Source of the DNA: a virus
IMG/VR virus record: IMGVR_UViG_3300029267_002725
Location: 1-30,798 of that record
Length of the DNA stretch: 30,798 bases
Reading direction: 5' to 3' (one strand)
A program made the translations under genes and the position numbers. This document shows, in pieces, positions 1-30,798 of the stretch (positions are counted from its first letter, which is position 1; each line of letters begins with the position of its first letter). Under the pieces are notes generated by a model. It was not told the origin of the DNA, did no database searches, and saw nothing but the letters and a program-made list of their open reading frames with translations.

Positions 1-144
1 TATACCGAATACTATCCTTACAAACAAACCGAGGAATCCTTAAAAAAGGTTGGCTATGAAGTATTGGTATTTATCGCATCAAAAGAAGAAGATGAAAGCA
101 GAATAACATGCGGAAACGCAATATTAGCCGATTCAACTGAGTAA
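1..144 (+). CDS. RlmN/Cfr-like radical SAM enzyme, 3' end only (cut by window edge)
   Basis: Frame 1 is open from the first base to TAA at 142-144 and encodes the last 47 residues of a radical SAM methyltransferase of the RlmN/Cfr type. It includes the C-terminal ITCGNAIL motif, which holds the methyl-carrier cysteine. The DNA is identical to positions 1589-1732, the 3' end of the complete gene downstream. Identity stops exactly at the stop codon; the flanks then differ. The start lies outside the window, so it cannot be said whether this is a full second copy, a remnant, or an assembly effect at a contig end. It is followed after 28 bases by a small zinc-ribbon-like gene. Confidence 0.65.
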   Translation, partial: YTEYYPYKQTEESLKKVGYEVLVFIASKEEDESRITCGNAILADSTE

Positions 145-172
145 AGGTAATTGAACGATAAAGGTGAGTGAT

Positions 173-307
173 ATGAGAAGAAAAAACAAATGTAGAAAAT
201 GTGGAAAGTTACGAAACAAGAATAGGCTAATGACAATTGTGGATAATTGGGGAAACGTATCTTATCAATGCGAGATTAATTGTATGCATAAAACCAAGGA
301 TAATTGA
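173..307 (+). CDS. Small zinc-ribbon-like protein, 44 aa
   Basis: An ATG at 173 follows AAGGTGAG at 161-168 with good spacing and opens a 44-codon frame ending in TGA at 305-307. The protein is basic and has two cysteine pairs, CRKC near residues 7-10 and CEINC near 34-38, an arrangement like a treble-clef or zinc-ribbon fold. Such small zinc proteins are common in phage early regions. No specific function can be assigned. The stop lies inside the AAGGATAATTGAA signature that also precedes other early genes. Confidence 0.55.
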   Translation: MRRKNKCRKCGKLRNKNRLMTIVDNWGNVSYQCEINCMHKTKDN

Positions 308-316
308 AGATGGTAA

Positions 317-538
317 GTGAATATTGAATTTGATAAAGATTACAGACACAAAGGGAACGGACATCTTTACCGTGTACAAAGAAAAGTTTTAGTTAAGCAA
401 CTAGATGGTTCATGGGTTAAAGGTGTTGCCTACCAAAGAACAGATGCAGATTACAACGGACAGGAATATATCAGGACTGATAAAAATTTTGTAGACAGGT
501 TTGAAAAAGAAAGTACGGGTTCGATTCCCGGTCGGTAG
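317..538 (+). CDS. Small unknown protein, 73 aa, 3' end overlaps a tRNA T-arm-like hairpin
   Basis: The frame starts at GTG 317 and runs to TAG 536-538. Residues 1-64 look like a small beta-rich phage protein, with YRHKGNG near the start, a central VLVKQLDGSWVKGVAY stretch and a terminal NFVDRFEK; there is a weak resemblance to DUF1653-type proteins (YRH...K-G at the start, MF-EK at the end). The last nine residues (ESTGSIPGR) are encoded by DNA that folds as a tRNA TPsiC arm, so the natural C-terminus may have been replaced by a junction. The start is uncertain: no good ribosome binding site lies at normal spacing, and an upstream ATG at 310 gives only a 5-residue peptide. Confidence 0.5.
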   Translation: MNIEFDKDYRHKGNGHLYRVQRKVLVKQLDGSWVKGVAYQRTDADYNGQEYIRTDKNFVDRFEKESTGSIPGR

Positions 539-737
539 CTGAGGACTGGTGTGAAGGGAGCTTGGTTCGATTCCAAGTGATTGTACTCTGGTGAGACAAA
601 TAGCTCGGTTGACCCGACCGTTAAAGCTAAAGCGGAATCTTTAGCAGGGGTTAATCAAAATGGGGATAGCGGTGACAAGTAAGCCTAGGATACTAAGTCA
701 AAAATCGCCTACACCGTTAGCAGGGCGACTATTCCCA
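512..737 (+). ncRNA. Candidate structured RNA with two tRNA T-arm-like hairpins
   Basis: Between a small gene and the RlmN-like gene the sequence is rich in pairing. Hairpin 1 is CGGG-TTCGATT-CCCG (516-530). Hairpin 2 is CTTGG-TTCGATT-CCAAG (561-577), a perfect 5-bp T stem with a canonical 7-base T loop. AGTAC (512-516) can pair with GTACT (583-587) around both, though it shares C516 with hairpin 1. TAGCT-CGGT (601-609) can pair with ACCG (617-620) and AGCTA (625-629). GCTAAAG (626-632) pairs perfectly with CTTTAGC (639-645) and competes for 626-629. TGGGGATAG-CGGTG (661-674) pairs with CACCG (712-716) and CTATTCCCA (729-737). No complete tRNA cloverleaf could be fitted, and no known RNA family was recognised. 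It may be a leader of the downstream gene, an independent RNA, or tRNA debris. Confidence 0.45.
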
Positions 738-763
738 CTCAAAAAACTAAGGATATTTGAATT

Positions 764-1732
764 TTGAAGATTTTAAAAAATATAGAAGTTCCAACGGGTA
801 ACATACTCATCGTCGCTGGAGAAAAGGGTAAATTGGAGTGTCTCTCCATTAGTGATTACGGAAAAGACGTAAATCTTAAATGCGACTCAATGGGATTGAG
901 CAGAGAACCTGAAAAGGTTAGACATACTAAATTACTACCACTTGAAGACAAATGGGTGATAACAATATCGACTCAATATGGCTGTTCTATGGGCTGTAAT
1001 TTTTGCGATGTACCCAAAGTAGGAAAAGGTAAAAACGCAACCCTTAATGATTTAGTTAACCAAGTAAAAACAGCAATGTCATTACATCCCTACGTTGTCC
1101 ATTCAAAAAGAATAAATCTTCACTACGCCAGAATGGGGGAACCTACATGGAATCCTAATATTTTTGCTGCCACGAAAGAAATAGGTTTTTTACTTGAAAG
1201 TAGGTCTTTTGGTTTTCATCCTGTTATTTCAACAATGATGCCTAGAAAAAACAAAAACCTAAAATCATTCATAGAAGAGTGGATGAGAATTAAGAATGGT
1301 ATTTGCAAAGGTAATGCAGGGTTGCAGCTTAGTATAAACTCAACCTGCGAACTAGAAAGAAAAAGAATATTCGGAGGAAACGCATGTTCATTATCTGAAA
1401 TATCTTCGATTATGTATGGTATTAAACCATTGGGTAGAAAAATTACACTAAACTTTGCTATTGCTGATTACGAAATTCTTCCAAATGTGTTGTTGGATTT
1501 CTTTGATCCTGATTTATACATAATCAAGCTTACTCCTATGCACAAAACAAAGTCGGCAATCATAAACGGAGTTAAAACAAAAGGCGATTATACCGAATAC
1601 TATCCTTACAAACAAACCGAGGAATCCTTAAAAAAGGTTGGCTATGAAGTATTGGTATTTATCGCATCAAAAGAAGAAGATGAAAGCAGAATAACATGCG
1701 GAAACGCAATATTAGCCGATTCAACTGAGTAA
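764..1732 (+). CDS. RlmN/Cfr-family radical SAM RNA methyltransferase-like protein
   Basis: This 322-residue protein matches the RlmN/Cfr layout. The 4Fe-4S motif CX3CX2C is C74-SMG-C78-NF-C81, preceded by ISTQYG as in RlmN (SSQVG). An RMGEP segment at 123-127 matches the MGMGEP of RlmN, and ITCGNAIL (C312) matches the C-terminal motif that carries the methylated cysteine (Cys355 in E. coli RlmN). Family members methylate C2 of adenosine in 23S rRNA (A2503) and tRNA (A37), or C8 in Cfr. The second conserved cysteine, seven residues before the cluster (Cys118 in E. coli), is threonine 67 here. At 322 residues it is shorter than E. coli RlmN, and the N-terminal domain looks reduced. Start is TTG at 764 with AAGGA 10 bases upstream. 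Substrate is unknown. Its last 144 bp are duplicated at the window start. Confidence 0.85.
   Translation: MKILKNIEVPTGNILIVAGEKGKLECLSISDYGKDVNLKCDSMGLSREPEKVRHTKLLPLEDKWVITISTQYGCSMGCNFCDVPKVGKGKNATLNDLVNQVKTAMSLHPYVVHSKRINLHYARMGEPTWNPNIFAATKEIGFLLESRSFGFHPVISTMMPRKNKNLKSFIEEWMRIKNGICKGNAGLQLSINSTCELERKRIFGGNACSLSEISSIMYGIKPLGRKITLNFAIADYEILPNVLLDFFDPDLYIIKLTPMHKTKSAIINGVKTKGDYTEYYPYKQTEESLKKVGYEVLVFIASKEEDESRITCGNAILADSTE
1589..1732 (+). repeat. 144-bp perfect direct repeat, second copy (first copy at 1-144)
   Basis: Positions 1-144 and 1589-1732 are identical. The copies end together at the TAA stop codon of the RlmN-like gene; the next bases are AGGTAATTG in the first copy and GAAAAATAC in the second. 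The left limit of the first copy is the window edge, so the repeat may be longer. Offset between copies is 1588 bp. Confidence 0.95.
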
Positions 1733-2074
1733 GAAAAATACAAAATGTAGGTTATGGTTTTGGTGGGTATCAAGGTGCTATGTTTGGTATTGGTTTTATT
1801 CTGGGAAGTGACAAAGAAGGATGGGAAGTAGGTGACTTCTGGGGGTTCTGGGGAGCTAATACTAAACACACTGATAACTGTAAATGGACAGAAGAAGAAC
1901 GTATTAAATTTCACGGAGAAAATACGCTTAGAATATCAAAGCTATTGATTGATTGATGCAAAAATTGAAGATGTAACAGGACTAAAGGGTATACCAGTTG
2001 AGGTCACGTTTGATGGCGCCCATTTCTGGGGAGCTAAGATTAAAGAATGGCGCGTTTTAACTGAAGTACTATAA
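1733..2074 (+). pseudogene. Truncated and frameshifted phage gene remnant
   Basis: From 1738 to 1953 the reading frame encodes a glycine- and tryptophan-rich segment (FGGYQGAMFGIG, then GDFWGFWGAN, then WTEEERIKFHGENTLRISKLLID) and stops at TGA 1954-1956. The protein clearly continues in another frame from 1955: DAKIEDVTGLKGIPVEVTFDG and then a final WRVLTEVL, ending TAA 2072-2074. The break sits in a run of GATT units (TTGATTGATTGATGC); removing one 4-bp unit restores a continuous frame. The 5' end is also missing: no start codon is found before the stop at 1726-1728, inside the 144-bp repeat. Proteins ending in a valine- and phenylalanine-rich strand plus W-R-x-L-T-E-V-L are common phage early proteins of unknown role. 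Probably inactive. Confidence 0.7.
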
Positions 2075-2094
2075 ATAACCAAGGGATTTTAAAT

Positions 2095-2178
2095 ATGGAG
2101 CTTTTATCAGATATTAATTTTTGGATCGGGGTTGTATGGACTTTAGGTGTCTATATGCTCGGTAGGTATTCAACATAA
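2095..2178 (+). CDS. Very small membrane peptide, 27 aa
   Basis: ATG 2095 lies nine bases after AAGGG (2081-2085) and opens a 27-codon frame ending at TAA 2176-2178. Residues 8-23 form one hydrophobic segment (NFWIGVVWTLGVYMLG) flanked by an acidic N-terminus and a short polar tail, which suggests a single-pass membrane peptide. No family is recognised. The spacing and a plausible ribosome binding site are the main support; a chance ORF is possible at this length. Confidence 0.4.
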   Translation: MELLSDINFWIGVVWTLGVYMLGRYST

Positions 2179-2188
2179 AGAAACTAAA

Positions 2189-2236
2189 GTTAGTTGAACA
2201 CACACAAACTAACGAAATCTGGTGTAAATGTTAGTT
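2189..2236 (+). promoter_or_regulatory. GTTAGTT repeats with inverted copy, possible operator
   Basis: GTTAGTT occurs at 2189-2195 and 2230-2236, and its complement AACTAAC at 2207-2213 forms a 7-bp arm inverted repeat with the first copy. They lie in the short gap before the gene at 2255. This arrangement is typical of a protein-binding site, but no regulator is identified. Confidence 0.3.
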
Positions 2237-2254
2237 ATAAAGAACCAAGGATAA

Positions 2255-2788
2255 TTGAACGAACTTATGGATGGTCAAGAAAAACATATCAAAGAAACAC
2301 TTATGCGTAGGGACAGTGTACGTAAGGTTCTTAAGCAACGCATCAAGCAGGTAGGGCTTGGTAATGGTAAGGGAAGAGGAATTGATTTACCTCTTCTCGG
2401 TGTTAAAGATATTAAGAAATCTAAAATGTGGATACTAGAGCGTATCCTTGTTGACGCGCCGAAGGAGGATGTTAGTGAGCATGTGCGCTTAAAGCTAGGG
2501 GTAACTTCCTTGGTCCCTAGCTTGATAGACCTAACTCCACGTAACTTTGAATGGCTTAGAGGCATACACGACAGTACCTTGCAGAGTCTTAGCTATATCG
2601 TAAATAGAATGATTGAGTCGTGTAGGTACGACGTACCATGGGAAGTAGAAGAAGCAAAGCCAGAAGAAATCGTAAAGGCTCTTGCTCTTTTAAATAAATA
2701 TGAAGGAACTAAGAGAAATGTCAGTACTACAAAGAGATCTGCCTTTAGTAAGAGAGGCCTTGCTGACAGAGCAAGTATTGAGCCTTGA
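2255..2788 (+). CDS. Unknown early protein, 177 aa, overlaps DNA polymerase start
   Basis: The frame from TTG 2255 to TGA 2786-2788 encodes a basic, mostly helical protein with no motif I recognise. A G-rich loop (GLGNGKGRG, about residues 34-42) and a central V-rich segment stand out. Start choice is open: TTG 2255 lies only three bases after AAGGA (2247-2251), and the next ATG (2267) lies 15 bases after it. The 3' end overlaps the polymerase gene by about 70-90 bases in another frame, so the last 25-30 residues are constrained by both genes. Its position directly before the polymerase suggests a role in replication or early takeover, but this is only context. Confidence 0.65.
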   Translation: MNELMDGQEKHIKETLMRRDSVRKVLKQRIKQVGLGNGKGRGIDLPLLGVKDIKKSKMWILERILVDAPKEDVSEHVRLKLGVTSLVPSLIDLTPRNFEWLRGIHDSTLQSLSYIVNRMIESCRYDVPWEVEEAKPEEIVKALALLNKYEGTKRNVSTTKRSAFSKRGLADRASIEP

Positions 2789-4559
2789 TACAGAAACTAC
2801 AGGCCTTAAGTGGCATAGTGGGGATAGAATAGTAGCAATCATCATTGCTTCACAGTTCGAAACATATTACTTTAATTTTAAAGATTACGAAGACGATAAC
2901 CCTGTCTTATCTTGGGAAACGTTTAAGTTAAATATAGAGCCAATTCTTTTGGATCCAGAAAAACTATGGTATTTGCACAATGCTAAGTTTGATATGCAGA
3001 TGCTTGCCCTAGAGGATTTATACTTAGGTGGTACTATTCACGATACGATGGTGGTTGAGCGCCTTTTAAATAATAACTGCTTTGACCTATCTCTAAATTC
3101 AGTAGGTAAGGTATACGGAGTTGATAAGTCTGATGCAGTAGTTGAATGGCTTAAAGAGCATAAGCACTGGGAGCTCATACAGGTCCCCGGTAAGCAAAAA
3201 AGGGTAAGGGAATATGATTGGTCAAAAGTTCCTTATGAAGTCTTGTGTCCCTATGGTGAGCAGGACGGAAGGATGACCTTTCAGATTGGTAACCGCCAGC
3301 GCATAAGGTGTAAGCAAATATCACAAGCTCAGAAAGACATCCCAAACAATTTTAAACATTGCTATTATAATGAATTAAAGTTAGTAAAAACAGTGTTCCA
3401 CATGGAACACTACGGGGTAAGCTTGGATGTTCCTTATTGTGAAGAGGCAAGAGATTTTTATAATGCTAGGCTTCAGGTACTTACCGAGAGGTTTCAGATT
3501 GAAACCGGGCATCCATTTACAGATAGTGCTAAGGCCTTTGGGGTATCCATCCCAGACCTTATGCCTGACGTAGTTAATGAAAAATCAGGAAACCTAAGTT
3601 ATAAATCTTCTGTCCTAGAGCGGCTAGACCACCCAATGGCTGCTGTGATTTTAGATATTAGATCTACTAAAAAGTATCTTGATTTTTTTAATGGCTTCTT
3701 ATACTTTAAGAGCGAGCAAAATACACTACATGCAAGTCTAAACCAAGCGGGGACTAAAACGGGTCGCTTTAGCTGCAGCGGTCCTAACCTTCAGCAATTG
3801 ACCAAAGAAGAGCTTTTAGACCAAGATGATGAATACCCTGTACGGCGCGCTATTATTCCGCCAAAGGGGTTTTTCTTTTTGATGATAGATTACGACCAGC
3901 AAGAGTATCGAATGATGCTGGATTATTGCGGAGCTACTCAGCTTATTAAAAAAATCCAGCAAGGCCTAGATGTACATACAGCTACTGCAGAGCTTGCATC
4001 CACCCCTGAAATGCCTATTACTCGTAAGCAGGCTAAGACAGCAAACTTTGCTGTACTTTATGGTTCAGGGGACGCTAACCTTGCTGCTAACCTAAAGGTA
4101 AGTAAGGATAGGGCAAAGGCTATTAGGGAAGCTATCTTTGCTGCATCACCTAATATGAAGCGGTTTATGTACAAGGTGCAAGAAAGAGCAAGGATTGCCG
4201 GACATATTAAAAACTGGCTTGGAAGAATTATACACTTTCCGGTGCCTCGGCCTGGGGAAAAGGAATTTTACTACAGAGCTCCAAACGCACTAATACAGGG
4301 AGGCTGCGCTGATGTTAATAAGGTAGCTATGAATGAGATAGATGATTTACTTGCAGATAGAGAAACCCGGCAAGTTCTTTGCATTCACGACGAACTTGTA
4401 TTTGAGATGAAATACGGGGAAGAGCACCTTATCCCAGAGATTAAGTCAATTATGGAAAGGGTGTACAAACATAAAAACTTAAACCTAACTGCCACTGTAG
4501 AGTATAGTGAAAAGAGCTTAGCAGATAAAAAAGAATGGGTAGAAGGTTCAACAAGGTAA
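2718..4559 (+). CDS. Family A DNA polymerase with 3'-5' exonuclease
   Basis: This is a phage DNA polymerase I-type replicase. The proofreading domain shows Exo I (LSLDTETTG, D24 and E26), Exo II (HNAKFD, N88 and D92) and Exo III (YGEQD, D183). The polymerase domain shows TGRFSCSGPNLQQL, motif A (DYDQQEYR, D391), motif B (R436...K440...F444 in RKQAKTANFAVLYG) and motif C (IHDEL, H557-D558-E559). All catalytic carboxylates are present. At 613 residues it is slightly shorter than T7 polymerase (704) and lacks the 5' nuclease domain. I chose ATG 2718, which has AAGGA ten bases upstream; ATG 2700 would add six residues but has no ribosome binding site. It probably replicates the phage genome with a primase-helicase encoded outside the window. 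Confidence 0.95.
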   Translation: MSVLQRDLPLVREALLTEQVLSLDTETTGLKWHSGDRIVAIIIASQFETYYFNFKDYEDDNPVLSWETFKLNIEPILLDPEKLWYLHNAKFDMQMLALEDLYLGGTIHDTMVVERLLNNNCFDLSLNSVGKVYGVDKSDAVVEWLKEHKHWELIQVPGKQKRVREYDWSKVPYEVLCPYGEQDGRMTFQIGNRQRIRCKQISQAQKDIPNNFKHCYYNELKLVKTVFHMEHYGVSLDVPYCEEARDFYNARLQVLTERFQIETGHPFTDSAKAFGVSIPDLMPDVVNEKSGNLSYKSSVLERLDHPMAAVILDIRSTKKYLDFFNGFLYFKSEQNTLHASLNQAGTKTGRFSCSGPNLQQLTKEELLDQDDEYPVRRAIIPPKGFFFLMIDYDQQEYRMMLDYCGATQLIKKIQQGLDVHTATAELASTPEMPITRKQAKTANFAVLYGSGDANLAANLKVSKDRAKAIREAIFAASPNMKRFMYKVQERARIAGHIKNWLGRIIHFPVPRPGEKEFYYRAPNALIQGGCADVNKVAMNEIDDLLADRETRQVLCIHDELVFEMKYGEEHLIPEIKSIMERVYKHKNLNLTATVEYSEKSLADKKEWVEGSTR

Positions 4560-4571
4560 GGAATTTTGAAG

Positions 4572-4712
4572 ATGCGTTGTATAGACATTAATCAAAAAAC
4601 TATCAATTTAGATATATTGATAGCTTATATAAATGAGTTTAGTAAGGATGAATTAAAAGAGTCAATTGAAATTCTGGTAGCATGGATTATTGAACATAAT
4701 TTTTCAGAATAA
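4572..4712 (+). CDS. Small acidic protein, 46 aa
   Basis: A short frame follows the polymerase stop by 12 bases. ATG 4572 is nine bases after AAGGA (4559-4563); an in-frame TTG at 4566 would add two residues. The frame ends at TAA 4710-4712. The product is predicted to be two helices with many acidic and hydrophobic residues (YINEFSKDELKESIEIL in the middle). Function unknown. The same TTGAAGATG start context recurs at the next gene, which supports real translation. Confidence 0.5.
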   Translation: MRCIDINQKTINLDILIAYINEFSKDELKESIEILVAWIIEHNFSE

Positions 4713-4727
4713 GAAGGGGTTTTGAAG

Positions 4728-4904
4728 ATGACACAACCAGATTTTTGTTATTATGAATGTCCGTTTCTTAAACCTTGTGAGTATGATCAAAGCGACAAGA
4801 AAGAACCTCATTGGTGTGAGAAATATGACAAGCAAGTGAAGCATTATGGGTATCATCCAAACTTAGTAAAGTTGGAAGAATGTAGAAATGATGTTCAAGA
4901 ATGA
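4728..4904 (+). CDS. Small cysteine-rich protein, about 58 aa
   Basis: The frame is open from TTG 4722; ATG 4728 fits an AAGGGG ribosome binding site (eight bases) better. It ends at TGA 4902-4904. Five cysteines are present, four of them in the first half in a C-x3-C-x5-C-x12-C pattern, together with several histidines, so a small metal-binding fold is likely. No family is recognised. It is the last gene of the rightward block, just before the convergent terminator. Confidence 0.55.
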   Translation: MTQPDFCYYECPFLKPCEYDQSDKKEPHWCEKYDKQVKHYGYHPNLVKLEECRNDVQE

Positions 4905-4927
4905 AAAGTTAATTGAACAGAAAAGGT

Positions 4928-4960
4928 AAGGATTCAAAAAACTAGGTTTAATGAATCCTT
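4928..4960. terminator. Convergent bidirectional hairpin terminator
   Basis: AAGGATTCA (4928-4936) and TGAATCCTT (4952-4960) form a perfect 9-bp stem with a 15-base loop. It lies between the ends of the rightward early genes (4904) and the leftward late genes (4967). A TTTT run closes the right arm and an AAAA run precedes the left arm, so it can serve both strands. The loop contains AAAAACTAG, shared with an inverted repeat at 30624-30651. Confidence 0.65.
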
Positions 4961-4966
4961 TTACAT

Positions 4967-5419
4967 CTAATCTTCTTCAACCTTAATCAATCCACCTAGT
5001 GCGTCTAGCTCAAGTGCAGATACAGTAAATCCATCAAGATCTTCAAATGCTAATTTCTTTCTGTTAAGACTAGACTTTATGCTTTTAAATTCATTAAATG
5101 CTGTCTGCCATTCCTTAACCTTAGCTTCCTTAATCTTGTAAGTACCTGGCTTATCTTTCATTGCTTTGATCTCACCACTATCGTCAAGCTCAGCATAGTC
5201 TTTAAGAGTAGTGATAAAACATTTCTGCGCGCAGGTAAGTTCTTCCGACACCGCCTTACTCAATTTCATAACATGAAGAGTAGTGCGTGGGTCTTTAAAT
5301 TTATGTGCAGTAAGTCTAGCTACTGCTCCCATAAAGGTGTCGTCTTGAAAGAGCCCGTAGCTCACTGAAGCTAGATCCTTCTTCGCTCCCTCCACAGGCA
5401 ATACAGTTGAGTCGTTCAT
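4967..5419 (-). CDS. Unknown phage protein, 150 aa (DUF1617-like pattern)
   Basis: This is the last gene of the leftward operon. The product is mostly helical: a 25-residue lead, a helix with KLSKAVSEEL, a linker (DDSGEIKAMKDKPGTYKIKE) and a second amphipathic helix ending in an acidic GLIKVEED. The helix, short beta linker and helix layout resembles DUF1617-type phage proteins, but this is only a visual similarity. Start ATG at 5419 has a good GGGAG seven bases upstream, so the unusual 104-bp overlap with the nuclease gene is probably real. A shorter form from the internal ATG at 5332 is possible. Confidence 0.7.
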   Translation of the reverse strand: MNDSTVLPVEGAKKDLASVSYGLFQDDTFMGAVARLTAHKFKDPRTTLHVMKLSKAVSEELTCAQKCFITTLKDYAELDDSGEIKAMKDKPGTYKIKEAKVKEWQTAFNEFKSIKSSLNRKKLAFEDLDGFTVSALELDALGGLIKVEED

Positions 5420-5681
5420 AAATTAACTCCCAATTTTCAGGTGATACAATTAGGCCAATTCCCCCAGCAGCGTATATCTTTTGAAGTTTATAAACCTGCA
5501 TTTTAGAGGGGTTTGACTTTACATCTTTTTTGAGCTCGAGCGCAACATAATATCGGTTAACGCATACCAAAAAGTCAGGAGTGCCCACGATACCTTTTTG
5601 CTGTATCTTCTCACAGAATGTCTTAGGAAGTCTATCTAGGTAAGGACGTATCCGGTTTTTAAAAACTGTTTCGCTGCTCAT
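5316..5681 (-). CDS. VRR-NUC family nuclease
   Basis: The 121-residue product has the motifs of the VRR-NUC branch of PD-(D/E)XK nucleases: an early acidic residue (E4), GTPD (residues 33-36, D36), ALELKK (E49 and K51) and a following Q62 with AAGG at 71-74. Phage VRR-NUC proteins are small stand-alone nucleases, and those tested act on branched DNA such as Holliday junctions. In the late operon it could resolve replication intermediates before packaging. The catalytic set looks intact. The C-terminal 35 residues lie beyond the usual domain and overlap the next gene. Confidence 0.85.
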   Translation of the reverse strand: MSSETVFKNRIRPYLDRLPKTFCEKIQQKGIVGTPDFLVCVNRYYVALELKKDVKSNPSKMQVYKLQKIYAAGGIGLIVSPENWELIYERLNCIACGGSEEGSSFSELRALSRRHLYGSSS

Positions 5682-5693
5682 TCAGCCATAATG

Positions 5694-5873
5694 CTATTTA
5701 TAATCCGTTACGTCAAGAGATTCCGCTACTGCTGCAGTAACTTTATCATCTAGCTTATTGCTTGTTAGCTTGGATAAAAACCATAGGGAGTGAACAGTAA
5801 CTTTAGATAAAAACTTTTCCGTCAATAATTTAGTCAGGATAGCCAGGCCCATTTTTATTAGCATCGCTTGCAT
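5694..5873 (-). CDS. Small hydrophobic protein, 59 aa, possible lysis-related
   Basis: The frame is open from 5894, but the ATG at 5873 has a strong AAGGAG five bases upstream and is preferred. Residues 1-35 are hydrophobic with scattered lysines (MLIKMGLAILTKLLTEKFL), followed by a polar acidic tail. It overlaps the preceding membrane-protein gene by 44 bp. Small membrane proteins next to a cell-wall peptidase-like gene suggest holin or lysis functions, but no holin family is recognised. Confidence 0.6.
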   Translation of the reverse strand: MQAMLIKMGLAILTKLLTEKFLSKVTVHSLWFLSKLTSNKLDDKVTAAVAESLDVTDYK

Positions 5874-6120
5874 CACTACTCCTTTTGGGTGCATCTATGT
5901 AGCGCCAGACCGCAGTAAGCTCTGCTTTGATTGCAGCTAGGGCTACTGTATTTTCTTTAATATCTCGTCGAAGAGGTTCAAAGGATCCTCTTAGTTCTGA
6001 AACATCTTTACCCGTGGTTTTAAGATCTGACTTTATGCCATCAAAATAGGATTTAATGAAGTAGACTATTAAAGCCACCCCCACCCCGAGAGCCACCGAT
6101 CTTATAAGTTGTTCATCCAT
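5830..6120 (-). CDS. Single-pass membrane protein, 96 aa, holin- or spanin-like
   Basis: The N-terminus has one transmembrane helix (about residues 8-24, SVALGVGVALIVYFIKS) followed by a long charged helix with heptad-like spacing (SDLKTTGKDVSELRGSFEPL). This layout, an N-terminal anchor and a periplasmic or cytoplasmic coiled helix, is shared by many small phage proteins including inner spanin subunits and class III-like holins. A spanin would need a partner lipoprotein, and none is seen. It lies directly downstream of the permuted NlpC/P60 gene. The lysis role is inferred from position and topology. Confidence 0.7.
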   Translation of the reverse strand: MDEQLIRSVALGVGVALIVYFIKSYFDGIKSDLKTTGKDVSELRGSFEPLRRDIKENTVALAAIKAELTAVWRYIDAPKRSSDASDANKNGPGYPD

Positions 6121-6122
6121 GG

Positions 6123-6659
6123 TTAGATTATAGCACAGTCGACAAGAAACTTGCAGCAGCTAAGCTCTTCGTAAAGGTCATGAGGTTTAAGCATTGATGT
6201 GTTATCTACGTTAGGGAACGATACATTTTTTGAAAATTCTAATCCAGCAAGGGTAGAATAAACTTCTGTACATAGGTAGTAATCTTTAGACTGCCAGAGG
6301 TTTTTCTTTGATATCTTTAGGTTAAAGAGTTTATTGCCCAGAATATTAAATGCCCAGAACAGGTAAGCCCCGTAATCATAGCCCTTTTTATAGGCCCCTG
6401 AAATTAGCGCCTGGTAGACGTTCTCTTCTTCTCTAAGGGTTAGCCTATCCTTAAATTCAAGCCTGTGGACGACCTTATTCTTTTTGACAAAATTTGAGTA
6501 AAAATCTATATGACACCCCATAAAGTCAGAGTGAAATATAATCCCCGAAGGTTGATCTAAATCAAATCCGATAGCAAAGTGGGAACAGTCTGTATTTAAG
6601 CCCCATTTAGTTAGGGCCGAAAAAGGGAGACTGCTCGTTGTGAATAAAAATGAAATCAA
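6123..6659 (-). CDS. Permuted NlpC/P60-like (papain-fold) protein, 178 aa
   Basis: The order of motifs matches circularly permuted NlpC/P60 enzymes of the YiiX/YaeF kind: first SHFAIGF with H27, later YYLCTEV with C130 in the place of the usual CSE(L)V cysteine, and a conserved proline-containing end (PHDLYEE). In the family the histidine and the late cysteine form the active site, which acts on peptide or amide bonds of cell wall or lipid substrates. No signal peptide is convincing, although the first residues are hydrophobic. It sits among minor virion and membrane-protein genes, so it may be a virion-associated or lysis hydrolase. It is distinct from the classical NlpC/P60 gene at 18828-19244. 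Confidence 0.6.
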   Translation of the reverse strand: MISFLFTTSSLPFSALTKWGLNTDCSHFAIGFDLDQPSGIIFHSDFMGCHIDFYSNFVKKNKVVHRLEFKDRLTLREEENVYQALISGAYKKGYDYGAYLFWAFNILGNKLFNLKISKKNLWQSKDYYLCTEVYSTLAGLEFSKNVSFPNVDNTSMLKPHDLYEELSCCKFLVDCAII

Positions 6660-7339
6660 AGTTTTTTGCTCATAAAGTAGTTTACTAGGACCGACCTCTC
6701 GGACCCTGTATTAGCTGCATGGTAGGTAATCCGCATATAAAGACCTGCGCTGATCTTAGCATTAAGAGGGTATGTGTTCATTACGTTAACTACTGGGTTA
6801 CTGCCAGTACATGTAATCCAGTGCTTTTCAACGTAGGTTGCTACCGTAGGCCAGTCTTCACAAAGAGCTGATCTGTACGCTGAAGGAATTACACTATCCT
6901 TATCATATATACAGGCAGTCATATAATCGCCAAATTCAGCATTCTTTGCGATTACTTCCCCACCATACACATAGCGCTCGACGTCTACCTCGTAGTCGAT
7001 ATGCTCTGAGTCATCTATCGAAACAGCAACGGCCTCATCAGTGCCTGTGAATTTAGACCTATACGTCGGTTCAGCAAAGGGAGGAGTTTTTTCAATCTCC
7101 ATCAAGTGTGGCATATAACACTTAAGCCAATCTATTTGGTCGGAGGTGCCTGAGATTGCGCCGTCTTCTCCGTGGATCTCAAAGTCTTCTGCAACAATAG
7201 CTGCAAGAACAAGGTCTGCACTTGCCCACGATACCCTTGCACTATCGGCTATGGTATATATTTCGTCGATAGCGAATTCATGCCCGTGAAGCGTAGTAAT
7301 AGATCCACTAATATTCTTGATCTTGCACGTTGTAAACAT
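6656..7339 (-). CDS. Minor virion protein, unknown, 227 aa
   Basis: This protein of the leftward block begins with a beta-rich segment (CKIKNISGSITTLHGHEFAIDEIYTI) and continues with acidic, beta-type sequence to a C-terminal end rich in aromatic residues and N-Y-F-M. No catalytic motif is visible. It is joined by a 1-bp stop/start overlap to the gene before it and by a 4-bp overlap to the gene after it, so it is translated as part of the same chain of virion genes. Tail or capsid accessory role inferred from position. Confidence 0.7.
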   Translation of the reverse strand: MFTTCKIKNISGSITTLHGHEFAIDEIYTIADSARVSWASADLVLAAIVAEDFEIHGEDGAISGTSDQIDWLKCYMPHLMEIEKTPPFAEPTYRSKFTGTDEAVAVSIDDSEHIDYEVDVERYVYGGEVIAKNAEFGDYMTACIYDKDSVIPSAYRSALCEDWPTVATYVEKHWITCTGSNPVVNVMNTYPLNAKISAGLYMRITYHAANTGSERSVLVNYFMSKKL

Positions 7340-7818
7340 TACACCACCGCCTGAAAAAACATAACTACGGTTAGGTCTGAAGCATTTGTACCTTGGTCAA
7401 TATATTTTAAATCAAGTGAATCACCTGCATCAAATGCATCTGTAAGACCTGTAATAATACCCGATTTAGCAGTTCCACTTCTAATCTCGCGAGTAGCGTA
7501 CTTAGTTGTAGTCCTACCATTTTTATAAAATTCAGCATCAAAGTCAACAGACGTACGGGTATTTGCCCACGAAAATTCCCTAAGCTCACATTTAATAGGA
7601 ATTAAAATTGATGAATCAGGAGTAAGATTTGAATAAGTTATCCAATCCCCGTTTGACATACTGCCGTTCATTAAAAGCATTGTGGGAAACCTTGGAAGAG
7701 ATATTGCTGTGGTTAAGCTTTCTTCAACCGCTCCTTGCAGGTCTTCCGACTCATACCCATTAGTATCATTATCAAATGGGATTGCTCGCGCCACAAGTGT
7801 TTGAAGCCAGTTACTCAA
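7339..7818 (-). CDS. Minor virion protein, unknown, 159 aa
   Basis: The sequence is beta-rich with many threonines and serines and a final DLTVVMFFQAVV strand. This looks like a jelly-roll or receptor-associated virion protein rather than an enzyme. The N-terminal part (NGYESEDLQGAVEE) resembles a short linker found at the start of phage appendage proteins. It overlaps the neighbours by four and one base. Exact role unknown. Confidence 0.7.
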   Translation of the reverse strand: MSNWLQTLVARAIPFDNDTNGYESEDLQGAVEESLTTAISLPRFPTMLLMNGSMSNGDWITYSNLTPDSSILIPIKCELREFSWANTRTSVDFDAEFYKNGRTTTKYATREIRSGTAKSGIITGLTDAFDAGDSLDLKYIDQGTNASDLTVVMFFQAVV

Positions 7819-8114
7819 GCAAGCTCTCCAATCCTAACTTCTTTACCGCTGCCTGTAGCAACCAAGTAAACAGAAACTTCAGGGCCTATAGGTAGCATCA
7901 AAAACTGATCCTTAAATAGTTCTGTACCTGTAGAAGTTGTAACCCCTGAGGTATAGCCCCAAAAAACACCGGTATCTTTTGGCTGCATCGTCACTGCCTG
8001 TCTAAGATCCATAGGGGATGCCCCTACCTTTAACTCTACTGCGGAAGTACCTACAGTAAGAGAGGCTTGGTTGCCATCCGAGTTAAGGACGTCGATAAAA
8101 TTTAAGTTACTCAT
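7815..8114 (-). CDS. Decoration-like virion protein, 99 aa
   Basis: The protein has the beta-sandwich pattern of small phage decoration proteins: a first strand (SAVELKVG), PMDLRQAVTMQPKDTGVFWGY, then a variable loop and a final strand pair (VYLVATGSGKEVRIGELA). The same order of elements is seen in the products at 8394-9074, 9136-9456 and 9453-10031. No catalytic residues. Its place at the end of this group and the ATGA overlaps support a structural role. Confidence 0.7.
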   Translation of the reverse strand: MSNLNFIDVLNSDGNQASLTVGTSAVELKVGASPMDLRQAVTMQPKDTGVFWGYTSGVTTSTGTELFKDQFLMLPIGPEVSVYLVATGSGKEVRIGELA

Positions 8115-8353
8115 TTTTTAGCCTTAGGCTTTTTCACAAGTTTAGGTGGCTTAGGTGGTTTAAGTACTTCTTTAAGCTCCATGATATGATCATCGACTTT
8201 CTTTTGAAAAGAGTGCATAAAATTATAGTGGCCTGTTAGCTTAACTACGTCCTTACTATTTAGGCCATTCCATGTCGCTCTGTTAAAAACAAAGTTAAAA
8301 AAGTCTGCTAACTTTTGTGCTTCTTGCTCGGTGAATGTAAGTTGTTCGGTCAT
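8111..8353 (-). CDS. Small helical protein with lysine/proline tail, 80 aa
   Basis: Residues 1-60 are predicted helical (TFTEQEAQKLADFFNFVFNR), and the last 20 are a basic proline-lysine repeat (PPKPPKLVKKPKAKK). Start ATG 8353 has GAGGGG upstream. It is the first gene after a strong terminator, with no room for a separate promoter, so it depends on readthrough. The segment IMELKEVLKPPK is similar, also at DNA level, to the start of the 19-residue ORF at 9086-9145. Function unknown. Confidence 0.65.
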   Translation of the reverse strand: MTEQLTFTEQEAQKLADFFNFVFNRATWNGLNSKDVVKLTGHYNFMHSFQKKVDDHIMELKEVLKPPKPPKLVKKPKAKK

Positions 8354-8363
8354 AACCCCTCTT

Positions 8364-8386
8364 AAAAAGGCCAGCCTAAGCTGGCC
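8364..8386 (-). terminator. Rho-independent terminator inside the late operon
   Basis: On the minus strand GGCCAGC-TTAG-GCTGGCC forms a perfect 7-bp GC-rich stem with a four-base loop and is followed at once by TTTTT (complement of 8364-8368). It lies 8 bases after the stop of the gene at 8394-9074 and 11 bases before the start of the next gene. Confidence 0.85.
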
Positions 8387-8393
8387 CCACTGT

Positions 8394-9074
8394 TTAGGAT
8401 AGTTCCATTACTCTATAGTCTTCTGCTGAAGCGCCTGTTCCACCGATAAACTGTGCTGCCACTGCCGGCCCTATGCGCCAAACTTGCTGCATCTGTGAAT
8501 CAAGAGGAAAGCCATTAGCAACAGTAACGCCGGTCTTACCAAAATAACCACGCTTGTTTCCATTGTTAGCCACTGCTAAGTACTTACGATTTGCAAGTGC
8601 AGAAGCAACAACATTAACTGCTGTAGTAGATACCGCTGTTGCAGTATTTTCAATAGCTGTGTTTGCAATTCCGTCGTCTACGTCGATGTCATTAGTAACA
8701 TTAACATCTAGGCTGCCTGTAGTTGAGCCGATTGCATTTCCAGCGCCGTCGTGTGTCCAAGATTCTACTGAATCGGTAGCTGCAGCTAGATCTCTAATGT
8801 CGAGGTCAGTAGCAGTTACTATTGCATTGAGAGAGCCATCTGCGTTAACTGCTAAAAAGTCAGTGCCATCGCCAATCTTAATACTATCACTGACGTGAGT
8901 CAGATCTCTAATATCAAGGTCTGCTACCGAGCCAATATCGACTTTAAGTGCGTCTGATACGTGCCCGATAGGCGTTCCGTCGTCCCCGGCCAAGACATGA
9001 GAACCGACAGTAGAACTAGCGGCAATCGTGTTAGCATCGGTAGGATCATAGACTAATCTGTTAGTAACACCCAT
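8394..9074 (-). CDS. Virion protein with internal repeats and decoration-like C-terminus, 226 aa
   Basis: The N-terminal two thirds contain two copies of a DLDIRDL unit (residues 52-58 and 90-96), each followed by S(D/V)S-type linkers and a V-N-x-D-G-S-L strand, typical of repetitive phage appendage sequences. The C-terminal 65 residues (NRKYLAVANNGNKRGYFG, then GVTVANGFPL) have the decoration-protein pattern shared with the neighbouring small genes. This suggests a stalk of repeats carrying a beta-sandwich head. Start ATG 9074 follows AAAGGAG at good spacing. A terminator follows it, so the upstream genes including this one are probably made in larger amount. Confidence 0.75.
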   Translation of the reverse strand: MGVTNRLVYDPTDANTIAASSTVGSHVLAGDDGTPIGHVSDALKVDIGSVADLDIRDLTHVSDSIKIGDGTDFLAVNADGSLNAIVTATDLDIRDLAAATDSVESWTHDGAGNAIGSTTGSLDVNVTNDIDVDDGIANTAIENTATAVSTTAVNVVASALANRKYLAVANNGNKRGYFGKTGVTVANGFPLDSQMQQVWRIGPAVAAQFIGGTGASAEDYRVMELS

Positions 9075-9085
9075 TTGATACTCCT

Positions 9086-9145
9086 TTACATGGATTTAAA
9101 GATATAAGCCTTCTTCGGCTGATTTAAAAAGTTCTTTAGCTCCAT
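9086..9145 (-). CDS. Microprotein, 19 aa, with very strong ribosome binding site
   Basis: On the minus strand GGAGGTGATATC leads to ATG at 9143-9145, followed by 19 codons and TAA (9086-9088). The Shine-Dalgarno sequence is the best match in this part of the window. The frame fills the gap between the genes at 9136-9456 (10-bp overlap) and 8394-9074. The peptide MELKNFLNQPKKAYIFKSM is basic and helical. It resembles the IMELKEVLKPPK part of the 80-residue protein encoded at 8111-8353, with near-identical DNA over about 19 bases. It may be a real microprotein, a coupling peptide for the next gene, or the relic of a duplication. Confidence 0.5.
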   Translation of the reverse strand: MELKNFLNQPKKAYIFKSM

Positions 9146-9456
9146 GATATCACCTCCAGGGTTTGCGCTGCTATAGGTGACTGCATATATAGAATTATCT
9201 GAGTATTTACGTTTATCTCTGTTTCATCATAGGAGCAAGCGGGTGGAATAGTCCAATATTTTGTAGCAGATTCTCCCAGTGTATAGCTGATCTTAAGAAG
9301 GCCTGCTCCTCTATTCTTAAGGCTAAACCGCTTAGTTCCTGCTGGAAATGAGTAGGGCTGCTCAACGTTAGCAAGGCCCGTCGTGAAATTATCGATCGAC
9401 GGGGTAGATACCACGTTAGTGTTCTGAGCTCCTGCACTTCCAACAATATTTGTCAT
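9136..9456 (-). CDS. Decoration-like virion protein, 106 aa
   Basis: Residues 40-106 follow the same pattern as the end of the 192-residue protein before it: a strand with KRFSLKNRGAGLLKISYTLG, then a W-T-I-P-P turn, an acidic stretch and a last pair of strands with ILYMQSP and LEVISWS. The first 40 residues are polar and unique. It overlaps the previous gene by 4 bp and is likely a small capsid or tail decoration protein. No enzyme motif. Confidence 0.7.
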   Translation of the reverse strand: MTNIVGSAGAQNTNVVSTPSIDNFTTGLANVEQPYSFPAGTKRFSLKNRGAGLLKISYTLGESATKYWTIPPACSYDETEINVNTQIILYMQSPIAAQTLEVISWS

Positions 9457-10031
9457 GAAATTTCTTCCACTAATATATCAACATTACCCGATGCACTTTT
9501 GGCATATATTGATATTGAATCGGTAATATCATAAAAGCGTTCGCCGCCTGGAGGTATACTCATGCCTTCAAAGGTAGCTACACCGATGTCATAATTTATT
9601 TTGATTTCTTGTGTACTTTGATTTTGGATTGATATTGCATTCCTATTGGCCAAGGGCGTAGTGGGTAATTCTACCCACGTAGAATTACCTATTAACATTT
9701 TGGTAACTTTTCCAGCTACCCTAAGACCGGATGGGTATAATACCCCAGTGACAGTTTCACCTGGAAATGTTACACCGCCAGGTGCCCCAAAGTAAGCTGC
9801 CCGGTTATCCCATATGCAGTTCCATTTGGCATGGTTTGCAAATTCGGTAACAATCTTTGAGCCATCGAAAGTCTGTCTTTCAATCTGCCAAAGAGGCTCT
9901 GACGTTGAGGTGGTAAACAGCGGGGTTTTACCGATATACACCGAAGACGTATCTGTCCACCTATCCTCAATAATAAAGAGGATTGGGTCATTACGCCTTA
10001 GATGCTCTACATGTGCTGAGCCTGCTACCAC
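9453..10031 (-). CDS. Decoration-like virion protein, 192 aa
   Basis: The C-terminal domain (about residues 125-192) contains NAISIQNQSTQEIKINYDIG, a G-M-S-I-P-P-G-G turn and a final SISIYAKSASGNVDILVEEIS, the hallmark order of this family of small phage beta-sandwich proteins. The N-terminal 120 residues form another beta-rich domain with several aromatic residues. It is paralogous at its C-terminus to the 106-residue protein that follows. Start/stop overlaps with both neighbours support co-translation. Confidence 0.7.
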   Translation of the reverse strand: MVAGSAHVEHLRRNDPILFIIEDRWTDTSSVYIGKTPLFTTSTSEPLWQIERQTFDGSKIVTEFANHAKWNCIWDNRAAYFGAPGGVTFPGETVTGVLYPSGLRVAGKVTKMLIGNSTWVELPTTPLANRNAISIQNQSTQEIKINYDIGVATFEGMSIPPGGERFYDITDSISIYAKSASGNVDILVEEIS

Positions 10032-10246
10032 TAGTACTCCTCAGCAGCCTTTTCACTAGCTACTGCTCTTAGATCTGCAAGTGATTCAATTGACTTTACC
10101 TTAGACTTCATACGTCTTTGGACTATCTTAAGCAGTGCGCTGTCCTCTTTAATGGCCTCGGCCTTTTCAAGAACATCAATCATTGCGTCGAGCTCATCCT
10201 CGGTAAATTCATCCTGAGCCGGGTCGATGTCTGCAATTTGCATCAC
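10031..10246 (-). CDS. Small helical protein, 71 aa, paralogue of the preceding gene
   Basis: The protein is highly charged and helical. Residues 27-67 (EKAEAIKEDSALLKIVQRRM, then SIESLADLRAVASEK) align without gaps with residues 33-75 of the 80-residue protein encoded just upstream, ending in the shared S-L-x-D-L-R-x-V-A motif. The two genes are tandem duplicates that have diverged. Role unknown; the position after the ejection proteins suggests a virion-assembly helper. Confidence 0.7.
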   Translation of the reverse strand: MMQIADIDPAQDEFTEDELDAMIDVLEKAEAIKEDSALLKIVQRRMKSKVKSIESLADLRAVASEKAAEEY

Positions 10247-10485
10247 TCTTCCTCTTTTTTAATCTTTTTATTGGCTACTTCTCTCAGATCATCAAGTGAA
10301 GAGATTTTAGAAAAGGCCTTAGCTTTTTTGGCCATCATGGGCTTAACCAGTGCCATTTTATCTTTATCAGCTTTAATCTCTTCCGCTTCGACAAGAGTTC
10401 TGCACCAAGATTCGATTTCCCACTTATCGGGTGTATCTTTCTTCTCACCCTCTTTAACTGGAGTTGCATCTATCTTTACTTCCAT
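10243..10485 (-). CDS. Small helical protein, 80 aa, tandem paralogue
   Basis: It has a lysine-rich N-terminus (EGEKKDTPDKWEIESWC), then the helical unit shared with the next gene (VEAEEIKADKDKMALVKPMM, SSLDDLREVANKK). It is linked to the preceding ejection-protein gene by a TAATG overlap and to its paralogue by a 4-bp overlap. No known domain. It could be a small internal head protein or a chaperone; this is only context. Confidence 0.7.
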   Translation of the reverse strand: MEVKIDATPVKEGEKKDTPDKWEIESWCRTLVEAEEIKADKDKMALVKPMMAKKAKAFSKISSLDDLREVANKKIKKEEE

Positions 10486-12308
10486 TATGGCCTATCTCCT
10501 TGTCTAAGTCCCATCCAAGCGCTTTTAGCAGCAGTGTTAGGGATGGACACCGGACCTATGTCTTTAACTTTACCAAGCCCCTGCCCAAATTTATAATATT
10601 GTTTCATAGCTCTCGGACCGCCTAGTGCAAGGCCAGCCCCAGCTCCTAATAGTCCACCTAAATATCCACCACCCTCACCCGAGAAAAGATTGGACATGGC
10701 CATATACCCTGCTGCTGTACCAAGGCCTGCAGCCGCCCCACCCCTTAGGGTTGCTGTTACACTATCACTGCTCTTTGCTAAAAGGCCCGGAAAGCCTATC
10801 TGCTCAGAAGCCTTTAAAAGATCTGCTGTTTCACGAATATCAGTCTCTAGCATTTCATCGATAGCCCCTGCGTCTACCCTAGCTGATTTTTTACGAGGAG
10901 AAGTAATACCTCTCACTCCAGCGTAAGGATCCTTAAGCATCTTACCTGCAGATTCTTCCAGCGTTGTAGCCACCGAGTAGGCTTTACTATTATCCTCAAA
11001 AACTTTACCGAGCTCTTTCTTTAATTGGTCATTAATGCTTTTGGCTGCTTTTCGGGTTGATCCTATGGTAGCCTTACTAGCTACTGCTTTTGATTTAGGA
11101 CCTACCGGCGTTAGAAGCCCAGCTTTTTCCACCTTACCTAAATTAGATAGGGTTTGCTTTAGCCTCCATGCTACTTCTGCAGGAGCTTCAAGCATTGTGG
11201 CTGAGGCCCCTGTGTCAGTTGTATGTATAAAAGGTGCAAGTGCACTTTGAGCTTCTTCGAGAGAAGCTCGGTTAAATTCTGTGTTACCCCCATCCTTATC
11301 AAGAAGCCTTGTGTAATCATCAATATTTTTCTTCAATGCTTCAATACCAGGACGGACGTTAACAAGCGCCTCACTATTCACCGCAATATCTTCTATCTTT
11401 GCCCCAGCCTCCTGCTTGACGGCCATCATCTTATCGGCTACTTCTTCCTTCAGCTCATTAAGACGTCCCACCATTTCGACGTCAGGCATGGCTGCAACTT
11501 CCTCTGCCTTTTGGATATTACCCGGTTTACGCGCCCATTTAAGAACCCCACGGTCTATCCCAGAAAGAGCCTCAGCACCTAGATCCCTTAATGCCTCAGT
11601 ACCAGCCCAAGCATGTCCTATTGCCCCTCTTTGAGCTCTAGCCAATTGCTGGGCAGCCTCAGAGGAAAGTCCCTTCTTAGCAGCATACTTTAAAGCTCTT
11701 CCACCTGTACCAAATAGTAAAGGACTGGCCCCTCCAGTAGCTGCAGAAACCCCTAGCATAGTAGGGTCTATTCCACCTACCCCTAAGTATTTACCTATCC
11801 CTTGTCTAGCAGCCTCAATCCCACCTGAAGCTAAGCCACCTGCAACTACCGCTCCGCCTAAAGCACCTGGTATTGCCCCTGGGCCTGTAGGTGCGGTCGC
11901 AAGACCTCCAGCAATACCACCGGCTGCAGTAGCTGCTGTTTCAAGGGCCATCGCGGGGACGTCCCAGCCTACATCTAAAATATCTTTGGAAAATTCGTAA
12001 GGGCCTTGGAAACCCTCAGGGTCTAGTACTCTATACTGAGTAGCCCCTGGGCTTTTGATAAGTATTCTGCCCGCGTCATTAGACTTAACCTCTAGCTCTG
12101 GGTGCTGCTCCTGAAGATACTTAACAGCCCCCGCAGGGTCATTGGAAAAATATTTGATCTTGAGGCGGTCTGCTAAAGTTACATCAGGGTGCTGCTCCTC
12201 GAGTATTTCGTCGTCAAGCTGCGTTGTCTGTACGCCTGCAGTTCCGTCGTAACTTTCCCACGGAGGAGTTGCCTCTTTTACTGGTTTATACTGCTCCCAA
12301 GGTTCCAT
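10485..12308 (-). CDS. Large internal virion / DNA ejection protein, 607 aa
   Basis: Two near-identical short motifs open the protein (PWEQYKP and PWESYDG), a start often seen in phage internal proteins. Two glycine/alanine-rich hydrophobic regions follow, one at about residues 118-170 and one near residues 520-570, able to insert in a membrane. Between them lie long charged helices (KEEVADKMMAVKQEAG and others). This layout of glycine-zipper membrane segments and coiled helices is typical of podovirus proteins ejected with the DNA to build a channel across the cell envelope. It is grouped with three similar genes upstream. No lytic transglycosylase motif was seen. Confidence 0.75.
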   Translation of the reverse strand: MEPWEQYKPVKEATPPWESYDGTAGVQTTQLDDEILEEQHPDVTLADRLKIKYFSNDPAGAVKYLQEQHPELEVKSNDAGRILIKSPGATQYRVLDPEGFQGPYEFSKDILDVGWDVPAMALETAATAAGGIAGGLATAPTGPGAIPGALGGAVVAGGLASGGIEAARQGIGKYLGVGGIDPTMLGVSAATGGASPLLFGTGGRALKYAAKKGLSSEAAQQLARAQRGAIGHAWAGTEALRDLGAEALSGIDRGVLKWARKPGNIQKAEEVAAMPDVEMVGRLNELKEEVADKMMAVKQEAGAKIEDIAVNSEALVNVRPGIEALKKNIDDYTRLLDKDGGNTEFNRASLEEAQSALAPFIHTTDTGASATMLEAPAEVAWRLKQTLSNLGKVEKAGLLTPVGPKSKAVASKATIGSTRKAAKSINDQLKKELGKVFEDNSKAYSVATTLEESAGKMLKDPYAGVRGITSPRKKSARVDAGAIDEMLETDIRETADLLKASEQIGFPGLLAKSSDSVTATLRGGAAAGLGTAAGYMAMSNLFSGEGGGYLGGLLGAGAGLALGGPRAMKQYYKFGQGLGKVKDIGPVSIPNTAAKSAWMGLRQGDRP

Positions 12309-13618
12309 TAGTCAACCTTTTCCCAATTTGCTTTGTTTCCAGCGCCACCGCCTTTGTAACGATACCCACCCTGTATAGTCCCTACAGGAGGCTCTTTAGG
12401 TCCCTGTGGCTTAGCTTTTATCACCCCAAGGCTTCTAGCTCTTCTATCCCAGTCATTTAATATTTGGTCGGTGCGCCCATACCCACCAAATGCTTTTTGG
12501 ACATTTGATTTATTCAGAGAATAATCTTGTATTGCGTTTTCTTTAATAACCTTGGCGGCGTTTTTAATACCTTTAACCCCGCCTGTAAAACCAAACTTAC
12601 TGCCTACATAACCTGTGATTGACGTCGCAGGCTTCATACTTTCCAAAAGGATACCTAAGTCAGGACCTGCTAGAGCTCCTAAATTCTTAGCCTCTTTAAA
12701 GGAGGTCTTAAGATCCGAGTAGGCTGCATCTAAGGTATCTTTGTCAGCCCCAATAGGAGAAAGACCTAACTTATCTACTAAGGCTATATACCCATCAAGT
12801 GCTGAGTTAAATGATATAATACCACCAATTGTCTTAGCTCCTGTACTCTTAAGAAGCTTATCTGCAAGCGCTGTTTCATCCACTGACTTACCTTTTGTTT
12901 TAGCCGCCGCCGCAGGTGGATTCTTAATAGTTATACTAGGGGCAATCTGCTGAGTATCTTGCTTACCCTGCTCAGAACCGTAGGTTATTTGGCCTTGGTA
13001 CTTCAGAGCGTTGATAAGATCGATATCCCTACCATAAAGGCCCCACTGCTGTCGGTTAAGACCTGACTGCAGTTCTCTTTCGATCTCTGCTAACTGATCC
13101 TTATTAAGTGGTGGTTGATACCCCTCACTTAAATTACTTCCAAACCAAGTATCCGCTAAATTCATCAAGGGTGCTAGGTTCAGGTCTGGGTCTTCCTTCT
13201 GTGCACGTATATCCTCAACAGCTTCCATCTGATCTGCCATACCGGCTACTGTGGATGTCCTTGCCTCAAGTGGAGAATCCTCAACATAACTCTTAAGAAG
13301 CTCATAGTCTGAAAATGAAGTAGGGACACTAGTCTTGGATCCCTGAGTATTTACATAGTTCTGCATCAGCTTCTTAAGGGAATCTACCTTAGCTGTTGCT
13401 GGAGTTTTTTGGGCCTGGATTGTGCGTATTGCACTTTCAAGTTCGGCCTCAGGGTCAAAAGACCTACCTGCACCGGATGTATAAGGACTAAGGGCCTCTA
13501 AATCACCCATGGCTTTTTGGTTTGCACCTGGAGTGTCAAAGCCCAACTTTTGGTATGTCTGCATCCTTCTCTTTAAAAGAGCTGGATCATCTTGGATTGT
13601 TGGAATACGAGTTCCCAT
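12308..13618 (-). CDS. Internal virion / ejection protein, 436 aa
   Basis: The protein is helical, rich in alanine, glutamine and lysine, with few cysteines, and has a basic glycine-rich C-terminus (GGYRYKGGGAGNK). A central segment (AAAAKTKGKSVDETALADKLL) looks like a flexible linker between two helical parts. It is joined to the 607-residue ejection protein by a TAATG overlap. By position (third of four genes after the tail adaptor) it corresponds to the internal core proteins of T7- and P22-type phages. No sequence family is recognised. Confidence 0.65.
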   Translation of the reverse strand: MGTRIPTIQDDPALLKRRMQTYQKLGFDTPGANQKAMGDLEALSPYTSGAGRSFDPEAELESAIRTIQAQKTPATAKVDSLKKLMQNYVNTQGSKTSVPTSFSDYELLKSYVEDSPLEARTSTVAGMADQMEAVEDIRAQKEDPDLNLAPLMNLADTWFGSNLSEGYQPPLNKDQLAEIERELQSGLNRQQWGLYGRDIDLINALKYQGQITYGSEQGKQDTQQIAPSITIKNPPAAAAKTKGKSVDETALADKLLKSTGAKTIGGIISFNSALDGYIALVDKLGLSPIGADKDTLDAAYSDLKTSFKEAKNLGALAGPDLGILLESMKPATSITGYVGSKFGFTGGVKGIKNAAKVIKENAIQDYSLNKSNVQKAFGGYGRTDQILNDWDRRARSLGVIKAKPQGPKEPPVGTIQGGYRYKGGGAGNKANWEKVD

Positions 13619-13627
13619 GTCTACCCC

Positions 13628-14119
13628 TTAGTAACCACCTAGCTTAGGTGGTTGTATAGCCCCAGCCTCAGGCCTACGTGAGTTCATATAGAGCCAAGGA
13701 TTATGGCTTTGCATAAGAGAGCGTTGGTATAAATCCATCTCACCTGTAGGGTTTAAACCCCCGTAGGTAGGATCAAATGAATATGCAGCCCCTGCAGAAG
13801 TCTGAGGAGTATTGGCCCCACTAGTTAGACCAGTCCCTGTTACGGATTCAGCAGTAGACGTTGTGGAATCGGAGTCAGTTGTGGATTTTCCAAAATTAGC
13901 TAAGCCAAAGCTAGCCCCACCCAAAGCACCTGTAGCCACATTACCTAGAAGAGAAGGATCCCTTGTTACTAGCTTATCAGGCTGCATACCCGTCCAAGGG
14001 CTGTAGCGCATGGCTTCAGCGTTGATACGCCGTTCCTCATTTGCTGCCTTTTGGTCCCCTGATTGCTTTAGTAACCCTACTCCGCCGCCTATAAGAGCAC
14101 CTATTAAAGCTGGATGCAT
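13628..14119 (-). CDS. Internal virion protein with N-terminal membrane segment, 163 aa
   Basis: Residues 3-17 (PALIGALIGGGVGLL) form a glycine-rich hydrophobic segment, followed by a polar helix (QKAANEERRINAEAMRYSPW). The middle is a Ser/Thr-rich low-complexity region, and the C-terminus is proline-rich. The glycine-zipper plus polar tail resembles small podovirus ejection proteins. It is placed between two other genes of this class with very short gaps. Confidence 0.65.
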   Translation of the reverse strand: MHPALIGALIGGGVGLLKQSGDQKAANEERRINAEAMRYSPWTGMQPDKLVTRDPSLLGNVATGALGGASFGLANFGKSTTDSDSTTSTAESVTGTGLTSGANTPQTSAGAAYSFDPTYGGLNPTGEMDLYQRSLMQSHNPWLYMNSRRPEAGAIQPPKLGGY

Positions 14120-14130
14120 CTAACTTCCTC

Positions 14131-15144
14131 CTAGCCTAATAACCCACCTACGATGGGAAGACCTGATAATATTCCACCTAAACCACTGCTTTGACCACCA
14201 CCGCTTTGACCCATGGCCCGTGCCATCGCCTCAGCAGCACGTACTTTTTGGTCTTCTGCATAGTAGTTATAATCGGCCTGATTAATTCCCTCTAGCCCTT
14301 TTAACCTATTTCCAATATTGTACTGGTCTGTATTCATCCCAGCCTGTGTATTAAATTGATCCGCTGCAAGCTGGTTAGCTGCATTTATCTTAGAGGCATC
14401 TAACTGACCTGAGGAAGTAAATTTACCCATATCAGCCTCAAGGCCTGCAGTGCTCTTAAGAAGGTCTGTCTTGGTATTCTGATCTGCTAGCCTTGATTGA
14501 AGGTCTGTCGCCTGCTTAAGTCCATAAATCCCCTGAGAAGCTCTCATAGAATCTCTTGCACCTGAACTAGCTAGTCTTTCTCTAGCACCTGTACTCATGC
14601 CGCCGCGCATAGCTAGTTGACCCCTAGCATCTGCCTGAGCTCCAGCCTGCTCCATATTCATGGAATCAAGCATCCCCATCTTATCCATTTCATTCTGCTC
14701 GAGCTGCATCTTGAGCCAAGGACTGTCCTCAGTAGAGAGCGCCCTATCCCTCATAGCCGATACGGCCTCCATATTGGACATGTCAGGAGCGTTAAAGTTT
14801 ACCCCTTGCGCTGCTATGTCCTGAGGATCCTGCATCGTGAAAGCTGATTTTAGGCGGCCCTTGTCGATGTTCTCAAAGGCATGTCTGTACGCTGGTCGCT
14901 CAGGAGCAGGTGGTAAAGGCTGCTGGTTGAAGCCAAAGCCCCCACCACTACCACTACCACTACCACTACCCCCGGGTAATCCCACTACCCCGGGTAAGCT
15001 CATTCCACCACCACTAAAGATGCCCTGAGCGCCAGTGCCTATTCCGCCTAAGCCCTTGTTGAGTTGGCTACCAAGCCCACCGAAGGCTTTCCCACCGCCC
15101 CCAAAGTTGATGCCTGTGCCACCACTTCCGCCAAATAAACCCAT
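14131..15144 (-). CDS. Internal virion / ejection protein with glycine-rich N-terminus, 337 aa
   Basis: The first 75 residues are almost only G, S, L, F and A (FGGSGGTGINFGGGGKAFGG), including a (GS)n tract coded by a hexanucleotide repeat. The rest is helical and polar with many M, Q, A and D residues, and the end is again hydrophobic and glycine-rich (GGILSGLPIVGGLLG). Such proteins are ejected with DNA in podoviruses. It starts at the last base of the adaptor gene stop (TAATG), so capsid neck and ejection genes are coupled. Confidence 0.7.
   Translation of the reverse strand: MGLFGGSGGTGINFGGGGKAFGGLGSQLNKGLGGIGTGAQGIFSGGGMSLPGVVGLPGGSGSGSGSGGGFGFNQQPLPPAPERPAYRHAFENIDKGRLKSAFTMQDPQDIAAQGVNFNAPDMSNMEAVSAMRDRALSTEDSPWLKMQLEQNEMDKMGMLDSMNMEQAGAQADARGQLAMRGGMSTGARERLASSGARDSMRASQGIYGLKQATDLQSRLADQNTKTDLLKSTAGLEADMGKFTSSGQLDASKINAANQLAADQFNTQAGMNTDQYNIGNRLKGLEGINQADYNYYAEDQKVRAAEAMARAMGQSGGGQSSGLGGILSGLPIVGGLLG
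14945..14974 (+). repeat. CCACTA hexanucleotide repeat, five units
   Basis: Five perfect tandem CCACTA units code for Gly-Ser pairs on the minus strand inside the glycine-rich N-terminus of the 337-residue ejection protein. Each gain or loss of a unit changes the protein by two residues without a frameshift. Two CCCGGGTAA copies follow directly (within 14977-14998). Confidence 0.9.
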
Positions 15145-15830
15145 TAGCTATGCTCCCTATAATGACTGTAATCAGCCTCTATCTCAGTATCATTATCGGC
15201 TACCATGCCTGAAAGAACTGCTCTCATCTGACCTCTTTGCTGCTCGAGGTCTGCAATAATCTCAGGTGTGCTAGGATGACCCTCTTTTTGCATACACTTA
15301 TACTTCATGAAGACTATAACAAAACTAACAAACTCAGGGATGTCACACACTGAATTTTCATCTGTCATACGGTTAGCATTACGTAGGTACCAAACTGTTA
15401 AAAAATCTCCAGTCTCCAGGTTAGGAGGACTAAGTATAAATTGAGGCTCACCTACAATTGAATTTTTGATAAAATATTCTGTTACCTGGCCATGTCCATA
15501 GTATTTCCAAACTGAATAATCTCTGATTTTCTTCCAGTCCCTGATACGCTTGAGGGGCCAAATATTTCCACCATTTCGGTAGATAATATCTCTGATTTTA
15601 TGTGCATAAATATTGCTAGGAAGTGCATACCCATCTGTACCATTTACAATTGATACAACTTCTGAATCTAAAAAGTAATCTTCATAGAGAGTATGTATCT
15701 CAGCCTCTGTCTCATCAATGGCTTCATTACAATAGGCTAACATCTCTTCAGGTGTTATGAAGGTTTCAGACTGAAGGTCTAAATCAGTCTCTACCTTACT
15801 TTTGATCTCGGCGTATGTCCAATATCTCAT
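15144..15830 (-). CDS. Head-tail adaptor protein, 228 aa
   Basis: The N-terminus (MRYWTYAEIKSKVETDLDLQ, then ITPEEMLAYCNEAIDETEAEIHTL) has the helical start typical of podovirus adaptor proteins (P22 gp4 and T7 gp11 class), which form the ring between portal and tail nozzle. A beta insertion with GYALPSNIYAHKIRDIIY follows, and the second half is helical with an acidic end. The position next to the nozzle gene is as expected. It is longer than P22 gp4 (166) and close to T7 gp11 (196). Confidence 0.75.
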   Translation of the reverse strand: MRYWTYAEIKSKVETDLDLQSETFITPEEMLAYCNEAIDETEAEIHTLYEDYFLDSEVVSIVNGTDGYALPSNIYAHKIRDIIYRNGGNIWPLKRIRDWKKIRDYSVWKYYGHGQVTEYFIKNSIVGEPQFILSPPNLETGDFLTVWYLRNANRMTDENSVCDIPEFVSFVIVFMKYKCMQKEGHPSTPEIIADLEQQRGQMRAVLSGMVADNDTEIEADYSHYREHS

Positions 15831-16159
15831 ACTGTTCTACCCTCTGAGTAGGTGCCTAGAAACATCCGAAGCTCTACAGGCCCTGTTATAGTTACATATA
15901 TATACTCATTATCAAACTGATTATACTCTAAGGTATACGCCCCAGTGCCCTTATTGGAAGTTACGATAGCATCCTTAGGTAAATAACCTAGTAAATGAGG
16001 CTGCTTAACTGTAGAAGGATAACTTGGTGCAGTCAGTGCCATGGTAAAAAATTTAAAGTTAGATTTAAGTACATTCTCTTCTCGGATAAAATTCTGCAGC
16101 CTCAGAAAATTCTTCCTGATGTATACGTCGGTAATTTGCTTAGTAAACAAATTTATCAT
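15827..16159 (-). CDS. Unknown tail-region protein, 110 aa
   Basis: A basic helical N-terminus (KQITDVYIRKNFLRLQNFIREE) is followed by a small beta domain (GYLPKDAIVTSNKGTGAYTL, then EYIYVTITGPVELRMFLG). It lies between the nozzle and adaptor genes with 4-bp overlaps on both sides, so a neck or tail component or assembly factor is likely. No family is recognised. Confidence 0.7.
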   Translation of the reverse strand: MINLFTKQITDVYIRKNFLRLQNFIREENVLKSNFKFFTMALTAPSYPSTVKQPHLLGYLPKDAIVTSNKGTGAYTLEYNQFDNEYIYVTITGPVELRMFLGTYSEGRTV

Positions 16160-18450
16160 GAGCTGCTCAATGAATTACTTTCCGATGGTTGATATTTATC
16201 TTGTGTCTTGCTGATCGGAGCAAAATGCATAGTATATGAAAGAAGACTAAATACTTGGTCCTTAAGATAGCCCTTGATATACCACTCACTACTACTTAGA
16301 TCTACTGACTGATTTCCTGTATCCTCAAAGGTAATAACGTTTGTACTATGTGATTTTATTTTAAACTGTTTTTCTGGGTTACTTGTGAAAGAAAGATAAT
16401 ACCCCTGTATTCCATCAGGCCATTCCATGGAAGCGCCTGTAAGAGTTGCTGTCTTAAGAGTCGAATCTACATCACAAGTGCCTAGTAAATCAGAATTGTA
16501 AGCGTTGGCGTAAGCGTTCTTAAAGATAAGCCCCTTATAGGAACATCTTAAACTACCCGCCGGGAATCTACGCATTTCTTCAATATAGCCCTGATAATTC
16601 CAAATGGCAGTACCATCTCCCCATATCTCAGCCACATTGCCCCATACCATGTTGGCATTGAAGTTGATGATAGCTAGGTCCTTAACCAGCCGATCATCAT
16701 CATTGTTCGACGTGATTTGAAGAGCAAGGTCTGTCTCGTTCTTACATTGGACGTTAACCCAAGTTACAAATTTTCGGTTAAAATCGTCGTTAAAATTTGT
16801 AGCGCACGACTCATACTTATATGGGATTGCAACCGGATACCAGTCCGCAGGGGCTGCGGTAAGGTCTATGTTGAGGTCTGTGTAGAGTGTAGGCTTATGT
16901 ATAAAGACATAGCCCCGCTTATCGCCTCGGATAAGCTCTGAATCTACAACTTCAACCGCTGTAGGAGCAAAGTTATCGTCGTCCTCGTTGTAGTAAAATG
17001 TAAATGATGAATTTTTACTTATTCCACGGTCTAAGAAAAGCACCGCAGTGCGGTCGCACTCAGAAGCACCACTGCCCTGTAGGGTCCAGTAAATACGTCT
17101 TGTAACCGGGTCGTAACGTCCTTGGATACGTCTAGCTTTCTCAGCAGTGCTTACAAATTCAGCGTAGCTTCTGTCCTGGTCCTCATTGAGCTTGAGGCAT
17201 ACATATCCATCGGTATAATAAAAGCCATCTTTTCCAGCCCAAAAAACACCCTCAAAAGTTTGTACTACGGACCCCGAAGACACACACGATGCAGTATCAG
17301 ATATTCGCTCGGGGATCATGCCCCCTCTACCTAATTCGTCGTATTTTCCATCAATCCTCCAGGCTGAATCCTCGGCTAAAAGAACTGGAGTTCCCTTGGC
17401 TGAAGATAGCCCTATGATATCCTGGTCAATATCGGCGTAAAATGATGCAGGGGCTGAGTCAATATCCCCATCGATGGACTGCCTGAGCCGGTTAGTCAAA
17501 AGCTCAGTGCCCTCTTTTATACAGGCAAAATACCCGGTGCCCTCAACAATATGAAGAAGCTTACATGCTGGAGGAGGGTCGTTATCAACCACACCGCCTG
17601 TGACATATAAGGTTTCATTAGTGATAAGAGTAGCATCTGTGACAGAATCTATAAAAGTAGTCGTACCATTAGTAATCTCACCTACTTTATAAAGTTCTAA
17701 GCCAGTATCAATAGAACGGTAGATGCCTACCTTAATATTAGAGGTATCGTAATTATCATCCACGTTACCGGTATTATCATTAACCAAAGAATCGATAGTA
17801 CCCAGCGTACGTGTAGTAATATAGGTATTGGTGAATTGTTTATATACCGGTGGCCCATAATCCTTATGCTCTACTGTCCCCACCTTATAAGTATACTCTA
17901 AGACAAGAGCGTAAATGTATGCCCCTGTTGTAGCCCCAGTGCCCGTGGATATGACAAAACTATCTGAAAGAGTAGGAAGGCCTGCTGTCCTGAGCTGGAT
18001 ATCCCCAGAATCATCTACATATACTTTATGAGGCCTAGTGTACCCATCTGAAGCTACGAATAAGTGCTTATTCCATTCACCAAGGGAAACAACATTGTTT
18101 ACTGTGTTGGTTGAAGGAAACAGCGCGTTCCCAGACGTTTGACCTATACCAATTGGGCCTGTCAGTTCTGTCCAAGCTGAATCAAGCCAATACATCTTCC
18201 TGCCCGTGTGTGCAAGAAGGATGTCTTCAAAAAATTTAAGCGTCCCCACCCTCTGATTTCCAGGTGGTAGCTGTGGGTTATCGGAGTCATAAAATTCTGA
18301 GCCTGCTCTACTGGAAAGCTTAGCTATTTTCCCCCATGGAATAATATCAAGGTTATTGGCCGTTCTGCACTTGTGCAAAGGGCCATTTAGGTAGTAGTCG
18401 GTTACTCCCCCATGGAAGCTCGCGAATGTAGCTGGCTGCGTTACTATCAT
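16156..18450 (-). CDS. Tail nozzle / tubular protein B-like, 764 aa
   Basis: The protein is beta-rich throughout, with an N-terminal GGVTDYYL and a C-x-x-A-x-N-L-D-I segment (CRTANNLDI) near residues 28-36, which is how podovirus nozzle proteins (T7 gp12 class, about 790 residues) begin. Repeated blade-like units follow (LLAHTGRKMYWLDSAWTEL; HLFVASDGYTRPHKVYV; FWAGKDGFYYTDGYVCL), consistent with a beta-propeller. It is next to the adaptor gene, as in other podoviruses. The C-terminus is a short serine tail. The function is the final conduit of the short tail for DNA exit. Confidence 0.8.
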   Translation of the reverse strand: MIVTQPATFASFHGGVTDYYLNGPLHKCRTANNLDIIPWGKIAKLSSRAGSEFYDSDNPQLPPGNQRVGTLKFFEDILLAHTGRKMYWLDSAWTELTGPIGIGQTSGNALFPSTNTVNNVVSLGEWNKHLFVASDGYTRPHKVYVDDSGDIQLRTAGLPTLSDSFVISTGTGATTGAYIYALVLEYTYKVGTVEHKDYGPPVYKQFTNTYITTRTLGTIDSLVNDNTGNVDDNYDTSNIKVGIYRSIDTGLELYKVGEITNGTTTFIDSVTDATLITNETLYVTGGVVDNDPPPACKLLHIVEGTGYFACIKEGTELLTNRLRQSIDGDIDSAPASFYADIDQDIIGLSSAKGTPVLLAEDSAWRIDGKYDELGRGGMIPERISDTASCVSSGSVVQTFEGVFWAGKDGFYYTDGYVCLKLNEDQDRSYAEFVSTAEKARRIQGRYDPVTRRIYWTLQGSGASECDRTAVLFLDRGISKNSSFTFYYNEDDDNFAPTAVEVVDSELIRGDKRGYVFIHKPTLYTDLNIDLTAAPADWYPVAIPYKYESCATNFNDDFNRKFVTWVNVQCKNETDLALQITSNNDDDRLVKDLAIINFNANMVWGNVAEIWGDGTAIWNYQGYIEEMRRFPAGSLRCSYKGLIFKNAYANAYNSDLLGTCDVDSTLKTATLTGASMEWPDGIQGYYLSFTSNPEKQFKIKSHSTNVITFEDTGNQSVDLSSSEWYIKGYLKDQVFSLLSYTMHFAPISKTQDKYQPSESNSLSSS

Positions 18451-18827
18451 GAAGTATATACCGCTGTAAATGTTTTAGTAGCATCATTACTGTAAACATA
18501 GAATGAATTGGTCGAAACTTTCTCAGTTTGCAGATACGCCATTTCGCTATTAGTATTTTCCCTATAGCCTATCACGCAAGTATCATACTCGAGGCCTGCT
18601 GGCATAGTGATAGTCTGTCTAAATATTCCACCCCCCTGCGCTACCCAATTTGCAGCTAGTACATCACTTGTAAGTACTAAAGTAGCAACTGGAGTTAGCT
18701 TGGCACTATTAGTACCGTTGTGGGTATGGTCATTGGTTAGCTGAGCGTTATCCTCAAGTGCAGGGAAAAATACAGATCCCTTATCGCCTGATTCTGGCTT
18801 TTTAAAACCATATGAAAGTGTAAGCAT
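18447..18827 (-). CDS. Small tail or appendage protein, 126 aa
   Basis: It contains N-DHTHNG-TNS (around residues 32-41), a histidine-rich turn common in phage fibre and baseplate-like proteins, followed by beta strands up to an AVYTS end. No enzyme motif. It overlaps the nozzle gene by 4 bp and follows the NlpC/P60 gene without a gap. A tail accessory role is inferred. Confidence 0.7.
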   Translation of the reverse strand: MLTLSYGFKKPESGDKGSVFFPALEDNAQLTNDHTHNGTNSAKLTPVATLVLTSDVLAANWVAQGGGIFRQTITMPAGLEYDTCVIGYRENTNSEMAYLQTEKVSTNSFYVYSNDATKTFTAVYTS

Positions 18828-19244
18828 TTAATCCCACCTGTACTTTGGATGATAATATCCCATTAAATCAGAGCGCCGAGAAATAGGCCTTACCCTTACG
18901 TATGCCCCTTGCTCTGCGGCGTCCTCGAGAGTCTTGGTCTTTCTCCCACCCCCGCCAGCCTCTACCATTAAAGATTCATTTAAGGCGATAGCCACATGAG
19001 TCGCTTTTCCATTTTTTCCGAAGAAAATTAAGCTCCCAAGATCAGGTGTATCAACCTTATCTGCTAGAAAAATATTTCTAAGTCCATTGGCTGTTGTGTC
19101 ACCAATTCTTGAGTAAAATGAATTTAAAAATTCAATAGCAAACCCACTGCAGTCCATACCTTCAAGGGGGTTATTTCCGCCCCACTTGTAGGGAGTTCCT
19201 ACGTGCCTGAAAAGAAAAAGAGTTGCTAACCACCTAGTATTCAT
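18828..19244 (-). CDS. NlpC/P60 cell-wall endopeptidase, 138 aa
   Basis: The classical motif order is present: GTPYKWGG, then G-M-D-C-S-G-F with catalytic C32, then ATHVAIAL with H83, then a third polar position in SLMVEAGGGG (E95, where many family members have His or Asn). NlpC/P60 enzymes cut D-glutamyl-diaminopimelate bonds in peptidoglycan. The start overlaps the fibre stop (TAATG), and tail genes surround it, so a virion-borne wall-degrading protein that helps DNA entry fits better than a free endolysin. The N-terminus has a hydrophobic stretch (LATLFLF) but no clear signal peptide. Confidence 0.85.
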   Translation of the reverse strand: MNTRWLATLFLFRHVGTPYKWGGNNPLEGMDCSGFAIEFLNSFYSRIGDTTANGLRNIFLADKVDTPDLGSLIFFGKNGKATHVAIALNESLMVEAGGGGRKTKTLEDAAEQGAYVRVRPISRRSDLMGYYHPKYRWD

Positions 19245-20545
19245 TATTCTGCCTTTAGTGCGTCTATTTCAACCTGCTGAGCCACTACTTTTGCGTTAAG
19301 CTCCTGAATCGCTCGAGTAAGATATGGAACCATCTGACCATATCTAATCCGCCAAGGATTATCCTCAGGTGTCTCCTCATCGGCGTCCCCGCCCTCATCC
19401 ACTATCTGTGGGTAATAGTCTATAGCCTGCTGGGCAATGAACCCGTGCTCTATGACCTCAGAAGAATTAGCTTTAAAATTAAACTGCTTAACATCCAAAC
19501 TACAGAGATCTTCCAATGTGTCAAAATCAGCAATATTTTCTTTAAGTCTTTCGTCAGAATAAGCAGCAAACTGTGCAGCATTTCCCGTAGGGCTAAACTG
19601 TATAATTGCGTCCCCTGCATAGTTATTTGCAGAAAAAGCCACTATCTTATAGTACCCTGAACTAGTTGGGCCTACGTCAGACCTAGCAAACATTGCCGCC
19701 TCAGTACCACTGCCTGTTACAACTTCAGCGATACTATTAGTTGAGGTTAGACGCACGGTAGTGCCCGTACCCTCAACGTGTAACTTGCTGGCCGTAGGAG
19801 TTGTTTTACCAATTGATAAACAACCTGCCGGGGTTAAGAACATATACTTAGAGCCGGTAGATACCATGGCTGAACTATGTGAAGATTGAGCAGTGTATAT
19901 AAAAGCAAGATTGTTAGCCGTTGTGTAGTCTAGCCCAACAAACCACTCATCATTTCCAGGGCTGTTAAGGCAGAACATACCTGTACTTCGTGTCGCACTA
20001 TTATGCTCCTCGAGTACTACGCTTGCATTAACGTACCCGGTGGTATTCCCCTTGATAAACAAATGACTGCTACCTGAAGTATCATTACCTATATTTATGT
20101 TTCCCTCAGTAGCGATATTACCATCTACTGTTAAAGCATACCCCATATCAATATTACCATCGCCCCCAATAGTCATAGCCTCTACAGGAGTTCCGGCTGT
20201 ACGTGTCCTGAACATTATGTCTGCTGCAGCACTGTCCTTATCATTATCAATTCTAAGCTTGTAATCTGCACTACGATCATACCATAAATGTGCAGTACCT
20301 CCATTGGAGGTTATTAAAGTTAGACCAGTGTCGTAACCACTAAAGGCCTCTGCTACTATCCTTGTATAGTCTGATGTATCCCATCCATTAGGAAGATCTT
20401 CCGACATAGCAGAGGAGAACCCTACTCCTAGACTATCGGAGGTATTTAATCGGTCTACAAAAGTTTTTGCCCCACCGAAGCTTTGGGTAGTTGTATTAAC
20501 TATCCCTGATACTGTAGGGGAAGCGTCAGGAGCTCCAGAAGCCAT
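19244..20545 (-). CDS. Tail fibre with S74 intramolecular chaperone, 433+ aa (N-terminus open)
   Basis: The C-terminal 104 residues are a Peptidase_S74 chaperone: S330-DERL-K335 is the Ser-Lys pair used for self-cleavage, followed by HGFIAQQA and a final YGQMVPYLTRAIQEL coiled coil. S74 domains drive fibre trimerisation and then cut themselves off. The upstream part is beta-helical fibre sequence with an LHVEGTGTTVRL unit. ATG 20545 lacks a ribosome binding site, and the same frame is clearly coding for 37 more codons upstream (to 20656) with no start codon. The gene is therefore probably the 3' part of a longer fibre gene joined to the one ending at 20635. Confidence 0.85.
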   Translation of the reverse strand: MASGAPDASPTVSGIVNTTTQSFGGAKTFVDRLNTSDSLGVGFSSAMSEDLPNGWDTSDYTRIVAEAFSGYDTGLTLITSNGGTAHLWYDRSADYKLRIDNDKDSAAADIMFRTRTAGTPVEAMTIGGDGNIDMGYALTVDGNIATEGNINIGNDTSGSSHLFIKGNTTGYVNASVVLEEHNSATRSTGMFCLNSPGNDEWFVGLDYTTANNLAFIYTAQSSHSSAMVSTGSKYMFLTPAGCLSIGKTTPTASKLHVEGTGTTVRLTSTNSIAEVVTGSGTEAAMFARSDVGPTSSGYYKIVAFSANNYAGDAIIQFSPTGNAAQFAAYSDERLKENIADFDTLEDLCSLDVKQFNFKANSSEVIEHGFIAQQAIDYYPQIVDEGGDADEETPEDNPWRIRYGQMVPYLTRAIQELNAKVVAQQVEIDALKAE

Positions 20546-20656
20546 ATTAACCCAACTAGTACCGTCGTATACTTTAGTAAGTGAAGTAGCTGTATTGAAG
20601 TAAACCCTTCCTGTAACCCCTGTAGGATCGGAAGCTAAATTTTCAAGCTGAGCACT
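20546..20656 (-). other. Coding frame without a start codon upstream of the S74 fibre gene
   Basis: In the frame of the S74 fibre gene, 37 codons upstream of ATG 20545 encode QLENLASDPTGVTGRVYFNT and YDGTSWVN, a typical fibre module. The same module occurs in the upstream protein as LENLGANPG, GRVIFNT and DDGTAMV. The frame is closed at the 5' side by TAA (20657-20659) and contains no ATG, GTG, TTG or CTG. It overlaps the end of the upstream fibre gene by 22 bp in the -1 frame. Confidence 0.75.
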
Positions 20657-22722
20657 TTATTGACCGCAACGGTAACTGCAGCAGCCCCGGTAGCTGTAAT
20701 TTTTCCGTAAACTCTCTCGTAATTATTCGTATTATCCATAAGCGCCCAAATAGCTTTTCGGGCGTCCATGTTAAAAGTAGTTACTGTGACATTTTTGGAA
20801 GTAACAATCCCATCCCATACAAGGTCTTCTTCATACCTGATGGAATCTCCAACCTTAACCATTGCCGTTCCATCATCAACGTATACATTCTTGTCTGCAG
20901 TGTTGAAGATTACCCGGCCTACACTCTGTGAAGAGGATCCTGGGTTAGCACCTAAATTTTCTAATCTAAGACCAAATGCCTCACCTACTGTGTAAGTATG
21001 CCTTATCCTCTTTGCCGGACTTCCTATGTCCGTTCCCGCCCATCCACCTGAATAACTAGCATCGGTTAATGGGTGTAAATCGTCAGCTAAAAGTATATAC
21101 CCACGGGTAGCATTCGAAGTTGACTGAAGTGTAATATTCTCACTAGCACCTGTACCACCTATAATACTTTGCCCACCTACTCTACCCGCAAGAAGAGCAA
21201 ATTGAGTATGTCCGGCGTCCCCTGTGGTTAGCCCACTTAAAAGACCGTGTGTAACTTCTGTATCTGGGATTGAAGGAACCCACTTACTGCCATCCCAAAA
21301 TGGTGCCATCCCTACGGCCACCGCTACGTTAACATCTCTAAATGAAAAGAGCGTAGCATTGGAAATAGTTTGAGTAGCGTTCTTAAGATCCCCATCAAAA
21401 TAAATCTCACTCCAAAGATCGGTGGCATTACCTAAGTCATACGTAGAAGCTGCCACCGGTTTTATTGAGCGAGTAATAATATTTCCGGTAGAACTTCCTA
21501 CCTCCATATCGGCACCTGCATTCATGTGGATACCTGAGGAATCCATCTGCATGTTACCAATATCAAGAGAAGCTGCGCTATCTATCTGTACACTACCGTT
21601 AAAGTAGGCAGTTTGACCTATCAAGTGTTTCTGAGCATAAATATTATTTACGGCACCGGCTGTTAAGGTAAGGTGCCCACTTGCGGTTAGTGTACTTGCT
21701 GTAATATCTAATGTAGTTGTTTTAAAACTAGCTGCGGTGATTATATCGCCTGTAATATCGCCTGTTGTTGTGAGATTTTCATCTCCAAAACTTATTGCAC
21801 CACTTGAGTCAGTAATGGATGCATCAGCTAGAGTAAGCGTCCCTACCGTAGTACCAGTAGCTAAACTACTCGCTGCAGCAGTAGCCACTACCCTATTTGC
21901 ATTTACGTCCCCAGTAGTAGTGAGGTCTTCATCGCCAAAACTAATAGCGCCAGTAGTATCAGAAATACTGCCACCGCTAAGGGTGAGTGTCCCTGACGTA
22001 ATTGTTCCGGTGCTGGTAAGAATAGTAGAGCCAAAATCAATAGTGCCATCGCTATCTGTAATTGATCCATCTGATACCACCAAAGTTCCAGCCTGGTACT
22101 CGTAAGCCCAAACTTTTTTAAGCCTACGCCCTGTAGTGCCTATATCTATAGTGTTATCTGAGATAGGTCTAACTTGGTCTGCAAACTGAAGAAAGCCTGT
22201 ATCTGCCCCTACCCCATCACCCGAGTTAGCTTTAAGGGTTAAATTACTTCCTGCACTAGCCCCGCCGTAGAGTGTTTGGCCAGCTAAATCACCTGCAATA
22301 ACTACTCCGGCTGAATCTCTATCGTCGTAGCCACCTTTGGTGATATAAATATCTTGGGTTTTAATTTCCCAAGCTTGTAGTATTCCATCAGTCCCCCAGT
22401 CAACGTCGTATATTTTATACCACTTGGCCGCAGGATCCCCTTCTCTTTGCTCCCACCGATAGGAAGCTGCTTTTCCGTCCCCATCGTCGTTAACAACACG
22501 CATATCATTTATGGTGTTACCCGCTGCAGGCAATGAAGCAACATCTGCCACCGCTGGCTGCGATTTTGGGTAAAGAACTGCTAAAATATAATCAAGCGTA
22601 GCACCCATGGAATTAACTCCAGGTGGTAACGCAGTATGTCCATAATAAAATTCATCAGGGTTATGTGAGTAAGGGTGCTGCTGTCTTCCCCATACCTGAA
22701 ATCTACTGTGTTGGAAAATCAT
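20635..22722 (-). CDS. Tail fibre / appendage protein, 695 aa
   Basis: The N-terminal region (about 55-110: VADVASLPAAGNTINDMRVV, then AASYRWEQRE and KWYKIYDVDW) is a module common at the base of phage fibres. Residues 218-322 hold three copies of a beta-helix repeat with S-I-x-D-x-x-G-x-I-x-F-G and LTTTG. The C-terminal part has a second fibre module (RLENLGANPG, GRVIFNT). It ends at TAG 20635 with KVLSLKI, just where the coding signal moves to another frame. It probably forms one fibre of about 1,160 residues together with the S74 protein, either by frameshifting or in an intact ancestor. It follows the small gene at 22737 by 14 bases. Confidence 0.85.
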   Translation of the reverse strand: MIFQHSRFQVWGRQQHPYSHNPDEFYYGHTALPPGVNSMGATLDYILAVLYPKSQPAVADVASLPAAGNTINDMRVVNDDGDGKAASYRWEQREGDPAAKWYKIYDVDWGTDGILQAWEIKTQDIYITKGGYDDRDSAGVVIAGDLAGQTLYGGASAGSNLTLKANSGDGVGADTGFLQFADQVRPISDNTIDIGTTGRRLKKVWAYEYQAGTLVVSDGSITDSDGTIDFGSTILTSTGTITSGTLTLSGGSISDTTGAISFGDEDLTTTGDVNANRVVATAAASSLATGTTVGTLTLADASITDSSGAISFGDENLTTTGDITGDIITAASFKTTTLDITASTLTASGHLTLTAGAVNNIYAQKHLIGQTAYFNGSVQIDSAASLDIGNMQMDSSGIHMNAGADMEVGSSTGNIITRSIKPVAASTYDLGNATDLWSEIYFDGDLKNATQTISNATLFSFRDVNVAVAVGMAPFWDGSKWVPSIPDTEVTHGLLSGLTTGDAGHTQFALLAGRVGGQSIIGGTGASENITLQSTSNATRGYILLADDLHPLTDASYSGGWAGTDIGSPAKRIRHTYTVGEAFGLRLENLGANPGSSSQSVGRVIFNTADKNVYVDDGTAMVKVGDSIRYEEDLVWDGIVTSKNVTVTTFNMDARKAIWALMDNTNNYERVYGKITATGAAAVTVAVNKVLSLKI

Positions 22723-22736
22723 CCGTTATTTTCCTC

Positions 22737-22961
22737 TTAAAATAGCTCCCAAGCTGAATCCCATACTCCAGTAAACTCTTTCATATATAGTACTCTACTA
22801 GTAACCCCGTCGTACGAGTAACGTACTACAGAGCAAGGAGCTCCGTTTTCGAGGCCCGAATGTCCTGTGTAAATATACTCAGGGCGATTTTGTAGATCAT
22901 ACTCTATATGCTGTTTTACTAGCTCGTGCGCTTGAGTTTTTAAATGACCTGTATCTGCCAT
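22737..22961 (-). CDS. Small unknown protein between capsid and fibre, 74 aa
   Basis: The protein has a helical N-terminus (HLKTQAHELVKQHIEYDLQN) followed by a small beta domain ending in V-W-D-S-A-W-E-L-F. Small proteins of this size and place, just after the capsid gene, are often head-completion or tail-hub factors, but no family is recognised. The start has GAGGA upstream. It lies directly after a terminator and needs readthrough. Confidence 0.7.
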   Translation of the reverse strand: MADTGHLKTQAHELVKQHIEYDLQNRPEYIYTGHSGLENGAPCSVVRYSYDGVTSRVLYMKEFTGVWDSAWELF

Positions 22962-22976
22962 GTTGTCCTCGAGAAA

Positions 22977-22997
22977 AGGAGGGGCTAGGCCCCTCCT
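22977..22997 (-). terminator. Rho-independent terminator after the major capsid gene
   Basis: On the minus strand AGGAGGGGC-CTA-GCCCCTCCT is a perfect 9-bp GC-rich stem with a three-base loop followed by TTTC. It starts seven bases after the capsid stop codon. Fifteen bases remain before the next start codon, too few for a promoter. Confidence 0.85.
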
Positions 22998-23003
22998 AAA
23001 TTC

Positions 23004-24254
23004 TTAGTAATCTACGTCGTAAATAATTCCGCAGTTACCTACTTTTTTGTACATCATCTCTCCGAAGAGTGAAACGTCACATATGTACTGGTAGCCCGAA
23101 GTATTTCTAACTTCAAAATATTCCCGGCCATCAGGAGACATTCTCTTTTTGAAGAAACCATTGGTCATAAATTTCATTGAAGACCAATCAATGAAGGCTA
23201 TAACATCATCATCCCATTCCTGGATACCAACGATCAAAAGCGTACCTTTAACCGATGTAATCTCAATTTCTGTCCAACCATAAAGAGAAGCTTCAGGCTG
23301 CTTAGAAACAGAGAATGGTCCTTTTTGAGCTTCAATAAGCTTCATGACTGAACCAAGATGCTTAAAACTCATTAGGATAGTACGTGCATTACCACGCGCT
23401 TTAGTACGTATTTCTGTGTATGCATCAAAGAGCTTATCTAAGATGTTTGATGCTGTGATAGCACCGCCGTCCACATTTACCGCTTGGAGGTAAGGGTAGG
23501 CTAGCTTCGATACACCATGAAGGTTTGCGTCCCCGCCGTTTGCTGCACTTAATAGTGCGCGACGAATAGAAAGGAACGTTGTGAAGTTTCCAGCTCCATC
23601 AGTTACGCCATCGTAGTAGAATTTAGCTTCTTGAGCTACTGTGTAAGCTGAAAGGTCTACTGCAGCGCCGCCGCGAGTAGCTGAAAAAGTAACCTCATTA
23701 GTGTTAACATTTATTGCAGTGACGTATACATCAAGTGATGCAGAATCGCTATCGTCGATAACAACGTGCATATCTATGATGAAACGATCAATCTTATCAA
23801 CAACCATGATGCCTGTTGCTGCATCTGTTGCATCAGTGACGACTGCAAAATGAGGACCAGTACCGATTTGCACAGAAGTTACATGCTTGATGTAATCCAT
23901 GAAATCATCGATCTCGTCAGGAAGGATCTTAAGGAATGTTGTCTCTGGGATACGCCCATTATGTTCCTGTAAGTCCCTGTGATTAAAGATTAAACTTCCC
24001 CAAACCTCAACATAATCCGTGATGTTACCCCGAACTGGCTTGGTTGAAGAAATATCTGAAGCTGCAGTAAGAGCTCCAAATTTTACGGAAGAAGCATTTG
24101 CACCCTTAAAAGGCACAGGAATTTTTCCGCCTTTCCACGTATTATCTTTTTCTATTTTTTGTAAAACGTAATCCCTTTTAATAAGTTCCTCAGCGAGAAG
24201 CTCATTGGTAAGGTATTCGTTTAACATGTCCTGAAACAGACGATCTGTAGCCAT
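23004..24254 (-). CDS. Major capsid protein, 416 aa
   Basis: Length, gene order (portal, scaffold, this gene) and sequence style fit an HK97-fold major capsid protein of P22-like phages (P22 coat 430 residues). The N-terminal helix (RLFQDMLNEYLTNELLAEEL) is followed by the E-loop region (GGKIPVPFKGANASSVKFG) and the P-domain helices. Residues about 140-220 form an extra beta-rich stretch (VDKIDRFIIDMHVVIDD, VTFSATRGG) that looks like an inserted domain. The C-terminus ends in aromatic and cysteine residues. A strong AAGGAAAT precedes the start, and a terminator follows, which suggests high expression. Confidence 0.85.
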   Translation of the reverse strand: MATDRLFQDMLNEYLTNELLAEELIKRDYVLQKIEKDNTWKGGKIPVPFKGANASSVKFGALTAASDISSTKPVRGNITDYVEVWGSLIFNHRDLQEHNGRIPETTFLKILPDEIDDFMDYIKHVTSVQIGTGPHFAVVTDATDAATGIMVVDKIDRFIIDMHVVIDDSDSASLDVYVTAINVNTNEVTFSATRGGAAVDLSAYTVAQEAKFYYDGVTDGAGNFTTFLSIRRALLSAANGGDANLHGVSKLAYPYLQAVNVDGGAITASNILDKLFDAYTEIRTKARGNARTILMSFKHLGSVMKLIEAQKGPFSVSKQPEASLYGWTEIEITSVKGTLLIVGIQEWDDDVIAFIDWSSMKFMTNGFFKKRMSPDGREYFEVRNTSGYQYICDVSLFGEMMYKKVGNCGIIYDVDY

Positions 24255-24276
24255 GTTATTGATTTCCTTATACTAT

Positions 24277-25311
24277 TTAAGTCCCCGCAGTCATCTGCTG
24301 GGACAATTTTCTCAAATCATCAGTACTCCTTGGGATTTTTTTAACTGGAGAGGTGCCTTTTCCAGCTATGTTAGGTATTACGGGCTTCTGCTGTTGCGCT
24401 GCCTGCGTAACAGGGGTGGCTGCAGCTTGCGGCTGCATGGCGGGCGGTGGGCCTACCAATGATAAAAGCTCAGTAACAACCTGATTCACTGGCACATCTT
24501 GGCCTTGCTGTGCATAATATTGACCACGCTTAATAACCTCATTACGGAAAGCACCCGCGACTCCATTTCTTTGGTCAAAGCTATCAACTACCTGAGCGAT
24601 GTCCTCTCGCATAAGCAGATTGTTAACTTCCATCTCGCGCTGCTGAACCGCAAAATTTTGGAAATTCTGCGTTAATTCCTGATTTTGTAGTTCCAAAGCT
24701 GCATACCTTGACCGTTCTTCGTTCTGTTGGTCATAAGCTTGCCGCTGCTGTGGATCCATCTTATTGTATTGTACTAAGTTTAAGGCATAGTTCAACACAT
24801 CTTCTTTAGGAATCCCTAATACTTCAAATGCTGAATTATAATCCTTATGCTTTATGTACGCGCCTACTGTCTGAAGTGACCTTGTTTGCTCCTGAAATTT
24901 CCCGTAAACGTCCTCGTATTGACCCTTTAGGCTATCTCTATCCTGCTTAACAAAATCAAGACCATAGGCCTTTTCATGTAGCTCCCTAACCGCCTTTTCA
25001 GTCTCTGCATCTTTAATCAGAGGCTTATATAAATCTTCGATCTCTTTTTCGACCTGCTTAGCGCCCTCTACAGCATACCTATACTTAAAGTTAGGTGAAT
25101 ACTCCGAAGGGGTTAAATCAGGGTCCTTTGTTGCCCCTGCTAGACCAGTAGTCGGATCGACTGTACCAGGATCCGTAACCGGGTCTACAACGCCTGTATC
25201 GACTGATGTGTCAGCAACTTTAGGGTCTGCTAAATTTTCTGTAGTCCCCGCATCAACTGTGCCAGGGTCTACAACGCCTGTATCGACTGCTGCATCTGGG
25301 TTATCGCCCAT
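24277..25311 (-). CDS. Scaffold protein, 344 aa
   Basis: Located between portal and capsid genes, as scaffolds are. The first 55 residues are acidic and repetitive (VDTGVVDP occurs twice, with TDPGTVDP), followed by long charged helices (about 70-200) and a Q-rich region with TQAAQQQKPV. The C-terminus is basic (GKGTSPVKKIPRSTDDLRKL), the usual capsid-binding end of P22-type scaffolds. No protease motif. It shares one base with the portal stop (TAATG). Confidence 0.75.
   Translation of the reverse strand: MGDNPDAAVDTGVVDPGTVDAGTTENLADPKVADTSVDTGVVDPVTDPGTVDPTTGLAGATKDPDLTPSEYSPNFKYRYAVEGAKQVEKEIEDLYKPLIKDAETEKAVRELHEKAYGLDFVKQDRDSLKGQYEDVYGKFQEQTRSLQTVGAYIKHKDYNSAFEVLGIPKEDVLNYALNLVQYNKMDPQQRQAYDQQNEERSRYAALELQNQELTQNFQNFAVQQREMEVNNLLMREDIAQVVDSFDQRNGVAGAFRNEVIKRGQYYAQQGQDVPVNQVVTELLSLVGPPPAMQPQAAATPVTQAAQQQKPVIPNIAGKGTSPVKKIPRSTDDLRKLSQQMTAGT
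25181..25289 (+). repeat. 25-bp perfect direct repeat in the scaffold gene
   Basis: GGGTCTACAACGCCTGTATC plus GACTG occurs at 25181-25205 and 25265-25289, 84 bp apart (28 codons, in frame). It codes for the duplicated V-D-T-G-V-V-D-P unit in the acidic N-terminus of the scaffold protein. Confidence 0.95.
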
Positions 25312-27443
25312 TATGAAACTCCCACCGCGCTGTTCGGCGCGTTCTGAAAAGCGCTATTTTGTTGTTGCCCAGACATGCCTTGCGCTTGTCCTAAAAGCAT
25401 GTTGGATATCTCCGCTATCGTGCCTTTATTCATGTCTTCCATCTTTTCCATGGAAGCACCCTGGCTCTCTAGCCGCTTAACAAGCCAGTCCAGGGCCTGG
25501 TAAGGTATCCTAACCCGTTTAGCAGGCTTGTCAGGGCCTTTTGGATTAGGTACATACATATCTGTAGCAATCATCGCTCCCGACACAGGAATAAACCCGT
25601 CCTTGGCTGCCTGCTCCTGAGCAATTTGCTTGGAAAAAATCTGGGCATGAATTTGCTTCACTAAACCATAGCGTTCTTGGATCTCAGGATCTAAAAACCT
25701 AAAATCAGGTTGTTTCATCCTATGGGCAAATTTATGTATATAAAATTCGTGGTTGCTATCTTCTTCAATCGTAGGGATCTCACCTCTCTCAAGGGCTAAC
25801 ATATCATTACGTACGTTATCCTCATCAATGGTGAGCTCGGAGAATATATCCTCGGTGCTAACAAAAGGCATATTTTTCATCATTTTGCCAATTGTATTCT
25901 TATCTAAGTTGTTTCCTACATACTGCAGAGCATGGTTAAGGGCTAACTGCTTTCCAAACTTAGTTTCAATTGTCTCATCCTGAGGCTCAGTTTTAATCAG
26001 ATACTCCAAGGGAGTGGTTGATCTAAACTCAGGTATGTTTATTAATTCCTTCGTTCCTACAGCGTATATGAGAGCCTCATCGGGTAAATAAAGCCTACTA
26101 AGTGAAAGTGTAAGATCACACACGTCCTTTAAGAACTGCTCAAACTTTTCACCATACTCCGAAAAGCGTTTTTGCTGCTTTAGACTACGAAATAAAAGTG
26201 CATAATTATCTGTAGTGGACTGACCCTTTTCCTGGCCATCCTCATTAAGCATTACTGCCTTATCAAGCTCGTTAATCTGATCGTGTACGTAAGGTGTGTA
26301 CTGAGAGCCATCTCTACCTGGTAAAATGGTAGGTGTTTGCCCCTGATATGCAATACCTCTAACTCCAGGCAGTAAACTTCCTTGCTGCAACTTACTACCA
26401 GACTGATAGAGAATCTTATCGTCCCCGATCGTGATCTGTGTTTGGGCCTGAGCACTAGAGGCTCTATTAATTTCTGCCTGGTACGGACGCACCACCCTAT
26501 GGATGGATCTTGCTCTTGCTGCTGTAGGCTGCTCGTCCATTCCTTGCCACCGAAGCGGCCAAATCCCAAAGGGAAGCTCACCTTCTTCTAAAATACCTTC
26601 ATTAGTTGTAATGAAGTAATAACCGTTTGGATAATCGAAACCAGGCTTAAAGAAAAATTCTCTAAGAAGAGTTTGGTTCTCTGTTTTTTGGTATCGACCC
26701 TTATCATTATCAAAAACTATAAAATCGCCTCGTGACGATTCAGTTATCATTGAAAGTTTACTTGGATCATCCCGGTATTTACGCTTTAAATCATCTGTCT
26801 CTGTCATCTTGCGTACGATCCAACATTCGCTATCGCGCATGGACCCCGCAGCTACTTTTCTCAGAAGATTAAAACCGTAAACTTCCTCAAATACAAAAGC
26901 CCCTGAAAAAATGGGCTTTGACTCGTCTTCTACTGGTTGATTATTTTCGTCTAGGATCGGATAACCATCTTCACTAGCTTGTGGCTCATACCCTACTAAA
27001 TCTCCTTTAGTAGCATCCCAGAATACTTTAACTGCTACCTCACCTATCCCTACAAAACTATGACACCACTGCCTAACCTTTTCCTTAAACCTATTCTTTT
27101 TTTTTATGTCTTGCCATACAGCTAAATTAAGCTCCGCTGCCTTTTGATCCTGAAGTTCATTTTCATTCTGAGGCCCGACTGTGACTCCAGGTGAATGAGC
27201 TAGTATATTTGATACGTAGCTTCGATGAACTCTATGTGTATGGTTTTTTGTTAAGCGTAATTTTTGGTATTCGTGGTTTGTCTTTGACGCCCGTATCCTA
27301 TTGGACACCCCCGCCTTACGCTTGGAATAGTGCTCGCCTGATATGAGCAAAATATTTGATCTAAATTCAGCGAAGACATCTTTATCTGCTAAATCAGCTT
27401 CGCTATAAATTTTATTTAAATCCTGAATCTTAAGTTTAGGCAT
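25311..27443 (-). CDS. Portal protein, P22-like, 710 aa
   Basis: The size (P22 gp1 is 725) and order of elements match podovirus portals: an N-terminal helical part (FAEFRSNILLISGEHYSKRK), a conserved N-HTHRVHRSYVSNILAHSPGV stretch, then FVGIGEVAVKVFWD, a wing domain, and a long helical C-terminal part ending in a Q/N-rich tail. The portal forms the dodecameric DNA channel at one capsid vertex. It follows TerL and the small basic protein and is coupled to the scaffold gene by TAATG. Confidence 0.9.
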   Translation of the reverse strand: MPKLKIQDLNKIYSEADLADKDVFAEFRSNILLISGEHYSKRKAGVSNRIRASKTNHEYQKLRLTKNHTHRVHRSYVSNILAHSPGVTVGPQNENELQDQKAAELNLAVWQDIKKKNRFKEKVRQWCHSFVGIGEVAVKVFWDATKGDLVGYEPQASEDGYPILDENNQPVEDESKPIFSGAFVFEEVYGFNLLRKVAAGSMRDSECWIVRKMTETDDLKRKYRDDPSKLSMITESSRGDFIVFDNDKGRYQKTENQTLLREFFFKPGFDYPNGYYFITTNEGILEEGELPFGIWPLRWQGMDEQPTAARARSIHRVVRPYQAEINRASSAQAQTQITIGDDKILYQSGSKLQQGSLLPGVRGIAYQGQTPTILPGRDGSQYTPYVHDQINELDKAVMLNEDGQEKGQSTTDNYALLFRSLKQQKRFSEYGEKFEQFLKDVCDLTLSLSRLYLPDEALIYAVGTKELINIPEFRSTTPLEYLIKTEPQDETIETKFGKQLALNHALQYVGNNLDKNTIGKMMKNMPFVSTEDIFSELTIDEDNVRNDMLALERGEIPTIEEDSNHEFYIHKFAHRMKQPDFRFLDPEIQERYGLVKQIHAQIFSKQIAQEQAAKDGFIPVSGAMIATDMYVPNPKGPDKPAKRVRIPYQALDWLVKRLESQGASMEKMEDMNKGTIAEISNMLLGQAQGMSGQQQNSAFQNAPNSAVGVS

Positions 27444-27876
27444 CCGCTGTCCACCCTAAGTGACTATCAATGACTTCTTGCTCAAATGCTGGAGGATCAT
27501 CCATCATCAACTGGGCAAGACGTGTATCTTCTGTCAATTCTTTATCGGCTGCTACAGCCTTAGGTGCAGTCTCGGGGTTCGTCGAGGCCGTTTGATTAAA
27601 CTCAGTGATAGGCACCGAATTTCCTGTAAATTCAATCTCAAGATTTCCATACTTAAGACTTTTCACATTAGTAGACTTACATCTATCAATAATGTCAATA
27701 ATTTTCTGCGAAGGCAAGCCATTTTCTGAATTTTTATCAAAGACTTTTTTACCTACCGCCCTCTTCGGAGCGGGTGGCTTCTTATTCTTTGCCCCTGGAG
27801 GTCTTCCGGCACCTGGCCTTCTGCCCCCTCGCTTTGATTTAACTACCATAGGCTTCGTTCCACTCGTCGATGTCAT
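27436..27876 (-). CDS. Small basic protein with AT-hook-like motif, 146 aa
   Basis: The N-terminal RRPGAGRPPGAKNKK is close to AT-hook or GRPP-type DNA-binding motifs, which grip the minor groove of AT-rich DNA. A middle part (LPSQKIIDIIDRCKSTNVKS) looks helical and folded, and the C-terminus is acidic. ATG 27876 with GGGGA seven bases upstream is preferred over TTG 27882. It overlaps the end of TerL by 38 bp and the portal start by 8 bp. A DNA-binding role near packaging is likely but not proved; a small terminase function is possible. Confidence 0.7.
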   Translation of the reverse strand: MTSTSGTKPMVVKSKRGGRRPGAGRPPGAKNKKPPAPKRAVGKKVFDKNSENGLPSQKIIDIIDRCKSTNVKSLKYGNLEIEFTGNSVPITEFNQTASTNPETAPKAVAADKELTEDTRLAQLMMDDPPAFEQEVIDSHLGWTADA

Positions 27877-29419
27877 TATCAAATCCCCAATCGTCGTTAT
27901 CGTCGTGAATATTTTCGCCCCTACGCTCTCTTATCTGCATTTCAAGGAGCTCTTCTTCTGTAAATTCCTCTTTGATCTGTCTTTCCTCAAGTTCTTCTAC
28001 ACCTTCCTCCAGTGCCTCAATCATGCTCCAGTCCCAAGGCACACTCATCACACAAAAGCGCGTAGCATCACAAAAATCGTCTTTAGCCTTTGTCTTAGGT
28101 GTTGAAGAGAGAAGACTTATCATCTCACTACCCAATTTCCTCAGCTCTTCCGTATCAAATATGTATAACATCCCGCATTTAAGCAGGGTATTAACCATAT
28201 CTTCCCCACGTTCCTGGTTTTTCTTAGCCGGGACGAAAGGTTCACCATACCTAGTGGCAATAGTAAGAAAATCTTTTGCTTGCCAATCATATGCTTGATT
28301 TACTATATGATATTTATTCAAAGGTGAGCTATATTTCATCTTTCTGAATTTTTCAAGTATATCCCCGTTAGTAGTGATTGCTAAATCCCCACGCCAGCCA
28401 TCAATCACATACCCTATCTTGTTATCCGGCGAAACAGCGAGAAATACAATCGCAGCCGGGTGACCCTCGCCTCCTCCCGACCCAATATCGACCCCAGCAT
28501 ATACTTTGTAGCTTGTGGGAATGGTCCGAGGCTTAATAAAGTGCGTTTCAGGCTGAAAAGTAGGATATTTCTTCCCCTCATCACGTATAAACCGGCCATA
28601 CACCCGCCTAAGGATTTCTGCCTTGCTCTTACACTTTCTCTTGATTTTAGCGATCTTTGCCTCACTCCAAGGCGATTTTTTCCCGTTTTTATAGTAAAGA
28701 CAGTCATACATCGAAATATTCATCTTCAGAGCGTCCTTAAACAGCTCCTGATCGCCCTTAGCCTCCATGGCCCGCCACCAAGTCTCCTGGCCCAATGTGG
28801 CCGTGAAGACCATCGAAAATATGCCCCCCGTGGCAATTAACCTAGCTACCAGCTCATCGTATAAATTTTCTGGGAGCTCCTCATCACATGCGACAACGTC
28901 CAAAGTTGCGGTCTGGAGCACCGATCCGCGCTGACCATACGTCTTGAAGCCCAAATACACCCCAGAATTGAATTGGATGCCGTGGATGGCCTTGGAGTCC
29001 TTATCGAGCTCCCAACCGTACGTAGGGTCGTTTTTGAAGTCCCCACGGGGTAAAAATTCAGGTATCCACTTCGTCACTACTTCGGTCTTGATGACATCCT
29101 GCGTCGGGTAGAGATACCAAAAGAGCCTCGGGTCCCTATTCGTGATGTGCGGCCAGCAAGATTTGTCAGTAGCCCACTTTATCATCATGCGTATCTGCGT
29201 ACTTGACTTGGAAATCTGATTTGCCGCCACAAGTAGCTTCATGCGATTGTAACTATCGTGAAATTCCTTGGCCCAAGCATACCAGGGCCAACCATATATG
29301 TGAGGAAGCCCCTGAACCACCGAAGCCCTCTGCTCCTCGAGCTGCCTCTTTTTGGCATAAAGCAGCGCCCTGTCTTCAGCCGGGATTTTTAGGTTTGTTG
29401 GCACATTTATTGCAGGCAT
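27839..29419 (-). CDS. Terminase large subunit, 526 aa
   Basis: The ATPase domain has a Walker A (AANQISKSST, residues 65-74, K71) and a Walker B (VVACDEE, D178 and E179) followed by FTATLG as coupling motif. The nuclease domain has AGVDIG (D310), YDWQAKD (D377) and KDDFCDA (D446-D450 region), the three acidic positions of the RNase H-like fold. TerL cuts concatemers and pumps DNA into the prohead. In the P-loop the usual glycine before the lysine is serine 70. The C-terminal tail (from about residue 465) is very acidic and probably contacts the portal. It starts inside the stop of the gene before it. Confidence 0.92.
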   Translation of the reverse strand: MPAINVPTNLKIPAEDRALLYAKKRQLEEQRASVVQGLPHIYGWPWYAWAKEFHDSYNRMKLLVAANQISKSSTQIRMMIKWATDKSCWPHITNRDPRLFWYLYPTQDVIKTEVVTKWIPEFLPRGDFKNDPTYGWELDKDSKAIHGIQFNSGVYLGFKTYGQRGSVLQTATLDVVACDEELPENLYDELVARLIATGGIFSMVFTATLGQETWWRAMEAKGDQELFKDALKMNISMYDCLYYKNGKKSPWSEAKIAKIKRKCKSKAEILRRVYGRFIRDEGKKYPTFQPETHFIKPRTIPTSYKVYAGVDIGSGGGEGHPAAIVFLAVSPDNKIGYVIDGWRGDLAITTNGDILEKFRKMKYSSPLNKYHIVNQAYDWQAKDFLTIATRYGEPFVPAKKNQERGEDMVNTLLKCGMLYIFDTEELRKLGSEMISLLSSTPKTKAKDDFCDATRFCVMSVPWDWSMIEALEEGVEELEERQIKEEFTEEELLEMQIRERRGENIHDDNDDWGFDNDIDEWNEAYGS

Positions 29420-30285
29420 TACTCGTCCTCTACCTTGGCGTCTACGACTTCCGCCCCCTCTTCAGCCATCGGCCCTAAGAGCCTATTCAACTTGCTCAAC
29501 TCGCCCTCAATCCCACTTAATTCATCATCAGGCACCGCAAGCATTGGCTGATCCTTTGGAGGAGGCTCGTTTAACAGACGTGCGGTTTCAGGAGTAAGAC
29601 TCATACTTATGTTCTTCTGCTCTACGTCTAGCCGCTGCACTACTGCACCATGCACCCTGTCCGTGAGTAAAGTTACAATCTGCCTGAGCTCCGTAATCAC
29701 ACCCTTTTGGATCGTGCGCTTAAACATTATCTTTCCATCATCACCTCGGACAGGCTTGCCCCGAGCCATGATAGGCTCTTCAAGCATTATAGGAAGCTCT
29801 ACTATCTCCTTTAGCCTAGCTAAGCCTTGGCGTAATACATCACGCATCGTTACTACGTAATCAGTAGGAGGCGTAATCACCCATGCTAAACCCTTTGGAT
29901 CCGCTATTACCTTGTCGTAAAAAAACTCTTCCGTGCATACACCGTAAAAGATCGCGTTGATGGGAAGCTTGGTTGTTGTGCCAGATAATATACAGACCTG
30001 CCATTCATCCCAAAACCTGAGCTTTAACTTGTTTAAGATTTCATCCGGTTCTAACTCCGTTTCGAGCTCCCGCTCGCTCATTGTGAAATACTTCGGAGGA
30101 ACCGACGCTATGTACTCCGCAAAGTCAGGAGGCACCAAATTTATCAAAGAGAATTTGTTGTTTCTGTCTAGTATTGAAATGCTTGGGGCTTCTTCGGGTA
30201 TGTCTACTGCAGTCAGGCCCTGGTGAGGCTTGACGTTGGACCTGTTGTAACCACCTCGCACAGATCGGGTCTTGCCCTGCGCCAT
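29419..30285 (-). CDS. First gene of the late operon, terminase small subunit position, 288 aa
   Basis: The basic N-terminus (MAQGKTRSVRGGYNRSNVKP) is followed by a mixed central domain and a long helical C-terminal half with a very acidic end (EEGAEVVDAKVEDE). No helix-turn-helix is obvious. The place immediately before TerL, with a TAATG overlap, is where small terminase genes usually lie, and the helical oligomer-like second half would fit, but at 288 residues it is longer than most. AAGGTGA precedes ATG 30285. It is the first gene after the divergent control region. Confidence 0.75.
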   Translation of the reverse strand: MAQGKTRSVRGGYNRSNVKPHQGLTAVDIPEEAPSISILDRNNKFSLINLVPPDFAEYIASVPPKYFTMSERELETELEPDEILNKLKLRFWDEWQVCILSGTTTKLPINAIFYGVCTEEFFYDKVIADPKGLAWVITPPTDYVVTMRDVLRQGLARLKEIVELPIMLEEPIMARGKPVRGDDGKIMFKRTIQKGVITELRQIVTLLTDRVHGAVVQRLDVEQKNISMSLTPETARLLNEPPPKDQPMLAVPDDELSGIEGELSKLNRLLGPMAEEGAEVVDAKVEDE

Positions 30286-30306
30286 GGATCACCTTTCTGA
30301 TTTTTT

Positions 30307-30333
30307 AAAGGCCAATTTTCCTAGGGCCTTTTT
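30307..30333 (+). terminator. Hairpin with T-run on the plus strand
   Basis: AAAGGCC (30307-30313) pairs with GGCCTTT (30325-30331), and TTTTT (30329-30333) follows on the plus strand. On the minus strand the same hairpin sits in the leader of the first late gene, where it is followed by AAAAAA rather than U. It could stop rightward antisense transcription, or serve as a leader hairpin. Confidence 0.45.
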
Positions 30334-30413
30334 CGCGGGTATTTGGGTTGTGGTAAGTTAAAATTCTTCCAATCGTAACCCCCATCCCCCCATAAAAAAG
30401 TAAACTTATTGCA

Positions 30414-30443
30414 TTTTTACTTCGTTACAAGGCTTTAGGTCAA
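30414..30443 (-). promoter_or_regulatory. Possible second leftward promoter
   Basis: On the minus strand TTGACC (30438-30443) is followed after 18 bases by TAAAAA (30414-30419). The -35 element lies inside the inverted repeat 30432-30461, so a bound protein would block it. It is weaker than the candidate at 30487-30516. Confidence 0.3.
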
Positions 30444-30467
30444 GTATTAATGATCTAAAGCACCTTG
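30428..30467. promoter_or_regulatory. Long inverted repeat in the control region
   Basis: GCTTTAGGTCA (30432-30442) and TGATCTAAAGC (30451-30461) form an 11-bp arm inverted repeat with one mismatch and an 8-base spacer. CAAGG (30428-30432) and CCTTG (30463-30467) extend the pairing across a small bulge. There is no T-run, so a terminator is unlikely. It could be an operator or a leader hairpin of late transcripts. Confidence 0.55.
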
Positions 30468-30486
30468 CGCCAAGCAATATCAAGTA

Positions 30487-30516
30487 CTTATAGCACGACC
30501 AGGACACTGACTTCAA
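30487..30516 (-). promoter_or_regulatory. Probable leftward late promoter
   Basis: On the minus strand TTGAAG (30511-30516) is followed after 18 bases by TATAAG (30487-30492), preceded by TG one base away (TGCTATAAG, an extended -10). Transcription would start near 30480 and give a leader of about 195 bases before the gene at 30285. Confidence 0.45.
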
Positions 30517-30623
30517 ATTGCAATATACATGCATCCTTGATGCTATTTCGGTCCTTGTTGAGTGCAATCAAGCTATGTTGTCCATGTACCTGGTTGGAAT
30601 CAAAGGTATTTTCGGTGAGCTCA

Positions 30624-30651
30624 CGTTCAAAAAACTAGTGTTAATTGAACG
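30624..30651 (+). promoter_or_regulatory. Inverted repeat with AAAACTAG loop
   Basis: CGTTCAA (30624-30630) and TTGAACG (30645-30651) pair perfectly around a 14-base loop. TTCAAAAAACTAG here (30626-30638) is identical to 4933-4945 in the convergent terminator, and TCAAAAAACTA recurs at 739-749 before the RlmN-like gene. Confidence 0.5.
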
Positions 30652-30719
30652 CAACTGGCAACGCTACATGTAGTGACCCCAATGATTCCGGTATGTTATA
30701 CGATTTTTAAAAGTTTTTC

Positions 30720-30747
30720 TTGACAGGAAATATATGTAGTGTATCGT
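30720..30747 (+). promoter_or_regulatory. Probable rightward promoter
   Basis: A perfect TTGACA (30720-30725) is followed after 16 bases by TATCGT (30742-30747). It points to the right, about 20 bases before the ATG at 30766, and is probably the host-type promoter of the early rightward genes that continue beyond the window. Confidence 0.45.
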
Positions 30748-30765
30748 GGTTTTACTAGGTCAAAA

Positions 30766-30798
30766 ATGATTAAAAATGTAGCAATGAAAACTTACCAT
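30766..30798 (+). CDS. Start of a rightward gene, cut by window end
   Basis: ATG 30766 follows TAGGT at 30756-30760 and lies just downstream of the TTGACA promoter-like site. The frame is open for 11 codons (MIKNVAMKTYH) to the window end. Too little is present to name a product; it may be the first early gene. Confidence 0.35.
   Translation, partial: MIKNVAMKTYH

Follow-up and report, generated by a model that had tools for sequence, protein, structure and literature searches.

Results

A structured RNA precedes an RlmN-like gene

The window, a 30,798-nucleotide stretch of viral DNA, carries on its plus strand a conserved structured RNA at 512-653, a second stem-loop at 661-738 and, at 764-1732, a TTG-start gene for an RlmN-like radical SAM protein. 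The protein falls in phrog_24834 (E=3e-104) and also matches the NCBIfam RlmN family (E=1e-11) and solved RlmN chains (E=3e-6). An open reading frame at 317-538 terminates within the RNA. On the far side of the enzyme gene, the open frame 1735-1953, whose head has no start codon and which matches no family, is plausibly a truncated gene 3' of 1732; sister phages with the gene at 2255-2788 were sought as a test of insertion, and none was found. In addition, AACCAAGGATAATTGAA recurs at 292-308, 745-761 and 2243-2259, each time 5' of an apparent TTG-start gene, and is probably the translation-initiation context of this phage.

A sequence-only reading of this region had pointed to two T-arm-like hairpins ahead of an RlmN-family gene, and both hairpins are present as described, perfect and with TTCGATT loops (516-530 and 560-578). 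The same reading gave the structure about 225 bases of strongly pairing sequence. The structured RNA is real, but its conserved core (512-653) measures 142 nt and its folding energy is ordinary (z = -0.66 for 505-745 and z = -1.11 for 512-657). Since folding energy alone is uninformative, the reality of the RNA rests on its homologues and on covariation. The stem-loop at 661-738, which has a 9-bp closing stem and two hairpins in a loosely tRNA-shaped arrangement (fold z = -2.15), lies outside the RNA family, and no homologue of it was found in the loci examined.

The RNA recurs in unrelated phages

We searched 2.9 million viral contigs for pairs of GGTTCGATTCC motifs spaced 24-46 bases apart and collected members from the matches listed. 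The window and many loci with the same motif spacing have in common the blocks CTCG..GAGG, CTGGTGTGAAGGGAG, CTCTGGTGAGACAAA, the CGGAAT loop and GGGGC. A narrower pattern combining the T-arm with GAAGGGA gave two matches, while additional patterns and a profile search brought the collection to at least about 30 long homologues. The resulting covariance model, R1 (167 positions, 38 pairs), scores the window RNA at 146 bits (E ~1e-39) and identifies at least 31 loci as strong relatives (87-176 bits), plus phage OBP at 117 bits. At least about 28 weaker or 3'-shortened variants score 27-72 bits by R1, including loci in a Pseudomonas sichuanensis contig (adjoining a phage repressor), an Acidobacteria MAG (adjoining an integrase) and a Caballeronia pedi contig.

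The carriers are many unrelated phages, among them giant phages of Pseudomonas, Klebsiella, Salmonella and Shewanella. Seven are named isolates with scores of 117-164 bits: Pseudomonas phages OBP, D6, Ebordelon and Holyagarpour, Klebsiella phage FBKp24, Salmonella phage SA002 and Shewanella phage SXP01. Outside the model-building set, R1 gave 164 bits for Holyagarpour, 163 for Ebordelon, 157 for D6, 156 for SA002, 141 for SXP01 and 117 for OBP; FBKp24, at 130 bits, is kept apart from this set because it probably corresponds to L274, which was in the model. Each of 40 records examined, including the window's genome, holds exactly one copy.

A search of Rfam 15 with the window RNA and its relatives returned no family above the gathering cut-off. 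We found no description of such an RNA in the open literature, although the family may already figure among RNAs predicted in bulk from phage genomes. The genome paper of D6 (PMC11139720) lists 14 tRNAs but no noncoding RNA, and the RNA is unannotated in OBP, D6, Ebordelon, Holyagarpour and SXP01. In SA002 an annotated protein, ACSA002_2056, overlies the RNA (L313:3528-3647, plus strand) and is likely a false gene call.

Covariation defines the fold

Applied to 22 homologues, RNAalifold returned 24 pairs, 20 of them with compensatory changes and some belonging to a previously unproposed long-range helix; a column scan of the alignment further revealed P3, a pseudoknot and the optional P4. P2 was first read as a local CUCG/CGAG hairpin, an assignment given up in favour of the long-range P2, whose covariation is far better. 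The covariation test used a MAFFT alignment of 19 sequences that was not fitted to the structure. Here, 93.5% of 755 cells are paired, and 33 of the 42 pairs show changes on both sides. Double-change cells number 201 against 57 in shuffles, and the covariation score is 0.65 against 0.19. None of 500 shuffles reached any of five measures, and sliding the pairings by 1-3 columns left only 34-45% of cells paired. Because members were collected by exact motifs, selection partly accounts for the constancy of GGTTCGATTCC and CTCTGGTGAGACAAA, and likewise for that of the T-loops and CUCUGG; the covarying helices lie largely outside GGTTCGATTCC and CTCTGGTGAGACAAA. The structured RNA with T-arm-like hairpins, first perceived in one genome, is conserved and covaries in other phages: covariation shows a real structure of six helices and a pseudoknot, with P4 absent from the window copy and also from L082, L127 and L199.

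In window coordinates, all on the plus strand, the fold begins with P1 (515-531), the first T-arm-like hairpin, in which 515-519 pair with 527-531 around the loop UUCGAUU (520-526); its outermost pair, 515/531, is unpaired in the window, and four of its five pairs show both-side changes across the family. P2 (537-541 with 601-605) is the long-range helix closing the multibranch, with 98.9% of cells paired and double changes in four of five pairs. Enclosed by it are the joining segment J1, ACUGGUGUGAAGGGA (545-559), then P3, the second T-arm-like hairpin (560-565 with 573-578, loop UUCGAUU at 566-572; 93.5% of cells paired, double changes in 4/6 pairs), and a CUC-UGGU-GAG mini-hairpin (586-595), whose helix is nearly invariant, partly through the choice of search pattern. 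P5 (606-610 with 616-620), with the loop GACCC, is paired in 100% of cells and has double changes in four of five pairs, and P6 (626-632 with 639-645), capped by a CGGAAU loop, has them in all seven. The pseudoknot joins ACCC of the P5 loop (612-615) to GGGU 3' of P6 (648-651). It is paired in 81.6% of cells of the unadjusted alignment and covaries across members as ACAC/GUGU, GCUA/UAGC and GCAC/GUGC.

An elbow-like contact of T-loop 1 and a probable one of T-loop 2

In the tRNA elbow, the second and third T-loop nucleotides (55 and 56) contact G18 and G19 of the D-loop, the 19-56 pair being Watson-Crick and exposed; this D/T-loop contact is used by viral tRNA mimics, RNase P, T-boxes and the L1 stalk (PMC4810234). 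We looked for such contacts in the Infernal alignment of the best 34 members by ranking all columns by mutual information, the elbow contacts having played no part in model building. Over all columns, the top partner of the third nucleotide of T-loop 1 is the third nucleotide of CUGGUG in J1, the combination being C-G in 29 sequences, A-U in three, G-C in one and a C/A mismatch in one. The second nucleotide of T-loop 1 likewise has the neighbouring base, J1 nucleotide 2, as its top partner (U-G 29, G-U 2). In the window, the partners of U521 and C522 in T-loop 1 would be G548 and G549 of J1, giving the equivalents of 18-55 and 19-56 in tRNA. These counts are of sequences and not of events, and because the departures from C-G include related jumbo phages, independent changes are fewer than the four sequences suggest. 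The alignment gives good support to a first elbow in which T-loop 1, set on the D-loop-like CUGGUG, reproduces the G19-C56 pair of tRNA.

For T-loop 2, the best match of the third nucleotide is the second G of the UGGU loop (C-G 31, G-U 1, a single compensatory change), which in the window makes G591 the proposed partner of C568. A second elbow, formed by docking of T-loop 2 on the UGGU loop, is probable on this comparison.

The resemblance to tRNA has limits. In several jumbo phages T-loop 1 deviates from the consensus of tRNA, so TruB or TrmA cannot modify it throughout the family. An acceptor stem, a CCA end and an anticodon arm were not seen in the conserved RNA, which makes aminoacylation or decoding unlikely.

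Genomic context of the RNA

ARAGORN places a tRNA within 600 nt of the RNA at 13 of 30 loci, against 6.1 expected from random placement within the same loci, and these tRNAs lie on the same strand as the RNA. About half of the 30 loci, the window included, have no recognisable tRNA gene near the RNA, and ARAGORN found none anywhere in the window. The RNA directly adjoins tRNAs in OBP, L124, L112, L194 and L282. It lies just 5' of tRNA-Asn and tRNA-Ser in OBP, about 270 nt past tRNA-Ser in FBKp24, and between tRNA-Leu and a terminator-like hairpin in D6. Among 109 proteins flanking the RNA, no recurrent neighbour was found apart from ordinary phage genes, present in two to four copies. Since the flanking proteins have no common family, the RNA appears to act as a free-standing element and not as the leader of one gene.

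Several further observations were made around individual copies. In Ebordelon and Holyagarpour (L302, L316) a long hairpin stands upstream of the RNA, and its arms differ between the phages yet remain complementary. At L147:7600-7679 (plus strand) there is a Proteo-phage-1 RNA (RF03044), and about 350 nt further downstream a shortened variant of our RNA. At L059:1581-1669 (minus strand), ARAGORN calls a tRNA-Trp over the T-arms of the RNA, in appearance a false positive, and phage tRNA counts may include such calls.

The RlmN-like neighbour and the 144-bp repeat

phrog_24834 is common in phages (41 loci, L001-L041), and none of the 41 whole records of these gene relatives carries the RNA. Conversely, phrog_24834 at full strength occurs in a single one of the 40 RNA-bearing records, the window itself. 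The pairing of RNA and enzyme seen at this locus is thus not upheld by co-occurrence. Any RlmN relative at all is found in three of the 40 (the window, the L194 contig and D6), always less than 1.5 kb downstream of the RNA; in D6 and the L194 contig this is a TIGR00048-like gene at 1.4 kb and 0.8 kb, respectively. Both have the order tRNA-Leu, RNA, tRNA-Ser, tRNA-Cys, tRNA-Thr, RlmN-like gene, and on account of this common order they count as one lineage. We read their RlmN proximity as that of one lineage with its translation-related genes grouped, while noting that the proximity is repeated.

In the window enzyme the iron-sulphur cysteines (CxxxCxxC) are conserved, as is a cysteine resembling Cys355, C312; Thr67 occupies the position of RlmN Cys118, so ordinary RlmN chemistry is not to be assumed. 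The targets of RlmN are A37 of tRNA and A2503 of 23S rRNA, not T arms. With this specificity, the missing Cys118 equivalent and the absent co-occurrence, the idea that the RNA is a substrate, decoy or guide of the enzyme is not supported. Throughout phrog_24834 (window 764-1732 and L001-L041) the Cys355 equivalent is kept and threonine stands at the Cys118 position. E. coli RlmN without Cys118 traps a covalent RNA adduct, so the enzymes of phrog_24834 may have another way of resolving it or may themselves trap RNA.

The last 144 bp of the gene (1589-1732) recur as a 100% identical direct repeat at 1-144 (plus strand), as the sequence-only reading had recorded. The first base of the window is also an end of the virus record, so the repeat shows just that the RlmN-like 3' end exists a second time, either upstream or in a variant strain. 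Duplication of the gene or strain variation may lie behind it, and it provides no evidence for an RNA-enzyme unit. The repeat contains no part of the RNA, which is itself single-copy, and this speaks against a cassette in which RNA and enzyme move or duplicate together.

Discussion

We propose that window 512-653 is the gene for a free-standing, noncoding phage RNA about 140-170 nt long. Where phage tRNAs neighbour it, the RNA would be transcribed with them and released by tRNA processing. Acting in trans as a tRNA mimic, it could then offer a pair of elbow faces to elbow-gripping host proteins or RNAs, for which RNase P, T-loop modification enzymes, the ribosomal L1 stalk and tRNA-targeting defence nucleases are candidates; its mode would be that of a decoy or cofactor, not exerted through the adjacent RlmN-like enzyme. 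A free-standing double-elbow RNA that mimics tRNA for elbow-recognising host factors is the reading we favour, although tentatively, its function being an inference. With greater reserve, we consider it possible that the RNA represents a widespread class in jumbo and small phages, whose two elbows capture or reprogram the host machinery that processes tRNA, modifies it or translates with it, an undescribed form of takeover by RNA.

A narrower version would make the RNA a decoy specifically against host tRNA-cutting defences, such as anticodon nucleases and effectors akin to them. There is a known link between these defences and phage tRNA clusters, and elbow mimicry might confer affinity for tRNA-binding effectors; however, known anticodon nucleases recognise the anticodon arm, which the RNA lacks, and no defence-related neighbour recurs, so we regard this specialised role as unlikely. 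A cis-regulatory leader of the next gene, riboswitch-like or T-box-like and in the window serving the RlmN-like enzyme, would suit the window, L301, L286, L292 and L278, where a protein gene starts shortly 3' of the RNA. But the downstream gene varies among phages and belongs to no conserved class, in many members it is a tRNA, in D6 a terminator-like hairpin comes next, and no alternative resembling an expression platform is conserved. We therefore think regulation in cis improbable. The compact pseudoknotted fold, its long conserved unpaired segments and its frequent position between tRNA genes could instead belong to a ribozyme or RNase-guiding module that cuts the tRNA-cluster transcript. 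No Rfam ribozyme family matches it, though, tRNA genes are missing around many copies and the flanks vary on both sides, which makes a processing or catalytic element a poor prospect as well.

The two remaining alternatives carry very little weight. That the RNA is a substrate, guide or decoy travelling with the RlmN-like enzyme is suggested by their adjacency in the window and by the RlmN relatives downstream of it in D6 and the L194 contig, and is very improbable given the 0/41 gene-relative records with the RNA, the 37/40 RNA records in which no RlmN relative occurs, and the repeat that leaves the RNA out. Remnants of tRNA or tmRNA genes would account for T-arm-like hairpins and for members within tRNA clusters. 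A decayed-tRNA explanation had been anticipated in the sequence-only reading; ARAGORN and Rfam find no such gene at the RNA, and an unrelated fold is strongly conserved in many phages, so that decayed tRNA or tmRNA is ruled out by covariation, ARAGORN and Rfam and is scarcely credible.

Phage-encoded structured RNAs are poorly known and their function is rarely assigned. The present RNA offers a well-supported fold, a recognisable tertiary module in the tRNA elbow and seven named isolate phages, with no entry in Rfam 15. If the proposed double-elbow RNA binds elbow-recognising host factors, phages would interfere with tRNA metabolism through RNA mimicry, and the RNA may help to explain further unexplained RNAs of phage tRNA clusters.

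Other T-arm-bearing elements were observed alongside. At L127:1137-1220 (minus strand), directly after the RNA, an 84-nt element consists of both ends of tmRNA (RF00023, 50.6 bits, above the cut-off) with neither tag frame nor pseudoknots, i.e. an ORF-less mini-tmRNA. A tRNA-like sequence at L124:4473-4563 (plus strand) has an ACCA end, an 8-bp acceptor-like stem and two T-arms, one replacing the anticodon arm. A second phage RNA family, whose members have a conserved AAATAGGGCGGCAGCCCGCCTAGG-like block and three or four T-arm hairpins, occurs at L090 ~1430-1660 (plus strand) and L157 ~2270-2530 (minus strand, reverse-strand coordinates) and, by eye, in L108, L144 and L054, an acceptor-like stem closing some of the copies. 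This second family may be part of a larger superfamily of multi-elbow RNAs.

Comparison with known systems places both enzyme and RNA apart from their nearest counterparts. The window enzyme has CxxxCxxC and the Cys355-like C312 in common with the RlmN/Cfr radical SAM methylases, but carries Thr67 for Cys118, and phrog_24834 is a separate phage family. The RNA resembles tRNA and tmRNA (RF00005, RF00023) in its T-arm hairpin sequence. The RF00023 match covers just a 15-nt T-arm (9.7 bits), and acceptor stem, anticodon and tag frame are absent; by ARAGORN and Rfam there is no tRNA cloverleaf with acceptor stem and anticodon arm either. The species 1 and 2 RNAs of T4 (rnaC, rnaD) are likewise stable RNAs of a phage tRNA cluster, and rnaC has a T-arm hairpin. 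They score at most 12.6 bits by R1, from one T-arm hairpin, and are not of the same family. Bacterial Y RNA YrlA (RF02553) is another noncoding RNA with a tRNA-mimicking module; it does not match the phage RNA, and a weak hit below the cut-off appeared just in a tRNA-like sequence that follows the RNA in SA002. GOLLD, ROOL and other large phage or tRNA-linked RNAs are also ornate and phage-borne (PMC12286853), whereas the RNA described here has no Rfam match and spans 140-170 nt. Viral tRNA-like structures such as the TYMV TLS reuse the T-loop/D-loop contact with a G19-C56-type pair (PMC4810234), as the phage RNA appears to do. In contrast to them, it has no acceptor-like 3' end and no sequence relationship, occurs in DNA phages and combines two putative elbow modules in one RNA.
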